Shown here piece after piece: positions 1 to 64,000 of a stretch of DNA of 64,000 bases. The notes under the pieces were generated by a model, which did not search any database, had not been told where the DNA came from, and was given only the letters and a program-made list of their open reading frames with translations. The stretch comes from Fimbriimonas ginsengisoli Gsoil 348. GTDB lineage: Bacteria; Armatimonadota; Fimbriimonadia; Fimbriimonadales; Fimbriimonadaceae. The position numbers were made by a program, and so were the translations under genes. How positions within the stretch are numbered: the stretch's first letter is position 1; each line of letters opens with the position of its first letter. The stretch is from assembly GCF_000724625.1 (NCBI RefSeq), contig NZ_CP007139.1:1984001-2048000 (forward strand), in the 5' to 3' direction.

Positions 1-522
1 ATGCCGTGGGCGGATGCCCACACAACGGTCGACGAGTCGGAGGCGCTCGTCCGCCGATTCGATGCGCGGTGGCGACTTCGGGAGGACCTTGGCGTCGGGA
101 TTTGGGACATTGAAACTGGCCGTTATCTCGGGGGAAGCGGACTTCACCGGATCGACTGGGACGTCCGCCGGTTCGAGATCGGCTACTGGATTCGAGCAGA
201 CGCGGCCGGCAAGGGGTACGTAACGGAAGCCGCCGGGCTCCTATGTCAGCTCGCCTTCGGCCCCTTGGAAGCCAACCGGGTGCTTATCCGTTGCGCGACC
301 GAGAACCGTCGTAGCGCTGCCATCCCGATCCGGCTTGGCTTTCTGTACGAAGGGACTCACCGAAACGAGGGAAGGAGGACCGATGGCCTGCTCTTCGACA
401 TGGAGGTCTACGGGATGACCGCGGATCGATGGCGGCAGCTTGCCACGGCGGAGGGGATGGCCCCCGGCGAATCGCAAAGCGGCCAAGCGCCTGCTGCTTC
501 CAACTCGCCCGACTCACCGTAA
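1..522 (+). CDS. GNAT-family N-acetyltransferase (RimJ/RimL type), 5' partial
   Basis: Acetyl-CoA-dependent N-acetyltransferase of the RimJ/RimL-like group, which acetylates protein N-termini or small amines; the substrate cannot be told here. The visible part has the family's core: GGSGLHRIDW on the central strands, FEIGYWIRADAAGKGYVTEA as the acetyl-CoA pyrophosphate-binding loop and helix, then NRVLIRCATENRRSAAIPIRLGF. Family members run about 180 residues with another 30-40 before the first residue seen here, so the gene probably begins upstream of the window. The low-complexity tail (after about residue 148) runs 115 nt into the convergent HAD gene. Family call is firm, substrate unknown. 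Confidence 0.85.
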   Translation: MPWADAHTTVDESEALVRRFDARWRLREDLGVGIWDIETGRYLGGSGLHRIDWDVRRFEIGYWIRADAAGKGYVTEAAGLLCQLAFGPLEANRVLIRCATENRRSAAIPIRLGFLYEGTHRNEGRRTDGLLFDMEVYGMTADRWRQLATAEGMAPGESQSGQAPAASNSPDSP

Positions 523-1085
523 CCGAAGAGAACGCCGACGCAGGGGAGTCCGTGCTGGTGCGCGCCGATGACATCGTGCATTCGGTCGCCCACCATCACG
601 GCGTCGTTTGTGTTGATTCCGAACGTGGCGAGGAGATGGGCGATAACTTCCGCCTTCGCCTCTCGCGTTCCATCGAGCTCGCTGCCAACGATCCCTTCGA
701 AGAAGTGGGCGAGTCCGAACCGCTCGACGATCCGTAGGGCGAATACCTCCGGCTTGGAGGTGGCGACATAGAGCCGGTTTCCCGCTTCGCGCAACTCAGT
801 CAATGCTTCCGGAATTCCCGCGTACACCTCGTTCTCGAAGAGGCCGACTTCGCTAAAGCGTTCCCGATAGTGGGCGATCGCTTCCGCGATCGAAGCTGCG
901 TTGTCCGTCTCCAGTAGGCGGGCGAATGAGCCACGGAGCGGAGGACCGATGCACCAGCCGAGGGCGTCCGGATCGACCGGGGCACAACCCATCCGGTCTA
1001 GGGCGTGAACGATACAACGAGTGATCCCCGGCTTGGGGTCGGTCAACGTCCCGTCAAGGTCGAAAAGCACGCTTTCGCCGGTCAT
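408..1085 (-). CDS. HAD-superfamily hydrolase, phosphoglycolate-phosphatase-like
   Basis: Cytosolic HAD phosphatase of about 225 residues. Motif I is LFDLDGTLTD near the N-terminus (nucleophile Asp plus acid/base Asp), motif II is VATSK, the Lys is in the REAKAEVI segment and motif III is MVGDRMHDVIGAHQHG. The helical cap between motifs I and II resembles Gph/YjjG enzymes that dephosphorylate phosphoglycolate or nucleotides; substrate is inferred only. I chose the ATG at 1085 rather than the in-frame TTG at 1091, because TAGTCT lies 9 nt before it. Its 3' end overlaps the convergent acetyltransferase gene. Confidence 0.85.
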   Translation of the reverse strand: MTGESVLFDLDGTLTDPKPGITRCIVHALDRMGCAPVDPDALGWCIGPPLRGSFARLLETDNAASIAEAIAHYRERFSEVGLFENEVYAGIPEALTELREAGNRLYVATSKPEVFALRIVERFGLAHFFEGIVGSELDGTREAKAEVIAHLLATFGINTNDAVMVGDRMHDVIGAHQHGLPCVGVLFGYGESGELEAAGAWPLCDSPGAIPSAVASCRHRSAVIP

Positions 1086-1120
1086 CCGCAAACCAGACTA
1101 CCGGGGAGGCAAACATCTCC

Positions 1121-1126
1121 TATAGT
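1121..1126 (+). promoter_or_regulatory. -10 hexamer of a probable leaderless promoter
   Basis: TATAGT ends 6 nt before the GTG at 1133 and no Shine-Dalgarno sequence lies between them, so transcription probably starts at or next to the start codon. Confidence 0.55.
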
Positions 1127-1132
1127 AGAAAG

Positions 1133-1573
1133 GTGAGCGTCGAGAACCGGCTCGCTTGGCAGCTGCTTAAAGAACAGGTCCAAACCCGCACCTTTTGGCT
1201 CTACCTCGCCTCGGTTTTTCCGACCGCCATTGCAACGGCGTACCTTACGCTCGGGCTCTTCTACTCCTACTTGATCACGCCGAACGGCGAGATCCTCTAC
1301 TTGGCGACGGCGGCTAGCGGCGTCGGTTTCCTTTTCGCCTTTCGTGAATTCTTGCGCCATTGCCGTCTCGCGAAGCATGCCCGAAAGATCGGAGCTCCGC
1401 GAGTGCCACCCCGCTATTGGTTGGGTGTAGGGCTTACGGCCGCCTTACTTTCTCTCAATGCCGGAGTTGTCCCGTTCGCCGTCCATTCCCTGGTGGGAAC
1501 GCACATGTCGAAGCTCGAATGGAAACGACTGGCCGACGACTTCGGGAAGAAAGAGCTCCCGTTCCTTCCTTAG
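1133..1573 (+). CDS. Small integral membrane protein of unknown function
   Basis: 146 residues that I do not recognise. Hydrophobic segments at about residues 20-48 (FWLYLASVFPTAIATAYLTL), 52-72 and 95-118 suggest three membrane spans, with a basic loop (FREFLRHCRLAKHARKIG) between the second and third that should face the cytoplasm. The end is charged. The start is GTG with TATAGT 6 nt upstream and no ribosome-binding site, the arrangement seen at many starts in this window. It converges on the amidohydrolase gene with a 2-nt gap. No partner is evident. Confidence 0.7.
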   Translation: MSVENRLAWQLLKEQVQTRTFWLYLASVFPTAIATAYLTLGLFYSYLITPNGEILYLATAASGVGFLFAFREFLRHCRLAKHARKIGAPRVPPRYWLGVGLTAALLSLNAGVVPFAVHSLVGTHMSKLEWKRLADDFGKKELPFLP

Positions 1574-1575
1574 TC

Positions 1576-3522
1576 TTACGGCGTGAATCCGACCGCTTGC
1601 CAAAGCGGCTTCGGCCGGTAGGGTCGGCCGTTGGCCAGCACGAGCCAAACCTTGCGGGTGTCCGAGATCCGCTTGGATGGGTCGCCATCAACTACCAGCA
1701 GATCGGCCCGCTTCGCAGCGGTGACGGTGCCGACCTGGCGGTCGAGCCCCATCACCTTCGCCGGAACCGAGGTCGCCGCTTGGATCGCCTCCAAAGGAGT
1801 GAAGCCGGCTCGAACGTACAGCTCCAACTCTCCGTGGAGGCTATGCCCGGGAATGGCCTGGTCGGTTCCGGCCACGATCGGAATCCCCGCTCGATGCATC
1901 TTCCCCAAAACCGCGAGCCAGCTATCCATCAGTTTCCCGAACGGGGGCGCCCCGGGGCTTACCATGCTTCTCATCGCCGTCTTTAGCTCGGGCGCAACCT
2001 TGTCGACCCCCGGTTCCACCTCCGAGGGGCTCTTGACCGGCGCGTGGATGAACAGACTGAACAGCACCATCGTGTCGTCCATCACCGTCCGATGCGAGCG
2101 TAAGAACTGGATCACTTCACCCGTCCTTGGGGAATTCGGGTCTAGCGGCTTTAAGGAGCCTCCGTTGCCGGCGATCGCGGAAACCACATATTGGAAGTGG
2201 TTCACTTGATCCATTCCGGATTCCACTCCCTCTTGGAGCGTCATCCCTTCCGGAATGTGGCCGGTCACTGTCATGCCGGCGCGGTGGGCGACTTCGGCGA
2301 CCGCCCGAACCATCTCCGGCTTTACAGAGCTGTAAATCTTCATCTGCCGAAAACCGGCCGCTTTGTACTTGGCGACGGCGGCCCGAACCTGCTCCATGTT
2401 ATCGACGCGTACCACGCCGAGAGACATCGGCGAGGTGCCGTCCACCAGCCCGGCCAACAGCAAGCGCGGACCGAGTCCGGCGCCACGGTCGATGGCGTCG
2501 CGAACCGGAACGACGAAATCGAACTCGTTACCGCAATCCCGCACGGTGGTAACGCCCGACGCAAGGTAGACGGGACCCCATTCCACTTGGGCGTAGTGGG
2601 CATGCATGTCCCAAAGTCCGGGCAGGATGCTCTTTCCGCGGATATCCACCTTTTCCGTATCGGGAGGGATCGTGACGGATATCCGGGGTCCGGCCGCCAA
2701 GATCTGGCCGCCTCGCACGACCACCGTTGAATCTTCGATCGGCTTGCCGCCCCGTCCGTCGATAAGGCGTCCACCTACAAAGGCGATCGCCTTTGGAACT
2801 TTGGGGCTCAAGCGCCGGGATAGCTGGGCCAAACGCGCCATCGCGTCCTCGGCGGCGCGGCGAACAAAGATCCCTAGCAGCGGTTCGTATCCGGGAGCGA
2901 GCGCTTCGAAGTGGTCGAACTCGGCATCGCACATCACCCCTGCCACGAGCCGGCCATGCGGGTCGGTCCAGAGCGTCTCACGGCCCCACATGACGCCGTC
3001 GACGCCGTAGCGGGTCAAGTTGACGCTTTTTCCGGCGACTTTAACCGAGTCGGTTCCCCTCACTTCGACATGGATCTGCCCGGACGGCAGGTTGGCCAGA
3101 CTTGAGGGACGCCCGATGCTGTTCCAGTACTGCAGCATCGCCTCCTGCCCCGCGATAGGCGCATAACCCGAGGAGACCGCGTACTTCGCGGGAACGGCGA
3201 TCTTCTGTTCAATCCCCTTCTCGGCCCAAGTCGCCTCGTTTCCGTGCACATGGATTTCGCGGTTGATCGTGGTTGGGCGAGCGGTTTGGCCCTTCACCGT
3301 TAGCTCCGTCACGGCGCCACGAACGGTGGTGATACTGGCAGTCAACTTCACCGGAGAAGAGCGGTCGGTGAAGGCAAAATCGGTTTGGATCTGGGTTAAA
3401 AACAGCGGATGGGGCTTGAACGCCGCAGTCTCCTGTCCAATCGGTTGCTCGTATTTGTAGAGCCGCCAGCTCTCGGTCCAAGGCGGAGTCTGAGCGGCGA
3501 CGAGGAGCAGGAGCGACAGCAT
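1576..3522 (-). CDS. Secreted metal-dependent amidohydrolase
   Basis: 648 residues with a short N-terminal signal peptide (MLSLLLLVAAQTPPW). An N-terminal beta-rich extension of about 240 residues with no recognised motif precedes a C-terminal amidohydrolase barrel. In the barrel IRGKSILPGLWDMHAHYAQ carries the HxH metal pair, MKIYSS the bridging-Lys region, TGHIPEG and NHFQYV the two later His ligands, and AGTDQAIPG the catalytic Asp. This is the imidazolonepropionase/prolidase-like branch often found as exported enzymes; cyclic amides or dipeptides are possible substrates, but the specificity is not evident. The ATG is preceded by TATGAT at 5 nt with no Shine-Dalgarno. Confidence 0.85.
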   Translation of the reverse strand: MLSLLLLVAAQTPPWTESWRLYKYEQPIGQETAAFKPHPLFLTQIQTDFAFTDRSSPVKLTASITTVRGAVTELTVKGQTARPTTINREIHVHGNEATWAEKGIEQKIAVPAKYAVSSGYAPIAGQEAMLQYWNSIGRPSSLANLPSGQIHVEVRGTDSVKVAGKSVNLTRYGVDGVMWGRETLWTDPHGRLVAGVMCDAEFDHFEALAPGYEPLLGIFVRRAAEDAMARLAQLSRRLSPKVPKAIAFVGGRLIDGRGGKPIEDSTVVVRGGQILAAGPRISVTIPPDTEKVDIRGKSILPGLWDMHAHYAQVEWGPVYLASGVTTVRDCGNEFDFVVPVRDAIDRGAGLGPRLLLAGLVDGTSPMSLGVVRVDNMEQVRAAVAKYKAAGFRQMKIYSSVKPEMVRAVAEVAHRAGMTVTGHIPEGMTLQEGVESGMDQVNHFQYVVSAIAGNGGSLKPLDPNSPRTGEVIQFLRSHRTVMDDTMVLFSLFIHAPVKSPSEVEPGVDKVAPELKTAMRSMVSPGAPPFGKLMDSWLAVLGKMHRAGIPIVAGTDQAIPGHSLHGELELYVRAGFTPLEAIQAATSVPAKVMGLDRQVGTVTAAKRADLLVVDGDPSKRISDTRKVWLVLANGRPYRPKPLWQAVGFTP

Positions 3523-3527
3523 GTTTG

Positions 3528-3533
3528 ATCATA
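3528..3533 (-). promoter_or_regulatory. -10 hexamer of a probable leaderless promoter
   Basis: On the minus strand this reads TATGAT and lies 5 nt before the ATG at 3522, with no ribosome-binding site between. Confidence 0.5.
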
Positions 3534-3557
3534 CAAACACGTCGTTCGAATTTGCCC

Positions 3558-4442
3558 CTATTTGATCGCTCCGTTTAAGCCGTTTGGGAAGAAGCCGCCT
3601 TGGGTCGCGTTAGGCGCGAGATACAGAATGTCCAATATTTCCCTCGTGGTTCGGGCGAAAACCGTTGCATTCGCATCAGTGGGAGAGATATTCGTCGTCG
3701 TGCCGGTCCCCAATGTTTGGTCGTTGTTACCGCCAAGACTTGCCCGCAAGGATGCGATACGGCTGGCGGCCGCTTGGACGCTCGCGTCCATCTCGTATAA
3801 GGCGTGCCGGATCGCGCCGCCGTGGTACGATTCCGTCGCCATGATCCCGGCTGCCGACGTGGCATTGGCGGGAGTGGTCAGGCTCGGCAACGCTCCGTAA
3901 TATGCGGTTACGCCGAGGTCTTCGAAGAAAAAAGCGCCGAGCAGAAAACTCGCGTCGTCGGCAAACGGATTGAACGCGCCGAGGTTGGCGGCGGTGGCCA
4001 GCGCGTTGAAGCCGGCAACGAAATCGATAGCGGGACGAACGACCGCGGTGGATCCGATGGCGCCTCGAACCACCTGTACATGCGTCCTTTCCTCGAGCGC
4101 GAACTCAAGAAACATGCGGCGAAGCAATTGAGACACAAATGGCACCTGGGTGCCCCCGGTTACCGCACCCGCTCCGGTTCCGGCTTCCCCGTCCGTAAGC
4201 CCGGCGCCGCTGGTGCCGCGCAGGTAATACTCCGCCTCCAAAAACTCGAGGTTAAGGGCGAGGTTCAGGAGATCGGCGTCGCCCCCTCCTCCTCCAGTAC
4301 CGCCGCTCGTGCTGCCCGCGGTATTGCCATGCGTCGAAAGCCCGGCACTTCCGCCACAGCCGATCGCGAGTCCACCCGCCACTACGCCCAACCCGGCGAG
4401 CCCCCCGTTTCGTAAGAAGTCGCGTCGATTCAATAGGTCCAT
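3558..4442 (-). CDS. Tat-exported ferritin-like protein (desiccation-related family)
   Basis: 294 residues. The N-terminus NRRDFLRNGG followed by a hydrophobic stretch is a twin-arginine signal, ending in AIGCGG, which looks like a lipobox. A Gly/Ser-rich linker leads into a four-helix ferritin-like fold (Ferritin_2 / PCC13-62 group). LNLEFLEAEYY, LEERTHVQVV, FEDLGVTAYY and ESYHGGAIRHALY supply the E, ExxH, E and ExxH residues expected at a diiron site. The family is linked to desiccation or oxidative stress, but its chemistry is poorly known. The start at 4442 has a GGAGAG ribosome-binding site; an ATG 33 nt upstream in frame would add residues before the Tat motif. Confidence 0.85.
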   Translation of the reverse strand: MDLLNRRDFLRNGGLAGLGVVAGGLAIGCGGSAGLSTHGNTAGSTSGGTGGGGGDADLLNLALNLEFLEAEYYLRGTSGAGLTDGEAGTGAGAVTGGTQVPFVSQLLRRMFLEFALEERTHVQVVRGAIGSTAVVRPAIDFVAGFNALATAANLGAFNPFADDASFLLGAFFFEDLGVTAYYGALPSLTTPANATSAAGIMATESYHGGAIRHALYEMDASVQAAASRIASLRASLGGNNDQTLGTGTTTNISPTDANATVFARTTREILDILYLAPNATQGGFFPNGLNGAIK

Positions 4443-4512
4443 TCGCTCTCCACTCGCTGTTAGTGGACGGAGCAATTCGGAAATCGTTCAATCAGGAAAC
4501 GCCGCTGCCGGT

Positions 4513-4518
4513 CATAAT
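4513..4518 (+). promoter_or_regulatory. Candidate -10 hexamer of the pyr operon
   Basis: CATAAT lies 9 nt before the pyrR ATG and there is no Shine-Dalgarno sequence. I see no PyrR-binding leader or terminator between it and the start, so the usual transcriptional attenuator appears absent at the head of this operon. Confidence 0.4.
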
Positions 4519-4527
4519 CGCACCTAG

Positions 4528-5061
4528 ATGGGCGCGGTGTTGCTCGATGCTGGAGATATGCGGCGGACGCTTGGGCGGATGGCGCACGAGATTCTTGAGG
4601 CGAACCAGGGCGCGGAAGGGCTGGTCGTCATCGGCGTGCTTCGCCGAGGCTATCCCGTGGCCAAACGGCTGGCGTTCCTGATGACGCAGATCGAAGGGAC
4701 GACGGTGCCTTGCGGCAAGCTCGATGTGCGGCCCTACCGGGACGACCGGCCGAACTTCGAGCACGACGAAACGGAGATCCCGTTCGAAGTTGCCGGGAAA
4801 ACCGTGATTCTCGTCGACGAGGTGATCTACACGGCCCGGACGATCCGGGCGGCCCTCGAAGGGGTGATGCGGTTTGGGCGGCCGAAGACGGTGCAGCTCG
4901 CGGTTCTGATCGATCGCGGCCACCGGGAGCTGCCGATCGAGCCGAACTACTACGGCAAGAAGGTCGACACCGACCGCGACGACCATATCGTGGTCCGGGT
5001 GAACGAATACGACGGCGAGGACGCGGTGGTCTTGGAGAAGAAGGAAGTCATTAATGTCTAG
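4528..5061 (+). CDS. pyrR: PyrR: pyr operon regulator / uracil phosphoribosyltransferase
   Basis: 177 residues, the usual PyrR length. PyrR binds pyr mRNA in response to UMP/UTP and in many species also makes UMP from uracil and PRPP. The PRPP-binding motif is VILVDEVIYTARTIRAAL (about residues 92-109), and LVVIGVLRRGYPVAKRL is the preceding nucleotide-binding segment; DVRPYRDD and IDRGHRELPI are typical PyrR landmarks. It is the first gene of pyrR-pyrB-pyrC, and its last codons overlap pyrB by 8 nt. No PyrR RNA target is visible upstream, so its role here could be enzymatic or act on another transcript. Confidence 0.93.
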   Translation: MGAVLLDAGDMRRTLGRMAHEILEANQGAEGLVVIGVLRRGYPVAKRLAFLMTQIEGTTVPCGKLDVRPYRDDRPNFEHDETEIPFEVAGKTVILVDEVIYTARTIRAALEGVMRFGRPKTVQLAVLIDRGHRELPIEPNYYGKKVDTDRDDHIVVRVNEYDGEDAVVLEKKEVINV

Positions 5062-5998
5062 GCACCTGTTGGGTATCCGCCACCTCGAGCGAGACCAGAT
5101 CGAGGAGCTTCTCGAACTCTCGGCCGATTTCAAGCTGCGCGTCATCGAGGGACGGTCCGTTCCCAAGCTCGACAAGGAAGTCGTCGGCATGCTCTTCTTC
5201 GAGAACTCGACACGGACGCGGGTCAGCTTTGAGCAAGCCGCGCACTATCTCGGATTGAAGACCGCTAACTTCTCCTCCTCTGGTTCCAGCATGAGCAAAG
5301 GGGAGACGCTTAAAGACACGATTCTCACCCTTCGCTACGAAAGGCTGAACGGATTGGTGATGCGCCACCGAATGTCCGGCTCCGCGAACTTGGCCGCTCG
5401 CCACTTTGGAGGCCCGGTTTTAAACGCGGGTGACGGGCAGCACGAGCATCCGACTCAAGCGCTCGGCGACGCCCTTACGATCATCGAACGGAAAGGCGAT
5501 CTCGACGGACTCGTCGTCTCCATCGTGGGGGATGTCGAGCACTCCCGGGTTGCCCGCTCGAACGCGTGGCTGCTGAGCAAGATGGGCGCGGAAGTCCGCT
5601 TCGTGGGTCCGCGGACTCTCATGCCCCAAAACACCGGCTTGCTGCCGGGCAAGGAGTTTCACGACCTGGCTACCGGCATCGACGGTGCGGACGTAATTAT
5701 TTGTCTCCGTCTGCAAAAGGAGAGGATGGCCGAAGGGGTCCTGAGCTCCATCGGGGAATACGCCTCGATGTACCAAGTCAATCGAGAGAGCTTGAAGTAC
5801 GCGGCGGAGGATTGCCTGGTGATGCATCCCGGCCCTCTGAACCGTGGCATCGAGGTCGACGACGTCGCCGCCGACGGCGAGCAGTCGGCCATCACCGCCC
5901 AAATCGAAAACGGCATCTTCGTTCGGATGGCCTCTCTCTACTGGTGCTTCACCGGCAGTGACGACAAAGTCGAGAAGAAAAAGGGAAAAAAGAAGTAG
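5054..5998 (+). CDS. pyrB: Aspartate carbamoyltransferase catalytic subunit
   Basis: Second step of UMP synthesis: carbamoyl phosphate plus aspartate to carbamoyl aspartate, in the cytosol. 314 residues. Carbamoyl-phosphate motif FFENSTRTRVSFE (about residues 53-65), the Lys of SSSGSSMSKGET, HPTQALGDALTI, and the C-terminal LVMHPGPLNRGIE are all intact. The Lys-rich tail (VEKKKGKKK) is species-specific. No pyrI regulatory subunit is adjacent. The start overlaps pyrR by 8 nt and has AAGGAAG as ribosome-binding site, so the two are translationally coupled. Confidence 0.96.
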   Translation: MSRHLLGIRHLERDQIEELLELSADFKLRVIEGRSVPKLDKEVVGMLFFENSTRTRVSFEQAAHYLGLKTANFSSSGSSMSKGETLKDTILTLRYERLNGLVMRHRMSGSANLAARHFGGPVLNAGDGQHEHPTQALGDALTIIERKGDLDGLVVSIVGDVEHSRVARSNAWLLSKMGAEVRFVGPRTLMPQNTGLLPGKEFHDLATGIDGADVIICLRLQKERMAEGVLSSIGEYASMYQVNRESLKYAAEDCLVMHPGPLNRGIEVDDVAADGEQSAITAQIENGIFVRMASLYWCFTGSDDKVEKKKGKKK

Positions 5999-6012
5999 CC
6001 CTACACTTGGGG

Positions 6013-6038
6013 TTGACCCGTACAGCATCTTGTACAAT
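6013..6038 (+). promoter_or_regulatory. Promoter and YefM-type operator of the toxin-antitoxin pair
   Basis: TTGACC (6013-6018) and TACAAT (6033-6038) form a -35/-10 pair with a short 14-bp spacer; the -10 ends 6 nt before the antitoxin ATG. Overlapping it are CGTACA (6019-6024) and TGTACA (6031-6036), the second within the perfect palindrome TTGTACAA (6030-6037). Their centres are 12 bp apart. As I recall, the E. coli YefM-YoeB operator is a long and a short palindrome with TGTACA cores and the same 12-bp spacing, so autorepression by the antitoxin complex is likely. Confidence 0.65.
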
Positions 6039-6044
6039 GAATGC

Positions 6045-6305
6045 ATGGATGCGATCAGTTATTCAGCGGCGCGGGCAAAGCTGGCGCGGGTGATGGACCA
6101 AGTGTGCGAAAACCGCGAGCCGATGATCATCACTCGTCAAGGCAGCGAGTCGGTGGTGATTCTTTCCCTCTCCGATTACGAGGAGCTGGACGAAACCGCC
6201 TATCTCCGCCGAAGCCCGGAAAATGCTCGGAGGCTTACGGAAGCGATTAAGCAGCTCGAGGCGGGGAACGGGATTGAGATGGAGCTTAAGGATCTGACTG
6301 ATTGA
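6045..6305 (+). CDS. yefM: YefM/Phd-family antitoxin
   Basis: 86 residues. The antitoxin binds and neutralises the downstream YoeB ribonuclease and represses the operon. The Phd/YefM DNA-binding fold is recognisable: ISYSAARAKLARVMDQVCENREPMIITRQGSESVVILSLSDYEEL, then LRRSPENARRLTEAI, which in E. coli YefM is the toxin-wrapping segment. The start at 6045 is in frame with the stop and lies directly after the operator; an earlier ATG at 6041 is in another frame. It overlaps the toxin by 4 nt. The pair lies inside the pyr operon between pyrB (46 nt upstream) and pyrC. Confidence 0.92.
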   Translation: MDAISYSAARAKLARVMDQVCENREPMIITRQGSESVVILSLSDYEELDETAYLRRSPENARRLTEAIKQLEAGNGIEMELKDLTD

Positions 6306-6556
6306 TCATCTCATTTTCCACCCGCGGCTGGGAGGACTATCTTGAATTGCAGCGGGTCGATGCCAAGGCAACCAAAAGAATTAACAAGCTGATTGCGGAA
6401 ATCGTCCGCGATCCCTTTGCAGGCTTGGGCAAACCGGAACCCTTGCGGCATGAGTGGGTCGGATATTGGTCGCGAAGGATCGACGGCGAGCACCGCCTCG
6501 TCTACAAGGTGACCGACACGGCGATTCAAATCGCGCAGTGCCGGTACCACTATTGA
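6302..6556 (+). CDS. yoeB: YoeB-family mRNA-cleaving toxin
   Basis: 84 residues, exactly the length of E. coli YoeB. It is a RelE-fold ribosome-dependent endoribonuclease that cuts mRNA in the A site. All catalytic residues known from E. coli fall at the same positions: Glu46 (GLGKPEPL), Arg65 (DGEHRLVY), His83 and Tyr84 (CRYHY at the very end). The start is TTG, overlapping the antitoxin stop as TTGA, which would keep toxin synthesis low and coupled. The module looks intact and functional. The gene ends 49 nt before pyrC. Confidence 0.94.
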   Translation: MIISFSTRGWEDYLELQRVDAKATKRINKLIAEIVRDPFAGLGKPEPLRHEWVGYWSRRIDGEHRLVYKVTDTAIQIAQCRYHY

Positions 6557-6605
6557 CTGGCGATGCCGCAACCGGGCGGCAGGGTGAGCCATACTCGCTC
6601 AAGAG

Positions 6606-7925
6606 ATGCGCACCCTCCTCAAGAACGGCCGCTTGCTCGATCCCTCGCAGGAACTCGACCTCATCGGGAGCCTGCTTATCGAGGACGACCAGATCGTCGA
6701 TTTAGGAGAACAGATCGACGAAAGCGACGTCGACGAGACCTACGACTGCACCGGCCTCTGGGTCACGCCGGGCCTCGTCGATCCTCACGTGCACTTGAGG
6801 GAACCGGGCGACGAACACAAGGAAACGATCGTCTCCGGAACCCAGGCCGCCGCCGCCGGTGGATATACGACGATTTGCTGCATGCCGAATACCCGGCCGC
6901 CCCTAGACACGCCGAGCCTCATCGATTTCATTCTCGATCGAGCCGCGTCTCCCGAAGCCGGCGGCGTGTTCGTAGCTCCGGTCGGCGCGCTGACGAAGGG
7001 AATGAAAGGGGAGGAGCTTACGGATCTCGCCGCGATGAAGCGGGCCGGAATCGTGGCCACCAGCGACGAAGGATTTCCCACCCAAAGCTCGCTGATCATG
7101 ACTCAGGCGATGGAGTACTGCCGGCAGCTCGATTTGCCGATCATGGTCCACTGCGAAGATGCCACCCTAACGAAGGGCGGCAGCATGAACGAGGGAGCGA
7201 TGAGCGCCATGCTCGGGCTGCAGGGAATGCCTCGCTCCGCCGAGGAGATCGCGGTGATGAGGAACTGCCTATTGGCGCTTCATACCGGATGCCAGATCCA
7301 TATCATGCGTGTCTCCACGTGGGGCGCAGTCGAAATGGTGCGGCAAGCAAAGTATCTTGGCGCGCCGGTTACCTGCGAGATTTGCCCGATGCATTTCGTC
7401 TTCATCGATGAGAACGTCGGCGAATTCGACACCCGCTTTAAGATTCAACCCCCGCTCCGAACGGCGATCGATATCGATCTCCTTCTACAGGGGCTCAACG
7501 ACGGAACGATCGACTGCATCGCGAGCGATCACTCGCCGCACGCTTCGCACGAAGTCGACGTACCTTTCGAGGAGGCCCCGTTTGGATCGGCTCAACTGGA
7601 GTCGGCGGTGGGGGTCACGCTCACCTATCTCACCCACAAGGGAATTCTTTCTCCGCTAGAAACGATACGTAAGCTGAGCACCCGTCCGGCGCAGATTCTC
7701 CGCTTGGACGCCGGGACTCTTCGCCCGGGGGAAACTCCAGTGGCTCAAGTTTGTGTTATCGATCCTGAATGCGAATGGATCTTCGACCGCAGCCGCACCT
7801 TCAGCAAGAGCAAGAACACCCCGTTCCATGGGATGGCGTTGCGAGGCAAGACGATGCTGACGTTCAGCGGCAGCGAGATTTACCGGGACGCGCTCTTTTC
7901 GGACACGCGCTACTCCATCGGCTAA
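6606..7925 (+). CDS. pyrC: Dihydroorotase (type I)
   Basis: Third step of UMP synthesis: cyclises carbamoyl aspartate to dihydroorotate. 439 residues. The metal-binding DPHVHLREPG (about residues 58-67) begins the barrel, followed by SGTQAAAAGGYTTICCMPNT, then VHCED, IHIMRVST and CIASDHSPH, which carry the later His and Asp ligands. This is the long, bacterial PyrC/Aquifex-type enzyme, which often associates with aspartate carbamoyltransferase. It is separated from pyrB only by the toxin-antitoxin pair. The ribosome-binding site is weak (AAGAG next to the ATG), so its expression may depend on transcription through the inserted module. Confidence 0.95.
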   Translation: MRTLLKNGRLLDPSQELDLIGSLLIEDDQIVDLGEQIDESDVDETYDCTGLWVTPGLVDPHVHLREPGDEHKETIVSGTQAAAAGGYTTICCMPNTRPPLDTPSLIDFILDRAASPEAGGVFVAPVGALTKGMKGEELTDLAAMKRAGIVATSDEGFPTQSSLIMTQAMEYCRQLDLPIMVHCEDATLTKGGSMNEGAMSAMLGLQGMPRSAEEIAVMRNCLLALHTGCQIHIMRVSTWGAVEMVRQAKYLGAPVTCEICPMHFVFIDENVGEFDTRFKIQPPLRTAIDIDLLLQGLNDGTIDCIASDHSPHASHEVDVPFEEAPFGSAQLESAVGVTLTYLTHKGILSPLETIRKLSTRPAQILRLDAGTLRPGETPVAQVCVIDPECEWIFDRSRTFSKSKNTPFHGMALRGKTMLTFSGSEIYRDALFSDTRYSIG

Positions 7926-7930
7926 CCTGC

Positions 7931-8707
7931 GTGAGATCGATCCTCGCCCTGTCAGTTCTGTTCGTCCTCTACGGGTGCCGAACCGGCACGCTGCCGAATC
8001 CGAACGACCCTAAGGACGTGGGAATGCTCTCCCCTCAGGTGATGAGGCGTAACCTCGCCTCCGTCACGGAGTCCTTGGCCAATCGGCATGCCCGCCGCGA
8101 GCTGACCGATCGCGAATACCGGGACTTAGTCACCAAGGCGGCCAACGAGCTATTGGAGTCCGTGGATCCCAGCAACGTAGCCCCGGCGCAGGCCTGGGAG
8201 TTCGGCGAGGTGTTACGCGATGGAAAGCGGTGGCCGGAGGCGGAGAAGGTCTTACGGACGGCGGTTAAGTACGCCGTATCAACCAAGAACGAGGATCGGA
8301 GGGTCAACGACACGCTTCGGCTGGCCCGAGCGATCGCCGAACAGGGACGCACGGAGGAGGCAATCAAGACGGCAAGAACCGTTTTCGACGCATCCCCCGT
8401 TCAGTCGGCCCCAATTCTTCTGGGGGTCTATTTAGAGATCGTGCCAGCCGTCCACGAGCCGAAAGGACACGAGGTCGAGCTCGCCAAATTGATCGAAGAC
8501 GCGATCGCCATCCATATGCGCACCCTTGTCGATAAGGGAACCGAAGCGGGCAAACTCTTTCTCGCCGCCCGCGCCCATCATGTGGCAGCCGCCTGGCGGG
8601 TCGCATCCGCGCTTTACGATGCGGGCGGCCGCCACGATGCCGCGATGAAGGCGCTGGAGAAGAGCGACGCCATGGTCGAAGGATTTTCCCGGCGGACCAA
8701 CATATAG
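7931..8707 (+). CDS. Putative lipoprotein with TPR-like helices
   Basis: 258 residues, function not recognised. The signal ILALSVLFVLYGC ends in a lipobox (LYGC), so it should be a lipid-anchored envelope protein. The rest is helical: WEFGEVLRDGKRWPEAEKVLRTAVKYA and VNDTLRLARAIAEQGRTEEAIKTARTVFDA look like consecutive TPR-type helix pairs, which usually bind other proteins. The GTG at 7931 was chosen because it begins the signal peptide directly after pyrC (5 nt gap); the open frame continues upstream through pyrC out of register. Confidence 0.7.
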   Translation: MRSILALSVLFVLYGCRTGTLPNPNDPKDVGMLSPQVMRRNLASVTESLANRHARRELTDREYRDLVTKAANELLESVDPSNVAPAQAWEFGEVLRDGKRWPEAEKVLRTAVKYAVSTKNEDRRVNDTLRLARAIAEQGRTEEAIKTARTVFDASPVQSAPILLGVYLEIVPAVHEPKGHEVELAKLIEDAIAIHMRTLVDKGTEAGKLFLAARAHHVAAAWRVASALYDAGGRHDAAMKALEKSDAMVEGFSRRTNI

Positions 8708-8845
8708 GTCTGAGCCCTCTTTTTAAGGGAATTGTTCGGTTTTTTGCCTAGGACCCCTTGGATCGTTCGGCAAGTGTCGGTAGAATTCCGAATGATGGGA
8801 ACGGCATCACGAATGCGGTTCCAGAAGACAGGAAGTGTTTCACCG

Positions 8846-9121
8846 ATGAATAAGGCTCTCGCATTGCTCGCAGTTTCCGCCCTCGCTCTTTCCGCCGCTT
8901 TCGCACAGGACAAGAAGCACGACATGAAGCCCATGGCCAAGCCTGCCGCTAAGATGCAGGGTCACAAGATGATGAAGGGCCACATGATGATGAAAGGCCA
9001 CCACATGATGAAAGGCCACCACATGATGAAGGGTCACAAGATGACGAAAGGCCACATGATGATGAAGGGCCATATGATGAAGAAGGGCATGAAGAAGATG
9101 GGGAAGCCCGCGGCTAAGTAG
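8846..9121 (+). CDS. Secreted Met/His/Lys-rich repeat peptide
   Basis: 91 residues. A signal peptide (NKALALLAVSALALSAAFA, cleavage before QDKK) is followed by a mature part made almost only of Met, Lys, His and Gly in units of the form K-G-H-x-M-x, such as KGHMMMKGHHMMKGHH, about eight units between residues 48 and 84. Clustered Met and His are strong Cu(I)/Cu(II) or Ag(I) ligands, so periplasmic metal binding is a reasonable guess; the density of Lys also suggests polyanion binding. I do not recognise a named family, though it recalls short MxK-type repeat proteins. A strong terminator follows. Confidence 0.75.
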   Translation: MNKALALLAVSALALSAAFAQDKKHDMKPMAKPAAKMQGHKMMKGHMMMKGHHMMKGHHMMKGHKMTKGHMMMKGHMMKKGMKKMGKPAAK

Positions 9122-9155
9122 TTCCGCCCCTTATCGTCGATTAGGCACCCCGCCC

Positions 9156-9189
9156 GTCGCCGTCCCGCCACTGGGACGGCGACGTTTTT
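9156..9189 (+). terminator. Intrinsic terminator after the Met/His-rich peptide gene
   Basis: A perfect 11-bp stem, GTCGCCGTCCC (9156-9166) with GGGACGGCGAC (9173-9183), has a 6-nt loop and is followed by TTTTT at 9185-9189. It lies between this gene and the convergent maf. Confidence 0.85.
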
Positions 9190-9197
9190 ATGAGCGC

Positions 9198-9785
9198 CTA
9201 CTCCCCTGCGCCAAATACGTTCCGGAGCACATCTTCGAGCGCCTCGATCGGGAGGCCAATTACGTTGCTCATGGAACCTTCCACCGCTTGGACGAAGCGG
9301 CCGGCCCCTCCCTGAATCGCATAGGCGCCCGCTTTGTCCATCGGCTCTCCGGTCGCTACGTAAGCGTGGATTTCCTCATCCGTCAGCTTCCGGAACTCCA
9401 CCTCGGTGGTGGCTTGAAACGCTACCGCTCCGTACGCCCAAACCACGGACACACCCGTGATCACCTGGTGTGCCCGGCCGGAAAGCCGGCGAAGCATGTC
9501 GACCGCCTCTTCCACGTCGTTCGGCTTATTAAGGATTTGCCGCTCCGGGCCGGGAAGGGTGACCACCGTATCGCCCCCGATCACCAGCGCCCCCGGCCGC
9601 AAAAGTGAAACGGCCCTGGCCTTTTCCCCCGCCAGCCGCTCCGCCAAATCGCCGGCGCTTTCCTCGGGAAGAACAGACTCGTCGACATCCGACACGACCA
9701 CCTCAAACTCCTTGACGAGTTGCGAGAGTAGCTCACGACGCCTCGGCGAGCCGCTGGCAAGGACGACCGGATACGGAAGATTCAC
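9198..9785 (-). CDS. maf: Maf-family nucleotide pyrophosphatase
   Basis: House-cleaning enzyme that hydrolyses non-canonical or excess dTTP/UTP-type nucleotides to the monophosphate. 195 residues. The signature LASGSPRRRELL (about residues 9-20) is the phosphate loop; LAGEKARAV, VIGGDTVV, NKPNDVEEAVDMLRRLSGRAHQVITG and DKAGAYAIQGGAGRFV are the remaining conserved blocks, with Asp72 of GGDTVV as the likely catalytic residue. The start is GTG with TAAACT exactly 6 nt upstream and no ribosome-binding site. Confidence 0.93.
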   Translation of the reverse strand: MNLPYPVVLASGSPRRRELLSQLVKEFEVVVSDVDESVLPEESAGDLAERLAGEKARAVSLLRPGALVIGGDTVVTLPGPERQILNKPNDVEEAVDMLRRLSGRAHQVITGVSVVWAYGAVAFQATTEVEFRKLTDEEIHAYVATGEPMDKAGAYAIQGGAGRFVQAVEGSMSNVIGLPIEALEDVLRNVFGAGE

Positions 9786-9791
9786 CCGGCG

Positions 9792-9797
9792 AGTTTA
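9792..9797 (-). promoter_or_regulatory. -10 hexamer of a probable leaderless promoter for maf
   Basis: TAAACT on the minus strand ends 6 nt before the GTG of maf, with only CG-rich sequence between. Confidence 0.55.
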
Positions 9798-9904
9798 CGG
9801 CCTGAAGACTCCCAAAAAGATCGGCAACGTTCTTGCGGAAACCGGTGTTCAATGAGATTGGCGGAACAAGAGCCGCCCAACTATCTCGCATCGGAGGTGC
9901 CGAG

Positions 9905-10987
9905 ATGAAAAGCTTGTTGACAATCCTCGCCGGCCTGGCGCTTTGCGCCGGGATGACCGGTTGCAGGTCTTACCAGGCCGATGTCTCCCCGGACGGACGG
10001 TCCGTGGCCGTCGTGACAGATAAAGGGGTTACGATAGGTCCGGCGGATGGCGGCAAGAGCCGTCTCGTTCTAAAAGGGGCATATGACTCGCCTCGCTATT
10101 CGCCGAATGGCCGCTTCGTAGCGGTACACGCTACGAAGTCCAAGACCGTCCTGATCGATCCAAGGACGGGACAAAGCACGACGCTGTCGACGGCATTGGA
10201 ACCACCCTATGCTTGGCGCCCGGACTCGTCGGAGTTGCTGGGTTGGAGGGCTCCGGGACGAGCCTCTGTCCTGAACGTCGGCAAACGAATCGTCGTTCGA
10301 GGAATGGATATTCCCCGGCCACTCGACCTCGTTTGGTTCGACGACGGCAGCCTCGCGCTCAAATACTCGGGCAGCGTAGCCTACTGGCACGGTGGGGCAA
10401 CGAAGACCATTCCCACTCAATTAGCAAGTGTGAGTGCGCTGACGGGTAATTCGCGAAGTTTGGTCTGGATGGAAACGACGGAAGGTGGAGGCTCGGACTT
10501 ACCGCATGAGAAGAGCATCTTGAGATCGTACGATCTCAAGACCGGGGCGATCAGCACGCTCAGGGAAACGCCGGATATCGCCAACTTGCTGGGTGGGAAG
10601 AGGTATTTCTGCCCCACTGCCTTCTCGATCTCGCCCGATGGCGACCGTCTCGCGTTCGCGGGCTTCGAAGATCTGAGCCCCCCAGGAATCCTGGATCAAC
10701 TGCTAGCCGTCCAGCGGAGTCGGGTAAGTGACCCGAAGAACAGGGCACTGAAGGAGAAGGAAAACTCTTTCTTGAGCCAGGTGCGCATGAGGGTCGTTAC
10801 GGCGACGACGTCGATCCGCAATGGCGGCTTCGTCGAGGTCGCCCATAGCCCTACGATGGGTTCGAGTAAGAAGAGACTGGAGCCGCAATGGGACTGGGGC
10901 TGCCCGAACGACATTCGCTGGGCCAGAAACGGCCAGTCGATCTCGGTTGCGTACACGAGCGGAGCCCAGGTCTTGCGCCTAAACTGA
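9905..10987 (+). CDS. Lipoprotein with WD40-like beta-propeller repeats
   Basis: 360 residues. Signal peptide and lipobox (ALCAGMTGC) mark an envelope lipoprotein. Repeats of the TolB/PD40 type are visible: YQADVSPDGRSVAVVTDKG, YDSPRYSPNGRFVAVHA, FSISPDGDRLAFAGF and IRWARNGQSISVAY, each a Ser-Pro-(D/N)-G turn in front of a propeller strand. Such propellers bind proteins or ligands; no catalytic residues are seen and the partner is unknown. GGAGGTG 5 nt upstream of the ATG is one of the best Shine-Dalgarno sites in the window and fixes the start. Confidence 0.8.
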   Translation: MKSLLTILAGLALCAGMTGCRSYQADVSPDGRSVAVVTDKGVTIGPADGGKSRLVLKGAYDSPRYSPNGRFVAVHATKSKTVLIDPRTGQSTTLSTALEPPYAWRPDSSELLGWRAPGRASVLNVGKRIVVRGMDIPRPLDLVWFDDGSLALKYSGSVAYWHGGATKTIPTQLASVSALTGNSRSLVWMETTEGGGSDLPHEKSILRSYDLKTGAISTLRETPDIANLLGGKRYFCPTAFSISPDGDRLAFAGFEDLSPPGILDQLLAVQRSRVSDPKNRALKEKENSFLSQVRMRVVTATTSIRNGGFVEVAHSPTMGSSKKRLEPQWDWGCPNDIRWARNGQSISVAYTSGAQVLRLN

Positions 10988-11000
10988 GCTCTTCAGCATC

Positions 11001-11042
11001 GACGCTCCGGGATCGGCCAAAATCAGGTCGTCCCGGAGCGTC
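11001..11042. repeat. 12-bp perfect inverted repeat abutting a start codon
   Basis: GACGCTCCGGGA (11001-11012) and TCCCGGAGCGTC (11031-11042) are fully complementary with an 18-nt loop. The right arm ends one base before the ATG at 11044. There is no T-tract, so it is not a standard terminator. As RNA it would hide the start region of any transcript coming from upstream. Confidence 0.75.
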
Positions 11043-11043
11043 C

Positions 11044-12147
11044 ATGAGAGTCCCGTTCTACGATATCAAGGCCCAATACGACGAATTGGCCGCGCCTTTG
11101 GACAAGGTCGTCCACGAGGTGATTTCCAGCGGTGTGTATGCCCTGGGCCCCCATCACAACGCCCTGGAGCGGGAAATTGCGGAGCTCCACGGATGCAAGC
11201 ACGGCATCGCGCTGAACTCGGGAACGGACGCGCTCCGGATCATGATGGATGCCCAAGGGATCGGTCCCGGCGACGAAGTGATCACCACTGCTTTTACGTT
11301 TGTCGCGAGCACCGAGACGATCGTGCAGACCGGGGCGACGCCGGTCTTCGTCGATGTCGACCCGTCGACGTTCATGATCGACACCTCTCTGATCGACGCG
11401 GCGGTCACCGAGAGGACCAAGGCGATCCTTCCGATCCACCTGTTCGGGCAGCTCTGTGATGTCCGCGGGGTAACCGCCGCGGCGGAGCGAAATAGCTTGG
11501 TTGTGCTCGAGGACGCCGCCCAGGCCATCGGTTGCACCTATGAGGGAACCCCCTCCGGTAACTTCGGCGTTGCCGCCGGATTTAGCTTTTACGTCACCAA
11601 AAACCTCGGCGCCGCCGGCGACGCGGGAATGATCGTTACCAACGATGACGAGTACGCCGCGCGGGCGCGCGCGATCCGGATCCATGGCATGGGTCGGGAG
11701 CGGTACTACTACGACTACGTTGGCTATACGTCGCGAATGGACGAGATCCAAGCCGCGGTGCTGCGGGTAAAGCTCCAGCGGATGGCGGCTTGGAACGAGC
11801 GCCGGGCCGAGATTGCCGCCATTTATCTCGATCGCCTGTCCGGGTTGGATCTACCTCTCCCCTCGATCCAGCCGGGAAATAACCACACCTGGCACCAGTT
11901 CGCGGTGACGACGCCCCGCCGAAACGAGCTGATGCCGTTCCTGAGAGAACGGCAAGTCGACTCGATGATCTACTACCCGGTCCCGCTCCACTTCCATGCT
12001 CCCTACGCCCGGTTCGGCGGCGGCGAAGGCTCGCTTCCGGAAACCGAGCGCATCTCCCGAGAAGTCCTGAACCTGCCGATCCACCCTCACCTGACGGACG
12101 AGCAGGTGGAGCATGTCGCCCGCTCGGTCGTAGATTTCTTCGCATAA
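11044..12147 (+). CDS. DegT/DnrJ/EryC1/StrS-family PLP aminotransferase
   Basis: Sugar aminotransferase fold type I; family members transaminate nucleotide-linked keto-sugars for O-antigen, glycan or antibiotic sugars. 367 residues. ALNSGTDALRIMM binds PLP phosphate, VLEDAAQAIG contains the PLP-ring Asp, and FYVTKNLGAAGDAGM contains the Schiff-base Lys. HGMGRERYYYDYVGYTSRMDEIQAAVL is the usual substrate loop. No sugar-nucleotide genes are next to it, so the pathway is open. No ribosome-binding site is visible; a 12-bp inverted repeat ends one base before the ATG. Confidence 0.9.
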   Translation: MRVPFYDIKAQYDELAAPLDKVVHEVISSGVYALGPHHNALEREIAELHGCKHGIALNSGTDALRIMMDAQGIGPGDEVITTAFTFVASTETIVQTGATPVFVDVDPSTFMIDTSLIDAAVTERTKAILPIHLFGQLCDVRGVTAAAERNSLVVLEDAAQAIGCTYEGTPSGNFGVAAGFSFYVTKNLGAAGDAGMIVTNDDEYAARARAIRIHGMGRERYYYDYVGYTSRMDEIQAAVLRVKLQRMAAWNERRAEIAAIYLDRLSGLDLPLPSIQPGNNHTWHQFAVTTPRRNELMPFLRERQVDSMIYYPVPLHFHAPYARFGGGEGSLPETERISREVLNLPIHPHLTDEQVEHVARSVVDFFA

Positions 12148-12151
12148 CTCT

Positions 12152-12193
12152 TACGGACCGCAGAGCTCCAGCTCTGCGGTCCGTAGGGGGTTT
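12152..12193 (+). terminator. Strong hairpin between the aminotransferase and pyrD
   Basis: A perfect 15-bp stem, TACGGACCGCAGAGC (12152-12166) with GCTCTGCGGTCCGTA (12171-12185), has a 4-nt loop. It is followed by GGGGGTTT, a poor T-tract. It works as a likely transcription stop and also resembles the dispersed hairpins elsewhere in the window, for example 40991-41014. Confidence 0.6.
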
Positions 12194-12196
12194 CGG

Positions 12197-12202
12197 TACG
12201 CT
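12197..12202 (+). promoter_or_regulatory. -10 hexamer of a probable leaderless promoter for pyrD
   Basis: TACGCT ends 6 nt before the pyrD ATG and only 11 nt after the preceding hairpin, leaving no room for a normal leader. Confidence 0.55.
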
Positions 12203-12208
12203 TGGTTA

Positions 12209-13243
12209 ATGAGTCTCTATAAGTCCGTCTTGCGGCCGCTTGCTTTTCGGATGGATCCGGAGCGGGTGCATGAGATGGCGATGGGGATGCTTAGGCGGGG
12301 GCTGATCCGGGCGAAGCCGTTTGCCGACTCGAGACTCGAACAGGATCTTTTCGGCGTTCACTTTCCAAACCCGCTTGGATTGGCGGCGGGGTTCGACAAG
12401 AACGCGGTGGCCCTCGAGCAGTGGCACCGGCTCGGCTTTGGATTCGTGGAGTGCGGAACGATTACTTATCACGCCCAGCCGGGAAACCCTCGGCCGCGCA
12501 TGTTTCGGGTTCCAGAAGCCCAGGGGCTGATTAATCGGCTAGGGTTTAACAACGAAGGGGCGGAGGCGCTGGCGACCCGGTTGGGGGCGGCGCGACCCTC
12601 GATCCCGGTCGGAATAAACTTGGGCAAGTCGAAGGTCACCCCCTTGGAGGATGCGGCCAAGGATTACCAAGCTTCGTTCCGACTCCTCCACCGGTTCGGC
12701 GCCTACTTCGTGGTGAACGTCTCCTCACCGAATACTCCCGGGCTGCGCAGCCTGCAGGAGCGCTCCGCGCTTACCGAGATATTGGCCTCCCTCCGCGAGG
12801 TCGACGCCACTCGTCCGATGTTCGTCAAGGTTGCGCCCGATCTAGAGCTCTCGGCGCTCGACGAGGTGCTCGAAGTCGCCGTGGAAGCAGGCCTAACCGG
12901 GCTCATCGCGACCAATACGACGATCTCCCGTGACATGATCGCGCGTGATCCAGGGGAAACCGGGGGGCTGTCGGGAGCGCCGGTCCGCGCGAAGTCGAAT
13001 CTCGTATTGGCCCACCTGGCCCGAAACGCGCCCAAGGAAATGACCCTCATCGGGGTCGGCGGCATCCTCACCGCCGAGGACTTATACGAGAAGATCCGCC
13101 TTGGCGCCCACCTATGCCAGCTCTATACCGGCTGGATCTACGGCGGCCCGCAAATGATCCCGTCCGTTTTGGAGCAACTGGTTACTCTTATGGATCGCGA
13201 AGGGGTGAAGAGGCTGGGCGAAGTCAGAGGAAGCTTGCTCTAG
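12209..13243 (+). CDS. pyrD: Dihydroorotate dehydrogenase (quinone), class 2
   Basis: Oxidises dihydroorotate to orotate and passes electrons to membrane quinone. 344 residues, the class 2 length, with an N-terminal helical extension (YKSVLRPLAFRMDPERVHEMAM) that in this class forms the quinone tunnel and membrane contact. NPLGLAAGFDKNAVAL, GFGFVECGTITYHAQPGNPRPRMFR, FNNEGA, NVSSPNTPGLR (class 2 catalytic Ser region), FVKVAPDL, ATNTTISR and GVGGI follow in order and bind FMN and substrate. It is unlinked to pyrR-pyrB-pyrC but completes the pathway, and would use the menaquinone made by menG and its partner. Confidence 0.95.
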   Translation: MSLYKSVLRPLAFRMDPERVHEMAMGMLRRGLIRAKPFADSRLEQDLFGVHFPNPLGLAAGFDKNAVALEQWHRLGFGFVECGTITYHAQPGNPRPRMFRVPEAQGLINRLGFNNEGAEALATRLGAARPSIPVGINLGKSKVTPLEDAAKDYQASFRLLHRFGAYFVVNVSSPNTPGLRSLQERSALTEILASLREVDATRPMFVKVAPDLELSALDEVLEVAVEAGLTGLIATNTTISRDMIARDPGETGGLSGAPVRAKSNLVLAHLARNAPKEMTLIGVGGILTAEDLYEKIRLGAHLCQLYTGWIYGGPQMIPSVLEQLVTLMDREGVKRLGEVRGSLL

Positions 13244-13259
13244 CCAATCCGGCTCAGAG

Positions 13260-13580
13260 CTACCCCCATTTGTGCTTCGGGGCAGCGGGGAATCGCGGGG
13301 GCTTGGGGAGCTTTGGCATTTTGAACGGCTTCGGCTCTTTGTACTTGGGCCAATGGAACGCCGGCGCCTTGGGGATAGCCGGAACTCCGGGAACGCGCAC
13401 CGGTGGGGCGAGAAAGCGGGTGGACGAGTGCATCGCTCCGCACGTTCCGCCCTCTTTGTGGCAGTGCTTGCAGCTCTTACAGGTCTTGCAAGCCTTGCAG
13501 TCGGCCGCGCCCGTGCAGCCGGAATTTGCGGAGGCCAAGCCACAAGTCGCCAGCATCAGCGATGCAATCACGATCTTCAT
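13260..13580 (-). CDS. Secreted Cys- and Pro/Lys-rich small protein
   Basis: 106 residues, not recognised. A signal peptide (MKIVIASLMLATCGLASA) is followed by a dense Cys cluster, CKACKTCKSCKHCHK, seven Cys in about 25 residues counting the flanking ones, and then a Pro/Lys-rich tail with repeated KxPKxP units ending in HKWG. The spacing CxxCxxCxxCxxC is metal-binding in character (zinc, copper or Fe-S), although an exported protein could also use it for disulfides. The ATG is preceded by TATCCT at 6 nt. It converges on pyrD. Confidence 0.7.
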   Translation of the reverse strand: MKIVIASLMLATCGLASANSGCTGAADCKACKTCKSCKHCHKEGGTCGAMHSSTRFLAPPVRVPGVPAIPKAPAFHWPKYKEPKPFKMPKLPKPPRFPAAPKHKWG

Positions 13581-13586
13581 GCGCTT

Positions 13587-13592
13587 AGGATA
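13587..13592 (-). promoter_or_regulatory. -10 hexamer of a probable leaderless promoter
   Basis: TATCCT on the minus strand ends 6 nt before the ATG at 13580. Confidence 0.5.
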
Positions 13593-13610
13593 ACCCAGTT
13601 TGCAGACGAT

Positions 13611-14639
13611 CTAGGCCATGACGGCGTCGACCAGGCGATCGGCTCCGTGGCGGACCGGATCGACGCATGGAATTCCGAGTTCTCCCTCTATCGCCCGGCA
13701 CGCTTCGTCCGCCTCAGTCGCGGTCGTCTCGAAGGTGTTTAAAGCGACCGCCACCGTCTTCGGCCGCGGGAAGACGCCACACGCCTCGCCGACCAATTCA
13801 TACAACTGAATAACTTCGCGAAGGGGTGGAATGATGAGCTCTTCCGAGCGCCTCAAGCTTTTCTGCCCTGCTCGATGGCAAAGGACGAGGTGGGTCGGGA
13901 AGGCCCCGCGCAGCAGCGGCAAGTTCGCGGAGCTCGCAGGGTGGATTAGCGAGCCCTGGCCTTCGATGACGACCAGCTCGGCGTCGGCATACCGGAGGAC
14001 CTCCGCCTCCACCGCGCCGCCCGCGAAGTCAAGGCGGATGGCGTCCAGCGGGATGCCCCGTCCCGTAACGGTGATGCCGATCTGCCCCGTCGCCACAAAT
14101 TCAGCTTTGATGCCGCGTTGGCGCGCAACGCGATGGATCTCCAGACCCGACGTCATCTTTCCAACCGCCATGTCGGTTCCGATCATGAGCAAACGGCGGT
14201 TGGTAAGGAAGCGGGCTCGTCCTTCCGCTGGTTGGAGGCCGGGCGGTTCGACTCGGACATCCCAAATCCACTGCCCCGGGGCAAGATTCGGGTACCGGGG
14301 GGCGAGCCGGTCGTGGAGTCCGTTCAGCACGCTCATTCCGACGGCCACGGCCTCATCGATCGCGGGATACCACTCGGGCGGTACGAGCCCGCCGCCCGGT
14401 GCGGTCCCGAGGACCAACACTTCGGCGCCCAAGGCGCGCGCTTCGCCGACGCTGGAGACGATCGGGACCGCCCGGGGGAGGCTGGCGAGCGTGCGCATCT
14501 CCTGCCCCGCCCGGGTCGAGTCGATGACGCAGGCGATCGGATTAGGCGAGTATCGAATCACGCCGTGACCCATCTTGGCCGGGAAGCCGATCGCGTTCCC
14601 TTCCATGTAGATCGCCAGCGGCTGGTCGCGCTCAAGCAT
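13611..14639 (-). CDS. DUF1611 / DgcN-like protein (P-loop, amino-acid N-acyl transfer)
   Basis: 342 residues, the usual length for DUF1611. A Rossmann-like N-terminal part (VPIVSSVGEARALGAEVLVLGTAPGGG) precedes a P-loop domain with LLMIGTDMAVGKMTS as Walker A and ELVVIEGQGSLIHPA downstream. Some members (DgcN) acetylate D-glutamate in a catabolic route whose next enzyme, DgcA, is an enolase-superfamily racemase. Here the gene follows exactly such an enolase-superfamily gene with an 8-nt overlap, so a joint role in turnover of D-Glu or Ala-Glu from peptidoglycan is likely. The precise substrate is inferred. Confidence 0.8.
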   Translation of the reverse strand: MLERDQPLAIYMEGNAIGFPAKMGHGVIRYSPNPIACVIDSTRAGQEMRTLASLPRAVPIVSSVGEARALGAEVLVLGTAPGGGLVPPEWYPAIDEAVAVGMSVLNGLHDRLAPRYPNLAPGQWIWDVRVEPPGLQPAEGRARFLTNRRLLMIGTDMAVGKMTSGLEIHRVARQRGIKAEFVATGQIGITVTGRGIPLDAIRLDFAGGAVEAEVLRYADAELVVIEGQGSLIHPASSANLPLLRGAFPTHLVLCHRAGQKSLRRSEELIIPPLREVIQLYELVGEACGVFPRPKTVAVALNTFETTATEADEACRAIEGELGIPCVDPVRHGADRLVDAVMA

Positions 14640-15663
14640 TCAGGAACGCTCCATGCCCGGGGGCGTCGCTCGGAACGATAACCCCGTCGACGATGCTCGC
14701 TCCACCGGCGGGGTCGGGGTTCAGGTTCAGGTGGCTGTCGAGGTCGATGTAGTCGAACAACGCGCCGATGGCGGCGCCGGCGGCGATCGCCACACTCGAC
14801 TCGCTCATGCAACCGATCATCGTCTTGAGCCCGTGCGCTCTCGCGGCGGCGACGATGCGGACCGCCTCGGTAATCCCCCCGCACTTCATCAGCTTCAGGT
14901 TGACCCCGTCGGCCCGGTCGGCGATCTTCGGCACGTCCTCCGAAAACCGTATCGATTCGTCGACGAAGATTGGGATCGGGCGGCTTGCGAAAACCTCCGG
15001 TAAACCGGCTTCTTGTCCTTCGGCCAGAGGCTGTTCGACGTAGTCGACACCTTGCTCGGCGAGCCATTGGATCATCGCGATCGCCTCCGCGACGGTCCAG
15101 CCGCCGTTTGCGTCCACCCTCAACTTGGCTTGGAACGGCGCCGCCGCTTCCGCGGCGGCAAGGAAATGCGCTTTATCGTGCTCCCGCCCCTGGGGAGAAC
15201 CGAGCTTGATCTTGAGGCACTTCGCTCCAGTGCTGCGAAGGATCTCGGGCACGCGTTCGCGAGTGACTTCCGGAGGGTTGATGCCGATGGTGACGCTGGT
15301 CGGCACGCCCCGTTTGGGCAGGCCGAGAAGCCGGTAGAGCGGCATCCCCGCTTGCTTTGCCAGCAGGTCCCAGAGCGCCGTGTCCAACGCCGCCATCGCG
15401 GGCGGATCGATGTTCGCCTCGCGCATCGCCGCGTAGTTGTCGTGCGGGTTTGTGGCGATGCCGCCGGCGGTGAACGCTTCGAGCTGGGCTTGGCCGCGCT
15501 CGGCCGTCCATGCCGATCCGGTTGCCGGCGAGAGCTCGCCGATCCCGGTGTGGGTTCCATCGGTTACGGTAACGAACAGGTTGTCTGACGAGGTCATCAA
15601 CCCCCGGCTGATCATCAAGGGGTAGAGCTTCACCAGCTCTCGAATCTCAAACGCGGCACGCAT
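14632..15663 (-). CDS. Enolase-superfamily epimerase (dipeptide or N-acyl-Glu epimerase)
   Basis: 343 residues of the muconate-lactonising-enzyme subgroup. The catalytic KxK is in CLKIKLGS, metal ligands are in RVDANGGW, DYVEQPL and FVDESI, and the second catalytic Lys is in NLKLMKCGG; IGCMSESSVAIAAGAA and DLDSHL are typical of L-Ala-D/L-Glu epimerases (YcjG/YkfB). Such enzymes convert the D-Glu epimer of peptidoglycan dipeptides; the DgcA relatives act on N-acetyl-D-Glu. The overlap with the DUF1611 gene supports one of these two roles. TAGCCT lies 9 nt before the ATG. Confidence 0.88.
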   Translation of the reverse strand: MRAAFEIRELVKLYPLMISRGLMTSSDNLFVTVTDGTHTGIGELSPATGSAWTAERGQAQLEAFTAGGIATNPHDNYAAMREANIDPPAMAALDTALWDLLAKQAGMPLYRLLGLPKRGVPTSVTIGINPPEVTRERVPEILRSTGAKCLKIKLGSPQGREHDKAHFLAAAEAAAPFQAKLRVDANGGWTVAEAIAMIQWLAEQGVDYVEQPLAEGQEAGLPEVFASRPIPIFVDESIRFSEDVPKIADRADGVNLKLMKCGGITEAVRIVAAARAHGLKTMIGCMSESSVAIAAGAAIGALFDYIDLDSHLNLNPDPAGGASIVDGVIVPSDAPGHGAFLNA

Positions 15664-15905
15664 GTCGCAGCAAGGCTACCTTCCAAGAGCTTTTAGGAAG
15701 CCGACCAATCAACCCGCCGGGCATGTCGGAATTCGTGAACCTGGGTTCGTTTTATCCTCGTTAGGTTCAATTCTGGGTTCGTTCCGCCGATTTTACTTTT
15801 CCGGCTCAATGCCTTGGGCCCGTAAAGTGTCGGACTGGCTATTAACGCATCCCTTCCATTATATCGCAGAATAGTAGAAAAACGTCTGCTATTAGGATTG
15901 ACGTG

Positions 15906-16022
15906 CTACGCCTTGGAGAAAATGGGGGCGACGATCGCGATGAGGAGGGCGAAGATGGCGGCGAGGGCGAGCAGTTGCGAGATTGGGAAGCCGCCCACCG
16001 CTTTGTGATTGAGTTCCTTCAT
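15906..16022 (-). CDS. 38-residue pilin-like helical peptide
   Basis: The peptide begins MKELNHKAVGGF and continues as one hydrophobic helix (ISQLLALAAIFALLIAIVA) ending PIFSKA and a stop. The short basic leader, Gly-Phe cleavage site and helix match the N-terminus of type IV pilins and pseudopilins (GFTLIELL...ILFPVF), but the conserved Glu at mature position 5 is Gln and the globular head is missing. AGGAAAC lies about 8 nt before the ATG. It may be a decayed pseudopilin or a stand-alone membrane peptide. The open frame extends 93 nt upstream without a better start. Confidence 0.5.
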   Translation of the reverse strand: MKELNHKAVGGFPISQLLALAAIFALLIAIVAPIFSKA

Positions 16023-16160
16023 GGGTTTGTTTCCTTGCTCCGAATCCGTAGCGTCGGCGTCCCGCCGATGGTTCGACTTCGGTCGATTCGGAGCGTGATG
16101 AATTGCATACAACACCGAAATCGGCAGGTCCCCTAGCGTGACGCATCGGTTCGGGAAGAA

Positions 16161-16190
16161 GGTCCTGCCACGGGTGACGGGTTCAGGACC
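16161..16190. repeat. Short inverted repeat between gene ends
   Basis: GGTCCTG (16161-16167) and CAGGACC (16184-16190), followed on the plus strand by TTTG. It could be a weak terminator; the 16-nt loop and short stem make this uncertain. Confidence 0.35.
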
Positions 16191-16209
16191 TTTGCCCCTT
16201 CCGGCGAAC

Positions 16210-17316
16210 CTAGAAGTGGGCGGCGCCTTCCCAGGCGCTGGTTTGCCAGTTGTCGACGTGTTCGACCGGGTCGCACCACTGGGGCAGGTCTAAGATCAGC
16301 GCCTGGGCAAGTCCTTGAACGTACGGCTCGTAGATGCGACGAATCTCGGTCAGATGCCGATCGGCTTCGGGTCCGCGGCGCAGACGAAGCCCGTCGGCAT
16401 CCAGCCTCGCCCGGATCTGCGCAAGTCCCTCGGGGCTTAGGCGCGTCAGCTCACCGGCGGTAGGCGGGACGTCGAGGATGTAGGCGAGGTCGACGATAAC
16501 GTGTCGGCCCATCGCGAACGTGGAGCGCGCTTCAAAGCGGACCTCTTTGATCCAAGGCGCTTCGTCTTCGAATCCCATTTCGATCAATGCGCAGGCGTCG
16601 AGGATTGCGGTGAGCGATTTGAGCCAAGACTGGTCATCGTGTTGAGAACGGTAGTAGGCGAGCAGAGGATAGGAGAGATAGCTCTCCAGCGACTCGGCGC
16701 CGAACCGCTCCCAATCTTTCAGCAGCTCGGGCAGTTTGTCCATGCAGTCCGCCTCTGAGTAGCGGTGAAGGATTTCGGCTCCCATCGGATCTGAGCCAGC
16801 CTTACTGTCGAGCCGGAGCATTTGCACTTCGCGCCGGGAGAATCCGGTGTAGAGCACCGGGACGTAACCGATCACCAAGGCCAGGAAGCCGAACCCAACT
16901 CCGGCCTCCAAGACCGCGAGACCGCGCCCGATCACGTCGGTAGGGACGATATCACCGTAGCCGAGGGTGAAGAAGGTGACACCACTGAGGTAGAGCCCGC
17001 TCATCGGGGTCATCGTGGGACCGCTGAAGTGGATGCCCAAGCTCCAATAAATTAGAGCCCATCCGAGGATGATGAGCGCGGCCCAAAGTGAGATCAATCC
17101 GAGGAGGGTAAGCGGTGCGAAGGCCACCAGCAACATCTTTTTCCGCTGGCAGTCTCTCATCCGCCCGATGTACCGGTAGATGTTGCCGGCGACGTCGAAG
17201 AAGACGTTCGACATCCTCAGCCGCCGCATCACCGTGCGCGGCAATATGATCGTCTCGAAGGCGTCGACGAGCACGACGAGCACGCAGAGAACACCGATTA
17301 GGGTAGCGAGGAACAT
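16210..17316 (-). CDS. Two-TM potassium-channel-like protein with long cytoplasmic domain
   Basis: 368 residues. An N-terminal membrane segment (residues 1-20), two closely spaced spans around 60-95, a pore loop with the K+ selectivity filter FFTLGYGDIVPTD (about residues 113-125), then a span GRGLAVLEAGVGFGFLALVIGYVPVLY. The last 220 residues are cytoplasmic and helical, rich in Arg and Glu, and contain no RCK/TrkA nucleotide-binding signature that I can see, so gating differs from the common bacterial type. K+ conductance is well supported by the filter; the role of the tail is unknown. Confidence 0.8.
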   Translation of the reverse strand: MFLATLIGVLCVLVVLVDAFETIILPRTVMRRLRMSNVFFDVAGNIYRYIGRMRDCQRKKMLLVAFAPLTLLGLISLWAALIILGWALIYWSLGIHFSGPTMTPMSGLYLSGVTFFTLGYGDIVPTDVIGRGLAVLEAGVGFGFLALVIGYVPVLYTGFSRREVQMLRLDSKAGSDPMGAEILHRYSEADCMDKLPELLKDWERFGAESLESYLSYPLLAYYRSQHDDQSWLKSLTAILDACALIEMGFEDEAPWIKEVRFEARSTFAMGRHVIVDLAYILDVPPTAGELTRLSPEGLAQIRARLDADGLRLRRGPEADRHLTEIRRIYEPYVQGLAQALILDLPQWCDPVEHVDNWQTSAWEGAAHF

Positions 17317-17325
17317 GTTTCCAGT

Positions 17326-17430
17326 GTTAGCGGTTAGCGGTTAGCAGCAGGGGCGGATGGGACTGGCAAAACCTTAGTGGCACCTTACTTTAACCCCACT
17401 GCTAACCGCTAACTGCCAACTGCTAACCGC
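17326..17430. repeat. GTTAGCG-type short repeats in inverted halves
   Basis: Left: three GTTAGC/GGTTAGC units (17326-17346). Right: GCTAACCGCTAAC and GCTAACCGC units (17401-17430) in inverse orientation. The halves can pair across about 50 bp. Similar short-unit repeats occur at 29881-29901. Confidence 0.6.
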
Positions 17431-17435
17431 CGAAC

Positions 17436-19958
17436 TTACACCGGCGACCTCGTCGTTTTGATACGGTGGTGGCCGGCGAGGGAGCGGGCTTCGATCGACT
17501 CGGGGAGTTTGTCGCAACGGACTTCGATGACTTCGTCGAAGGAGGTGATGAAGTTATCCCGAAATGGGGAGGGGTCGCCGTCCGACGTCAGCATGAGGTC
17601 GAAGACCGGAGCGGTGGTGGCGATTCGGAGCACGCCGGCGGAGTGAGTGGAAACGGTTAGCAGCGCAGGGGGCGCTAGCCGCATGTTCTTCGGCTCGCCG
17701 AGCAGCATCCAGGTCGGGGCGGTATCGGTGGCGGAGGCGACGAGGATCGTCTCGCTGACGTTGAGCCCGGTGAGGTCGACCTCCAAAACGACTCCGCGCG
17801 AGTCGGGCTCCAACCCAGCTTCGCCGGCCCAGACTTCGATAAGCTCGCCGCTGAGCGTGTTGTAAGCCTCGATGGCAACGCCGAACTCCCAGGGGAAGAT
17901 GCTGTCGTTGCAGGCGTGAAGGCGTACCGTGGCGTTCTGTCGTTCGAGGGAGAGCATCCAGTCCGCGTACAAGCGCCGGAGCTCGTAGCCGAGCGCCTTG
18001 TAGTTGCCGTCGCAATCCATGATCGCCCAGCTTTGGACCGGCCAGCAGTCGTTAAGCTGCCAGATCAGGGAACCACGGCAAAACGGCGAGCGGCGATAGT
18101 GCTCCACGCCGAGGCGTAGGGCGTCGCGCTGGTTGAGCTGGCTGTAGTAGACCCAGTCTTCCAGCGTTTCGCTCTTCGGATAGTGCAGCTCCACGTAACC
18201 GTGGAAGGTGTCATGACCTTTGGCCGTCTTGTCGTGCCACTTGACGACGGGCGAGTGAGGATCCCAGTCCGTCTCGTCTAGGGTCTTGGCCCACACCGAG
18301 GCGCTGCAGGAGGAGGCGAATCCGTATTCGCTGCTGAAGCGGCCCTTGGAGTCAGCGTAATACTTCCAGTCGCCGCGGCCGTGCCACACGTCCCAGTTGT
18401 GCTGGTCACCGTAGCCGTCGGCGTTCGGTCCCCGGCGCTTGGCGTCGACCACGGACTCGTCGGGCGGAGTACCGATGGGGGAGGACGCGATGTAGCTGCG
18501 CCCCTTGTCGAACGCTTCCACCGCGGCGGGCAGAACCTCGTCGTACAGGTTGCTGCCGTAGTAGCGTGGTGGCTGGACGGCGGGGCCGCCCCACTGGTTG
18601 AAGAACATCTCGTGGTTCTCGTTGTTGCCGCACCAGAGCGCGAGGCTCGGATGGTTGCGGATTCGCTTGATGTTGACCTCGGCCTCGCGGGCGATCACGT
18701 CTTTCCAAGCTCCGGTGTCGGGATAGTAGGCGCAGCCGAAGGCAAAATCCTGCCAAACGAGGATCCCGAGCTCGTCGCAGAGGTCGTAGAATTCGTCGGT
18801 CTCGTAGAGCCCACCGCCCCAGACGCGAAGCATGTTGAACCCCATGTCGACCGCCTTTTCGAGCCGGTCTCTCAGGCGGGCGGCGTCGACTACGGAGGGG
18901 AACGAATGATCGGGGATCCAGTTGGCGCCGCGCGCCCAGATGGGTTGGCCGTTCACTTCGAATTCGAACGACTCGCCGTACACGTCCGGTTCTTGCTTCA
19001 GCTTGATCTCGCAAACGCCGACGTTGGTCTCCCAAACGTCCATGGCGTCTTCGCTTAGAAGCCCGGCTTGAATGACGCCGGCTTCCAATCGCTCTTCGTC
19101 GTCCTCGGCTTCGTCGAGGTCGACCTGGAATGGCATGAGGTCGGCGTCCGCGGGCATCAGGCCGCTGGTTAGAGTGAGGCTGTAAGGCTGGTCCGGACTC
19201 CACAGGAGTGGGCTCTTGAGTACGAACGAGCCATCGCCGACATGGCAGCCGATGCCGGCCAGGCAGTGGATGACAGCCCCCTCTCCTTCAATTTCCGAAC
19301 TCACGTCGATGACGTAGATGTCTCCGTCTTTCTTGGAGACTTTGGCATGGACGTCGACGATCCGGCCCGCGAATTCTAGCAGGCTAACTGGACGCCAGAT
19401 CCCGCAAGAGACAAGACGGGGACCCCAGTCCCAGCCGAACATGTATTGGGCCTTTCGAATGAACGAACGATCGTCCAAACGGTCGACGTTCTCTCCGAGG
19501 TTCTGCTCGGCGAAATACTCCTTCTTCCGCTTGTTTCCGACCCGTACCGCGGACTCGAATTCGACGCGCAGGTCGTTTCGGCCTTCCTTGAGTTTGCCGG
19601 TGACGTCGAGCTCGAGCGGCACGAACATGTTGTCGTGCTCGGTGAGTTTCTCGTCGTTCAGGTAGATCGAGCAGACGGTATCGAGTCCCTCGAATCGGAG
19701 GACGCGTTTCGGGAAATCCTCCTGTGGTTCCCATTCGAAGGAGGTTCGGTAGACCCAGTCGGCGAGGTCCACCCACTGGCACCCCAGCTCGTTCATCCGG
19801 ACGAACGGATCGGCGATCACGCCATTAGCGACGAGGTCGAGGTGGACATGCCCCGGCACCTGCGCCGGCAGCCACTCCGGCTTCACTGTCCCCACGCTCC
19901 GCCCCTCCGCCCCCCGCTCGATGAACTCCCAACCGGAGTGCAAGTACGTCGTCTGCAT
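17436..19958 (-). CDS. Beta-mannosidase-like glycoside hydrolase, family GH2
   Basis: About 840 residues with GH2 architecture: an N-terminal jelly-roll sugar-binding domain (SGWEFIERG..., PAQVPGHVHLDLVANGVI, WVYRTSFEW), immunoglobulin-like domain, TIM barrel and C-terminal beta domain. The acid/base Glu is in LWCGNNENHEMF, and the nucleophile is in the FSSEYGFASS segment; NMLRVWGGGLYETDEFYDLCDELGI is the barrel strand typical of beta-mannosidases. It removes terminal beta-mannose from oligosaccharides. No signal peptide, so probably cytoplasmic. The ATG at 19958 has TATCCT 8 nt upstream; the frame runs 84 nt further but through a hairpin repeat, which is not coding. Confidence 0.88.
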   Translation of the reverse strand: MQTTYLHSGWEFIERGAEGRSVGTVKPEWLPAQVPGHVHLDLVANGVIADPFVRMNELGCQWVDLADWVYRTSFEWEPQEDFPKRVLRFEGLDTVCSIYLNDEKLTEHDNMFVPLELDVTGKLKEGRNDLRVEFESAVRVGNKRKKEYFAEQNLGENVDRLDDRSFIRKAQYMFGWDWGPRLVSCGIWRPVSLLEFAGRIVDVHAKVSKKDGDIYVIDVSSEIEGEGAVIHCLAGIGCHVGDGSFVLKSPLLWSPDQPYSLTLTSGLMPADADLMPFQVDLDEAEDDEERLEAGVIQAGLLSEDAMDVWETNVGVCEIKLKQEPDVYGESFEFEVNGQPIWARGANWIPDHSFPSVVDAARLRDRLEKAVDMGFNMLRVWGGGLYETDEFYDLCDELGILVWQDFAFGCAYYPDTGAWKDVIAREAEVNIKRIRNHPSLALWCGNNENHEMFFNQWGGPAVQPPRYYGSNLYDEVLPAAVEAFDKGRSYIASSPIGTPPDESVVDAKRRGPNADGYGDQHNWDVWHGRGDWKYYADSKGRFSSEYGFASSCSASVWAKTLDETDWDPHSPVVKWHDKTAKGHDTFHGYVELHYPKSETLEDWVYYSQLNQRDALRLGVEHYRRSPFCRGSLIWQLNDCWPVQSWAIMDCDGNYKALGYELRRLYADWMLSLERQNATVRLHACNDSIFPWEFGVAIEAYNTLSGELIEVWAGEAGLEPDSRGVVLEVDLTGLNVSETILVASATDTAPTWMLLGEPKNMRLAPPALLTVSTHSAGVLRIATTAPVFDLMLTSDGDPSPFRDNFITSFDEVIEVRCDKLPESIEARSLAGHHRIKTTRSPV

Positions 19959-19985
19959 CTGGGAGGAGGATACTTGCTTCCTCCA

Positions 19986-20036
19986 TTTGGGAGTGCGCGA
20001 AGCTCTTCGCGCTTTTCCCCGGCGCGGAGCGCCGTC
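19986..20036. repeat. REP-A element, copy 1 (left flank of RAYT1)
   Basis: A 51-bp element with two hairpins: GCGCGAAG/CTTCGCGC around 19995-20012 and GGCGC/GCGCC at 20021-20033. It is the inverse of copy 2 at 20590-20640 with one mismatch, and the two bracket the transposase gene. Confidence 0.85.
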
Positions 20037-20568
20037 AATCAAAGTCGTCGTAAATCGAGATGTTATCGGTTTTGAAACTCATCACCGTTCGAAAGAACGG
20101 ATCCTCTGTATTTTCTCTAAACCACCTGGCGCTGCACCAGCGGTAAGTCGATGCATCGGCAACGAGGCCATGCTTAACCGGATTGGAATGCACGTAGGCG
20201 AGGCGGGCGAGATAGCTTTTCTCGTATGTCAAACGAGTGTCCCAGCAGCGGTACCAAACCTGGCGGCCTTGCACTCCATCGAGAGCATTGACCGCACGGG
20301 CGCTATTGCGGTGGATTCTCTGCGTTAGCTCCTCCCGTTGGAGCCCTTCGTCCGGAGAGAATCCGACGAAGTGATAGTGGTTTGAAAAGACGGCCCAGGC
20401 TTGGACCTGCCACCCCATGGCATGCAGGGTTTCCAACAGCGTATTTTCAAGCAGATCAAGTTTCTGTTCCGAGTCGAAAAGTTTTTGCTTGTGAAGGGTT
20501 GAGGCCGTCACGATGTATGCGCCAGGGTGGTTCACCTCATGAGAAGGCGAATGGGGCCAATTTTGCAT
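20035..20568 (-). CDS. REP-associated tyrosine transposase RAYT1 (IS200-like Y1 domain)
   Basis: 177 residues. Single-strand DNA transposase domain of the Y1/HuH kind: the metal-binding HuH pair is His64 and His66 in FSNHYHFVGF, and the likely catalytic Tyr is Tyr125 in LAYVHSNPVKHG. This short variant with an RCWDTRLTYEKSYLARL segment is typical of domesticated RAYTs, which are present once per genome or in few copies and process REP hairpins rather than whole insertion sequences. It is bracketed by near-perfect 51-bp inverted REP-A elements. TACTCT lies 7 nt before the ATG. It appears intact. Confidence 0.9.
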   Translation of the reverse strand: MQNWPHSPSHEVNHPGAYIVTASTLHKQKLFDSEQKLDLLENTLLETLHAMGWQVQAWAVFSNHYHFVGFSPDEGLQREELTQRIHRNSARAVNALDGVQGRQVWYRCWDTRLTYEKSYLARLAYVHSNPVKHGLVADASTYRWCSARWFRENTEDPFFRTVMSFKTDNISIYDDFD

Positions 20569-20589
20569 GACTTATAGAGTAGCGTTAAG

Positions 20590-20640
20590 GACGGCGCTCC
20601 GCGCCGGGGAAAAGCGCGAAGAGCTTCGCGCAGTCCCAAA
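20590..20640. repeat. REP-A element, copy 2 (right flank of RAYT1)
   Basis: Inverse of copy 1 with a single difference (C to G at 20633). Together they give a 655-bp unit from 19986 to 20640 that contains only the transposase gene and its promoter. Confidence 0.85.
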
Positions 20641-20650
20641 ATGCGAGGAC

Positions 20651-22429
20651 TTACGCCCCGACGAATTCGTAGAGTTCGGCGTAGCGGCCGCCTTGGCGGA
20701 GGAGCTCTTCGTGGGTGCCCATTTCGGCGACTCGGCCGTCGGCGACGACGGCGATTTGGTCGGCGTTGACGACGGTGGAGAGACGGTGGGCGATGACGAG
20801 GGTGGTTCGGCCGTCCATCAGGCGGTCTAACGCCTCTCGAACGAGCGATTCGGACTTCGTGTCGAGCGCCGACGTCGCTTCGTCGAGGATGAGAATCTTG
20901 GGGTCCTTAAGCAACGCCCGGGCGATCGCGACGCGTTGGCGCTGACCGCCGGACAGAGTGATGCCGCGTTCGCCGATCATCGTCTCGTAGCCGGTTGGAA
21001 AGCCGAGGACGAACTCCTCGACGTTCGCGCTGCGAGCGGCGGCCTCGACTTCCGCGTCGGTGGCGTCGAGTCGCCCGTAACGGATGTTCTCCCTTAGGGT
21101 GCCGTTGAACAGGATCGGCTCTTGGGGCACGATGCCGATATGCTCGCGTACCGATCCGCGCTGCATGTTGCGGATCGGTACGCCGTCAATAAGAATTTCG
21201 CCACTCTGGGGCTCGTAGAACCGGTACACCAGCGATGCCAGGGTCGTCTTGCCGGCTCCGCTCGGGCCGACGATGGCGGTGACCTTCCCAGCCGGGGCGA
21301 CCAGGCTCAGGCCGGTCAAAACCGGGGTGTCGGCAACGTACTGGAACTCGATTTGGTTGAAAACCACCTCGCCCGGCCCATGCGGAAATGGAACCGCCCC
21401 CACCGAGTCGACCTCTTCGGCCCCCTCGTCGAGGATCGCAAAGAGCCGGTCCGCGGCGCCGGTTGCCCGCTGGAGGCGAGTGTATAGGGCGGCGAGCGTC
21501 GCCATCGGTTGCGTGATGAACGCGAGCATCACTAGGAAGCCGATGACGTCGCCGACTTGGAAGGTGCCGCTCAGCACCCCGCGAGCTCCGTACCACATGC
21601 ATCCGATGAGCATCAAGGTGAATCCGGCCGCGCCCACGGTGGCCATCATCGCCTCCCACTTGGAGCCGCGCATCTGGAGACGGAAGGTGTGTCCCAGGCG
21701 GCGGCGGGCTTGCTCGTCTTCATACGGTTCCCGAGCGAACGCTTTCACCAGGCGTATGTTCGCGAGCGCCTCCGTCATCGAGCCCATCGCCTCCGCCAGC
21801 GAATCGAGCGCCTCGCGATTGATCTTTCGCAGCGCCCTTCCGGTGGTTACGAAGAACGCCATCACGAAGACGAGCACGGTGACGATGACGACGGTGAGTC
21901 GCCAGTTCATCCAGACCGCGATCCCGATCCCGCCGAACAGGAGAATGAGTTGGCCGGCGAGGCGGACGAGGTCGTCCGTAAGCGTCGCTTGAAGCTGCGT
22001 GACGTCGTTCGAGAGGTGGGAGGTGAGGTCGCCGGACCGCGTCTTGTCGAAGAAGGTGACCGGCAACCGTTGCAGGTGCGAGAAGAGTCGCAGCCGCAGG
22101 TCCATCACAATCCGGTTCCCGGCGAGGGAAGAGAGGATGAACTGGACGTACCCGAACGCCGATCCGAGCAGGATGATGCCGAGGAATAGGAGGGCATCGC
22201 GGTCGAGCTCGCCGACGCTCTTCGATTGAGTGACCCGGTTGACGGTCTCCCGAATCATGAGCGGCAACACGAGTTGCAGGGCGGTGCCTAAAAGGGCGAG
22301 TACGCCGGCGAAGGTCAGAAGCTTCCGATGCGGCAACGCCAATCCGACCAGCCGGATGATGGAAGCCCAAGAGACCTTTCGCTTCAGGTCTTCGTCATGG
22401 GTCGAGGTCGTAGTAGGGGAACGTCGCAT
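20651..22429 (-). CDS. ABC transporter, fused permease and ATPase (MsbA/BmrA type)
   Basis: About 592 residues. Six membrane spans (residues about 30-320; the coupling region includes PVTFFDKTRSGDLTSHLSNDV) precede an ATPase domain with Walker A VGPSGAGKTTLA, Q-loop IVPQEPILF, signature LSGGQRQRVAIARAL, Walker B ILILDEATSALD and H-loop VIAHRLSTV, all intact. It acts as a homodimeric or paired exporter of lipids, drugs or peptides; the cargo is not evident. A heterodimer partner is not adjacent. I chose ATG 22429; the frame extends 144 nt further but would overlap the divergent gene at 22538. Confidence 0.92.
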   Translation of the reverse strand: MRRSPTTTSTHDEDLKRKVSWASIIRLVGLALPHRKLLTFAGVLALLGTALQLVLPLMIRETVNRVTQSKSVGELDRDALLFLGIILLGSAFGYVQFILSSLAGNRIVMDLRLRLFSHLQRLPVTFFDKTRSGDLTSHLSNDVTQLQATLTDDLVRLAGQLILLFGGIGIAVWMNWRLTVVIVTVLVFVMAFFVTTGRALRKINREALDSLAEAMGSMTEALANIRLVKAFAREPYEDEQARRRLGHTFRLQMRGSKWEAMMATVGAAGFTLMLIGCMWYGARGVLSGTFQVGDVIGFLVMLAFITQPMATLAALYTRLQRATGAADRLFAILDEGAEEVDSVGAVPFPHGPGEVVFNQIEFQYVADTPVLTGLSLVAPAGKVTAIVGPSGAGKTTLASLVYRFYEPQSGEILIDGVPIRNMQRGSVREHIGIVPQEPILFNGTLRENIRYGRLDATDAEVEAAARSANVEEFVLGFPTGYETMIGERGITLSGGQRQRVAIARALLKDPKILILDEATSALDTKSESLVREALDRLMDGRTTLVIAHRLSTVVNADQIAVVADGRVAEMGTHEELLRQGGRYAELYEFVGA

Positions 22430-22525
22430 CGCGGGTTTTCGGAGGTTCCTACGCTCAAGTATGGCGAATTGACGACTCAAGACCGAATACCCCCAGTGAG
22501 TTATTCGTAAAGGCGCAGGTTCGGA

Positions 22526-22531
22526 TACCGT
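22526..22531 (+). promoter_or_regulatory. -10 hexamer of a probable leaderless promoter
   Basis: TACCGT ends 6 nt before the GTG at 22538, in the 108-bp space between two divergent genes. Confidence 0.5.
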
Positions 22532-22537
22532 AAGAGG

Positions 22538-24382
22538 GTGCTTACGCCCATCGCGCTGGTGCTGCTCAGTCAAGCCGGGAGTTGGACCTGGAGCCCCAAG
22601 ATCGCGTCAAAGGGTGAGTTCGACAAGCTTGCGGGAGTGACCGACGTGCCGTACCGCATGGCCCACGTGCGGTTCATGATCGATCGTCGGCAGGGGAACA
22701 GAATCTATTACATCGACTCCCGCAACGACCGCCACCACCGGGAATTTGCCAACCACCTCTATCTCTCTTTGGAGTCGGAACAGACCTTTTTCGCAAACAA
22801 TACTCTCAAGGAGAATCGCCGTTTCGTGCTCGGCTGGTTGGCGTATCAATCTCCGGTGAAGCAGTGGACGTACGAGTTCTGGGATGGCGACCAGATTACG
22901 CCGGATCTTCTCCGTCTCACTCACCGCATCGTTAAAGACACCTTCTTCGCCTCCGTATCGTTTAAGCCGAATTCGGTTCGGCAGGAAGAGGTTTCGAATT
23001 CCCTTGGGATTCCTCGAGTGCTCGTTCGCGAGATCATGCGGAGCCAGAAATATCAACCTCTGAACTTGGGCTTCGGCATCGGCCGCCTCCGAATCGTCAA
23101 CAAATCGGAGGAAGTGGCCGACGCGGGACCAGAAGATATCGTTGTCCTGGCCGATACCCCGGCGGGAGCGCCGCCGGTCGCGGGCCTTATCTTTGCTCAA
23201 CCTACCACGCCGCTGAGCCACCTCGGATTGCTCGCCAGAGGGTGGAAGATTCCAAGTGCCACCATCGTCGGTGCGCTCGACTTGTTCAAACACCTCGAAG
23301 GAAAACTCGTGGCGTACCGAACGGAGCCGGGCGAGTTTCACCTTCATCTGGCGGAGCCAGAGCAGATTTCCGTATGGGAGGCGGCCAAGGCTAAACAACG
23401 GCGGCTCTCATCGCCGAAGCTCGACATCTCGGTCACCAAATTAGCCTCTCTGTCCCAGCAGACCGCGGCAGATTCCGTGGCCTACGGCGCCAAGTCCGCA
23501 AATCTAGGGGAGGTGATGCATGCCGGTTTAGCTGGGGTGACGGTGCCAAACGGGTTCACGCTCCCCTTCTCGGCTTACGAACGATTCGTGCATGCGAACC
23601 ACTTGGACGAGAAGATTCGGGAGGCTATGAACGACGCGACGGAGAACGGAACCCTCCGGCGGGCTCGGCTCAAGGCGCTTCGGGAGAGCTTTTGCGCCGG
23701 TTCCATTCCGGGCGATTTAGCGAGGGAGATCTTGGCCCGAGCTAAGAGCGAGTTTGGTGACAAGGGCGTGTTCGTTCGAAGCTCCACTAACTCGGAGGAT
23801 CTCCCCAACTTTAGCGGCGCGGGGCTCTATTCAACGGTGCCAAACGTGAAAGGTCCCGATGCGTTGCTGGCCGCGGTTCGAACCGTTTGGAGCTCCGTTT
23901 GGAATGACGACGCGTACCTCGCCCGCGAGCGAGCGGGTATCGATCATCGAAGGGTCGCGATGGCGGTCCTTATCCAAGAGGGGGTGCCGTCGGAATCATC
24001 GGGCGTTACGATCACGGCAAATCCATTCGATGCGGGAGATGAAGGGGCCGTCTATATCAGTGCCAAGCGAGGCCTTGGAATCCGGGTGGTGGACGGAAAG
24101 AAGGTGCCCGAGCAGATCGTCTTTCATGTCGGAAGCAACGCGGTGTTGGTTCTCACCCGATCGGACGAAGACAGTTTGCTCGCCTTCGATCCGAAGGGAG
24201 GAGTGATGGAAGTTCCGACGGCTCCTCAAAGGGCGGTACTCAGCGACTCACTTGTTCGCCGTCTCGCGACGGCGAGCCTAGCGCTTCAGCGAATCTTCGG
24301 CAACAAACCCCAGGACATCGAGTGGGCGGTAGTGGGGGAGAAGATCTTCATCCTCCAGTCGCGCCCTTACGCGCGAAGCTAA
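22538..24382 (+). CDS. Secreted PEP-synthase/PPDK-like protein with swapped domains
   Basis: 614 residues. It starts with a short hydrophobic segment (MLTPIALVLLSQAGSWTW) that looks like a signal peptide. An N-terminal region of about 190 residues is not recognised. Next comes a phosphohistidine swivelling domain (AGLIFAQPTTPLSHLGLLARGWKIPSATI), whose His is in SHLGLLARG, and last the ATP-grasp domain of PEP synthase/PPDK (VAYGAKSANLGEVMHAGLAGVTVPNGFTLP, FVRSSTNSEDLPNFSGAG, DIEWAVVGEKIFILQSRP). In PpsA and PPDK the ATP-grasp domain comes first, and the enzyme is cytosolic. No PEP/pyruvate-binding barrel is present. It could be an ATP-dependent dikinase with another acceptor; function not assigned. 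Confidence 0.75.
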   Translation: MLTPIALVLLSQAGSWTWSPKIASKGEFDKLAGVTDVPYRMAHVRFMIDRRQGNRIYYIDSRNDRHHREFANHLYLSLESEQTFFANNTLKENRRFVLGWLAYQSPVKQWTYEFWDGDQITPDLLRLTHRIVKDTFFASVSFKPNSVRQEEVSNSLGIPRVLVREIMRSQKYQPLNLGFGIGRLRIVNKSEEVADAGPEDIVVLADTPAGAPPVAGLIFAQPTTPLSHLGLLARGWKIPSATIVGALDLFKHLEGKLVAYRTEPGEFHLHLAEPEQISVWEAAKAKQRRLSSPKLDISVTKLASLSQQTAADSVAYGAKSANLGEVMHAGLAGVTVPNGFTLPFSAYERFVHANHLDEKIREAMNDATENGTLRRARLKALRESFCAGSIPGDLAREILARAKSEFGDKGVFVRSSTNSEDLPNFSGAGLYSTVPNVKGPDALLAAVRTVWSSVWNDDAYLARERAGIDHRRVAMAVLIQEGVPSESSGVTITANPFDAGDEGAVYISAKRGLGIRVVDGKKVPEQIVFHVGSNAVLVLTRSDEDSLLAFDPKGGVMEVPTAPQRAVLSDSLVRRLATASLALQRIFGNKPQDIEWAVVGEKIFILQSRPYARS

Positions 24383-24394
24383 GTCGGCCGCCGT

Positions 24395-25201
24395 TTACGG
24401 ACCGCTCGCAAGAAACTTCCGCTGAATCTCAAGGGCGTCCCATTCCGATTCACCGGGACCGCCGTTCACCAAGACGTAGGCGCCGGAAAAGCCGACGATC
24501 TTAGTCATGGCCAGACAGAGGAGCGAATCCTCCAAATCGAGTTGGGCCGGAGAAAGGAACTCCAGCTTCGCGTGGCAAGTCTCCGCGCGGGAAACGATTT
24601 TTGGGAGGTCGGTGTACTTGCGCGGCCTCGGCCAGTTGCCCCAGTCGGCGCAGAGACCGACGTGACCTTCTAGCCGGTCCAATATCTCTAGCACGGCTTC
24701 GGGAATATCGGTGAGGGGGAACCAGTTCTCGATTTCGATCCGAACGGGCGAGCTCTTGACGAGGATTTTTAGGCGCTCGATGCTACGTTCCAGCGTTTCG
24801 GCGGTCGCGGTTTGCTTCCCGGCGATGACCCGGGCGTGCTTGGCGCCCAGTTGCTCGGCGGTTTGGAGCCAGCTCGCAATCCATTCGGCGTCTCGCTCGC
24901 CGTGGTCGGGATGAGTGATATCCCCTTCGTCGATCAGCAGCGCGTGCAGCTCCACGCCAGACGAGTCGAGGGCGGCCCGGAATTCGGCGCAGTAGGCGTC
25001 GTCCCGGGTCGGCAGGTGAAAGTGGCAGAGCTGCATTGCTGGGTAGCCGCGCCGCGCAAGCTCGGCGGGAAGATCGAGAAGCGCGACTTGCGGAACTGCG
25101 TGCTGTTCTTGCCCGCGCGGTCCGGTAGAAGGTGAATCGTGAAAGCTTAAGCCAAGCGTCCGGTGAAGCGCCCACGAGGAAACCGCGACGGGATTTTGCA
25201 C
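24395..25201 (-). CDS. TIM-barrel protein, sugar phosphate isomerase/epimerase superfamily
   Basis: Xylose-isomerase-like barrel of 268 residues from the GTG at 25201. Conserved features are YPAMQLCHFHLP (strand 2), LHALLIDEGDITHPD, KHARVIAG, VRIEIENWFP with a metal-ligand Glu, HVGLCADWGNWPRP with the Asp, and ETCHAKLEFL with the His. Members isomerise or epimerise keto-sugars or inositol derivatives, but the exact reaction cannot be read from sequence. The start is uncertain: an ATG at 25258 would add 19 residues, and neither has a ribosome-binding site. Confidence 0.75.
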   Translation of the reverse strand: MQNPVAVSSWALHRTLGLSFHDSPSTGPRGQEQHAVPQVALLDLPAELARRGYPAMQLCHFHLPTRDDAYCAEFRAALDSSGVELHALLIDEGDITHPDHGERDAEWIASWLQTAEQLGAKHARVIAGKQTATAETLERSIERLKILVKSSPVRIEIENWFPLTDIPEAVLEILDRLEGHVGLCADWGNWPRPRKYTDLPKIVSRAETCHAKLEFLSPAQLDLEDSLLCLAMTKIVGFSGAYVLVNGGPGESEWDALEIQRKFLASGP

Positions 25202-25288
25202 CCCACATAAATACCGCAACGAGCGAGAGGCATGCGGAATGGCTGGGTAATCTCGCATTTCGGGCGCTTGTTGGGGCGCTCTCCTCCC

Positions 25289-26329
25289 ATGATTGACAGC
25301 AAGGACCTCCTCGCCGCCGGTGCGGCCGCCGATCTCGTTCCACTGCGGTTCCGCTTGGTGGAGCTACCGCCGCTTCCCGGCGACGATTCGAGCAAGGCGC
25401 TGGCGCTTAACGCCCAAGGGGATTGCGTCGGCGCGAGCTTTCTCAAGGAGATCGGCAATCGGCCCGTGCGCTGGGGGGTTCAGGATCGCCAGGCGAAAAG
25501 CCTCCTCGTGCCGCCTTCTACCACCAACGCCACCGCCCACGGAATCAGCGGGGTTGGCGAAGTGGTCGGCAGCGCGGACGTGGCAGGATCGACCCACCCG
25601 CTTCGGTGGGACCGCGCCGGCAGCTTAACGTTTCTTAGCGAGAGCCCCGAGTCGAACGGATGGGCGTTCGGAGTCAATAACGCCGGCCGAGTCGTCGGAG
25701 ATACGCCGATGAGTCGAAGTCCTCGCGCCGCCGTATGGGAGCGGGATGGTAGCCATTTGATCTTGCCGTTGCCCGAAGGGGCGTTGATGTCCGAAGCGCG
25801 GGCGATCAGCGGTTCCGGGCATGTCATCGGCGACGCATTGTTCGCCGGCAAGACTCGGGCCGTGCGTTGGTTGCCGACGGGCGATACGGTGGTGTTGAAC
25901 CTCCCGCCGGGCTTCGTGGAGAGTGCGGCGATCGGCATCAGCGAGACGCTCGACGTGGTCGGTACGGTACGAGACCCTCAAGATTCGGATACCGCCGCCT
26001 ACTGGCGGACGAACGGCGTTGTGACGGTGCTCGGGTCGTTGAACGGCGACGGCAGCAGTACGGCGTTGGCGGTCAACAGCTTCGGCTGGGTCGTCGGCCG
26101 ATCGACCACGCGGAGCGGGGCACAGTCGCGCGCATTTTTCTGGACGGAAGGAACCGGCATTCTCGACCTGGCGAGTCTGGTGGAGAATGCGCCGGGCGAT
26201 TTTCGGCTTGGCGCAGCTCACGACATCAACGATGCGGGGCAGATCGTCTGCGAGGGAAGCGGTAACGGTTCCGGGCGCGGCTACCTTTTGGAGCCGGTTT
26301 ACCACGTAGAGAAAGGCCGGCCTTACTAG
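25289..26329 (+). CDS. HAF-repeat beta-propeller-like protein
   Basis: 346 residues made of repeats of about 45 residues of the extracellular HAF type: each has a phrase such as SKALALNAQGDCVGASF, NATAHGISGVGEVVGSA, GWAFGVNNAGRVVGD, ARAISGSGHVIGDA, AAIGISETLDVVGTV, STALAVNSFGWVVGRS and AAHDINDAGQIVCEG followed by an (A/P)xxW strand. The family is predicted to be extracellular, but no signal peptide is visible, even from the upstream ATG at 25232. Its function is not known. It overlaps the convergent small membrane gene by 4 nt. Confidence 0.7.
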   Translation: MIDSKDLLAAGAAADLVPLRFRLVELPPLPGDDSSKALALNAQGDCVGASFLKEIGNRPVRWGVQDRQAKSLLVPPSTTNATAHGISGVGEVVGSADVAGSTHPLRWDRAGSLTFLSESPESNGWAFGVNNAGRVVGDTPMSRSPRAAVWERDGSHLILPLPEGALMSEARAISGSGHVIGDALFAGKTRAVRWLPTGDTVVLNLPPGFVESAAIGISETLDVVGTVRDPQDSDTAAYWRTNGVVTVLGSLNGDGSSTALAVNSFGWVVGRSTTRSGAQSRAFFWTEGTGILDLASLVENAPGDFRLGAAHDINDAGQIVCEGSGNGSGRGYLLEPVYHVEKGRPY

Positions 26330-26574
26330 TAGTAGCCGCCCATCTTGAGGAGCCCGCTTGCGATCGAACCGCCTCCGAGGGAGCCGATCACGATCAGCCA
26401 TTTGTTCTCGTGCTCAAAGTCGAACAGCGCATAGTAAAGGAAGTAGCATCCGCAGACGAAGCATAAGACTCCCTTAAGGATCGAGTCTTTGAATGCTTCG
26501 ATCAGCACAATGATCGAGCAGACGATGCTCAGCACGATGGCGATTACCCCGAGGATTAGGAAGACGGCATGCAT
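26326..26574 (-). CDS. Small membrane protein, unknown
   Basis: 82 residues, not recognised. Two or three hydrophobic spans: MHAVFLILGVIAIVLSIVCSIIVLIEAF, then GVLCFVCGCYFLYYALF, and a weaker C-terminal stretch with GSLGGGSIASGLLKMGGYY. It overlaps the upstream nuclease gene by 19 nt and so is probably cotranscribed. Nothing further can be said about its role. Confidence 0.6.
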   Translation of the reverse strand: MHAVFLILGVIAIVLSIVCSIIVLIEAFKDSILKGVLCFVCGCYFLYYALFDFEHENKWLIVIGSLGGGSIASGLLKMGGYY

Positions 26575-27359
26575 GGCGTTGGAGCCATCATATCGTAATT
26601 GATCGAAGCCGTCATCACGGCGTGATCGGAGGGCCACCGGCCGTCAATCTTTTGCTTCACGATTTCGGCGTCCCGGACGTCGGCGGAAGCATCGACCAAG
26701 ATGTAGTCGATCTTTTCGGGGTTGAAAACGTCGGTGAATCCGCCAAAGGTGCCGACGTCCGCGATATCCGGGTGGATGACGCGGTACGTGTCGCGGAAGC
26801 CGGCGTCGAACAGGATCTGAATCGAGGCGCTGTCCTCGTCGGCATTGAAATCGCCGGTGATGAGCACCGGACCGCTCGTAGCCCGGGAGCGTTCCAAGAG
26901 TAGCTGCGAACTCCGTTCCCGGCTGGGTTGCGATTCATGGTCCACATGAACGTTGAAATGAGTAAACGTGTGTCCCCTAACTAGGTCTTCAAACCGGGAC
27001 CATGTACATATTCGGACGCAAACGTTGCCCCAAGTGGCGGAGCCGGGGACGTCCGGAGTATCGGAAAACCAGAAGGTACGGGAGTCGATCGGCCGGAGGC
27101 GGGAGGTTCGATAGAGGATCGCGGCATACTCCCCGTCTCGCTTACCGTCGTCCCGTCCGACGCCGATCAGGCGATACCCCGGGAGGGCGGTTAGGATGTC
27201 GTCTAGCTGAAACGCCAGCGGTTCTTGAAGGCCAGCGAGGTCGAAGTCGAGTTGCCGGAGCATCGCCACCGTCCGGTCGCGCCGGTGCGGCCAGCTATCG
27301 AGTCCGTCGTTTGCGTTGCCGCAGCGGACGTTGTACGAGATGACTTTTAGAATGGACAA
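26556..27359 (-). CDS. Endonuclease/exonuclease/phosphatase-fold hydrolase
   Basis: 267 residues of the DNase I/exonuclease III fold. VISYNVRCGN contains the first metal-binding Asn, DLAGLQEPLAFQLDDI the catalytic Glu, NVHVDH a His, VLITGDFNADEDS the Asp-Asn pair, and GRWPSDHAVMTASI the final SDH catalytic triad. The sequence RTFWFSDTPDVPGSATWG is typical of the group that also includes secreted sphingomyelinase-like and phosphodiesterase enzymes. No signal peptide, so a cytosolic phosphodiesterase is likely. Substrate unknown. Confidence 0.85.
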   Translation of the reverse strand: MSILKVISYNVRCGNANDGLDSWPHRRDRTVAMLRQLDFDLAGLQEPLAFQLDDILTALPGYRLIGVGRDDGKRDGEYAAILYRTSRLRPIDSRTFWFSDTPDVPGSATWGNVCVRICTWSRFEDLVRGHTFTHFNVHVDHESQPSRERSSQLLLERSRATSGPVLITGDFNADEDSASIQILFDAGFRDTYRVIHPDIADVGTFGGFTDVFNPEKIDYILVDASADVRDAEIVKQKIDGRWPSDHAVMTASINYDMMAPTPCMPSS

Positions 27360-27631
27360 TCGACAATTGTAGATTGCGGGTTGCGGCTCGTGTCCACTAG
27401 GTGACTGAACCTTCTCCCGGTATTGTTGGGCTGATGTCGCCGCTTTCAGGGCTCGGAGGTTTCTCGGGCTCTTACCAGGGTTTCGCTTCGCTCACCCTTC
27501 GCTTTGAGATACCGCCCCTTCGGGGCTGGCTCACGATAGGTGTTTGGACGTATCTTCGAACGTTAGGTGATGTGAACCTAATTTGCCCAAGAACATCAGC
27601 GGATACCCATGAAGGCATGCCCTCACGGCGA
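27360..27631. repeat. Gene-free stretch with dispersed repeat sequence
   Basis: Contains CAATTG-type short repeats at the left edge (again at 27940-27975) and, in the middle, a hairpin-rich element with GCCCCTTCGGGGC near 27514-27526. An 80-codon open frame covers it, but its composition follows the repeat and it has no convincing start signal. Confidence 0.5.
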
Positions 27632-27892
27632 CTAACGCTTTGAACTTGGCTTAGTGAGGAACGTCCGCACTTGGCTCACCAGCATTAACACCATGCCGAG
27701 AGTTGCGACGGCAACCCCAATCCACATGACTACGAAAAAGATCGGGGCGAGCCGCGGTGGCTGATCGTTGGGGTTTGCCATGCCCAATGCCATACAGAAA
27801 AACAAGCCCACTGACGCAATAGCAATGCCTACGGTGACGAGGCGACTCATTGGAAACCGTTTATGGAGCTCCTTTAGAGTGGGCATTCTCAT
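27632..27892 (-). CDS. Small two-span membrane protein, unknown
   Basis: 86 residues. Two clear hydrophobic spans (LVTVGIAIASVGLFFCMALGM and IFFVVMWIGVAVATLGMVLMLV) separated by a short Pro/Asn-rich loop, with a basic N-terminal segment (MRMPTLKELHKRFPMSR) and tail (VRTFLTKPSSKR) that put both ends in the cytoplasm. No recognised family. Start chosen at the ATG before the basic segment; a longer frame begins at 27934 in repeat sequence. Confidence 0.55.
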   Translation of the reverse strand: MRMPTLKELHKRFPMSRLVTVGIAIASVGLFFCMALGMANPNDQPPRLAPIFFVVMWIGVAVATLGMVLMLVSQVRTFLTKPSSKR

Positions 27893-27988
27893 CGTCGTTT
27901 GCGCCGGGCCGCGTCGCGGCAGGGGCGAGTCCATGATCCGGCAATTGTCAATCGAAAATAGTCAATTGTCAATTCCCACCTGTCGTCG

Positions 27989-28672
27989 CTAGTGCAGCCA
28001 GGGAGGCCGCATGCGGGGTGGACGCTTTCGGCGTTTTCTGGTTTTGACCATGGCTTCGCCGATTTCTTTGTACATCTTGGTGCGGGCGGCGAGGCCTTTT
28101 ACGAGACCTAGCTTCTGTTCCTTGTGACAATTGCTCACGCCGGGAAGCACGACGCGAAGGACTCGGGCACGGCGGCGGCGGGCCTCGTTGTTGATGGCAT
28201 ATTCGATGCCCAACCTAAGGTCGCTGATGTACGGGATCGCCTCAAAGATCTCGCGCTTTAACGCTCGCTGGCCGCTGAAGTATGGAGTGAACGTGTGGGC
28301 GGCATCGCTCCACACCTTGCCGCCGCGAAAGATGCCGACGCACATATCGCACCGGCGGTCGAGCAAGGGCTGAATGATCCCGTCGACGTGGGCCGGGGTG
28401 AGACCGCCGAGGTCGGCATCTACAAAGGCGACATAGCGAGCCGAGGTGAGCTTTACGCCGGCCGCCATCGCGGCGCCCTTCCCCTGGTTCCCAGGGAGCT
28501 CGAAGACGGTTACGCCGGGCACGGAGCGGGCGACTGCGGCGGTACGGTCGGTGCTGCCGTCGCTGACGACAATGATTTCGGTCGGCAACCTGGCCCCTTT
28601 CACCGCCCGCAGTACAGAGAGGATCCGGTCTTCCTCGTTGAACGCGGGGATGATCACCGCGACCGACTTCAC
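27989..28672 (-). CDS. Family 2 glycosyltransferase
   Basis: GT-A fold inverting glycosyltransferase of about 227 residues. SVAVIIPAFNEEDRILSVL starts the nucleotide-binding fold, IIVVSDGSTDRTA has the first Asp, ELPGNQGKGAAMAAGVKLT follows, and YVAFVDADLGGLTP is the DxD metal/nucleotide-sugar motif. It resembles glucosyl-glycerate and dolichol-phosphate-type enzymes without membrane spans. The basic C-terminus (KTRKRRKRPPRMRPPW) could contact membrane. I prefer the GTG at 28672 because GGTGAGGG precedes it; ATGs at 28687 and 28708 are possible. Confidence 0.85.
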   Translation of the reverse strand: MKSVAVIIPAFNEEDRILSVLRAVKGARLPTEIIVVSDGSTDRTAAVARSVPGVTVFELPGNQGKGAAMAAGVKLTSARYVAFVDADLGGLTPAHVDGIIQPLLDRRCDMCVGIFRGGKVWSDAAHTFTPYFSGQRALKREIFEAIPYISDLRLGIEYAINNEARRRRARVLRVVLPGVSNCHKEQKLGLVKGLAARTKMYKEIGEAMVKTRKRRKRPPRMRPPWLH

Positions 28673-28744
28673 GAGACCCTCACCCATCCAACCATCATCG
28701 TGACGCATCGCGTCCGAAGCTGTCTAGCTGGCAAGCCTGCAAGG

Positions 28745-29815
28745 TTAGAGAAGTCCACGGCCCTCCAGGCGCGCCCGGACGCGGGTTTCGACACGGCTTC
28801 CAAGTTCGTTCCAAGAGGCTCCAAGTCGGGCGCGGGGCCCGGGGCCCGGCTGAATGAAACGGAGATTGCGCAGCTCGCGTTGCGGCTTCCAGCGCCGTTT
28901 GTACCCTTCGTCCCCCCGCATGAAGTCGAAATGGCGCTTCCCCTCTTCGATCGCCCGGCGAATCGACGAGGCGACCAGGAGCGTTCCGGGGGAGACGGCG
29001 CCTTTCTCAGGATCGAAGCCGGCTTGGTAGTAGTAAGCGGTGTCGCCGACGGTCATCGCGTAGATGGCTCCGATCGCCTCGTCGTCGACGTGGAGCACGC
29101 TGAGCCAGAGCCAACCGTTCTCCGCCGCTTTGGTCGCCCACTCCCGGTGGAAGTCGACCGTCTTACCGAGGAAGGCGCCGGGCAAGCGGCGCTTCCGCCA
29201 GCGAGCTCGGTGAAGGTCGAAGAGGACATCGAGGCCGCGGCCGGTCTCCCCCGGCCCAAATGTCTCGATGCGGGCTCGGCCGGATGTGAAAAGGGTTTTG
29301 TCCAACTTCCTTACGTCGTACCGGAGGCTCTTCCCAAGGGTTCCCAGGTAAGCGTCGTACGTGTCGGGAAGGTCGAGAACGAGGCAGGTCGCTTGGACGA
29401 TGGGAACCGATTCGGCCACTCGAGCCAGTTCCTGCGTTTCCCTCACTTGGTGAAGATCGACGAGGTCGACGTCGCGCTGATTCGTGGCCGCCTCGAAGAT
29501 CTCGGCGGACACCGCGGATTCGTAATCGTGACGGGCGATCGGGTGGAGGTAGTCGGAGGGTCCGATCCCCATCGGGCGAAGCGTTCGCCACGGTCCCTGA
29601 CTTCGGACGAGCGGCATGAGCCCAACCAGATCCTGGCCTTCCGTCACGGTGACGAAGCGCGGCTCGCGCCCCGCTCCGAGATGGCGGAACCAGGTTGAGA
29701 GCCATTCGTAAGTCTGAAACGGGGTTGCGGCGGGGGCGCTCCGAACCAGATCCTGCCAGGACTCTCGCAGCTCACCAAACGCTCCGGCTCCGGTCCGGAG
29801 GCTCGTCCTTAGCAT
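28745..29815 (-). CDS. CelD/FemAB-like GNAT acyltransferase
   Basis: 356 residues with two GNAT-like lobes as in the BcsL/CelD group. N-terminal TPFQTYEWLSTWFRHLG, LVGLMPLV and the DLVDLHQVRET segment, then the acceptor lobe with SLRYDVRKLDKTL, LFDLHRARWRKRRLPGAF, VDDEAIGAIYAMTVGDTAYYYQAGFDPEKGAVSPGTLLVASSIRRAIEEG and HFDFMRGDEGYKRRW. Relatives attach acyl groups to polysaccharide or peptidoglycan precursors. It lies beside a glycosyltransferase gene, which fits glycan modification. TATACT sits exactly 6 nt before the ATG. Acceptor unknown. Confidence 0.82.
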   Translation of the reverse strand: MLRTSLRTGAGAFGELRESWQDLVRSAPAATPFQTYEWLSTWFRHLGAGREPRFVTVTEGQDLVGLMPLVRSQGPWRTLRPMGIGPSDYLHPIARHDYESAVSAEIFEAATNQRDVDLVDLHQVRETQELARVAESVPIVQATCLVLDLPDTYDAYLGTLGKSLRYDVRKLDKTLFTSGRARIETFGPGETGRGLDVLFDLHRARWRKRRLPGAFLGKTVDFHREWATKAAENGWLWLSVLHVDDEAIGAIYAMTVGDTAYYYQAGFDPEKGAVSPGTLLVASSIRRAIEEGKRHFDFMRGDEGYKRRWKPQRELRNLRFIQPGPGPRARLGASWNELGSRVETRVRARLEGRGLL

Positions 29816-29821
29816 CGTACA

Positions 29822-29827
29822 AGTATA
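29822..29827 (-). promoter_or_regulatory. -10 hexamer of a probable leaderless promoter
   Basis: TATACT on the minus strand ends 6 nt before the ATG at 29815; the closest match to a consensus -10 among the leaderless candidates. Confidence 0.6.
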
Positions 29828-29880
29828 GACGGCATGCCTCGGGGAGCCGTGGCGAGGGTCTGAGAGAAGTGAGACGCTCC

Positions 29881-29901
29881 GTTGGGCGTTGGGCGTTGGG
29901 C
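29881..29901. repeat. GTTGGGC tandem repeat, three units
   Basis: Three perfect 7-bp units in the intergenic space just before the end of the lipoprotein gene at 29917. Confidence 0.7.
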
Positions 29902-29916
29902 GTTTTTGGCGCGAGA

Positions 29917-30558
29917 TTATTCGAGGATCTCGCAGCTTAGGACGGGATGGAGTTCGATGGCGTTTGGGGCGACTCCGCTCTGGCCGTGTTTGAAATCGAA
30001 GAATCCGACGCCGGTGATTCGAAGGTGGCCTCGTTTACGGCCCCAACTGGTGCGCGGGTGGTAGATGCTATCGAATTTGGCGCGCGCCGCAGTGATCATG
30101 GAGCGGAATGGGCTGGCGTGGGAGACGAAGGTCGGATCGACGAACTCTACGATCATCGTCACGGACGAGCCGTCGTGATCTCGGACCACGACGTGAAAAT
30201 CCTGGTCGTCCGTCTCGAGTTTGTATCGGACCAAGTCCACGTCGAGTGAGTACAGCGTGGTCTCCACCGGATCGAAACGCCGATCCGCGTCGCCGCCATG
30301 TTTGGGAATAAACCCTGGCGGTTCGAGGGAGCGAAGGTGCTCGACGGTCGTCGGGGTTGCGTCGCTCAACGGGATTTTGCCGGCATCCGCGTCGGCTCCG
30401 GTCTTCACCGCCCACCGCTCTTTGTGTTCGAGGAAGTATCGAACCTCCTCGGAGTCTTGGACAACCGGCGGTGAGCCGGTCTTGGCGGCGCATCCGGCGA
30501 GGAAGAGACCGGCAACGAGGCAAGAGGAGCGGAGGAACACAAATGACCGACGTTGCAA
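29917..30558 (-). CDS. Putative lipoprotein of the GVGFFDFxHGQ family
   Basis: About 213 residues. A hydrophobic segment ends in LAGC, a lipobox. The body has TLYSLDVDLVRYKLETDDQDFHVVVRD, SVTMIVEFVDPTF, TAARAKFDSIY and a C-terminal ITGVGFFDFKHGQSGVAPNAIELHPVL. From memory, the last block is shared by many uncharacterised bacterial proteins, so this is a conserved family of unknown function; the buried Asp/His in FFDFKHGQ and the ELHPVL end could be active-site residues. The start is uncertain: TTG 30558 or GTG 30540; the first ATG (30633) would overlap the divergent dehydrogenase gene. Confidence 0.65.
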   Translation of the reverse strand: MQRRSFVFLRSSCLVAGLFLAGCAAKTGSPPVVQDSEEVRYFLEHKERWAVKTGADADAGKIPLSDATPTTVEHLRSLEPPGFIPKHGGDADRRFDPVETTLYSLDVDLVRYKLETDDQDFHVVVRDHDGSSVTMIVEFVDPTFVSHASPFRSMITAARAKFDSIYHPRTSWGRKRGHLRITGVGFFDFKHGQSGVAPNAIELHPVLSCEILE

Positions 30559-30591
30559 ACGAGAGCTACGCTCCCTCGGTAGATCGGAGTT

Positions 30592-31620
30592 ATGCAGCGG
30601 TACGTATTGGGCCAGGCTCCGGGCATCGATCAATTGCGATTAGAGGAGGCGTCCGAAACCGAATTGGGTATGGACGGAGTGCGCGTCGAAATGCGGGCTT
30701 GGTCCCTCAATTACCGAGACCTGATGGTGGTGAAAGGGACGTACGGAGGACGTTATCAGCCGGGGCTGATTCCGCTTTCGGATGGGGTGGGACATGTGAT
30801 CGAGGTGGGATCGACGGTTACCCGGTTTAAGGTCGGCGATCGGGTCGCATCTTGCTTCTTTCGTGACTGGATCGAGGGACCATTGACGCCGGTGAAGGCG
30901 AAAACGGCGCTCGGTGGGGGGGTCCCCGGCGTTCTCGCCGATCGAGTCGTGCTTCCGGAGCATGGGCTGGTCCACGTGCCAGAGAGCCTTAGCGACCTAG
31001 AGGCGGCAACTCTGCCCTGTGCGGGCGTGACCGCCTGGAACGCGCTTATCGACACCGCGGTTCTTCGTCCGGGCCAGACGGTTCTCCTGCAAGGCACGGG
31101 CGGCGTTTCGATGCAGGCGCTCGGCATTGCCAAAGCGGCGGGCGCTCGAGTGATGATCACGTCTTCTAGTAATGAGAAGTTGGAGCGGGCGAAGCAACTG
31201 GGCGCGGAGGCTACGGTGAACTATCGCGAGCAGCCCGAGTGGGACCGCGCGGCTTACGAGTGGACGGGAGGGAGAGGGGTGGATGTGGTGGTTGAGGTCG
31301 GCGGGGCCGATACCCTACCTAAGTCGTTACGGTCGCTAACATACGGAGGGAATATCGCGGTGATCGGGGTGCTCACGGGGGCAAATCCGGAGATGCCGCT
31401 TCCGTATCTCTTTTCGAAGAACGCGCGCATGACCGGCATCTATGTCGGGTCCCGGCTGCAATTCGAGGCGATGAACCGCGCCATCGAGCAGAACAAGATC
31501 CGGCCGGTGATCGATCGGGTGTTCGAATTTGAAGAAGCGGCGGACGCGTTTCGACATATGGAGAGTGGATCGCACTTTGGAAAAATCGTGATTTCTAGAA
31601 AAGGGCCCGAAGCCAAGTAG
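30592..31620 (+). CDS. NAD(P)-dependent medium-chain dehydrogenase, quinone-oxidoreductase-like
   Basis: 342 residues of the MDR superfamily. The N-terminal GroES-like domain has WSLNYRDLMVVKGTYGG and GVGHVIEVGSTVTRFKVGDRVASC; the Rossmann domain has TVLLQGTGGVSMQALGIAKAAGARVMITSSSNEKLERAKQLGA, where GTGGVS is the cofactor-binding loop. The Cys cluster for structural zinc is absent and the catalytic zinc ligands are not conserved (Cys is replaced by Asn in WSLNYRD), so this is a zinc-free NADPH:quinone/enone reductase type. Substrate unknown. Confidence 0.85.
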   Translation: MQRYVLGQAPGIDQLRLEEASETELGMDGVRVEMRAWSLNYRDLMVVKGTYGGRYQPGLIPLSDGVGHVIEVGSTVTRFKVGDRVASCFFRDWIEGPLTPVKAKTALGGGVPGVLADRVVLPEHGLVHVPESLSDLEAATLPCAGVTAWNALIDTAVLRPGQTVLLQGTGGVSMQALGIAKAAGARVMITSSSNEKLERAKQLGAEATVNYREQPEWDRAAYEWTGGRGVDVVVEVGGADTLPKSLRSLTYGGNIAVIGVLTGANPEMPLPYLFSKNARMTGIYVGSRLQFEAMNRAIEQNKIRPVIDRVFEFEEAADAFRHMESGSHFGKIVISRKGPEAK

Positions 31621-31806
31621 TTTTTGGTTAATTGCGGGAACTGTGCGGCGGCGAACTCCGTACGCAACGCTCCTTGGAATTTATGCGAAGGCGTGTTATC
31701 TTGGATATGTTAATTGCGATGCCACTTCCTGCCGGGTGGGCCGACAAAGTTGTTCGGCCCGTCGGCATGAACCGATTCCCGCAAAGAGCGCCATAATAGT
31801 TGTCTG

Positions 31807-33867
31807 GTGTCTACTGCGGCGGAGCTGATCGAGAAGGCGTTCGACACTCTTTCCGCGCGTCCGGGCTTCGTGAGCCGTTCCGACCAGCGGCAGCTTGCGC
31901 TCCTTCTTTGTGACCTGATCGAAGAAAAATCTTCGGGGGCCTTCGAAGCGCCGACCGGCCTCGGTAAGTCGCTCGCATCGCTCATTCCCGCCATGGCCCA
32001 CGCCTTGGAGAGCAAGCGGCGAACTGTGATTGCCACCTATACGAACGTGCTGGCCGAGCAGTATTGGCGGAAGGATCTGCCTTTGGCGCGAGCGCTGTTC
32101 GAAGCGGGCGATTCGGTGAAAGCCCAGCTCCTCATGGGGCGAGCCCGCTACGCGTGTTTAGCGTCGATGGAGGAGCACATCCCGGAGACGACGGAGTCGT
32201 TCCGGCAATTGGCGGAGATCGGGCACGAGTCGGACTTTCGTGCGCTGATCCGGAAGCCGGCACGCGAGCTGAGCATGCTTTGGTCGAAGGTTGCCACGCC
32301 GCCGGTTTGCCCGGGCCGGCTGTGTCCGGCTTACGACGACTGCTTTTACTACAAGGCCCGCCGGCAGTCGGAGCGGGCGGAAATCGTGATCACCAACCAT
32401 AGCGTCGTCATCCAGGACGCGCTGATGAAGAGGTCGAACGAGGATTCGGGCGGCCTTTTGGGACATTACGACTTTCTCATCCTCGACGAGGCGCACGACT
32501 TTCCGACCGCCGCAGGCAACGGTTTGGAGTTCGAATTGAGCGGCGCGAAGCTGGGAGCGCTCGCCGCGGTTGCCCATCGAATGGAAAGTGCGCTCCTGCC
32601 GCTGGCTCAGCGGGCGGGCGACGGGATGGCGTGGCTTAAAGATTGCGCGGACTTTAAAGTCGCGATCGAATCGGCGCAGAAGAAGCTGATCGCCTATTCA
32701 ATCGAACTCGGCCGACCGGGAATCCTGACCGGCTCGCCTCCAGAAATGATGGAGCACCCTCAGGTGCGGGCTAGCCGAACCAAGGACGATATGCAGGGGG
32801 CCAAGAGCCTTGCCTCCGAGGTAAGCGACTCGTGCGAGAAGTTTGTCAAAGGGGTCGATCGGCGGATGGACGAATGGCGGGAAGAGGACCCGGAGAGGGT
32901 TCGCCAGGCGGGAGAGTCGATCCGAAATTACGGCACCTACCTGCGCGAGTACGGCATCGGATGCTTCTCGCTGTTCGATCCTCAGGGAGTCGCCGTCAGC
33001 TACGCGGGGCAAAGCGGCGCAACCGCGATGTTGCGACAGGACGTCATCGATTTGGCCGAGCCGCTCAAGGAGCTGATCTGGGATAAGACCCCTTACGCGT
33101 GCCTCTCGGCTACCTTGGCGACGGACGGAAACTTCGAGTTCTTCCGGCGGGTGACCGGGGCCGAGCCGCGGTTCGAAGAGATCTTGCCGACGCCGTTCGA
33201 TTTCGGCTCGCAAGCCGCCCTCTATCTTCCTCCGGTTCCCGGAATTCCCGACCCAACGATCGCTCGAAGGGAAGGGAACGAGGAGGGTTACTGGCGGTCG
33301 GTGGCAAGCGAGCTGTCGAAGATCATCGTCGCTTGCGGCGGCCGGACGCTCGCCCTCTTCCACTCGCGTAAAGAGATGGAGGGGGTGTACCAGCACATGA
33401 ACCTGTCGGCGGAGCTACCGATCTACATGCAGCTCAAGTACGGCGCGGCGATGGTTGGAGAGCGGTTCAAGGCGAACGTGCACTCCTCGCTTTTTGCGCT
33501 CCGCTCGTACTGGACCGGGTTCGACGCGCCGGGTGAGACGCTTTCGTGCGTCGTTTTGGTCCGGGTACCGTTCGAAGTTCCGATCGACCCGCCCCAGATC
33601 GCCCGGCTTGCGTATCTTCAGACACAGGGCCGCGATGCGTTCTTCGAGCACACGCTTCCGATGGCGAAGATGATGATCCGCCAGGGCGCCGGCCGCCTGA
33701 TTCGGCACGCGGACGACCGAGGACTGATCGTCATCATCGACCCGCGCGTCCAAACAAAGGGTTATGGGGAGCAGATTCTGGCCAACCTCCCGCCCGAGAT
33801 GCGCACCTTCCGAAACCTCGACGACGCCGTGGGTTGGATCGGCCTCGAACCGATGAGTCTCCTTTAA
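31807..33867 (+). CDS. DinG/Rad3-family ATP-dependent DNA helicase
   Basis: 686 residues. Superfamily 2 helicase with an iron-sulfur cluster. Walker A is FEAPTGLGKSLA (about residues 45-55), motif Ia TYTNVLAEQY, the cluster ligands are probably Cys117, Cys168, Cys173 and Cys179 (ARYACLAS; VCPGRLCPAYDDC), motif II is ILDEAHDFP, and the C-terminal motifs are SATLAT, LALFHSRKEM, FWTGFDAPG-like SYWTGFDAPGE and RQGAGRLIRHADD. It unwinds DNA 5' to 3' in repair, as DinG and XPD do. Start is GTG with CATAAT 9 nt upstream. Confidence 0.9.
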   Translation: MSTAAELIEKAFDTLSARPGFVSRSDQRQLALLLCDLIEEKSSGAFEAPTGLGKSLASLIPAMAHALESKRRTVIATYTNVLAEQYWRKDLPLARALFEAGDSVKAQLLMGRARYACLASMEEHIPETTESFRQLAEIGHESDFRALIRKPARELSMLWSKVATPPVCPGRLCPAYDDCFYYKARRQSERAEIVITNHSVVIQDALMKRSNEDSGGLLGHYDFLILDEAHDFPTAAGNGLEFELSGAKLGALAAVAHRMESALLPLAQRAGDGMAWLKDCADFKVAIESAQKKLIAYSIELGRPGILTGSPPEMMEHPQVRASRTKDDMQGAKSLASEVSDSCEKFVKGVDRRMDEWREEDPERVRQAGESIRNYGTYLREYGIGCFSLFDPQGVAVSYAGQSGATAMLRQDVIDLAEPLKELIWDKTPYACLSATLATDGNFEFFRRVTGAEPRFEEILPTPFDFGSQAALYLPPVPGIPDPTIARREGNEEGYWRSVASELSKIIVACGGRTLALFHSRKEMEGVYQHMNLSAELPIYMQLKYGAAMVGERFKANVHSSLFALRSYWTGFDAPGETLSCVVLVRVPFEVPIDPPQIARLAYLQTQGRDAFFEHTLPMAKMMIRQGAGRLIRHADDRGLIVIIDPRVQTKGYGEQILANLPPEMRTFRNLDDAVGWIGLEPMSLL

Positions 33868-33869
33868 CA

Positions 33870-34130
33870 CTATTTCCAGAGCTTCCGCGCGCCGAAAATT
33901 AGAAGGACTGCGCCAATCGTGGCTCCAATGATCGTTCCGATCATGCCGCCGCGCTCGTTCTCGCCGGTGAGGGCGGTCATGAGAAATCCGACAATTAAGG
34001 AGCCGGCGATGCCCAGGAGGATCGTCGTCAAGCACCCCTTCGGCTCGCGATCGGTACCCGGGGTAATGGCCTTGGCGAGTGCGCCCGCGACGAGGCCGAC
34101 GATGATCCACCAAAGAAGTCCGTGTGGCAT
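33870..34130 (-). CDS. GlsB/YeaQ/YmgE-family stress-associated membrane protein
   Basis: 86 residues, the family's usual length. Three glycine-zipper membrane helices: LLWWIIVGLVAGALAKAI, CLTTILLGIAGSLIVGFLMTAL and MIGTIIGATIGAVLLIFGARKL. PGTDREPKGCLTTILLGI is the signature. The family is associated with stress responses; the mechanism is not known. The start at 34130 follows the family pattern (MPHGLLWWI); an upstream frame adds 20 residues. Confidence 0.85.
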   Translation of the reverse strand: MPHGLLWWIIVGLVAGALAKAITPGTDREPKGCLTTILLGIAGSLIVGFLMTALTGENERGGMIGTIIGATIGAVLLIFGARKLWK

Positions 34131-34183
34131 TGCAATGGCATTGACTGTGCGCTCGGCGGTTAGGTTGCGTACACTGTCTCCTC

Positions 34184-35173
34184 GTGACACAAAGTCCCGA
34201 ATTCGCGGCGCTAACGCAGGAGGAGCAAATCGCGAGGATCGAGGTCCTCGGCCGCGCCGCGTTGCGCGAATTTGGAGTCAAACCCTCGTCCATAGCATCC
34301 CTGAACCACGCCGAGAACACGACATACCGAGTGGAATCGCCAGAGGGAATTTTCTGCCTGCGGGTCTGCCGGCCCGGATACCAGTCGGACGCTAACGTCG
34401 AAAGCGAAATCGAGTTCATGTCGGCACTCCGGAAAGCCGGCATTGAGGCGCCCCAGCCCTATCTCGACCGCGTCGTCAAGGCATCCGTCCCCGAAGTGCC
34501 CGAAGCGCGGAACTGCGTCCTCCTCAGTTGGCAGCCGGGGGAATTCAGAAGAGGAGGGTACACGCCGGAGGACGCGCGCCAGTTGGGGGAGGCGATGGCC
34601 CGCATGCACGAGTTCAGCGCCCGGTGGACGCCGCCGGCCGGGTTCGACCGCCAGAACCTTCACGGGTGGGCTCTCGAATCTCCCAAGCCGATGGCCTTTA
34701 GTGAGCCGAATCCGCTAATCACGGAGGAGGACCGGGATCTGCTCCAGGTGGTCGATCGGGAAGCGAGGCAACTCCTTGGGGAAATCCCCCGCGACCGCGA
34801 CAACTTCGGCCTGATCCATGCCGACCTCCACCACGGCAATGTTTTGTTCGACGAAGCCGGGCTCCACCTCATCGACTTCGACGACACCGGCTGGGGGTTT
34901 TGGCTCTATGATTTCGCCGCCGCTCTGGCTTACCTCGCAACCAAACCCCAGTATCTTGAAGCGCGCGCCGCTATGCTGGCCGGTTACGAGCAGGTCCGGC
35001 GATTACCGCCTGGAACCGAGGAGCGGCTGGAGCCCTTCATCCGCTTGCGGTTGGCTGGAATATGCAACTGGATTCTGGTACGTACCGATAACCCTAACAT
35101 CCGGGAGATCGGGGCCAATTTTATCGGCGGCCTCTGCGAGGGGATACGAGCGACCCGTAGCATCGGCTCCTAG
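34184..35173 (+). CDS. APH-family phosphotransferase (SrkA / homoserine-kinase-like)
   Basis: 329 residues of the aminoglycoside-phosphotransferase/protein-kinase-like fold. SLNHAENTTYRVESPEGIFCLRVCRPG has the ATP-contacting Lys/Arg region, GLIHADLHHGNVLFDEAG is the Brenner catalytic loop with the Asp, and LHLIDFDDTGWGFWLYDFAAAL contains the metal-binding DFD. Members include SrkA, a stress Ser/Thr kinase, and sugar or choline kinases; the acceptor is unknown. Start is GTG with TACACT 8 nt upstream. The last codons (ATRSIGS) run into a hairpin repeat at 35157-35183, so the C-terminus appears to have been extended by repeat sequence. Confidence 0.82.
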   Translation: MTQSPEFAALTQEEQIARIEVLGRAALREFGVKPSSIASLNHAENTTYRVESPEGIFCLRVCRPGYQSDANVESEIEFMSALRKAGIEAPQPYLDRVVKASVPEVPEARNCVLLSWQPGEFRRGGYTPEDARQLGEAMARMHEFSARWTPPAGFDRQNLHGWALESPKPMAFSEPNPLITEEDRDLLQVVDREARQLLGEIPRDRDNFGLIHADLHHGNVLFDEAGLHLIDFDDTGWGFWLYDFAAALAYLATKPQYLEARAAMLAGYEQVRRLPPGTEERLEPFIRLRLAGICNWILVRTDNPNIREIGANFIGGLCEGIRATRSIGS

Positions 35174-35183
35174 CCGATGCTAC
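35157..35183. repeat. REP-B-like hairpin at a gene's 3' end
   Basis: A 12-bp perfect stem (GTAGCATCGGCT with AGCCGATGCTAC) with a 3-nt loop that includes the stop codon of the kinase gene. A close relative occurs at 43072. Confidence 0.75.
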
Positions 35184-35237
35184 AGCCAACAAAAGCTCCG
35201 TAAAATCGTCACTAACAGTTTCCACGGAGATACAGCG

Positions 35238-35642
35238 ATGAAAGTGAAAACCCTTCTCCTTCTGTCCCTGCTCGCACTGGCCGGTTGTGGCGGCAGCTCG
35301 AGCCGCAGCGTCGATACGCACCCGGGTCTCATTCGGATGGAAGCGGGTACGCCTCACGACATGTTCAGTCCGGCAAGCCTGACCGTTCCGGCCGGAACGA
35401 CGGTTCGGTGGACGAACGGGGATGCGGATGCTCACACCGTGAAGCCGGACGTCGCGACCGCAGGGATGGACTCCGACACAATGTTTCCGAGTGGACTGCC
35501 GTCGGGCGCCTCGTTCGAGTGGACGGTTCCGTCCGGCGCCGCTTCCGGGACGAAGTACTACTACCACTGCCGCTTCCACGGCGCCGCCGGCGACGGCACG
35601 GTGCTAGGAACCGGCATGGCCGGCGTCGTCATCGTGCGGTAA
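35238..35642 (+). CDS. Plastocyanin/azurin-like cupredoxin lipoprotein
   Basis: 134 residues. The lipoprotein signal ends LALAGC. A cupredoxin fold follows: ASLTVPAGTTVRWTNGDADAHTVKPD gives the first copper-binding His, and KYYYHCRFHGAAGDGTVLGTGMAG supplies Cys, the second His and the axial Met of a type I copper site. It would carry electrons at the outer face of the membrane, for example to a terminal oxidase. The ATG at 35238 has ACGGAGA 10 nt upstream. A REP-B cluster begins right after the stop. Confidence 0.85.
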   Translation: MKVKTLLLLSLLALAGCGGSSSRSVDTHPGLIRMEAGTPHDMFSPASLTVPAGTTVRWTNGDADAHTVKPDVATAGMDSDTMFPSGLPSGASFEWTVPSGAASGTKYYYHCRFHGAAGDGTVLGTGMAGVVIVR

Positions 35643-35644
35643 CC

Positions 35645-35787
35645 GTGGCACTGGCATCTTGCCAGTGGGTCCCAAGGGCATCCTGCCCTTGGCCCATTCT
35701 CACGACCAGGATGGTCGTGATACACATGGGCTGGAAGCCCATGCCACGCTTGGTCGTGACACACGGGCTGGAAGCCCGTGCTACGGG
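35645..35787. repeat. REP-B hairpin cluster 1
   Basis: Consecutive hairpins: ACTGGCATCTTGCCAGT, AAGGGCATCCTGCCCTT, ACGACCAGGATGGTCGT, ATGGGCTGGAAGCCCAT and CGGGCTGGAAGCCCG. Stems change in a compensatory way while the core is kept. The cluster lies between two convergent genes (cupredoxin and polyprenyl synthase). Confidence 0.85.
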
Positions 35788-36801
35788 CTACCGGTCTCGT
35801 CGGACGACGTACTCGGCTACCGTTTCCAGTAGCTCACGGGAGACGGTCGCTGGGAGATGGTCGATGGCGGCAGTGGCTCGGGCGGTGTGTTCGCGGGCGA
35901 TCTTCTCCGCGCGCTCGAATGCGCCGCGCTGCTCCATCCACTCGGTGAGCAGTCGGATCTCATCCTCGCTGGGGTTGTTACCGAACCCCTGACGAACGAC
36001 GGCCGCCTCTTCGCTGCTAAGCCGGTCGCGCAGGTAGATGAGAGGCAAGGTCGCCTGTCCCTCGCGAAAATCGGCGGCTCTCGGCTTTCCCGTCTTCGAT
36101 CGGTCGCCTCGGTAGTCGAGTAAGTCGTCCGCGATCTGGAACGCCATCCCGACGTGGTGTCCGTAAGCCCGCAGGGCAAGGCACGTCTCGCGGGTCGCTC
36201 CCGCCACCATCGCGCCGACTTCGCAGCAGCACTCGATAAAGCTCGCGGTCTTCATTCGCAAGATCTCGAGGTGGGTGGCCTCGTCTAGATCGAAGTCCCC
36301 CCGGACCTCGAGCTCGCGAACCTCGCCCTGGGCGATCTCCGCGACCGACTCGGCCACGACTCGAACGAGATCCACGTCCCCGTCGCGAGATAGGATCAAC
36401 ATCGCACGGGCTAACAGCGCATCGCCGGCGAGGATCGCCGCGGTGTTGCCGTACTCCGCCGACGCGGTTGGACGGCCCCGGCGGGTGCTGGCGTGGTCGA
36501 TGACGTCGTCGTGGATGAGCGTCGCCATGTGGATCATCTCCAGGCTCGCGCCGAGAAGGCGCGTACGCTCCACGTCGAATGGCAGACCGGTCGCCTTGGC
36601 GGCGAGGCTGACGAAGGCGGGACGAAGCCGCTTACCCCCCGCCAACAACGTTAGCTGGCCGACTTGTTCGATGAGCTCGACCTTAGAACGAACCTGAAGC
36701 TGAAGCTCCTCTTCGACGAAGGCGACTTCGTCGGAGATCTGGGTGAGCAGGTCTTGGTTGATACGGCCCTGGCTAAGGACTTTGAGAGCGGGAGCGATCA
36801 T
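35788..36801 (-). CDS. Polyprenyl diphosphate synthase (heptaprenyl/octaprenyl type)
   Basis: 337 residues. Makes the isoprenoid tail of menaquinone from allylic diphosphate and IPP. GGKRLRPAFVSLAA binds IPP, LIHDDVIDHASTRRGRPT is the first Asp-rich motif and AFQIADDLLDYRGDRSKTGKPRAADFREGQATLPLIY the second. The small residues before the first motif (LEMIHMATLIHDD) fit a long-chain product, but chain length is not certain. It starts within the stop codon of menG (ATGA overlap), so the two form an operon for quinone synthesis. The 3' end touches REP-B cluster 1. Confidence 0.92.
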   Translation of the reverse strand: MIAPALKVLSQGRINQDLLTQISDEVAFVEEELQLQVRSKVELIEQVGQLTLLAGGKRLRPAFVSLAAKATGLPFDVERTRLLGASLEMIHMATLIHDDVIDHASTRRGRPTASAEYGNTAAILAGDALLARAMLILSRDGDVDLVRVVAESVAEIAQGEVRELEVRGDFDLDEATHLEILRMKTASFIECCCEVGAMVAGATRETCLALRAYGHHVGMAFQIADDLLDYRGDRSKTGKPRAADFREGQATLPLIYLRDRLSSEEAAVVRQGFGNNPSEDEIRLLTEWMEQRGAFERAEKIAREHTARATAAIDHLPATVSRELLETVAEYVVRRDR

Positions 36802-37553
36802 TCGCGGGTTTCTCCGAGTGTTCCACCGGGATCGGCCTTGCGTCCGTAATGGATGCAAATGTTGCCGAACATCAGGTCGCGGTGGCCGACTTCGACCATT
36901 CCGGCACTCTCCATCGAGGCCGCGAGTTGCTCGCGCGTCCAAAACCTCTGGGTGCTCTTCGGAAGATAGGTGTACGCCTGCGTCTTGCCGAAGAGCGCCC
37001 CAAGGCGGGGAACGATCGAGTTGAAAACGAACTCCGACACCGCCCGCACCGCGCGGTTGCGGGGGCGAGCCATGTCGAGGGAGACGAACCGTCCGCCCGG
37101 TTTAAGCACCCGAGCGATCTCGCGATGGGCGCCATCGATATCCGGTACGTTCCGGATTCCCCAGCCGACCGTCACGCCGTGGACCGAGCTTCCGGCGATG
37201 GGAAGCTGGCACGCGTCGCCAAGGGCGAGGATATTGGCGTGGAGCTTTTCCGAAGCGCGGGCAAGCATCGGGGCGCAAAAGTCGACGCCGGCGACGTGCC
37301 CGGCGGTTCCAACGGCTTTACGGAGCGGAAATAGAAAGTCGCCGGTGCCGCAACAGACGTCGAGGGCGCTGTCGCCCGGCTGAAGTTTTAAAAGGGAAAC
37401 CGCGTAGGTCCGCCAGCGGTGGTGGAGCGAGAACGACATCATGCCGTTCAAAAGATCGTAAGTCGGCGCGATCTCCGCAAACATCTGTTGGACCGTGGCT
37501 CGCTTTCGCGCCCCTTCCGCCGTCCAAATTCGTTCCTCGACCTGCGTCGCCAT
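36798..37553 (-). CDS. menG: Demethylmenaquinone methyltransferase
   Basis: SAM-dependent C-methylation of demethylmenaquinone (MenG/UbiE), the last step of menaquinone synthesis. 251 residues. VQQMFAEIAPTYDLLNGMMSFSLHHRWR is the UbiE/MenG N-terminal signature, LDVCCGTGDFLFPL the SAM-binding motif I, and TVGWGIRNVPDIDGAHREIARVLKPGGRFVSLDM the motif II/III region; YTYLPKSTQRFWTREQLAASMESAGM is the characteristic C-terminal block. AGGAG lies 4 nt before the ATG. Ubiquinone genes are absent nearby, so menG is preferred over ubiE. Confidence 0.9.
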   Translation of the reverse strand: MATQVEERIWTAEGARKRATVQQMFAEIAPTYDLLNGMMSFSLHHRWRTYAVSLLKLQPGDSALDVCCGTGDFLFPLRKAVGTAGHVAGVDFCAPMLARASEKLHANILALGDACQLPIAGSSVHGVTVGWGIRNVPDIDGAHREIARVLKPGGRFVSLDMARPRNRAVRAVSEFVFNSIVPRLGALFGKTQAYTYLPKSTQRFWTREQLAASMESAGMVEVGHRDLMFGNICIHYGRKADPGGTLGETRE

Positions 37554-37631
37554 TTCGCTCCTTTCGGTTATACCTGTGACGACAGGACTGTGTCTGTAGT
37601 TTCAGAAGAAATTGAAAATCGGGACGACCGG

Positions 37632-37637
37632 TACACT
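37632..37637 (+). promoter_or_regulatory. -10 hexamer of a probable leaderless promoter for hisG
   Basis: TACACT ends 8 nt before the hisG ATG, in the 92-bp space divergent to menG; no Shine-Dalgarno is present. Confidence 0.5.
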
Positions 37638-37645
37638 CTCTGATC

Positions 37646-38515
37646 ATGAAGTTGAAGCTGGGCTTGCCCAAAGGCAGCCTGCAGGAGGCGACGTTCGCAC
37701 TGTTTGCGCGCGCCGGGTTCTCCATTAAAGTCTCCTCTCGTTCCTACCAACCGGTGATCGACGACGACACCATCGACCCGATCCTGCTCCGCCCGCAAGA
37801 GATCCCGATCTACCTCGCGGACGGGGTGATCGACGCCGGTCTCACCGGCGCCGACTGGATCGCCGACTCCGGCGCGCAGGTGCATGAGATCTGCGAGCTT
37901 CGGTATTCCAAGCTGACCAACAACCCGATCCGGGTCGTGCTGGCGGTGCACCAGGACAGCCCGGTTCAGGGCCCGAAGGATTTGGAGGGGAAGCGGATCG
38001 CCACAGAATACGTGCGCCTTACCGAGCGCTACCTGTCCGAACACAAGACTCAGGCTCATGTCGAGTTCTCCTGGGGCGCTTGCGAGGTCAAGGTTCCGTC
38101 GCTGGTAGACGCGATCGTGGTCAATACGGAAACCGGCAATTCTTTGCGAGCGCACAATTTGCGGATCGTCGACACGTTGCTGACCTCCACGACCCGGTTC
38201 GTCGCCAGCCGTCAAGCGATGGAGGACGACTGGAAGCGGGAGAAAGTCGAATCGCTGGAGATCCTGCTCACCGGGGCCATGAACGCGGCCAAGCTCGTCG
38301 GCTTAAAGATGAACCTGCCGATGGCTCAGAAAGAGGAGATATTAGGCATTCTCCCTTCGCTGAAGAATCCGACGCTGAGCCCGCTGGCCGATGCGGATTG
38401 GATCGCCGCCGAGGTCATCCTGAGCGAACGGGAAGTCCGCGACTTGATTCCTCGACTCAAGCGCGCGGGCGCGACCGGGCTCGTGGAGTATCCGCTGAAC
38501 AAGGTCATTTACTGA
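37646..38515 (+). CDS. hisG: ATP phosphoribosyltransferase, long form
   Basis: First, feedback-regulated step of histidine synthesis: ATP plus PRPP to phosphoribosyl-ATP. 289 residues, i.e. the long form with its own regulatory C-terminal domain, so no HisZ is needed. LKLGLPKGSLQEAT begins the catalytic part, YLADGVIDAGLTGADWI and RIATEYVRLTERYL follow, and the phosphate-binding loop is in VPSLVDAIVVNTETGNSLRAHNLRIVDTLLTSTTRFVA. The C-terminal 75 residues (AAEVILSEREVRDLIPRLKRAGATGLVEYPLNKVI) form the ACT-like histidine-binding domain. It stands apart from other his genes. Confidence 0.95.
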   Translation: MKLKLGLPKGSLQEATFALFARAGFSIKVSSRSYQPVIDDDTIDPILLRPQEIPIYLADGVIDAGLTGADWIADSGAQVHEICELRYSKLTNNPIRVVLAVHQDSPVQGPKDLEGKRIATEYVRLTERYLSEHKTQAHVEFSWGACEVKVPSLVDAIVVNTETGNSLRAHNLRIVDTLLTSTTRFVASRQAMEDDWKREKVESLEILLTGAMNAAKLVGLKMNLPMAQKEEILGILPSLKNPTLSPLADADWIAAEVILSEREVRDLIPRLKRAGATGLVEYPLNKVIY

Positions 38516-38546
38516 GCCGTCGGTCAGGACTCCAGGAAGCAGATCG

Positions 38547-38915
38547 ATGAACGTCCGCCAACTAGACAGAGTGGTCAGTGTCGGATGCTTGGCTTTTCTG
38601 CTGGCGGCGGAGATTCAGTATCTCGCGAGGAGTCGGCACCCCCACCCGAATATCGCTTCGGAGATCGCTATGGGGGTGTTGGAATTGGCGCTCCTTGGCG
38701 GCATCTTCTTTCAACAGAAGTGGGCGTTCTGGGTTGCCGGGCTTTACTGGGGAGTCGGTCTCGTAGTGATTGCGATTTCCTACCTGACGGACTCCAACGC
38801 TCACCTGCTGGCCACCGTCAACCCGCTCAACGCCTTCCAGGTGCTGATCGCCCCGGTGTATTGCTGGTGGAGGTTGGCGACCTGGCGGCGGCACAGCAAT
38901 AAGGCTAGCGAATAA
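38547..38915 (+). CDS. Small membrane protein, unknown
   Basis: 122 residues, not recognised. Hydrophobic segments at about residues 8-27, 40-57, 61-82 and 92-110 suggest four membrane spans (for example AMGVLELALLGGIFF and WVAGLYWGVGLVVIAISYL). The C-terminus is basic (WWRLATWRRHSNKASE). It follows hisG by 31 nt and may be cotranscribed. There is no catalytic motif. Confidence 0.55.
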   Translation: MNVRQLDRVVSVGCLAFLLAAEIQYLARSRHPHPNIASEIAMGVLELALLGGIFFQQKWAFWVAGLYWGVGLVVIAISYLTDSNAHLLATVNPLNAFQVLIAPVYCWWRLATWRRHSNKASE

Positions 38916-39636
38916 CCCCGGCCGGGTGGCTCCGTGCTAGTGCTTTTGGAGACTCGCAACTTGGCGTCCCTACCGCCAAACACTGCGTGAGTAGAAACGA
39001 ACCGATTGGGGGAGTGATCAATCCAACCGGTTAGCCTATGTCTAAGTCGGCGGTAAGTTCTGCGACCACCTGTCGGGGTCGGGGAGGGTGGTGGCTCTTT
39101 ATCCGCGGGTCTGCGACCCGCGGCTAAGCTCTTTGACCTCTCCGAGGTCCGGATGCTTATGATGGGGACTCCGACCGTTCGGCCTAGTCCCTCCCCGCCG
39201 GTGGGGCGCGTTCAACGTCTCCTTTAGATCGAAATCTGAGATGTGCGTAATGGCAAGGGTTTTCGGGGTCGTCTCCTCGCCTTAATCCCCCTCCTAAGTA
39301 GGTTGGAGTGCCACGGGTGCAGGCGGATGATCGTGCCGCTGAAACCCGTGGCTATTGGTCACCAACCAAATAGATTGACAATCCAGGTTCACCGGTAGCC
39401 CGGGGATTTATCCCCGGTAGAACCTTGAACCGCGGCTAAAGCCACGGGCTACGGGTGAAATTAGATAAGGGAAGTCTAAATCTATTTTGTGAATGACCAT
39501 AAACCTTGGGTTTCGGCCGCCAATCGTGGCCAGACCCGGCGCTAGCCGATCGCTTTTTGATCGATGCGGTGGTCGCTGGCGAAGTTGCGCCGAAAAGGAC
39601 GCAGAAACGGTGGCGGATGCGGTACGTACTTGTCAT
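38916..39636. other. Gene-free 0.7-kb region rich in hairpins
   Basis: No convincing coding frame. Perfect stems include CCGCGGGT/ACCCGCGG (39103-39123), GACCTC/GAGGTC (39135-39149), GCCACGGGT/ACCCGTGGC (39310-39352) with a smaller GCGG/CCGC helix inside, enclosed by GGTTGG/CCAACC (39301-39367), and CCGGGGA/TCCCCGG (39400-39417). Phrases such as GCGGCTAA and GGGCTAC recur and also appear at 63830-63950. This may be a third dispersed-repeat family; a structured RNA is possible at 39301-39367. Confidence 0.5.
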
Positions 39637-40983
39637 ATGAAATTCGCGCATGCGATATTGGCCGCCGGAGTGATGTTGCTCCTTGGCGGGTGCGGGGGAT
39701 CCGGTGGGTCGGGGACCAACGGACGGGGTGAAGTCTCGGGGGTCGTTTTCGACGAGGGGGGATTCGTCGTTCGCGACGCCCACGTTTACTTCGACGCATC
39801 GGCGAGCGACAAGCGCAATACGCAGTCGAACTCCGGCGGCGTTTACCTTCTGACCGACATGCCGACTCGAACGGTGACCATTCGAGCCGAGCGGACGAAG
39901 GACGGGGTTCGCTACTTCGGCCAAAACGTAGCTCAGATTAACTCCGGCGAGCGGACGAAAGACGTGAACATCGCGATGTTCAGGGAGGATCAGCTCGCGG
40001 CGATCGAGGGAGAGGTCCGCGACCGCCAGGGGCGGCTCGTTCGGGGCGTGCACCTATTCTTGCGGCCGGTGGCGAACGATACGCTCTTGACCAGTGCGGT
40101 TGGGATTACGGATGGAGACGGGCACTTCGACATCGGGGCGCTACGATCCAACCTCACGTATCGAATCCAGGCAAACGGGCTCGGCTATAACAGCGACTTC
40201 GACTCGATCACCCTCACCGCCGGAGAGAAGCGGTTCCTAAACATCGTCCTGCCGGATGCACAGGTCACAAACGTTCCGAAACCGGCCGGACTCACGGTGA
40301 CGGCCTACACGACGCCTCGCGACGCTTCGAACCGGTCCAACGTGCGCCAGCAAGGGGCGATGGAAGCGATGAAGCAGATCCTGCGTCCGCAGCGCGCGAA
40401 GTCGGTTAAGCGCCTCACGGCGAACGGCAACCCGATCGAGGTCGACTTGTTCTGGCCGCGATACGAGGACACGAACACTTCCACCGCGCTTCTCGGATTC
40501 GGCGTCTATCGGGGCATCGGGAACGGAGCGCTGCAAAACACGGATTTCCTCCGCGATCCGCAGGCCGGCTACTTCGCGGACCTCGACAACTCGCTGGTGG
40601 AGCTGACCACGTACAGCTACGCGATCACGGCGCTCGACACCCTGTTCGACGGATCGAACGGCGAGAGCGACTTCAGCAACGTGGTCTCGGTCCGGCCGCT
40701 TGGCGATCTGCTCCTCGGAACCGTCAACGCCGGCCCCCAGCCCACGTTCCACTGGACGGCGGCGCCGGGCGCCACCGGCTACTTCGTCTACATCTTCGAC
40801 GAGTACCCAACTCTGGGGGTCGCCGAGAGATTCGTGAATGGAACGGCGATCGCGGGTACGCAGTTCACGTATAACGGTCCCGCGCTCGGTTCCGGCCGGA
40901 CGTTCTACTACATCCTGGTGGGCCAGAACTCCGACGGGTCAGCGATCACGATCAGTCCGGTCGGCCAGTTCACCGTTCCGTAG
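39637..40983 (+). CDS. Lipoprotein with carboxypeptidase-regulatory-like and Fn3-like domains
   Basis: 448 residues. Signal and lipobox LLLGGC, then a Gly/Ser linker. Two carboxypeptidase-regulatory-like beta domains: GEVSGVVFDEGGFVVRDAHVYFDA with TRTVTIRAERTKDGVRYFGQNV, and AIEGEVRDRQGRLVRGVHLFLRP with GDGHFDIGALRSNLTYRIQANG. The second half contains fibronectin-III-like repeats (EVDLFWPRYEDT, TYSYAITALD, PTFHWTAAPGATGYFVYIFDE). It is a surface or periplasmic structural or binding protein. No enzymatic residues are seen. Start fixed by the signal peptide; the frame upstream is repeat sequence. Confidence 0.75.
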   Translation: MKFAHAILAAGVMLLLGGCGGSGGSGTNGRGEVSGVVFDEGGFVVRDAHVYFDASASDKRNTQSNSGGVYLLTDMPTRTVTIRAERTKDGVRYFGQNVAQINSGERTKDVNIAMFREDQLAAIEGEVRDRQGRLVRGVHLFLRPVANDTLLTSAVGITDGDGHFDIGALRSNLTYRIQANGLGYNSDFDSITLTAGEKRFLNIVLPDAQVTNVPKPAGLTVTAYTTPRDASNRSNVRQQGAMEAMKQILRPQRAKSVKRLTANGNPIEVDLFWPRYEDTNTSTALLGFGVYRGIGNGALQNTDFLRDPQAGYFADLDNSLVELTTYSYAITALDTLFDGSNGESDFSNVVSVRPLGDLLLGTVNAGPQPTFHWTAAPGATGYFVYIFDEYPTLGVAERFVNGTAIAGTQFTYNGPALGSGRTFYYILVGQNSDGSAITISPVGQFTVP

Positions 40984-40990
40984 CTGGCAT

Positions 40991-41014
40991 GCCGCAGGGC
41001 TTCGGCCCTGCGGC
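40991..41014 (+). terminator. GC-rich hairpin with TTCG loop
   Basis: A 10-bp perfect stem GCCGCAGGGC/GCCCTGCGGC closed by a TTCG tetraloop, 7 nt after the stop of the lipoprotein gene. There is no T-tract, so it may stabilise the mRNA end rather than stop transcription; it is related to the hairpin at 12152-12185. Confidence 0.5.
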
Positions 41015-41032
41015 GTTCGGGCGGCGGGAAGA

Positions 41033-41038
41033 TATCCT
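41033..41038 (+). promoter_or_regulatory. -10 hexamer of a probable leaderless promoter
   Basis: TATCCT ends 6 nt before the ATG at 41045. Confidence 0.5.
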
Positions 41039-41044
41039 TAGAAG

Positions 41045-41461
41045 ATGAGCCTGAACCAGTACGCGGCAGAGCGGCGGCTTCGGATTTTCGACGAGCTGCG
41101 GGCGGGACGAAGCCCGAGCGAGGGTTCTTTCGACGAAGCGGTCTTGCGGGAGGCGCGGGCAAAGGGTCAGCCACAGATGGGCTCGACCACCTATGCGCCG
41201 GACGCGATCCTATTCGAGTTCATCTACCCGAACCCCACCGGCGCGCCGATTCTGCTGGAGGTTCGCCTGGATCCGCCGGAGCGGATCGTCTTTATGCCGG
41301 TGCCTTCCTGGGTCGTCGAGTCGATTTGGCAAGGCGAGATCTCGGGATCGGCTCACTTCGAATCCGACGCGTATGCGATGCTCGAGACGTTTCGCCAAAG
41401 CTTGGAGCCGGATCGAAATTCGGAGCAATTCGAAGCGCGACCGGCGATCGGGCGAGGGTAG
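41045..41461 (+). CDS. Hypothetical protein, 138 residues
   Basis: Not recognised. A helical, charged N-terminus (SLNQYAAERRLRIFDELRAG) is followed by a beta-rich centre (APDAILFEFIYPNPTGAPILLEVRLDPPERIVFMPVPSWVVESIWQGEISGSAHFES) and a helical end (AYAMLETFRQSLEP). No signal peptide or membrane span, so it is cytosolic. TATCCT at 6 nt before the start suggests its own promoter; the next gene, 18 nt downstream, also has a candidate -10 of its own. Confidence 0.6.
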   Translation: MSLNQYAAERRLRIFDELRAGRSPSEGSFDEAVLREARAKGQPQMGSTTYAPDAILFEFIYPNPTGAPILLEVRLDPPERIVFMPVPSWVVESIWQGEISGSAHFESDAYAMLETFRQSLEPDRNSEQFEARPAIGRG

Positions 41462-41479
41462 AAGTACGATATCTCTATC

Positions 41480-43063
41480 GTGAATCGTCTTCTCGTCTTG
41501 GCTATTGCCGCGGTTGCCCTTACCGGCTGCGGCAACGGCGGATTTTCCAAACGCTCCTCCACTGCTTCGGCGGGAACCTTTCGCTACACACTGAGCGCCG
41601 CGCCAACGACGCTCGACCCGGCCAAGGTGCAGGACATCGACACGACCGACCTGCTGGCGAACGTCTTTGAGGGGCTGGTCTCTTATGACGATAAGAACCA
41701 CATCGTCGGTCAAATCGCAGAGAGCTGGAAAGGGACCCAAGGGGGCAAGGTTTGGACCTTCACGCTTCGACCGAACGTGAAATTCCACAACGGGCGTGCC
41801 GTGACCGCCGACGATGTGAAGTGGTCTTTCGAGCGAGCCTGTGGAGATACCCTCAGCTCGATTACCGCCGCCAACTACCTGCGCGACATCGTCGGTGCGA
41901 CCGAGGTCACGAAGGGTCAGGCGAAACAGATTAGCGGAATCAAGGTGATCGATCCGAAGACGATCGAGTTCACCCTCGACAAGCCGCGCGCCTACTTCCT
42001 CGGCAAGCTCACCTATCCGTGCGCTTTCGTGGTCGCAAAGGAAGCGTGTGGGCTAAACCAGATCAACGATGTTAAGGCGGCGGTTGGCACCGGACCGTTT
42101 CGGCTGACAAAGTTCGACGTGGGGCAGCAGGCGGAGCTGGAGGCGAACAAGGATTATTACCTTGGCGCGCCCAAGCTTCAGCGCATCATCCGCCCGATCG
42201 TTCTCGATGCCTCGACGCGAATGAATATGTATAAGAACGGCGAGATAGACATGCTCACCGTGCAACGCCAAGACCTAGTGGCGGTGGAACGCGACCCGAA
42301 GCTGAAGGCGGAGCTTGTTTACGAGCCGCGGCCGGCGGTGTTTTACGTCGGGCTGAATCAATTGACGTATCCGCCGTTCCGCGACGCTCGGGTTCGGCGG
42401 GCGTTCGCGATGGCGATCGACCGAACAAGGATCTGCCACGACCTGCTGCAGGGGATGCCGGAAGCACACGGGATGATCGCCCCCGGCATCATCGGCTACC
42501 GGGAAGGATACGCTGGGCTCCCTTACGACCCGGCGGGAGCGCGCAAGCTGCTTGCAGACGCTGGCTACCCGAATGGAAAGGGGCTTCCTCCGCTTCAGTT
42601 CGTCTTTCGGGCAAGCACGCCAGACTCTCAGCATGTGAGCGAAGGGGTTGAGAGCTCGCTGCGCCAGAACCTCAATTTTCCGCTCAAGATGCAGAGCCTG
42701 GAGTGGGGATCGTTCTTGGACGCTCGGAACAAAGGCAAACTGCAGTCTTACTTCCTCTCGTGGTACGCCGACTACCTCGATCCGCAGAACTTCCTCAGCT
42801 TCCTCCTGACCTCTGGTTCCCCCCAGAACCGGGACGGCTACCGGAATCCGGAGTTCGATCGCCTTTGCGAACTCGGGGATACGACGGTCGACGAGCCGAC
42901 CCGGCTGAAGTATTACCAGCAAGCTGAAGACGTTCTGATCCAAGATGGAGGCCGCGTGCCGATCTACTTTGGCCGGGACGCGATCCTGGTTTCACCCAAG
43001 GTCCATGGAATTCGGAATAACCTATTCGGGCAGCTTCCGCACACGACGGTCACGGTCGATTGA
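41480..43063 (+). CDS. Peptide/oligopeptide ABC transporter substrate-binding lipoprotein
   Basis: 527 residues of the solute-binding protein family 5 (OppA/DppA). Lipobox ALTGC. The family signature is seen in LDPAKVQDIDTTDLLANVFEGLVSYDDKNHIVGQIAESWKGTQGGKVWTFTLRPNVKFHNGRAVTADDVKWSFERA, and the second lobe in DARVRRAFAMAIDRTRICHDLL, with the C-terminal VPIYFGRDAILVSPKVHGI. It binds short peptides or nickel/heme-like ligands outside the membrane and delivers them to a permease; no permease or ATPase gene is adjacent. GTG start with TACGAT 9 nt upstream. Confidence 0.9.
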   Translation: MNRLLVLAIAAVALTGCGNGGFSKRSSTASAGTFRYTLSAAPTTLDPAKVQDIDTTDLLANVFEGLVSYDDKNHIVGQIAESWKGTQGGKVWTFTLRPNVKFHNGRAVTADDVKWSFERACGDTLSSITAANYLRDIVGATEVTKGQAKQISGIKVIDPKTIEFTLDKPRAYFLGKLTYPCAFVVAKEACGLNQINDVKAAVGTGPFRLTKFDVGQQAELEANKDYYLGAPKLQRIIRPIVLDASTRMNMYKNGEIDMLTVQRQDLVAVERDPKLKAELVYEPRPAVFYVGLNQLTYPPFRDARVRRAFAMAIDRTRICHDLLQGMPEAHGMIAPGIIGYREGYAGLPYDPAGARKLLADAGYPNGKGLPPLQFVFRASTPDSQHVSEGVESSLRQNLNFPLKMQSLEWGSFLDARNKGKLQSYFLSWYADYLDPQNFLSFLLTSGSPQNRDGYRNPEFDRLCELGDTTVDEPTRLKYYQQAEDVLIQDGGRVPIYFGRDAILVSPKVHGIRNNLFGQLPHTTVTVD

Positions 43064-43071
43064 CTCATCAC

Positions 43072-43186
43072 GTAGCATCGGCTCCCAGCCGATGAACCTG
43101 TCACGACCCTCCTGGTCGTGCGATCCGCCAAGGGCAAGATGCCCTTGGGACCCACTGGCTGGAAGCCAGTGCCACGTGATGCTACG
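43072..43186. repeat. REP-B hairpin cluster 2
   Basis: Hairpins in inverse order to cluster 1: ATCGGCTCCCAGCCGAT, CACGACCCTCCTGGTCGTG, AAGGGCAAGATGCCCTT, ACTGGCTGGAAGCCAGT. The whole cluster starts GTAGCAT and ends ATGCTAC, so it can also pair end to end. It separates the binding-protein gene from coaD. Confidence 0.8.
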
Positions 43187-43196
43187 GCGGGGGTGC

Positions 43197-43202
43197 TAGA
43201 CT
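43197..43202 (+). promoter_or_regulatory. -10 hexamer of a probable leaderless promoter for coaD
   Basis: TAGACT ends 6 nt before the GTG of coaD, immediately after REP-B cluster 2. Confidence 0.55.
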
Positions 43203-43208
43203 GCCGCC

Positions 43209-43697
43209 GTGCGTTCGGTTGCGATTTATCCCGGTTCTTTCGATCCTCCTACTCTCGGGCACCTCGATGTCATCGAACGGGCTTCGCGGCTGTTCGACAC
43301 GCTGATCGTCTCGATCGGCTCAAATTCGCAGAAGCGTCCGCTTCTCAGCCTCGACGACCGCCTCGAGGCGCTACGGCGAAGCGTGGAGCACCTTCCGAAC
43401 GTAACGGTGGAAACCTTTTCCGGGCTGTTGGTCGAATATGCGCTCTCGAAAGAGGTCAAGTCGATCGTACGCGGCCTGCGGGCCACCGCGGATTTCGAGT
43501 ACGAGTTTCAGATGGCGATGGTGAACCGGCGTCTCAGCGACGAGGTGGATACGGTGTTCTTGATGACGAAGTGGGAGTACAGCTATCTCAGCTCTTCTAT
43601 CGTCCGCGAGGTGGCGGTTTTGGGCGGCGATTATCAGGGAATGGTTCCCGCGCCCGTCGCGGAAAAGATGTCGAAAGTCTTGGCGAAGGGAGGCTAG
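43209..43697 (+). CDS. coaD: Pantetheine-phosphate adenylyltransferase
   Basis: Fourth step of coenzyme A synthesis: 4'-phosphopantetheine plus ATP to dephospho-CoA. 162 residues, the usual length. IYPGSFDPPTLGHLDVIERA holds the T/HxGH nucleotidyltransferase motif (here TLGH), LLSLDDRLEALRRSVEHLPNV, IVRGLRATADFEYEFQMAMVNRRL and the C-terminal YSYLSSSIVREVAVLGGD motif (ISSSxVR type) are intact. GTG start with TAGACT 6 nt before it. coaBC is 15 kb away. It overlaps the convergent next gene by 4 nt. Confidence 0.95.
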   Translation: MRSVAIYPGSFDPPTLGHLDVIERASRLFDTLIVSIGSNSQKRPLLSLDDRLEALRRSVEHLPNVTVETFSGLLVEYALSKEVKSIVRGLRATADFEYEFQMAMVNRRLSDEVDTVFLMTKWEYSYLSSSIVREVAVLGGDYQGMVPAPVAEKMSKVLAKGG

Positions 43698-44890
43698 CCT
43701 CGCCGATACATCGACGGTAGAACGTCGGCTAGCGGGGGCATCACGTCGAGGGTGGGAACGGCCAGGGTTGCCTGTCGAACGGTTTTATAGGCTGAGTAAT
43801 CGACGTCGAATTCGATGTCGGTGAGGCCGCCCTTGAAGTCGACGCGCTTCCCATGGGTGGAGCCCGAGGCGTTCCAGAACATTACCGGCGTGCCTCCCAG
43901 GTGGGTTGGCGAAATCAACGTGGCACGATCGACGGTGGCGGTGCCGGACGGCACTACGAAGATCCGCACTTCCTTCCGCCGATGTCGGGGCGGGCGGTAA
44001 AGCCGCCGGTCGGCGGCGGAAACCAGCATGTGCGTGCCATCGGGCAGTTGAATTCTTTTTGAAAGGTCGGCCAACCACCACTCGCCGTACTGAAACCGAG
44101 GGCGGAGGCCGGGAATCCGCACATGCGCGTGGCGCTTCTCGGGGGCAAGCTCTCGAACTCGAAGGTAAATCTCTCGCGTCGTTTCGGGGTAGTGGAGTCG
44201 AATCGGCTGTCGGATCGGTCTCCGGCCAAGCGCGAACAGGAAGGAGCTTTCTTCGACCACATTCTCGTGGAGCGTCGACGACGATCCGATTTCCTTGACC
44301 ATTAACACGTGGCCTTCCGGCAGTGGCGACGCCACGAGCACTTCTAACCGGTCGCGTTGTACGGGCACCTCGTGAAGCTCCGCCCTTAAGCCGGGCCAGG
44401 GCTTGCCGAAATTGGGAGGGGCCTCGTGAACAGGAGGGGGCGGGTTCGGGAGCCGGACACGGATCAAATCCCGACCCCCGGTATCGAGTACGGCGTAGAG
44501 CGCCTTGGGCGACTCCGAGTACCCCTCGGGAATGAGCACGGTAAAGGCGCCGACCCCCACGTTAAGAGCCGACGGCCATCGGCGTCCCTTGTCGTCGACG
44601 ACCTGCATTCCGGTCAAAGGAAGCTCGGGTGGATCGTGGGCGATCATCGCCCACATGGCGACCCTCATACGGGGCATTCCCGACCGGGGATCGTTGATAT
44701 CTACCGAAGGGAGATCCGAGCCACTCACTCCGTTGGCCACCACGCGAATGGAGCGAACCTTTATTTCGGACCGTCCGAAAGTGGGGGAGAGCGCGCTCAA
44801 GCCGATAACGCACCCAGTGATGCCGACCAGCCCCAGACCCAGATATTTCGGATCCCAGTCGGACGCCCGCTTTCCCGCATGTAATGCCAT
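43694..44890 (-). CDS. Hypothetical membrane-anchored protein, 398 residues
   Basis: Not recognised. One N-terminal span (YLGLGLVGITGCVIGLSALSPTFG) anchors a beta-rich domain that should be outside the membrane. It has repeats of a strand pattern such as IRVVANGVSG, MQVVDDKGRRWPSALNVG and RLEVLVASPLPEGHVLMVKEIG, and a Pro-rich linker (PNPPPPVHEAPPNFG). No catalytic motif is apparent. TACGAT lies 8 nt before the ATG. Confidence 0.55.
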   Translation of the reverse strand: MALHAGKRASDWDPKYLGLGLVGITGCVIGLSALSPTFGRSEIKVRSIRVVANGVSGSDLPSVDINDPRSGMPRMRVAMWAMIAHDPPELPLTGMQVVDDKGRRWPSALNVGVGAFTVLIPEGYSESPKALYAVLDTGGRDLIRVRLPNPPPPVHEAPPNFGKPWPGLRAELHEVPVQRDRLEVLVASPLPEGHVLMVKEIGSSSTLHENVVEESSFLFALGRRPIRQPIRLHYPETTREIYLRVRELAPEKRHAHVRIPGLRPRFQYGEWWLADLSKRIQLPDGTHMLVSAADRRLYRPPRHRRKEVRIFVVPSGTATVDRATLISPTHLGGTPVMFWNASGSTHGKRVDFKGGLTDIEFDVDYSAYKTVRQATLAVPTLDVMPPLADVLPSMYRRG

Positions 44891-44898
44891 GCACTCAC

Positions 44899-44904
44899 AT
44901 CGTA
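44899..44904 (-). promoter_or_regulatory. -10 hexamer of a probable leaderless promoter
   Basis: On the minus strand TACGAT ends 8 nt before the ATG at 44890. The divergent gene at 44939 has its own candidate TAACAT at 44924-44929, so the two promoters sit within 30 bp. Confidence 0.5.
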
Positions 44905-44938
44905 CAACGCCTTACGAACGGGTTAACATGTAGAAAAT

Positions 44939-45697
44939 ATGAAACGGATTCTCGGCCTGACCATCGCCGTTTGCGCCATCGGAACCGCGACCGCGCAGGA
45001 GACCCGTCCGGCGTCGATCATCCCGTCGATCGACGAGGCGCCGATGAAGGCGAAGTCGTACGATTGGAACGCTCGCCATCAGGCGGTCTTGGAGAGGGTG
45101 AAGAAAGGGAAGGTCGAGTTATTGTTGGTGGGCGACTCAATCACCCATGGCTGGGGCGGCGATCCGTTCGACGCCAGCTCGGCCGGCCACAACGATCTGT
45201 GGGACAAATATTTCGCGCCTCGGAACACGCTCAATCTCGGTTTCGGCTGGGATCGGACGGAACATGTGCTTTGGCGTTTGCAAAACGGTGAGATCGATGG
45301 TATCTCCCCGAAGTTGGCGGTGGTGCTGATCGGCGTGAACAACTTGGGGCGCGACTCCGCCGACGATGTGGCGACTGGAACCGCGGAGATCGTGCGAACC
45401 TTGCGGACCAAGCTCCCGCGCATGAAGATTCTGATCCTGGGGATCCTCCCCTACGAGCACGAGCCGACGACCTGGAATCGGCAAAAGATCGCGGCGATCA
45501 ATACCAAGGTCTCGGGGCTTACTACCGACCCGATGATCAGCTACTTGGATCTGAGCCCGGTCTTCCTTTCTTCCGATGGGACTTTGTCGAAGGAGCTCTT
45601 TCCGGACTACCTTCATCCCAACCATCGCGCCCGAGAAATCTGGGCCGAAGCGATGGAGCCGACCTTGGCCAAGCTGTTTGGGGGACCCCGCCGATAG
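44939..45697 (+). CDS. Secreted GDSL-type esterase/acetylhydrolase
   Basis: 252 residues. Signal peptide ending ATA before QETRP. The SGNH-hydrolase blocks are complete: VELLLVGDSITHGWGG (catalytic Ser), LNLGFGWDRTEHVLWRL (oxyanion Gly), VVLIGVNNLGRDSA (Asn) and FPDYLHPNHRAREIW (Asp-His). This is the group of PAF-acetylhydrolase-beta-like lipases that also includes sialate or carbohydrate O-acetyl esterases. It probably deacetylates a sugar or lipid outside the inner membrane. TAACAT lies 9 nt before the ATG. Confidence 0.88.
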   Translation: MKRILGLTIAVCAIGTATAQETRPASIIPSIDEAPMKAKSYDWNARHQAVLERVKKGKVELLLVGDSITHGWGGDPFDASSAGHNDLWDKYFAPRNTLNLGFGWDRTEHVLWRLQNGEIDGISPKLAVVLIGVNNLGRDSADDVATGTAEIVRTLRTKLPRMKILILGILPYEHEPTTWNRQKIAAINTKVSGLTTDPMISYLDLSPVFLSSDGTLSKELFPDYLHPNHRAREIWAEAMEPTLAKLFGGPRR

Positions 45698-45739
45698 GGT
45701 CCTCATAAATCCCTCACACCGACAAGCAACACTAAATCT

Positions 45740-46420
45740 ATGCGCCTGCTGGTGGTGGAGGACGATGAAGAGATTGCCGAGCAGATCGCTCGGACTTTGC
45801 GCGGCGACGGGTTCAATGTCGACGTTCTGAACAACGGGACCGACGCACCCGGCGAGGTCGCGATGAACTCTTACGGCCTGGTCGTGCTGGACATTATGTT
45901 GCCGGGAATGGACGGCTGGGCCGTCTGCCGGGAGCTACGCAAGCGACGGGAAGCGGTGCCAGTGCTGATGCTGACGGCTCGCGACTCGGTGGACGACCGG
46001 GTACGGGGCTTAGAGGACGGCGCGGACGACTATTTGGTCAAGCCGTTCGATGCCCGCGAGCTGCTCGCACGGGTGCGGGCTCTCCTTCGGCGGGACAAGG
46101 TGGTCCGAACCGGGGTGATCCGGGTGGCGGATATGGAGATCGACTCGAAGGACCACCGGGTAAGCCGGGCGGGGCAAGAAATCCGCCTTACTCCGCGCGA
46201 GTATTCGCTACTCGAGGCTTTGGCTCGGAATGTGGGACGAACTTTGACGAGGGAGGCGATCCTCGAACGGGTCTGGGACTCGGAGGAGAATACGGAAAAC
46301 GCCGTCAATTTCCACGTCACTTCGTTGCGCAAGAAGGTCGACGCGGGGCATGACGTCAAGCTGATTCACACCGTCCACGGGTTCGGCTATGTGATGCGCT
46401 CCCCGGATGGGGGGACTTAG
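45740..46420 (+). CDS. OmpR-family response regulator
   Basis: 226 residues. Receiver domain with the acidic pair in VVEDDEE, phosphoacceptor Asp51 in LVVLDIMLPGMDG, Thr in LMLTARDS and Lys in YLVKPFD. A winged-helix DNA-binding domain follows (RVSRAGQEIRLTPREYSLLEALARNVGRTLTREAILERVWDSE and VNFHVTSLRKKVD). It partners the histidine kinase directly downstream, whose GTG starts at the final base of its stop codon. The two genes and the Gly-rich secreted protein after them look like one regulatory unit. Confidence 0.94.
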   Translation: MRLLVVEDDEEIAEQIARTLRGDGFNVDVLNNGTDAPGEVAMNSYGLVVLDIMLPGMDGWAVCRELRKRREAVPVLMLTARDSVDDRVRGLEDGADDYLVKPFDARELLARVRALLRRDKVVRTGVIRVADMEIDSKDHRVSRAGQEIRLTPREYSLLEALARNVGRTLTREAILERVWDSEENTENAVNFHVTSLRKKVDAGHDVKLIHTVHGFGYVMRSPDGGT

Positions 46421-47976
46421 TGCCGCGTCGCTCGCTCCGGACGACGCTAACGCTTTGGAATGCCGTGGCCCTGACCGGCCTGTTGGGCGCCTTCGGCGCC
46501 GCCCTCGTTTTCACCAACCAGAACCGCCTTAGAGCCTCGATCGACGACGATCTCGTCCGCCAGGCCACCCAAGCGGCCCGGTTCGGTCCGCCTCCTCCCC
46601 AACGAAGGCCAAACGATCAAGGCCCAGGAGATCCCGAGGAGCCCAATCCACCTCCAGGCTGGGACGGCCGACAAGGCAATCCAGACGGTGTCGGCGGAGG
46701 ATGGGGAGGCGGGAGACAAGGTGGCGGCCCGGGTGTTCCAGCGATAAACCCGTTTATAGACGCTCAGCGGCTGGCCGACGTACGCCGTCCCCGCTTCTTC
46801 GATCGCGAGCATCGCCCCATGAATCCCGGAGACGCGGTCGCCCCCTTCGATGAAAAGGCGCTCGATATGGCCTTGACGAGGCGGGCGCCTTCGTTTTCCG
46901 ACGTTCGAATGAATGGGGAGCCGGTTCGGGTCTACACCCGGCCCATCGTCAACGAGACCGGAGTGGTCGGCGCAGTTCAGTTCGCCCGGGAGCTGCGCGA
47001 GGTGGATCTCCTTTGGGAAGCGCAGATGCGGACCCTCCTCGTGCTCCTGCCGCTCTCCGTCTTGGTGGCCGCGGGAGGGGCTTACGCCTTCGCCAATCGG
47101 GCGTTGCGGCCAATCGCTAAAGTCACTCAAGCGGCGGCTGAGATTAGCCGCTCGGACCTCTCTCGCCGCCTCGAGGTGACCGGCGACGATGAGCTGGCGG
47201 AGCTTTCTCACACGTTCAACGAGATGCTCGGCCGATTGGATCGTTCCTTTTCCGAGTTGGAAGCAGCGTATGCCAGTTTGGCTTTAGCGTACGAGCAGCA
47301 GCAGCGCTTCACTGCCGACGCTTCCCACGAATTGAGGACCCCTCTCACTCGGTTAAAGCTGGCGACCAGCGCCGCCCTTACCGAGAGCAAGTCTCCGGAG
47401 GAGATGCGCGAAGCTCTGGCCGCCGCGGATCGGGCGGCGACGTCGATGACGCGGTTGGTTCAGCAGTTGCTTACGCTAGCGAGGTCCGATGCGGGAGAGC
47501 TGGGGCTTCGGCCGGAGCCGATCGACCTGCGGGTCGTCGTCGCGGAGGCGCTGGAGGGAGTGGCGGGCGGACGTCCGGTCGAAAGCGCTTTCTCGGACCG
47601 GGCACTGATGATCCGAGGCGATGCCGAGCATCTCGCTCGCGTGGTTGCCAACCTGGTGGAGAACGCCGTCCGGCACACCCCGGCGGAAGGAACGGTCAGA
47701 GTGGAAACCGGCCGCACGGGTGACCAGGCGGTCATCTCAGTGCGAGATTCAGGGGAAGGGATCTCCGCAGGGCATATGCCTCATTTGTTTGAGCGTTTCT
47801 ATCGCGTGGAGGCGGCGCGTACGCGGCGGGATGGGGGGAGCGGATTGGGCCTCGCAATATGCAAGAACATCGTGGAGGCGCACGGCGGCCGCCTGGAAAT
47901 CGAGAGCTCGCCGGGCGTCGGAACGACCGCGCGAGCATTTTTTCCACTTTTTTCGGATTCGTCGCCACTCAAATGA
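46420..47976 (+). CDS. Sensor histidine kinase with Gly/Pro-rich periplasmic domain
   Basis: 518 residues. TM1 (about residues 8-30, LWNAVALTGLLGAFGAALVF) and TM2 (about 207-227, LVLLPLSVLVAAGGAYAFA) enclose a periplasmic domain whose first half is low-complexity Gly/Pro/Gln/Arg (about residues 47-107; GGGWGGGRQGGGPGVPA). Then a HAMP linker, HisKA with ASHELRTPL (His303 phosphorylated), and HATPase blocks NLVENAVRHTP, RDSGEGIS, FYRVEAARTRRDGGSGLGLAICKNI. It would sense an envelope signal and phosphorylate the regulator. The periplasmic part is unusual in resembling the composition of the downstream Spy-like protein. Confidence 0.93.
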   Translation: MPRRSLRTTLTLWNAVALTGLLGAFGAALVFTNQNRLRASIDDDLVRQATQAARFGPPPPQRRPNDQGPGDPEEPNPPPGWDGRQGNPDGVGGGWGGGRQGGGPGVPAINPFIDAQRLADVRRPRFFDREHRPMNPGDAVAPFDEKALDMALTRRAPSFSDVRMNGEPVRVYTRPIVNETGVVGAVQFARELREVDLLWEAQMRTLLVLLPLSVLVAAGGAYAFANRALRPIAKVTQAAAEISRSDLSRRLEVTGDDELAELSHTFNEMLGRLDRSFSELEAAYASLALAYEQQQRFTADASHELRTPLTRLKLATSAALTESKSPEEMREALAAADRAATSMTRLVQQLLTLARSDAGELGLRPEPIDLRVVVAEALEGVAGGRPVESAFSDRALMIRGDAEHLARVVANLVENAVRHTPAEGTVRVETGRTGDQAVISVRDSGEGISAGHMPHLFERFYRVEAARTRRDGGSGLGLAICKNIVEAHGGRLEIESSPGVGTTARAFFPLFSDSSPLK

Positions 47977-48050
47977 ATTCCTCATAAACGAGTTGTAACT
48001 TGATCCTCGTAAGCAGCCGGCGGAGATCCGATCCGGCGAGGAGACTTGAA

Positions 48051-49076
48051 ATGACGACTAACCTTAAGAGAGCTTTGGCCATCGCCGCCGGCGTGGCAAT
48101 CAGCGCCGCCGCCTTCACCCAGGGTCCTCCGCCTCCGGGTGGCCAAGGGGGCTGGGGCGGGCAAGGCGGACAGCCCGGGATGCCCGGCGGATTCGGGCCG
48201 GGGATGAGGCAGGGGCCGCCACGCCCGATGGGCGGGCCGATGATCCTGATGATTCCGCAGGTCCGCAAGGAGCTCGGCCTTTCCGAAGAGCAGGTCGACC
48301 AAATTCGTGAGGCGTTCCACCTTCCGGAGTTCATGGGTAACGACGGTCCTCCCCCTCCTGAGGGGGGCTTCGGTGGCGGCGGCTTTGGCGGAGGCCCCGG
48401 TGGCCCCGGCGGCCAAGGCGGCCCGGGCCGAGGTCCCGGCCGACCGGGTCAGGGTGGTCCCGAAGGCGGGTTCGGTGGCCCCGGTGGGCAAGGCCGTGGC
48501 CCGGAGGGACGCGGCGGACAGGGGCGGAAGCGCGAGGAAGACACGAAGCTGAAAGGGATTCTGTCGGAGCGGCAATTCGCCCGCTACCAACAGATCTCCC
48601 TGCAGATGGAAGGTCCAGGAGCGATCGTACGCCCTGAGCATGCCAAGGCGCTCGGTCTTTCGGAGGACCAGGTCGACGAGATCCACGAGATCCTGGATCG
48701 GAATCGACCGCGAGGGAATCGCGGTCCGGATGGTCCTGGCGGTGGGTTCGGCGGTCCCGGTAGGCCGGGCGGGCAAGGCGGACCGGGCTGGGGCGGGGAA
48801 GGCGGTCCTGGCGGTGGTCCTGGCCGACCGGGCCAGGGTGGCCCCGGAGGCGGGTTCGGCGGCCCTGGTGGCCCCGGCGGTCCCGGAGCAGAAGGTGGCT
48901 TCGGCGGACCTCCGCCTCAGGAGAACGAGGCGCAGCGCAGGCGAGTGAACGACGAGATCATGAAGGTGCTCACCGACGGGCAGCGGGACAAGTGGAAGTC
49001 GATGCTCGGCAAGCCGTTCGAACTGAAACGGCCGGCCAGGCGCGGAGATCGTCGGCCGGGTGGCGACGACGAATAG
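48051..49076 (+). CDS. Secreted Gly/Pro-rich Spy/CpxP-like protein
   Basis: 341 residues. Signal peptide (LKRALAIAAGVAISAAAFTQ), then Gly/Pro-rich low-complexity blocks (about residues 23-60, 105-160 and 220-300) separating helices that carry LTxxQ-type motifs: ELGLSEEQVDQIREAF, GILSERQFARYQQISL, ALGLSEDQVDEIHEIL and VLTDGQRDKWKSMLG. LTxxQ repeats are typical of Spy/CpxP/ZraP periplasmic chaperones that also restrain envelope sensor kinases. GAGGAG ribosome-binding site upstream of the ATG. Its position directly after a two-component system supports such a role. Function is inferred; the glycine content makes alignment weak. Confidence 0.75.
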   Translation: MTTNLKRALAIAAGVAISAAAFTQGPPPPGGQGGWGGQGGQPGMPGGFGPGMRQGPPRPMGGPMILMIPQVRKELGLSEEQVDQIREAFHLPEFMGNDGPPPPEGGFGGGGFGGGPGGPGGQGGPGRGPGRPGQGGPEGGFGGPGGQGRGPEGRGGQGRKREEDTKLKGILSERQFARYQQISLQMEGPGAIVRPEHAKALGLSEDQVDEIHEILDRNRPRGNRGPDGPGGGFGGPGRPGGQGGPGWGGEGGPGGGPGRPGQGGPGGGFGGPGGPGGPGAEGGFGGPPPQENEAQRRRVNDEIMKVLTDGQRDKWKSMLGKPFELKRPARRGDRRPGGDDE

Positions 49077-49091
49077 ACGCATCGCACGAAC

Positions 49092-49145
49092 CGACCCAAA
49101 GGGTCGTATAGGTCCATAAGGACCTATGCGACCCCTTTATTTTTT
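49092..49145 (+). terminator. Intrinsic terminator overlapping the next gene's start, with rival hairpins
   Basis: Stem C: GGGTCGTATAGG (49101-49112) pairs with CCTATGCGACCC (49124-49135), 12 bp with one G-U, and a T-rich run follows (49136-49145), a normal intrinsic terminator. Two smaller hairpins exclude it: CGACCC/GGGTCG (49092-49106) and ATAGGTCC/GGACCTAT (49108-49127). The ATG at 49126 lies in the stem of the second small hairpin and of stem C. This has the layout of an attenuator or start-codon switch. Confidence 0.6.
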
Positions 49146-49560
49146 GTCCATCGCTTCATTGCTTGCGGTGGGTTGCGCTCAGTCGCCAGAGGACCGGCTT
49201 GTCGGTAACTGGACGGTGGATGCCGAAGGAACGAAGATTCCGGACATTCCGATTCCCGATCTCGTAAAGCCTTTCCAAGAGCAGATACGGAATGTCCACG
49301 TAAAGCTTCTCTCGGACCGAACCTTCGTTCTCGCGAGTCCGACCGTCGTCGAAGGAAAGTGGAGCTATAAGGCGGGTGAGGTGGAATTCGTACCGGCAAA
49401 GCAACCCGATAAGTCGATGCTTCGCGGGTTCGACGCGGCGGCTTCGATGTTCACCGGCAAGACGGTCCGCGCGAAGCTGAATTCCGAGCAGACGACGCTC
49501 ACGGTGACGCAGGACACACCGATCGGTCAAGTGGTCCTTCGTCTTCGCAAGAGCGGCTAG
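49126..49560 (+). CDS. Hypothetical lipoprotein, 144 residues
   Basis: Signal peptide LYFLSIASLLAVGC with lipobox. The rest is beta-rich: RLVGNWTVDAEG, NVHVKLLSDRTFVLASPTVVEGKWSYKAGEVEFVP and TVRAKLNSEQTTLTVTQ, a pattern seen in small lipocalin-like or DUF4488-type lipoproteins that are named only by structure. It is 50 nt after the Spy-like gene and may be expressed by readthrough of the terminator whose stem contains its start codon. I do not recognise a specific family. Confidence 0.6.
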   Translation: MRPLYFLSIASLLAVGCAQSPEDRLVGNWTVDAEGTKIPDIPIPDLVKPFQEQIRNVHVKLLSDRTFVLASPTVVEGKWSYKAGEVEFVPAKQPDKSMLRGFDAAASMFTGKTVRAKLNSEQTTLTVTQDTPIGQVVLRLRKSG

Positions 49561-49687
49561 CGCCGGTTGCCTCGTCTTGTAGCATCTGGTTCGGCATCAG
49601 CCGACCCTCGGCGATCCACGAATTCAGCGTAGAGATTTCGGCGGGGCCGTATTTCTGTCCGTCGGGAGCGATAACGAAGTAGCGCAC
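49499..49687 (-). pseudogene. Remnant of a GYF_2-domain protein
   Basis: 62 residues from a GTG: RYFVIAPDGQKYGPAEISTL NSWIAEGRLMPNQMLQDEATG matches the GYF_2 (DUF4339) domain found at the start of larger membrane proteins. After EATG the frame loses similarity (GASRSCEDEGPL) and runs into the antisense of the preceding lipoprotein gene, then stops. The rest of a normal gene is missing, so this is best read as a truncated or decayed copy, though a short functional protein cannot be excluded. Confidence 0.55.
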
Positions 49688-49739
49688 CCTAACAGGATAA
49701 CTTGCTCCGGGCGGTATTGGCAGGTAGCCTAACGCAGCA

Positions 49740-51356
49740 ATGCGCGAGTTAAGCTGCGACGTACTAATCGTGGGGGGTGGTACCGGTGGGTGTGCCGCCG
49801 CGCTCGCGGCTTGCGCTCTGGGCTGCCGCGTGGTCATGGCGGAGGAAACCGACTGGATCGGAGGGCAGCTCACCGCTCAGGCGGTGCCGCCCGACGAGCA
49901 CCCGTGGATCGAGCAGTTCGGTTGCACCGCCCGGTACCGGCGGTACCGAAACTTGGTTCGGTCTCACTACCGGGAGCACACGCCACTCCTAGGCCGTTAT
50001 CGAGACGACCTTCGGCTCAACCCCGGCGGGGGATGGGTCAGCCGATTGTGCCACGAGCCGGGAATCGGGCATCAGGTGCTTCAGCGGATGCTCGCCCCTT
50101 ATCTCGCCACCGGCCAACTGCGCGTCCTGCTGAAGCACGTGCCGGTGGAAGCCGACGTCGACGGCGATGAAGCCCGGTGCGTGACCTTCGTTTCGGTCGG
50201 CGCTCGCGAGGAGCTTACGGTTTGGGCGCCGTACGTTCTTGACGCCACCGAGCTCGGCGACCTGCTCAGGGTAACCGACACCGAGTACGTGGTGGGCGCG
50301 GAGTCCAAGGCCGACACCGGCGAAGAGCACGCCGTGGATGGTCCAGCGGAGCCGCAGAACGTGCAAGGGCTCACGTGGGTATTTGCCATGGCGCACGACG
50401 AAGGCTCGAACCGGGTGATCGACCGTCCCGAGCAGTACGAGGGGTGGCGCGCGTTCCAGCCGAAGTTTTGGCCCGGCCCGCTGATCGGCTTCGACGACTT
50501 AAACCCTCAAACGAACCGTCCGCGTCACATTCCCCTGTTCAGCGACGATTGGTTCTGCCTCTTCAAGTATCGGCAGATCGTGGAGCCGTCGCGATTCGAG
50601 CCTGGAACGGTGCCTCATCCGGTTACCATCGTGAACTGGCCGATGAACGACTATTTCCTCGGCAGCGTGATCGACGTCGACGACGACTGGAATCCGGCGG
50701 CCTGCGACCACGTTCCTTACGCGGGCGGGGAGACCTCGGCCGAGCGATTGCTCGACGCCAAGGAGCTTTCGTGGTGCCTCCTCTATTGGCTGCAAACCGA
50801 AGCGCCGCGCCCCGATGGTGGAGTCGGGTACCCCGGCCTCTACCTACGACCCGACATTATGGGGACCGACGACGGGTTTGCCAAGGCGGCCTACATTCGG
50901 GAGTCACGCCGCATCGTTGCGCGGGCGACCGTGCGCGAGTACGACGTATCCGCTGCCGCCAACCCGGGCCGGGATCGAGGCCGGGAGTATCCGGATTCCA
51001 TCGGAATCGGGGCGTACCGAGTCGACCTCCATCCAAGCACCAGCGGCGAATCGTACATCGATTTCAGCTCTTTACCGTTCCAGATTCCGCTCGGGGCCCT
51101 GGTGCCGGTCCGGATGAAGAACATCATTCCGGCGGCGAAAAACATTGGGGTGACCCACATTACGAACGGCTGCTACCGCCTGCACCCGGTCGAGTGGAAT
51201 ATCGGCGAGGCAGCCGGCCTTCTCGCCGCGTTCTGTTGGCGTCGGGAGATGGCGCCGGCCAGAGTCTACGAAAATTCGGAGCTGACGAAAGAGTTCCAAC
51301 AGCTCCTTATCGACCAGGGGGTTGAAATCGAGTGGCCCCAGTTACGGGCGCTGTAG
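49740..51356 (+). CDS. FAD-dependent oxidoreductase (FAD_oxidored family)
   Basis: 538 residues. DVLIVGGGTGGCAAALAACALGCRVVMAEETDWIGGQLTAQAVPPDEHPWIE is the dinucleotide-binding fold followed by the family's GGQ-x-T block. YVLDATELGDLL is a conserved loop, and MKNIIPAAKNIGVTHITNGCYRLHPVEWNIGEAAGLLAAF is the C-terminal FAD-binding end. Relatives act in polysaccharide or sugar-derivative metabolism in Planctomycetes-like and Armatimonadota-like genomes; the substrate is not known. No signal peptide. It is followed 11 nt later by a secreted protein gene. Confidence 0.85.
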   Translation: MRELSCDVLIVGGGTGGCAAALAACALGCRVVMAEETDWIGGQLTAQAVPPDEHPWIEQFGCTARYRRYRNLVRSHYREHTPLLGRYRDDLRLNPGGGWVSRLCHEPGIGHQVLQRMLAPYLATGQLRVLLKHVPVEADVDGDEARCVTFVSVGAREELTVWAPYVLDATELGDLLRVTDTEYVVGAESKADTGEEHAVDGPAEPQNVQGLTWVFAMAHDEGSNRVIDRPEQYEGWRAFQPKFWPGPLIGFDDLNPQTNRPRHIPLFSDDWFCLFKYRQIVEPSRFEPGTVPHPVTIVNWPMNDYFLGSVIDVDDDWNPAACDHVPYAGGETSAERLLDAKELSWCLLYWLQTEAPRPDGGVGYPGLYLRPDIMGTDDGFAKAAYIRESRRIVARATVREYDVSAAANPGRDRGREYPDSIGIGAYRVDLHPSTSGESYIDFSSLPFQIPLGALVPVRMKNIIPAAKNIGVTHITNGCYRLHPVEWNIGEAAGLLAAFCWRREMAPARVYENSELTKEFQQLLIDQGVEIEWPQLRAL

Positions 51357-51367
51357 GTGAAGAGAAC

Positions 51368-52099
51368 ATGATCGCCCTTATCGGATACTTGCTTCTCGCT
51401 CCCCAAGCATTTTCGGCTTCTCTTCCCGGAGGAACTCGGCTCAAGTTGGTCGCGGTTTCGGACAGCGCAGGTAAGCGCACATGGTCTCCCTCGGGAGCCT
51501 CGCTCGCGCAGCCTCCTATGCCGGCCAGGCTTGTAAAGCTTACGCCGGGGGCCGCCCCGCACGTCCGCCTTCTGTTCGCGGAAGTCGGGACCAGAAAATC
51601 GGTTCCGCCAGGAGTGGCGTTTCAAGTAGTCGGAGGACCGGTCAGGCCCGCCGCGCTAGTACACAAGGAGGGTTCCTCCCGAGCCCCGAAGTGGCTGGCG
51701 TATGCAATCGCGAACCACCGCGGCGCCTCGGCGGCGGTCAGAATCGGTGTCGCGACGGGAAGCTGGAAGACCGTCGGCACTGTGACGCCGCAGGGTACGG
51801 CGGGGCTGAAACGTAGCGGCATCGGGTTCCTTCGCATGGCTCGCCCGGACGCGCAGAGGAAAAATGCGGTGGTCGTCGACGTCGTCCTCCCGGTCGATCC
51901 GGATTCGCAGGATTTCCGTGTCCAAGTCTTGGACCGGAGGGGAAAGGCGTTGCCGTTCCTCTCGTCCGAAACCGATCAAGGAAGCGTCCTGCCCACCCGG
52001 ATCTGGTTCACTGGCCGCTACGAAGTAGTCGGCCACGTCGAGCTCCAAACCCGCCCTTACGTCTGGAAGACGTTTAAGGGCGTCGTATTCGACAAGTAG
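51368..52099 (+). CDS. Hypothetical secreted protein, 243 residues
   Basis: Signal peptide (IALIGYLLLAPQAFSA). Otherwise beta-rich with no recognised family: TRLKLVAVSDSAGKRTWSPSG, AAVRIGVATGSWKTVGTVTPQG, KNAVVVDVVLPVDPDSQDFRVQVLDRRGKALPFLSSET and YEVVGHVELQTRPYVWKTFKGVVFD. AGGTGAAGAGA lies just upstream of the ATG, a good ribosome-binding site. It follows the FAD enzyme in an apparent operon. REP-B cluster 3 begins after the stop. Confidence 0.6.
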   Translation: MIALIGYLLLAPQAFSASLPGGTRLKLVAVSDSAGKRTWSPSGASLAQPPMPARLVKLTPGAAPHVRLLFAEVGTRKSVPPGVAFQVVGGPVRPAALVHKEGSSRAPKWLAYAIANHRGASAAVRIGVATGSWKTVGTVTPQGTAGLKRSGIGFLRMARPDAQRKNAVVVDVVLPVDPDSQDFRVQVLDRRGKALPFLSSETDQGSVLPTRIWFTGRYEVVGHVELQTRPYVWKTFKGVVFDK

Positions 52100-52101
52100 C
52101 C

Positions 52102-52342
52102 GTGGCACTGGCATCTTGCCAGTGGGTTCCAAGGGCTTCCAGCCCTTGGCCGTTTCGTTTTGGGGTTCATCGGCTGGGAGCCGATGCTACAGCCGATCGT
52201 GGCACTGGCTTCCAGCCAGTGGGTCCCAGGGGCATCTTGCCCCTGGCCCATTTACACGACCAGGATGGTCGTGATACACACGGGCTGGAAGCACCGTGCC
52301 ACGTTGGTGGTGATACACACGGGCTGGAAGCACCGTGCCACG
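52102..52342. repeat. REP-B hairpin cluster 3
   Basis: The longest cluster. Hairpins in order: ACTGGCATCTTGCCAGT, AAGGGCTTCCAGCCCTT, ATCGGCTGGGAGCCGAT, ACTGGCTTCCAGCCAGT, GGGGCATCTTGCCCC, ACGACCAGGATGGTCGT, then two near-identical copies of a unit containing GGGCTGGAAGCACCGTGCCACG, which are imperfect. It ends where pckA ends on the other strand. Confidence 0.85.
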
Positions 52343-53878
52343 TTAGGTGAACTTGGCGATGTTTGCTTCGAACATCGACTTTAGCTCGTTGGCTTTGGCG
52401 TCGTAGGCGGCGGGGTCGGCCCAGGTGCCACGGGGTTGGAGGACTTCGGTGGGAACTCCGGGGCAGGAGGTTGGTAGGTGGAGGCCGAAGATAGGATCGA
52501 TGTCGTAGGGGACTTCGTCCAACTCACCTTCGAACGCGGCCTTCAGCATCGCCCGCGTATACCGCAGCTTCATTCGCTCGCCGACTCCGTACGGTCCGCC
52601 GGTCCAGCCGGTATTAACCAACCAAACCTTGGCACCGTGCCGCTCGATCTTCTCCTTTAGCAGGTCGGCGTACGCCTTGGGGTGGAGAGGCAGGAACGGG
52701 GCGCCGAAGCAGGTGGAGAAGACGGCTTGGGGCTCCTTGATTCCGGCCTCGGTCCCGGCGACCTTGGCGGTGTAGCCGTTGAGGAAGTAGTACATTGCCT
52801 GCTCCGGCGTGAGCCGGGCGATCGGCGGAAGGACGCCCATCGCATCGGCGGTGAGGAAGACGATGTTCTTGGGATGGCCGCCCATGCTTGGAAGCACGGC
52901 GTTCTCGATGTGCTCGATCGGGTAGGCGGCCCGTGTGTTCTCGGTGAGCGAGTCGTCGTTGTAATCCGGCGTGCCGTCCGGACGGAGCACCACGTTCTCG
53001 AGAACCGCGCCGCGCCGGATCGCGTGGAAGATCTCCGGCTCGCCTTCTTCGCTCAGCTTGATGCACTTGGCGTAGCACCCGCCCTCGATGTTGAAGACCC
53101 CCTTGTCGGTCCAACCGTGCTCGTCGTCGCCGATAAGCCGGCGCTCCGGGTCGGCCGAAAGCGTAGTCTTTCCGGTACCGGAAAGTCCGAAGAAAAGTGC
53201 GGTATCCCCTTCTTGGCCGATGTTGGCCGAACAATGCATGCTCAACACTCCCTCCAGTGGAAGGAGGTAGTTCATGATCGTGAAGACCGACTTCTTCATC
53301 TCACCGGCATACTCGGTGCCGCCGATAAGGACCTGTTTCTCGGCGAAGTTGAGGGCGATGACCGCATCCCCTTTGGTCCCTTCGGTGGCGGGGTCCATCT
53401 TTCGTTTGCCGAAGTCGACGATCGTCCAATCCGGCTCGAATTTGGCCAACTCCTCGGCGGTTGGGCGGATCAGGAGCTGCTTGATGAACAGAGCGTGGTA
53501 AGGGCGCTCCACGATGAAGCGAGCGGCGATCCGGTGGTCGGGATCCGCACCGCCGAAGGTGTCGATGACATAAAGCTTTCGACCAACCGCATATTCCGCG
53601 AAGAGGTTGCCGATCTTGGCGAAGGTGTCGGGCGACATCGGGGCGGTGTTCTCCCACCAGATGTTGTTTTCGCAGCCCGGCTCCCGCACGATGTGCTTGT
53701 CCTTGGGCGTTCGTCCGGTGTACTTCCCGGTGTAGGCGACAACGGCGCCGCTGCTCGCCATTTTGCACTCGTCGACCGCCAGACAGTCGCTGATCAGGGT
53801 TTCGACGGAAGGATTGTAAACGGCTTCGGCCCGTTGGAGGTCGATTGGCATGGTGAGGGTGGTGGTGGACGACGACAT
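52343..53878 (-). CDS. pckA: Phosphoenolpyruvate carboxykinase (ATP)
   Basis: Gluconeogenesis: oxaloacetate plus ATP to PEP, CO2 and ADP. 511 residues. Substrate segment GRTPKDKHIVREP, the P-loop FFGLSGTGKTTLSADPERRLIGDDEHGW with metal-binding Asp and His, GVFNIEGGCYAKCI, the Arg of NTRAAYPIEHIENA, FLTADAMGVLPP, and WLVNTGWTGGPYGVGERMKLRYTRAML are all intact. The enzyme stands alone, with REP-B clusters against both ends (52102-52342 and 53944-54147), so its transcript is insulated on each side. Confidence 0.96.
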   Translation of the reverse strand: MSSSTTTLTMPIDLQRAEAVYNPSVETLISDCLAVDECKMASSGAVVAYTGKYTGRTPKDKHIVREPGCENNIWWENTAPMSPDTFAKIGNLFAEYAVGRKLYVIDTFGGADPDHRIAARFIVERPYHALFIKQLLIRPTAEELAKFEPDWTIVDFGKRKMDPATEGTKGDAVIALNFAEKQVLIGGTEYAGEMKKSVFTIMNYLLPLEGVLSMHCSANIGQEGDTALFFGLSGTGKTTLSADPERRLIGDDEHGWTDKGVFNIEGGCYAKCIKLSEEGEPEIFHAIRRGAVLENVVLRPDGTPDYNDDSLTENTRAAYPIEHIENAVLPSMGGHPKNIVFLTADAMGVLPPIARLTPEQAMYYFLNGYTAKVAGTEAGIKEPQAVFSTCFGAPFLPLHPKAYADLLKEKIERHGAKVWLVNTGWTGGPYGVGERMKLRYTRAMLKAAFEGELDEVPYDIDPIFGLHLPTSCPGVPTEVLQPRGTWADPAAYDAKANELKSMFEANIAKFT

Positions 53879-53943
53879 CGTTGGCGTATTCCCTTCGGCC
53901 TCACCGGATGGCGGCGGCCGATCAAAAGTTTACCGCCCCCAGC

Positions 53944-54147
53944 GGCACTGGCATCTTGCCAGTGGGTCCCAAGGGCTTCCAGCCCTTGGCCCTTTTTCAC
54001 ACGACCAGGGTGGTCGAGGGTTCATAGGCAGGGTGCCTGTGCCAAGTGGCACTGGCTTCCAGCCAGTGGGTGCCAAGGGCAAGATGCCCTTGGCCGATCA
54101 CACGACCAGGATGGTCGTGAGACACATGGGCTGGAAGCCCATGCCAC
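53944..54147. repeat. REP-B hairpin cluster 4
   Basis: Hairpins ACTGGCATCTTGCCAGT, AAGGGCTTCCAGCCCTT, a short CACGACCAGGGTGGTCG, AGGCAGGGTGCCT, ACTGGCTTCCAGCCAGT, AAGGGCAAGATGCCCTT, ACGACCAGGATGGTCGT and ATGGGCTGGAAGCCCAT. It lies upstream of pckA and against the end of purS. Confidence 0.85.
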
Positions 54148-54375
54148 TTATGGTTCGATGCGGTAATCCTCGATGACCGGGTTGGCGAGGAGCTTGTCGC
54201 ACATCTCTTTCACCCGGACTTCATCGTAGGAATCGACCTTCAGCTCGATCAGCTTGCCGATCCGCACCTCTTCGACTTCGCTGAATCCAAGCTTCTGAAG
54301 CGCGCCCGAGACGGTTCGCCCCGCGGAGTCGAGAAGAGAGGGCTTGAGCGTCACATAAACGCGGACCGTGGGCAT
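54148..54375 (-). CDS. purS: Phosphoribosylformylglycinamidine synthase subunit PurS
   Basis: Small subunit of the three-part FGAM synthase (PurS-PurQ-PurL) of purine synthesis. 75 residues from the ATG at 54375. VRVYVTLKPSLLDSAGRTVSGALQKLGFSEVEEVRIGKLIEL and the C-terminal DKLLANPVIEDYRIE match the family throughout. In most genomes purS sits directly before purQ and purL; neither gene is near, so it is an isolated copy here. The REP-B cluster 4 begins at its stop. Confidence 0.85.
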   Translation of the reverse strand: MPTVRVYVTLKPSLLDSAGRTVSGALQKLGFSEVEEVRIGKLIELKVDSYDEVRVKEMCDKLLANPVIEDYRIEP

Positions 54376-54458
54376 GTGGCGATTTTGGCACACGGCGGGC
54401 GGCGGTCTTCTGGTTTATACGCCGAACCCAGTTCAGGTGTCGGCTCAAAGCCAGAAGC

Positions 54459-54788
54459 TCACACGTAGGCCACGGTGATCGCGCCTTGCCGTTGATCGGG
54501 CTTGGCCCTCTTGTGAATGACGATCTCCACGTCCAATCCGAAACATATGAGGAAGTGGAGCAAACGCTCGGTGGAGAATTCACTCAAACGACCCCTGATG
54601 ATCTTGGATACCTTGGGCTGGTCAACCCCCATTAGATCCGCCGCTTGGTTCTGGGTAAGACCACGCGCTTCAATAACATCTTGGATAGCACTGGCGATCT
54701 TTGCCTTCGCAAGACGCTCTTCGGGATTGGACAGACCCAAGTCGGCAAACACGTTTCCACTTCCACGCTCCACGATTTCTTCAATCAT
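54459..54788 (-). CDS. higA: HigA-like antitoxin (XRE helix-turn-helix)
   Basis: 109 residues. XRE DNA-binding domain ERLAKAKIASAIQDVIEARGLTQNQAADLMGVDQPKVSKIIRGRLSEFSTERLLHFLICFGLDVEIVI with the recognition helix around QPKVSKIIRG. It pairs with the HigB-like toxin gene upstream, in the toxin-first order typical of higBA, and overlaps it by ATGA. A longer form from GTG 54806 is possible. It neutralises the toxin and represses the operon. Confidence 0.85.
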   Translation of the reverse strand: MIEEIVERGSGNVFADLGLSNPEERLAKAKIASAIQDVIEARGLTQNQAADLMGVDQPKVSKIIRGRLSEFSTERLLHFLICFGLDVEIVIHKRAKPDQRQGAITVAYV

Positions 54789-55105
54789 TTCCTCTTCTCT
54801 TGCCACCGCTTGTACTCCTCTTCGGCTTGCTTAAGCCGGCTTCTAATCAGTTCGACTTCCTGCTTCGGGGTTGCGATGCCGGACTTGGATTTCTTCTGAA
54901 AGCAATGCAAAACGAAGACAGCCTCCGCGAACCGCACCGTATAAACTGCCCGATAAGCATCGCCGTCATCAGTGGCGACAACTTCGAGGACTCCAGCATC
55001 GCCGAATCCTTTTAGCGGTTTTGCCGCTACGTGTTTCTTGCCCTCCTGGGCTCGATACAGCGCAAAACCCACATCGCCCTGAACCCCTTCGGGAAAGGAT
55101 TTCAA
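54785..55105 (-). CDS. higB: HigB-like toxin (Gp49/DUF891), possibly start-impaired
   Basis: 106 residues from a TTG. YRAQEGKKHVAAKPLKGFGDAGVLEVVATDDGDAYRAVYTVRFAEAVFVLHCFQKKSKSGIATPKQEVELIRSRLKQA is the Gp49/HigB-family mRNA interferase core; the GDAYRAVYTVRF and LHCFQKKS blocks are intact. In-frame codons upstream read KPVFWIASSRKDLKSF, which matches the family's N-terminal strand, but no ATG, GTG or TTG precedes them before a TAA 27 codons or fewer upstream. Either translation begins at CTT or the toxin is shortened and possibly inactive. Antitoxin gene is adjacent. Confidence 0.75.
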   Translation of the reverse strand: MKSFPEGVQGDVGFALYRAQEGKKHVAAKPLKGFGDAGVLEVVATDDGDAYRAVYTVRFAEAVFVLHCFQKKSKSGIATPKQEVELIRSRLKQAEEEYKRWQEKRK

Positions 55106-55166
55106 GTCTTTCCTGCTGGAGGCGATCCAGAAGACTGGTTTAAGCTGTTAACCCATTATGCCAGCA

Positions 55167-56048
55167 CTAGCATACTTCGCGATGGGGCTTCTTGAGCGTC
55201 ACCAAGACTCCCGCTAGCAAGATCGCGCCTCCCAGGGCGGACGGGGCGTCGATCCGCTCCGCGAGAAAGATCCAGGCCAAGATCGCGGCGAAGACTGGCT
55301 CGAGCAAGGTGGCGCTTGCGACTTGGCCGGCGGTGAAGTGGCGTAGCGACCAGTTGAATACCGTATGCCCGACAAGCTGCGGAAACAACGCCATGCCGCC
55401 GACCGCCAGCCACATGCTGGGATTCGAAGGGACGGTTTGCTGGCCGACCGAGAGCGCCACGATCCATAGGCAGACGGCGGCGGACGAATAGATCCAGGTC
55501 ACGGTGCGCGCCGTGCCGTGTTCCTCTTGCACCCGCTGAGAAAGCAGGAGGTACGGGAGGATCAAGAGCGCGCCGGCGATGGCCATTCCATCGCCTACCC
55601 AAAATGAGCCGTGCCCCATCGGTCCGTGGGTCGCCGGCTTCGTTACCAAGACAACGCCGAAGGCGGCGATCGCCAAACCGATCCAAAACGACTTGGTAGG
55701 ACGCATTGCCGGCACGAAGAGCCCAAGGATCCCGGCGAAGACCGGGGTGATCGACACGAGAAGCGTGGAGCGAGCGACGGAGATGTATTCCAACGACGTC
55801 ATCCACGTCACGAAGTGAAAGGCGAGGCAGATCCCGGCAAGCGTCAGTCGAGCCCGGTCCTTCGCGTTCAGACCAGGGCTGTCGGGTTGATAGAATACGG
55901 CCCATATTCCAAGGAGGAGAGATGCCAGGGTTAAGCGCCACAGCGAGAGCTGGAGTGGCGTCATTCCCGCCTCGAGCCCGATCCGCACGAAGAGCGCGCC
56001 CGCGCCGACGGCGAGAACGCCTCCGATCAGCACGAGTGGATAGAGCAC
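55167..56048 (-). CDS. EamA/DMT-family transporter
   Basis: 293 residues, ten membrane helices in two EamA repeats: first LVLIGGVLAVGAGALFVRIGLEAGMTPLQLSLWRLTLASLLLGIWAVFYQ, with STLLVSITPVFAGILGLFV at its end; second WVGDGMAIAGALLILPYLLLSQRVQ to ASATLLEPVFAAILAWIFLAERIDAPSALGGAILLAGVLVTLKK. The paired ATLLEPVFAAILAWIFLAE is the hallmark. It exports or imports small metabolites such as amino acids; the substrate is unknown. GTG start near a REP-A copy. Confidence 0.9.
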   Translation of the reverse strand: MLYPLVLIGGVLAVGAGALFVRIGLEAGMTPLQLSLWRLTLASLLLGIWAVFYQPDSPGLNAKDRARLTLAGICLAFHFVTWMTSLEYISVARSTLLVSITPVFAGILGLFVPAMRPTKSFWIGLAIAAFGVVLVTKPATHGPMGHGSFWVGDGMAIAGALLILPYLLLSQRVQEEHGTARTVTWIYSSAAVCLWIVALSVGQQTVPSNPSMWLAVGGMALFPQLVGHTVFNWSLRHFTAGQVASATLLEPVFAAILAWIFLAERIDAPSALGGAILLAGVLVTLKKPHREVC

Positions 56049-56055
56049 CGTCTAT

Positions 56056-56104
56056 TTTGGGAGTGCGCGAAGCTCTTCGCGCTTTTCACCCTCCGCGGAG
56101 CAGC
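56056..56104. repeat. REP-A element, copy 3 (partial)
   Basis: The first 32 bp (TTTGGGAGTGCGCGAAGCTC and following) are identical to copy 1 at 19986; the second hairpin is diverged. It is 36 kb from RAYT1, which shows that the element moves or was spread on its own. Confidence 0.8.
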
Positions 56105-56131
56105 AAATCGCGACGAGAATGCGACAGATAG

Positions 56132-56137
56132 TAGGCT
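56132..56137 (+). promoter_or_regulatory. -10 hexamer of a probable leaderless promoter
   Basis: TAGGCT ends 7 nt before the ATG at 56145. Confidence 0.45.
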
Positions 56138-56144
56138 ATAGCCC

Positions 56145-56882
56145 ATGCCGCTGGCCGAACTTCACTACTTCTCGGATGCCCTCGGAATGCAGACCGCCGC
56201 GAACGTGATCCTCCCGAACCGAAAGTTTCCCGGACCGTATCCGGTCATGTTCCTCCTCCATGGGCTCTCCGACGACCACACGATCTGGCTGCGGCACACC
56301 AGCATCGAGCGTTACGTCTCCGAGTTGCCGCTCATCGTGGTGATGCCAAACGGCGGGCGCGGCTTCTATTGCGACGCGGTCGAAGGCTTCGCCTATTACA
56401 CCGCGATCGGAGTCGAACTGGTGGACGTGGTCAGAAACTATTTCCCCACTACGGACAATTGGTGCGTCTCCGGCCTCTCCATGGGCGGCTACGGCGCGTT
56501 CCGGTTGGCGCTCGATCGTCCCGAGCTGTTTCAGTCGGCAACCGCGCTTTCGGCGGCGCTTCAATTCGGGCATCAGGAGCGGTTCGACGATGACCAGTGG
56601 GGACGGGAGTTCTCCCGGATTACCGGCCCCAATCCTATCGGCGGGAAAGACGACCTGTATACAAAGCTCGAAGCGCTCCTTCCCGACCGGGTGCCGGCAC
56701 TTCGGATCGACTGCGGTTCCGAGGACTTTCTCATCGAGGCAGACCGCCACTACCACGCCTTTCTTGATTCGAAGGGTGTCGCGCACGAGTACGAGGAGCA
56801 TCCCGGCGAGCACAACTGGGCATATTGGGACGCGCAGATCCAGCCCGCGCTGGAGTTCCACCGACGCCACCTGGGAATCTAA
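56145..56882 (+). CDS. Alpha/beta-hydrolase esterase (EstA / esterase D type)
   Basis: 245 residues. PVMFLLHGLSDDHTIWLRHTSIERYV carries the oxyanion HGxS segment, CVSGLSMGGYGAFRLAL the nucleophile Ser, DCGSEDFLIEADRHYH the Asp and GEHNWAYWDAQI the His. The family comprises tributyrin esterases and S-formylglutathione hydrolase-like enzymes; cytosolic, no signal peptide. It is the first of an apparent run with gmk (stop and ATG directly adjacent). The physiological substrate is unknown. Confidence 0.9.
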   Translation: MPLAELHYFSDALGMQTAANVILPNRKFPGPYPVMFLLHGLSDDHTIWLRHTSIERYVSELPLIVVMPNGGRGFYCDAVEGFAYYTAIGVELVDVVRNYFPTTDNWCVSGLSMGGYGAFRLALDRPELFQSATALSAALQFGHQERFDDDQWGREFSRITGPNPIGGKDDLYTKLEALLPDRVPALRIDCGSEDFLIEADRHYHAFLDSKGVAHEYEEHPGEHNWAYWDAQIQPALEFHRRHLGI

Positions 56883-57431
56883 ATGGCGCGCGGCACTCTC
56901 GTCATCTTAAGCGGCCCGAGCGGGGTCGGCAAGGACACGGTTATCAATGCGTGGCACGCTCGCGATCCGCGGGTGGAGCGGGTAGTCGCCTACACGACGC
57001 GCCCACCTCGGGCCGGCGAATTGCCGGGTATCGACTACCATTTCGTGACCGTTCAGGAATTTCTTCGGCTTGCCGAAGCGGGCGCGTTTTTGGAATTCAA
57101 AGAGGTCCACGGCAACCATTACGCAACCCCCCTGCACGATATGGAAGAGATGCTCGCTGCGGGCAAGATCGCCGTTCTCAAGATCGACGTCCAAGGTGCG
57201 TTGGCGGTGATGGAGCTGCGGTCCGACGCCGTCTCGGTATTCCTCATGCCTCCCAGCGCCGACGAGCTCGAGCGCCGCATCCGCGCCCGCAATCTCGACG
57301 GCCCCGACGTCATCTACCGCCGCCTCCTCAACGCCCGCGAAGAAATGGCCCTCGCCCACCACTACCAGCTCCAACTCATCAACGACTCCGTCGAGGAGGT
57401 CGTCGGTCGGTTGGTCGGTGTAGTGCAATAG
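56883..57431 (+). CDS. gmk: Guanylate kinase
   Basis: Phosphorylates GMP to GDP. 182 residues, slightly short. P-loop VILSGPSGVGKDTVI (about residues 7-21), VAYTTRPPRAGELPGIDYHFVT is the GMP-binding block, FLEFKEVHGNHYATPLHDMEEMLAAGKIAVLKIDVQGALAV follows, and IRARNLDGPDVIYRRLLNAREEMALAHHYQLQLINDS is the lid and C-terminal end. The next gene in many bacteria is rpoZ then coaBC; here a RAYT gene occupies that position before coaBC. Confidence 0.95.
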   Translation: MARGTLVILSGPSGVGKDTVINAWHARDPRVERVVAYTTRPPRAGELPGIDYHFVTVQEFLRLAEAGAFLEFKEVHGNHYATPLHDMEEMLAAGKIAVLKIDVQGALAVMELRSDAVSVFLMPPSADELERRIRARNLDGPDVIYRRLLNAREEMALAHHYQLQLINDSVEEVVGRLVGVVQ

Positions 57432-57432
57432 C

Positions 57433-57460
57433 GTGGCGCCGGCTTCCAGCCGGTAGCCCA
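57433..57460. repeat. Left 28-bp inverted repeat of the RAYT2 unit (REP-B type)
   Basis: Exactly complementary to 58132-58159 over 28 bp. It contains CCGGCTTCCAGCCGG, the same core as the dispersed REP-B hairpins, and begins 2 nt after the gmk stop. Confidence 0.9.
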
Positions 57461-57482
57461 GGTTTCAAGTAACCTCCAGGCC

Positions 57483-58178
57483 GTGGATAAGCCGAAGATC
57501 CCCCTGTTGGAGCCGAGCGCAATTTCCAGACGTCAGAGGCGACTGCCTCACTGGGAAGCCGATAATGCCATCTACTTCGTAACGTTTCGCCTGGCTGACT
57601 CGCTGCCGGAGAGCGCAGTTGAGGCATATCGGCTTGCAAAGGAAGACCTTCTGCGGCGCAAAAAACGCGCTCCACAAGAAGAACAACGGGAGATCAGCCT
57701 GGGTCTATGGCGTCTTTACGAGACGCGAATCAGCGAACTTCTCGACAGCGGACGAGGGGAGTGCCTTTTGGCCAACTCAACTGCCGCAATGGTCGTTCGT
57801 GGCGCATTGCAGCACTTCGATTGGGAAAGATACGATCTGTATGCTTACGCGATCATGCCGAATCATGTCCATACCGTCGTCGGATTGACAACCGTCGGGT
57901 CCCTGGAGAGAGTACTCCACTCTTGGAAATCTTTTTCTTCGAATCAGATTAACCGCGTACTGGGACGTAGCGGGCCCCTTTGGCAGCAGGAATCGTTCGA
58001 TCACCTTATACGCAGCGAAGCTGACTTCGATCGTTGCGTGAAGTACACCTTGGAGAACCCTGACAAAGCTGGACTGCATGACTGGCCTTGGGTCTGGTCG
58101 GCCTTTTCAGGACCATCGGTCGACCATGGGTTGGGCTACCGGCTGGAAGCCGGCGCCACGGGTGGGGGCGTGCAATGA
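57483..58178 (+). CDS. REP-associated tyrosine transposase RAYT2
   Basis: 231 residues. IS200-like Y1/HuH domain: His128 and His130 in AIMPNHVHTVVGL, likely catalytic Tyr188 in VKYTLENPDKAGL; SGPLWQQESFDHLIRSEADFDR is the RAYT-type block before it. The N-terminal HWEADNAIYFVTFRLADSLPESAV is also usual for this larger subgroup. The last residues (GLGYRLEAGATGGGVQ) are encoded by the right inverted repeat, and the stop overlaps coaBC by ATGA. GTG start with TAACCT 7 nt upstream. Intact. Confidence 0.92.
   Translation: MDKPKIPLLEPSAISRRQRRLPHWEADNAIYFVTFRLADSLPESAVEAYRLAKEDLLRRKKRAPQEEQREISLGLWRLYETRISELLDSGRGECLLANSTAAMVVRGALQHFDWERYDLYAYAIMPNHVHTVVGLTTVGSLERVLHSWKSFSSNQINRVLGRSGPLWQQESFDHLIRSEADFDRCVKYTLENPDKAGLHDWPWVWSAFSGPSVDHGLGYRLEAGATGGGVQ
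58132..58159. repeat. Right 28-bp inverted repeat of the RAYT2 unit (REP-B type)
   Basis: Perfect inverse of 57433-57460. It lies inside the last codons of the RAYT2 gene and 15 nt before the coaBC start. Confidence 0.9.
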
Positions 58179-59350
58179 ACATCGTCCTCGGAGTTTCCGG
58201 CTCGGTCGCGGCGTATCGGGCGGCGGATTTGGCTCGGGAGTTGATGCGGGCGGGGCACAGCGTTCGCGTGTGCCTTACCGACTCCGCTCAGAAGTTTGTG
58301 ACCGCCGCGCTCTTTGAAGCCCTGACGGGACAGGCGTGTCTGCAGGACACGTTCGAGGAGCCGGATCGAGGGCGGATGGCGCATATCGATTGGGCGCGGC
58401 AGGCGGATATCGTCGTGGTGGCGCCGGCGACCGCGAACACGATCGCCAAAATCGCCCATGGCATCGGTGACGATATGCTGACGACGTTGGTGCTAGCCAC
58501 CACCGCCCCACTGGTTGTGGCCCCGGCGATGAACCCGCAGATGTACGCCTCCGAGGCCACGCGCGAGGCGATGACAAAGCTTCGTGAGCGAGCAACCTGG
58601 GTTGTGGAACCGACGGACGGCGACGTCGCCTGCGGCGAACATGGGCAAGGAAAGCTCGCGGCAATTTCCCAGATCGTCGAGGCGGTCCAGACCGTGGCAC
58701 GAAGATCCAAGCAACTTGAGGGACGAAAGGTGCTTATAACGAGCGGCCCTACCCAGGAGCCAATCGACGACGTACGGTTCGTCAGCAATCGGAGCAGCGG
58801 CAAAATGGGTGCCGCGCTTGCTCGCGCGGCGCTCCTCATGGGGGCGGAGGTTACCGTGGTGTCGGGGCCGGCGCGGGCCGCGCTTCCGCTTCAGGCGAAC
58901 ATTGTCCATGTCCGCACGGCGCAGGAGATGTTGGAGGCTGGCTTGGCCCACTGCGCGGACGCGAACCTTATCATCGGGGCGGCGGCGGTTGCCGACTACC
59001 GGCCCGCGGTCAGGCATCGGGGAAAGATTCGTCGCAGCGCGGAGCCGACGACGCTCGAGCTGCACCCAAACCCCGATATCATCGCGGAGATTGCGAAAGC
59101 GGCGCCCGATGCGATCACCGTAGGCTTCGCCGCCGAGCCGAGCCGTTCGCTCGATGCGGCGAGAGACAAGCTCGCGCGAAAGGGGCTCTACGCGATCGCC
59201 GCTAACGACGTGAGTCGGGACGGCATCGGATTCGATGCCGATCAGAATTCGCTCCGGCTCATCACGCTCGATAGCCCGGTTGTCTTCGACAGTGGCCTGA
59301 TGAGCAAACTCGGCTGCGCGCTCTGGCTGTTGGATCGGGTCGCGAAATGA
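58175..59350 (+). CDS. coaBC: Bifunctional phosphopantothenoylcysteine decarboxylase/synthase
   Basis: Coenzyme A synthesis: joins 4'-phosphopantothenate with Cys (CoaB) and decarboxylates (CoaC). 391 residues. The flavoprotein CoaC half has GVSGSVAAYRAADLARELMRAG, HIDWARQADIVVVAPATANTIAKIAHGIGDDMLTTLVLA, PAMNPQMY and the Cys loop EPTDGDVACGEHGQGKL; the CoaB half starts LEGRKVLITSGPTQEPIDDVRFVSNRSSGKMGAALARAA and includes IGAAAVADYRPA and AANDVSRDGIGFDADQN. The start at 58175 is set by the ATGA overlap with RAYT2. Normally this gene follows gmk-rpoZ. Confidence 0.94.
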   Translation: MNIVLGVSGSVAAYRAADLARELMRAGHSVRVCLTDSAQKFVTAALFEALTGQACLQDTFEEPDRGRMAHIDWARQADIVVVAPATANTIAKIAHGIGDDMLTTLVLATTAPLVVAPAMNPQMYASEATREAMTKLRERATWVVEPTDGDVACGEHGQGKLAAISQIVEAVQTVARRSKQLEGRKVLITSGPTQEPIDDVRFVSNRSSGKMGAALARAALLMGAEVTVVSGPARAALPLQANIVHVRTAQEMLEAGLAHCADANLIIGAAAVADYRPAVRHRGKIRRSAEPTTLELHPNPDIIAEIAKAAPDAITVGFAAEPSRSLDAARDKLARKGLYAIAANDVSRDGIGFDADQNSLRLITLDSPVVFDSGLMSKLGCALWLLDRVAK

Positions 59351-60897
59351 CGCTCTACACGAACTTCCACTGGGCGCTGACCGGAGAACGGCAGGAGATG
59401 TTAGTGGAAAACGGCCGGGTTGTAGCCCGAGACACCGCGCTTGATGCCACCGCCGACCATATTTCCGATCTCGGCGGCCGCTGGGTTATGCCGGCGTTCG
59501 TGGACGCGCATTGCCACATCCTCCCGGCCGGGCTCGACCTCCGAAAGCTTCCTTTGGGGACGGCGGCTACGCATGAGGAAGTGCTCGACCTCGTCCGTGA
59601 GCGCCACGAGGAGCAGCCGGACGGTTGGCTGATGGCGGTCCACTATGACCAGAACCGATATCCCGGAGGGCATCTCGACCGGCACCAGCTTGACAAGATT
59701 TCCGACTCGCGACCGATTCTCCTGCGCCATGTGAACGGGCACGCTAGCGTCGCGAATTCGGCAGCCTTACGCGCAGCGAACGTGGACGAATCGACGCCAA
59801 ACCCTGGCGGGGGCGAGTTCGTGCGCGACGCCGACGGCCGGCTAACCGGGGTCCTGCTGGAGGATGCCCACGAAATCGTCACCAACGCGGCTCCGCTCCC
59901 GACTCTGGATGAGATGGTGGAAGCGATCCTTCTCATCGGCAAGCACATGCGCCATCTCGGCATCGCCTGTGCGAGCGACATGATGACCGGTCGGTACGAT
60001 CTCCGGCAGGAATTGGCCGCCTATCGAATCGCGGCCGAGCGGGGGTGTCGCATCGATACCCGGCTCTACCTCCAATGGAAAGAGGTCTTCGGCCCCCGCG
60101 GCCTGCCCGATGGCGAGCTGCGCGAGCTGGCCGCAGCGCTGGACGGGACGCGGAGCCGGGTGGCCGGAATCAAGATCTTCGCCGACGGCGCCATCGGCTC
60201 CGCAACCGCCGCCATCTATGGCCGGTACTCCGGCGAAAGCGCAAACGGACCCGTTATCAGCCGCAATGCCCAAGAGGCAAAAGGGCCGGAAGGGGTGGAG
60301 GTGAGCGGGCAGCTCATCTACCGCCCGGAGCGTCTGACGGAGATGGTTCGAACCGCCCACGACGACGGATGGGCGGTGGCCATTCACACCATCGGCGACT
60401 ACGCCACCGACCTGGTGATGAACGCCTTCGAGGCCACCGGCGAACCGAAAAGACATCGGATCGAGCACGGCATGTTGCTCAGCGATTCGCAGATCGCTCG
60501 AATGGCGCGCCTTGGTTGTTCGCTTACGTTCCAGCCGGAGTTCCTGATGCGGTTTGCTCACGCGTATCGGCGGCAGCTTGGGGAGGAGCGGGCTTCCCGG
60601 TTGAAGCGGGTGCGGTCGGTACTCGACGCGGGGATCCCGGTGAGCTTCAATTCCGACCGCCCAATCGTAGCTGGGGATCCCTGGGACGGGATACTCACGG
60701 CGGAGTACCGGGAGGGCTTCGACCCATCGGAGCGGTGCACGCGAACCGAGGGGGTCCTCGCCTACACCGTCGCCGGTTCGCAAGTAAATGGAGACGGCCG
60801 TCTCTATGGCACGCTCGAGCCGGGCTCCTTCGCCGAATTTCAGGTCTACAACGACAATCCGATGACCTCGGCCTCACCAAGATCGCTAAGCGTGTAG
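59347..60897 (+). CDS. Amidohydrolase, YtcJ-like
   Basis: 516 residues. WVMPAFVDAHCHILPAG contains the HxH pair, RHVNGHASVANSAALRAAN a family-specific strand, VAGIKIFADGAIGSATAAIYGRY the bridging region, WAVAIHTIGDYATDLVMNAFEA and RIEHGMLLSD later His ligands, and VSFNSDRPIVAGDPWDGILTAEYR the catalytic Asp. YtcJ-type enzymes hydrolyse N-formyl or cyclic amides. Its ATG overlaps coaBC by 4 nt, so it belongs to the same operon although the link to CoA synthesis is unclear. No signal peptide. Confidence 0.88.
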   Translation: MTLYTNFHWALTGERQEMLVENGRVVARDTALDATADHISDLGGRWVMPAFVDAHCHILPAGLDLRKLPLGTAATHEEVLDLVRERHEEQPDGWLMAVHYDQNRYPGGHLDRHQLDKISDSRPILLRHVNGHASVANSAALRAANVDESTPNPGGGEFVRDADGRLTGVLLEDAHEIVTNAAPLPTLDEMVEAILLIGKHMRHLGIACASDMMTGRYDLRQELAAYRIAAERGCRIDTRLYLQWKEVFGPRGLPDGELRELAAALDGTRSRVAGIKIFADGAIGSATAAIYGRYSGESANGPVISRNAQEAKGPEGVEVSGQLIYRPERLTEMVRTAHDDGWAVAIHTIGDYATDLVMNAFEATGEPKRHRIEHGMLLSDSQIARMARLGCSLTFQPEFLMRFAHAYRRQLGEERASRLKRVRSVLDAGIPVSFNSDRPIVAGDPWDGILTAEYREGFDPSERCTRTEGVLAYTVAGSQVNGDGRLYGTLEPGSFAEFQVYNDNPMTSASPRSLSV

Positions 60898-60902
60898 CCG
60901 GA

Positions 60903-61003
60903 CGTACTGGCATCTTGCCAGTGGGTCCCAGGGGTATCTTGCCCCTGGCCCCTTCACACGACCAGGATGGTCGTGATACACACGGGCTGGAAGCCCGTGC
61001 CAC
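60903..61003. repeat. REP-B hairpin cluster 5
   Basis: Hairpins ACTGGCATCTTGCCAGT, CAGGGGTATCTTGCCCCTG, ACGACCAGGATGGTCGT and ACGGGCTGGAAGCCCGT. It lies between the convergent amidohydrolase gene and RNase P RNA gene and could stop transcription from both sides. Confidence 0.85.
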
Positions 61004-61005
61004 AT

Positions 61006-61333
61006 CGTGGAGTCGGCCTATAAGCCGGATTCTGTCGTGGACGACGATTTGTCTACGCGGCCAACCCGGAGGGTCGGCGAGCCGCGTCATCCCCTCCCTA
61101 TTTGGCCTTGCTTCAGGCGGGGTTTGCACGGCCGGTGGGTTACCCCTACCGCCGGTGAGCTCTTACCTCACCATTTCACCCTTACCGGCCCGAAGGCCGG
61201 CGGTTTGTTTCTGTTGCACTTTCCGTCGGGTCGCCCCGCCCCGGCTTGAGCGAGCTCTTACCGGGCGCCTTGCTCTGTGAAGTCCGGACTTTCCTCCCCC
61301 CTTACGGGAGGCCGCCGCCCAGCCAACTCCGTG
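61006..61333 (-). ncRNA. rnpB: RNase P RNA, bacterial class A
   Basis: The catalytic RNA that removes tRNA 5' leaders. On the minus strand: GGAGTTGGC near the 5' end pairs with GCCGACTCC at the 3' end (P1); GAGGAAAGTCCGGACTTCAC is the conserved P4 5' strand with CR-I; GGTAAGAGCTC, AAACCCCGCC and GGCAAGGC-like segments follow, and ACAGAATCCGGCTTATAGGC is the conserved 3' P4 strand. All bacterial landmarks are in order, and the length of about 325 nt is a little short, as in compact class A RNAs. Ends are set by P1 and could be off by a few bases. Confidence 0.92.
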
Positions 61334-61383
61334 CCTAGTCTACCGTCCAAAAGTGTACAATTCCGTTTGGCCCACGGCCCGCG

Positions 61384-63162
61384 ATGCCTTCCGAGACAAT
61401 AGACCAAGTTCCTCCGGAGTCGGCTGGCGCACTGATCGCCCACCTTCGAAAGAACCCCGGCGACGCCAGTCGCGATCCCTCGGAACTTGCCCGCGAGCTT
61501 GGCATCGACGCCGAGTTTGTACGCCACGTCCTCCGAGCCGCGAAGATGCCCGAGGAAGACCACGACGAAGCGTTTCAGATCCGTATTTCGCTCCGCCCGT
61601 TTCTGACTTGGCTCCGCCGGGTCTTGAACCGATTCGACCGATTGGTGGGCCGACCGATAAGGTTCATCTACGTCACACTCGGGCTGTCCTTCCTCCTGTG
61701 CGTCGGGCTTGCCGCGTTTGCCGAGGCAACCGGCTTCAGCGCATCGGGCCAAGGCTTTCAAGTTTCCCTCGGCTCCGCAACTTTGGTCATCCTGGCCACC
61801 GGCGCCTTGCACATGGCGTGCTATTTCCGGCAATCCAACAGTCGGTACGTCCTGTATGGCTCCATCGGCGTCTGGCTGGCGCTCGCCGCCGCTTCATCGG
61901 TCGGGGCATGGCGCGCCGCGACCGGAGACGACCCTTCCCTCCGATGGGTTCAAGTTGCGATTGCCCTTAGCGGCGTGACGATGTTCACTCTGGTCTATGT
62001 CGGGTTGGGCTCGTTCGCGTCGGTCTTCGGCGGCTGGTTGAAGTTCAAGAAGCTTGATTTGCGCGAGGAGCGAATGTCGCGGCAGGACCTCTTGGAGCGA
62101 TATTTCGAGCTCCAGGCCAGGCTCCGGGACGGCGGAATCGCGGCCTACCGCGTGTCTCGGTGGGAACTTTCCCCCTTCGTCGTGGCTTTTCGGCGCCGGC
62201 CCTACCTTTGGGCGTTCGTGGGGGGAGTCCAGATGGCGCTCACCTTGGTGCTCATCACCGGGCCCGAAAACTTTCGCCCGGGTGAGACGCAGCCGCAGAA
62301 GCATCTATTCGTTTTTCTGGCGATGTCGGTGATCGACGCGCTGATGTGGCTGTCCTATGTCGTTGTCGGTTTTCTTGCCCGCGATCTTCGGCGGGCTACG
62401 ATTGGATCGCTTCTCTATTCGCTAGGGACGGTGATCCCGACTCTGCTACCGGTAGGCCCTTACGGTCTTTCGTTTTACTCCGACGCCGGCAGTGTCATCG
62501 GCGCGGTGCGTAACGCGCTCCTCATGGTGATCGTGTCGTCCGTGGCCGCCCTTGGCGCCGAAGTTCGTCGACGCGCAGGTCGAGAGCTGAGTCTTCAACA
62601 AAACGACCCGGCGGTGTTGGCGGCGGAGATGCTCCGGATTCATTGGCGGCTCTCAGATGGCGCCACCTACGTGTGCGTGATGGTCGTGGACGCCGCCCGC
62701 AGCAGCGAGATGAAGGCCGAGGCGGACCCGCTCGCAGTCGAGTATTCGTTCCGGGAGTATCAGGAATGGATCGAGCGGCATAGCGAAGCTCACGGGGGCC
62801 GCGTGCACTCGACTGCGGGCGATGGAGCCGTCGTCTCGTTCGAAAACAGTGGCGACGCTTTCGCGACGGCCCGAAGGCTGCAGTCGGACGTTGCCCGCTT
62901 CAACCGCGAAAACAGCCGCCTCCGCCTCCCGTTCCGGTTGCGCATCGGTCTTCACCGAGGGCATGTAGCGGGGGAAATCGAGGAGGTTGAATTCACCGAA
63001 GTTATCGATATCGCGGCCCATGTCCAGTCGGTGGCTCCGGTATCGGGAATCGCGCTCAGCGACAGCGTGGTGGCCGAGCTGCCTGGCGAAGAAGTAGTTC
63101 CACTGGCGCGCGAGGTCGATGGTCACCTCGTCTATCTGGCGCTCAATCCGGTGGAGGATTAG
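61384..63162 (+). CDS. Membrane protein with class III nucleotidyl-cyclase homology domain
   Basis: 592 residues. An N-terminal helix-turn-helix-like stretch (about 28-60), at least six membrane spans (about residues 95-180, 190-225, 280-300, 315-345 and 375-395), then the cyclase domain from about 425. Metal ligands Asp436 (VVDAARSS) and Asp480 (STAGDGAVVSF) are present. The transition-state Asn-Arg pair of active cyclases is changed: in VIDIAAHVQ the Asn is Asp542 and the Arg His546. It may be a non-cyclising regulator or bind nucleotide differently. Its stop overlaps lipB by one base, indicating cotranscription. Confidence 0.8.
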   Translation: MPSETIDQVPPESAGALIAHLRKNPGDASRDPSELARELGIDAEFVRHVLRAAKMPEEDHDEAFQIRISLRPFLTWLRRVLNRFDRLVGRPIRFIYVTLGLSFLLCVGLAAFAEATGFSASGQGFQVSLGSATLVILATGALHMACYFRQSNSRYVLYGSIGVWLALAAASSVGAWRAATGDDPSLRWVQVAIALSGVTMFTLVYVGLGSFASVFGGWLKFKKLDLREERMSRQDLLERYFELQARLRDGGIAAYRVSRWELSPFVVAFRRRPYLWAFVGGVQMALTLVLITGPENFRPGETQPQKHLFVFLAMSVIDALMWLSYVVVGFLARDLRRATIGSLLYSLGTVIPTLLPVGPYGLSFYSDAGSVIGAVRNALLMVIVSSVAALGAEVRRRAGRELSLQQNDPAVLAAEMLRIHWRLSDGATYVCVMVVDAARSSEMKAEADPLAVEYSFREYQEWIERHSEAHGGRVHSTAGDGAVVSFENSGDAFATARRLQSDVARFNRENSRLRLPFRLRIGLHRGHVAGEIEEVEFTEVIDIAAHVQSVAPVSGIALSDSVVAELPGEEVVPLAREVDGHLVYLALNPVED

Positions 63163-63788
63163 TGGAAGTTCTCGAACTTGGACGTATGGCGTATCAGCCG
63201 TGCGTGGAGTTGCAGAGGTCGATCTTGGAGGAGGTCGTCGAGCGAGAACGCGCTTCGACGCTGATCTTAGTCGAACACGATCCAGTGCTTACGCTTGGGG
63301 CGAATTTTCATGAGGAAAACCTTCTTTTGCCGATTGGCGAATACGAGCGGAAAGGGATCGAGGTCGTCAGAACCGATCGAGGCGGGGACGTCACTTTTCA
63401 CGGGCCGGGTCAGCTTGTCGCCTACCCGATATTCGATCTGCAGCCGCTCGGGAAAGACCTCCACCGGTGGCTTCGGGAGCTGGAGGAGACGGTAATTACG
63501 GCCTTAGCGACCTGGGAGCTCGAAGGAACCCGGAACCCGATCAATACGGGAGTCTGGATCGGCAATCGGAAGATCTGCGCGATGGGGATCAAGGTGCGTC
63601 GCTGGGTGTCGATGCATGGGCTCGCGCTGAATTGCGACGCCGACCTTTCCCCGTTTAATCTCGTGGTGCCATGCGGCATCCGCGGGGCGTACGGCGTAAC
63701 CTCGATTTCGAGGGAATGTGGTCGAACCGTGCCCGTCGACGAGGCCAAGCCGGTGTTGATCGAGGCTTTTCGGTCGAGGTACGGATAG
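63162..63788 (+). CDS. lipB: Lipoyl(octanoyl) transferase
   Basis: Moves octanoyl from acyl carrier protein to the lipoyl domains of 2-oxoacid dehydrogenases, the first step of lipoate synthesis. 208 residues. RGGDVTFHGPGQLVAYPI (substrate loop), AMGIKVRRWVSMHGLALN with the catalytic Lys, and LVVPCGI with the active-site Cys are intact. GTG start overlapping the stop of the previous gene by one base. lipA is not in the window. Confidence 0.95.
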   Translation: MEVLELGRMAYQPCVELQRSILEEVVERERASTLILVEHDPVLTLGANFHEENLLLPIGEYERKGIEVVRTDRGGDVTFHGPGQLVAYPIFDLQPLGKDLHRWLRELEETVITALATWELEGTRNPINTGVWIGNRKICAMGIKVRRWVSMHGLALNCDADLSPFNLVVPCGIRGAYGVTSISRECGRTVPVDEAKPVLIEAFRSRYG

Positions 63789-64000
63789 CAATCGCAGACA
63801 GACAACATTCAATCTGTTGATGCCCAGAGGGATCTGCGACCGCCTCCGGGGTCGGTTCAGACGGGCCTCTGTTCCCCGGGTAGGAAACCCGGGGCTAATT
63901 TCTGGCACCCCTTCGGGGTGGATGCCCAGAGGGAAGAATTTCAATGTGCCGTGCCGATCTAACGCCCGTTAGGGAACGGAGATATGGAGGACTTCGCCTA
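63789..64000. repeat. Intergenic repeat region at the window's end
   Basis: A direct repeat GATGCCCAGAGGGA occurs at 63819-63832 and 63921-63934. Between them are strong hairpins CCCCGGGT/ACCCGGGG near 63876-63895 and CACCCC/GGGGTG near 63907-63920. The phrase GGGGCTAA links it to the repeats at 39.1-39.4 kb. No gene start is certain before the window ends. Confidence 0.6.

Follow-up and report, generated by a model that had tools for sequence, protein, structure and literature searches.

We conclude with considerable confidence that a REPtron, that is, one RAYT gene (encoding a predicted HUH/Tyr single-strand DNA endonuclease) together with two inverted, outward-tagged REPs of its own, inserted into the start/stop overlap between the genes gmk and coaBC of Fimbriimonas ginsengisoli Gsoil 348, and that its RAYT is probably now read before coaBC. 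The locus lies in the window that we analysed, a stretch of 64,000 nucleotides (1,984,001–2,048,000) of the one-contig genome of 5,231,762 bases, in which there is a single full copy of the unit. Its features, in window coordinates, are:

56883–57431, + strand: gmk, guanylate kinase of 182 aa (TIGR03263, E 1.3e-56), single copy in the genome
57423–57429, + strand: left copy of the 7-nt direct repeat GTGCAAT at the insertion flank, from heptamer occurrences in the window
57429–57431, + strand: gmk stop codon TAG, aligned with the TGA found in relatives
57432–57460, + strand: left REP, GTGG tag (57433–57436) followed by a bulged hairpin, read as RGAGFQPVA in gmk's frame
57483–58178, + strand: RAYT (REP-associated tyrosine transposase) coding sequence, GTG start, 231 aa
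57864–57872, + strand: HVH (HuH) metal-binding motif, residues 128–130, invariant in alignments A1 and A2 and aligned to 4er8
58044–58046, + strand: codon of the catalytic tyrosine, Y188, invariant in alignments A1 and A2
58132–58160, − strand: right REP, an inverted copy with its GTGG tag at 58159–58156 on the − strand, read on the + strand as GLGYRLEAGAT of the RAYT
58170–58176, + strand: right copy of GTGCAAT
58175–58178, + strand: ATGA overlap of the coaBC start ATG (58175) and the RAYT stop TGA; in relatives gmk and coaBC are joined here directly
58175–59350, + strand: coaBC, 391 aa (TIGR00521, E 2.4e-122), single copy

A preliminary description of this DNA had noted a transposase gene between identical 28-bp inverted repeats, starting 2 nt after gmk and overlapping coaBC by ATGA. 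As an observation it was confirmed as a whole, with corrections, and its interpretation was partly supported. The overlap is present, as the coaBC ATG lies across the TGA of the RAYT; the repeats are perfect but 29 nt long, and the unit begins 0–1 nt, not 2 nt, after gmk. The GTG start codon of the RAYT is 51 nt past the gmk stop, with no clear Shine-Dalgarno sequence upstream.

The transposase had also been said to retain its HuH and Tyr residues, and the homologue alignments bear this out: H128/H130 and Y188 are conserved, and across 53 aligned homologues HVH and Tyr do not vary. Y1_Tnp was the sole domain reported by a Pfam scan of the protein, and the NCBIfam model REP_Tyr_transpos matches it with an E value of 8.9e-21 and 74.3 bits, below the model's 80-bit cut-off. 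Among PDB entries only TnpArep 4er8 matches it in sequence, and the same structure, E. coli TnpArep on a REP hairpin, is the best fold match of the AF2 model (mean pLDDT 83.8). The right REP does encode the C-terminus of the RAYT, as had been proposed, and this REP-encoded tail (residues 211–231) is probably disordered, judging from its low-confidence prediction in the AF2 model. The bulged stem and the closeness to E. coli TnpArep are only suggestive of a placement in RAYT group 2.

The claim that the RAYT is bracketed by cognate REPs was upheld as well, because the arms belong to a family dispersed across the genome. The two arms are 671 nt apart and 100% complementary, each folds into a hairpin with a bulged stem (single-stranded DNA folding, z about −2.6 to −3.0), and both outer ends of the unit carry a GTGG tag, which conforms to the GTAG/GTRG pattern. 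In the 5.23 Mb genome the core of the unit's REP has 18 exact, five one-mismatch and 10 two-mismatch copies (23 with at most one mismatch and 33 with at most two), and with up to three mismatches there were 76+89 hits versus 17+16 for a reversed control. Many copies occur in outward-tagged (GTGG) pairs 44–113 nt apart, like the unit's own ends, and many sit directly 3′ of stop codons, for example as TAACC or TAGCC followed immediately by GTGG. REPs are generally reported just 3′ of stop codons (PMC3733652), and the unit in the window is likewise post-stop, with TAGC preceding GTGG.

The REP class that is abundant in the window (CTGGC/CGGGC...TGCCAC) is not that of the unit but a sister class, with 73 exact copies versus none in the control; the unit's REP has the GTGGC tag and the GGCTTCCAGCC centre in common with it and a stem of its own. 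The sister class flanks another RAYT of the genome, at 2,235,668, and four of its copies (GTGGCAC-N-GGCTTCCAGCC) lie in the window, at 43175 (−), 52199 (+), 54046 (+) and 61003 (−). The base 5′ of GTGG is C in 14/21 copies of the unit family and 34/54 of the sister family, and CC before GTGG is enriched in both (9/21, p 1e-4, and 12/54, p 0.008, respectively). Since a change of the TnpAREP guide from GTAG to GTGG shifts cleavage to CC (PMC8266576), this preference, seen in the copies themselves, would fit a working guide-cleavage relation.

The comparison of the gmk–coaBC interval among relatives revealed the empty site. In 13 relatives (L023, L024, L026, L027, L033, L034, L035, L038, L043, L046, L047, L048 and L050) gmk and coaBC share exactly the four nucleotides ATGA or GTGA, a gap of −4, and in nine further relatives the distance is about −10 to +95 nt; neither a RAYT nor rpoZ was found in the interval in any of these 13 and nine. 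In six relatives gmk was not found beside coaBC. The gap in the window is 743 nt as opposed to −4, which corresponds to 747 added nucleotides, or 3 × 249, and the direct overlap in relatives therefore points to an insertion of 747 nt into the start/stop overlap, carried by one genome only among those examined. It had been proposed that the RAYT now couples two essential genes translationally. The overlap with coaBC stands, but any coupling would not have been created by the RAYT, as the overlap predates it; by entering this older ATGA overlap, the RAYT took the place of gmk as the upstream partner. Truncation of gmk can be ruled out, because its 182-aa product ends at the ancestral stop position. 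In another genome of the same genus (G017; L025, 985–1500) we observed an unrelated insert of 497 nt, non-coding and repeat-rich, at the gmk–coaBC junction, so the site tolerates insertions.

The insert is stop-free over all 249 codons in gmk's frame, versus four and 10 stops in the other two frames, and the gmk TAG is the only stop between gmk and REP-RAYT-REP. In this frame the right REP contributes GYRLEAGAT, and the RAYT terminates at the TGA that was part of the old ATGA overlap. The unit thus contains no stop anywhere in the host frame and has REP peptides on both sides, like the units inside genes described below, but the TAG at 57429–57431 separates the host coding sequence from the RAYT, whereas no stop does so in those units. 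It is a REPtron, an element of a known kind, in a boundary version of the in-gene pattern.

The heptamer GTGCAAT occurs in the 64-kb window only at 57423 and 58170, at both flanks of the unit, where about four occurrences would be expected by composition. It looks like a target duplication, of the last codons of gmk. Target duplications are not a known product of Y1/IS200-type transposition (PMC2817692), and no flanking direct repeat was found at the other REP pairs and in-gene units examined. We rejected target-site duplication as a rule because such a repeat flanks the unit in the window alone.

Where do the relatives of this RAYT reside? The paralogue at 2,235,668 lies in frame and free of stops inside a zinc alcohol dehydrogenase gene of the same F. 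ginsengisoli genome:

C1:2235095–2236771 (L140/L193), outside the window: alcohol dehydrogenase-RAYT open reading frame, 561 aa, with ADH_N before and ADH_zinc_N after the RAYT

The same alcohol dehydrogenase is uninterrupted in relatives, and this RAYT unit is bounded by GTGGC... and ...GCCAC, with the abundant REP class at both borders. Similarly, three Fimbriimonadaceae genomes (G025, G023 and G020; loci L133, L139/L163 and L152/L165) have a RAYT in frame within the N-terminal half of carB, of which each of them possesses no other copy. The insert adds 187–245 residues in the linker before the oligomerisation domain, a linker that in relatives shows 0–6 residues, with one exception of 62. 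The exception (L167, in G011) has no visible RAYT, and its insertion may be a relic or an element of another kind. The chimaeras and the uninterrupted CarB proteins have a large set of invariant CarB residues in common. In the G020 copy the RAYT Tyr has been lost and the CarB frame is intact. In the structural model of a CarB-RAYT chimaera the CarB half was badly predicted (mean pLDDT 56).

A homologue search of named genomes gave 80 loci (L213–L292), many of them in long open frames and some of them ending at contig ends, so that one half of the host is visible. Hosts recognized by Pfam were ValS, LeuS, AlaS, IspG (GcpE), MetH, Sua5, a FabA-like dehydratase, Eco57I-type methylases, helicases and GH38, among others, and the in-gene RAYTs were found in Planctomycetota, Verrucomicrobiota, Acidobacteriota, Chloroflexota, Bacteroidota and Pseudomonadota. 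Grouping by host gives an in-gene share of about 47/80 loci, a figure shifted upward by the abundance of in-gene members in the query alignment. The in-gene RAYTs are flanked on both sides by peptides that the REPs encode (xGFQPV/GVPPA and xDARAT-like), their ends at the DNA level are GTRG-tagged inverted hairpins, and an exact PNHVH plus Tyr is present in 100 of 111 RAYT domains.

Two other causes of such frames were considered and rejected. Spurious long open frames in GC-rich DNA do not account for the loci with Pfam host domains on both sides, which include some of 46–50% GC. Many in-gene examples come from metagenome assemblies; assembly chimaeras are rejected as a general cause, however, as the alcohol dehydrogenase case is in a one-contig genome and the CarB and ValS cases recur in separate genomes. 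In a tree the ValS, IspG and FabZ-type members were clustered, which suggests long vertical residence, whereas the CarB and MetH members were scattered, and their branching suggests repeated independent entry. The joint alignment A3 was left out, its RAYT rows being apparently misplaced.

A question arising from the read-through frame is “Did the unit first enter the 3′ end of gmk itself?” A Gmk-RAYT fusion, later separated by a newly gained TAG, would account for the RAYT being in gmk's frame, the only one in which the insert is free of stops, for REP phases that yield GFQPV and RLEAGAT as they do in the in-gene units, and for the partial duplication of the gmk 3′ end, with VQ* on both sides. 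Yet the TAG is exactly at the ancestral stop, which is the simplest outcome if the unit landed within the stop codon or directly behind it; agreement in frame alone is a one-in-three chance, and a fused allele was not found. We regard such a history as unlikely, though it deserves to be kept in mind. Could the RAYT instead be a domesticated gene of the operon that controls coaBC or gmk through its product or through hairpins in the mRNA, without any spread of REPs? Its coupled position in the operon would suit such a role, as would the REP hairpins at both borders of the gene, which can be functional at the mRNA level (as for REPs downstream of genes, PMC3733652). That relatives with the same operon lack the RAYT, which is present in this genome only, and that cognate REPs occur genome-wide both speak against it, and we consider it improbable.

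An ordinary IS200/IS605 insertion sequence, here by chance, would explain the Y1_Tnp domain and the terminal repeats. Such an element would be expected in multiple near-identical copies and without REP-type ends, whereas we found one full copy, no tnpB in the unit, ends that are REPs dispersed without a transposase, and a fold nearest to TnpArep, all of which make this a very remote prospect. Even less can be said for the idea that the RAYT substitutes for a lost rpoZ. In some other bacteria rpoZ sits between gmk and coaBC, and the preliminary description, which saw no rpoZ, had placed the RAYT in its position. We located rpoZ elsewhere, as one copy at 5,129,840; it is present in 39/40 relatives, and the gmk–coaBC interval of the relatives examined does not contain it, so that this idea is refuted.

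Under the explanation that we favor, insertion of a REPtron into the ancestral gmk–coaBC overlap, the unit would have entered where REPs normally lie, directly behind a stop codon, and would have spared gmk. The overlap with coaBC was kept because the frame of the RAYT crosses the right REP and stops at the old TGA, and with both the gmk stop and the coaBC overlap preserved, the RAYT is probably expressed as the middle gene of the operon, with coaBC probably re-initiated after it instead of after gmk. The RAYT is probably active, cutting and rejoining folded single-stranded REP DNA and thereby spreading solo and paired REPs of its own family; the scattered REPs and REP pairs would then be its products.

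The architecture of the unit (GFQPV on the left, RLEAGAT on the right, open in gmk's frame) is that of its in-gene homologues. Because both REPs and the transposase are free of stops, a unit of this type could sit in frame inside an essential gene or in the overlap between two. In-frame, read-through units would be tolerated in essential genes, and mutations that truncate them would be selected against via the host gene; the unit in the window would be under a weaker hold, as a stop in its RAYT would only uncouple coaBC. We think it somewhat better than an even chance that the RAYT units of this clade are frame-neutral passengers in and between essential genes, the transposase being made as a domain of a host enzyme such as valyl-tRNA synthetase or carbamoyl-phosphate synthase. 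To our knowledge, the mobility of a whole RAYT has never been seen directly. If truncation of the transposase harmed the host gene as well, this would account for the persistence of RAYTs whose active sites are intact, even though transposition of the whole unit is rare.

How do these units compare with known systems? Inverted flanking REPs are the defining trait of RAYTs (Nunvar 2010, PMC2817692), and the described REPtrons/RAYTs (TnpAREP; PMC2817692; Quentin 2018, PMC6006769; PMC8266576) resemble the window unit in having a Y1 HUH gene, two inverted GTRG-tagged REPs, dispersed copies and a single full copy. They are, however, treated as separate genes with a stop of their own, whereas in the unit of the window the reading frame crosses the 3′ REP and ends in a start/stop overlap between two essential genes, and close homologues of its RAYT are embedded in frame in host genes. 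REPINs (Bertels and Rainey 2011, PMC3116915) are paired inverted REPs like those found here 44–113 nt apart, and the RAYT unit has the same ends, but they carry no RAYT gene. Short REPs inside genes are known from ‘REP-decorated’ proteins (PMC3733652); these intragenic REPs and the Rickettsia palindromic elements (Ogata et al., cited there) are likewise in-frame, translated palindromic repeats, but they are short and non-autonomous, whereas here a whole transposase gene travels with the REPs. Inteins and IStrons also reside recurrently in conserved essential genes and leave the host gene usable. The in-gene RAYT inserts differ from them in that no splicing domain or intron was seen and the insert stays in the predicted host protein, and the insert in the window differs in being bounded by stops.

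The open-licence literature that we searched gave no account of a whole REPtron lying in frame within an essential gene. Although this is no proof, such units seem to be undescribed. A 2018 survey dropped such long RAYT proteins as ‘gene fusions or annotation errors’, and pipelines and surveys that discard them as errors have removed evidence. To the question of how RAYTs persist over long times with intact catalytic sites, in a manner that is housekeeping-like rather than transposon-like, residence in the frames of essential genes (ValS, LeuS, AlaS, IspG, CarB, FabA-like and MetH) offers a simple, testable answer, namely that truncation of the passenger harms the host gene. Consequently, some essential enzymes of Planctomycetota, Verrucomicrobiota and Armatimonadota may bear a DNA-cutting domain.

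The closest paralogue in the tree from the same genome is at C1:1982593–1983162 (L160), just left of the window. It is a stand-alone gene whose REP pair is of a different type, tagged GTAG, and its stop codon precedes its 3′ REP.
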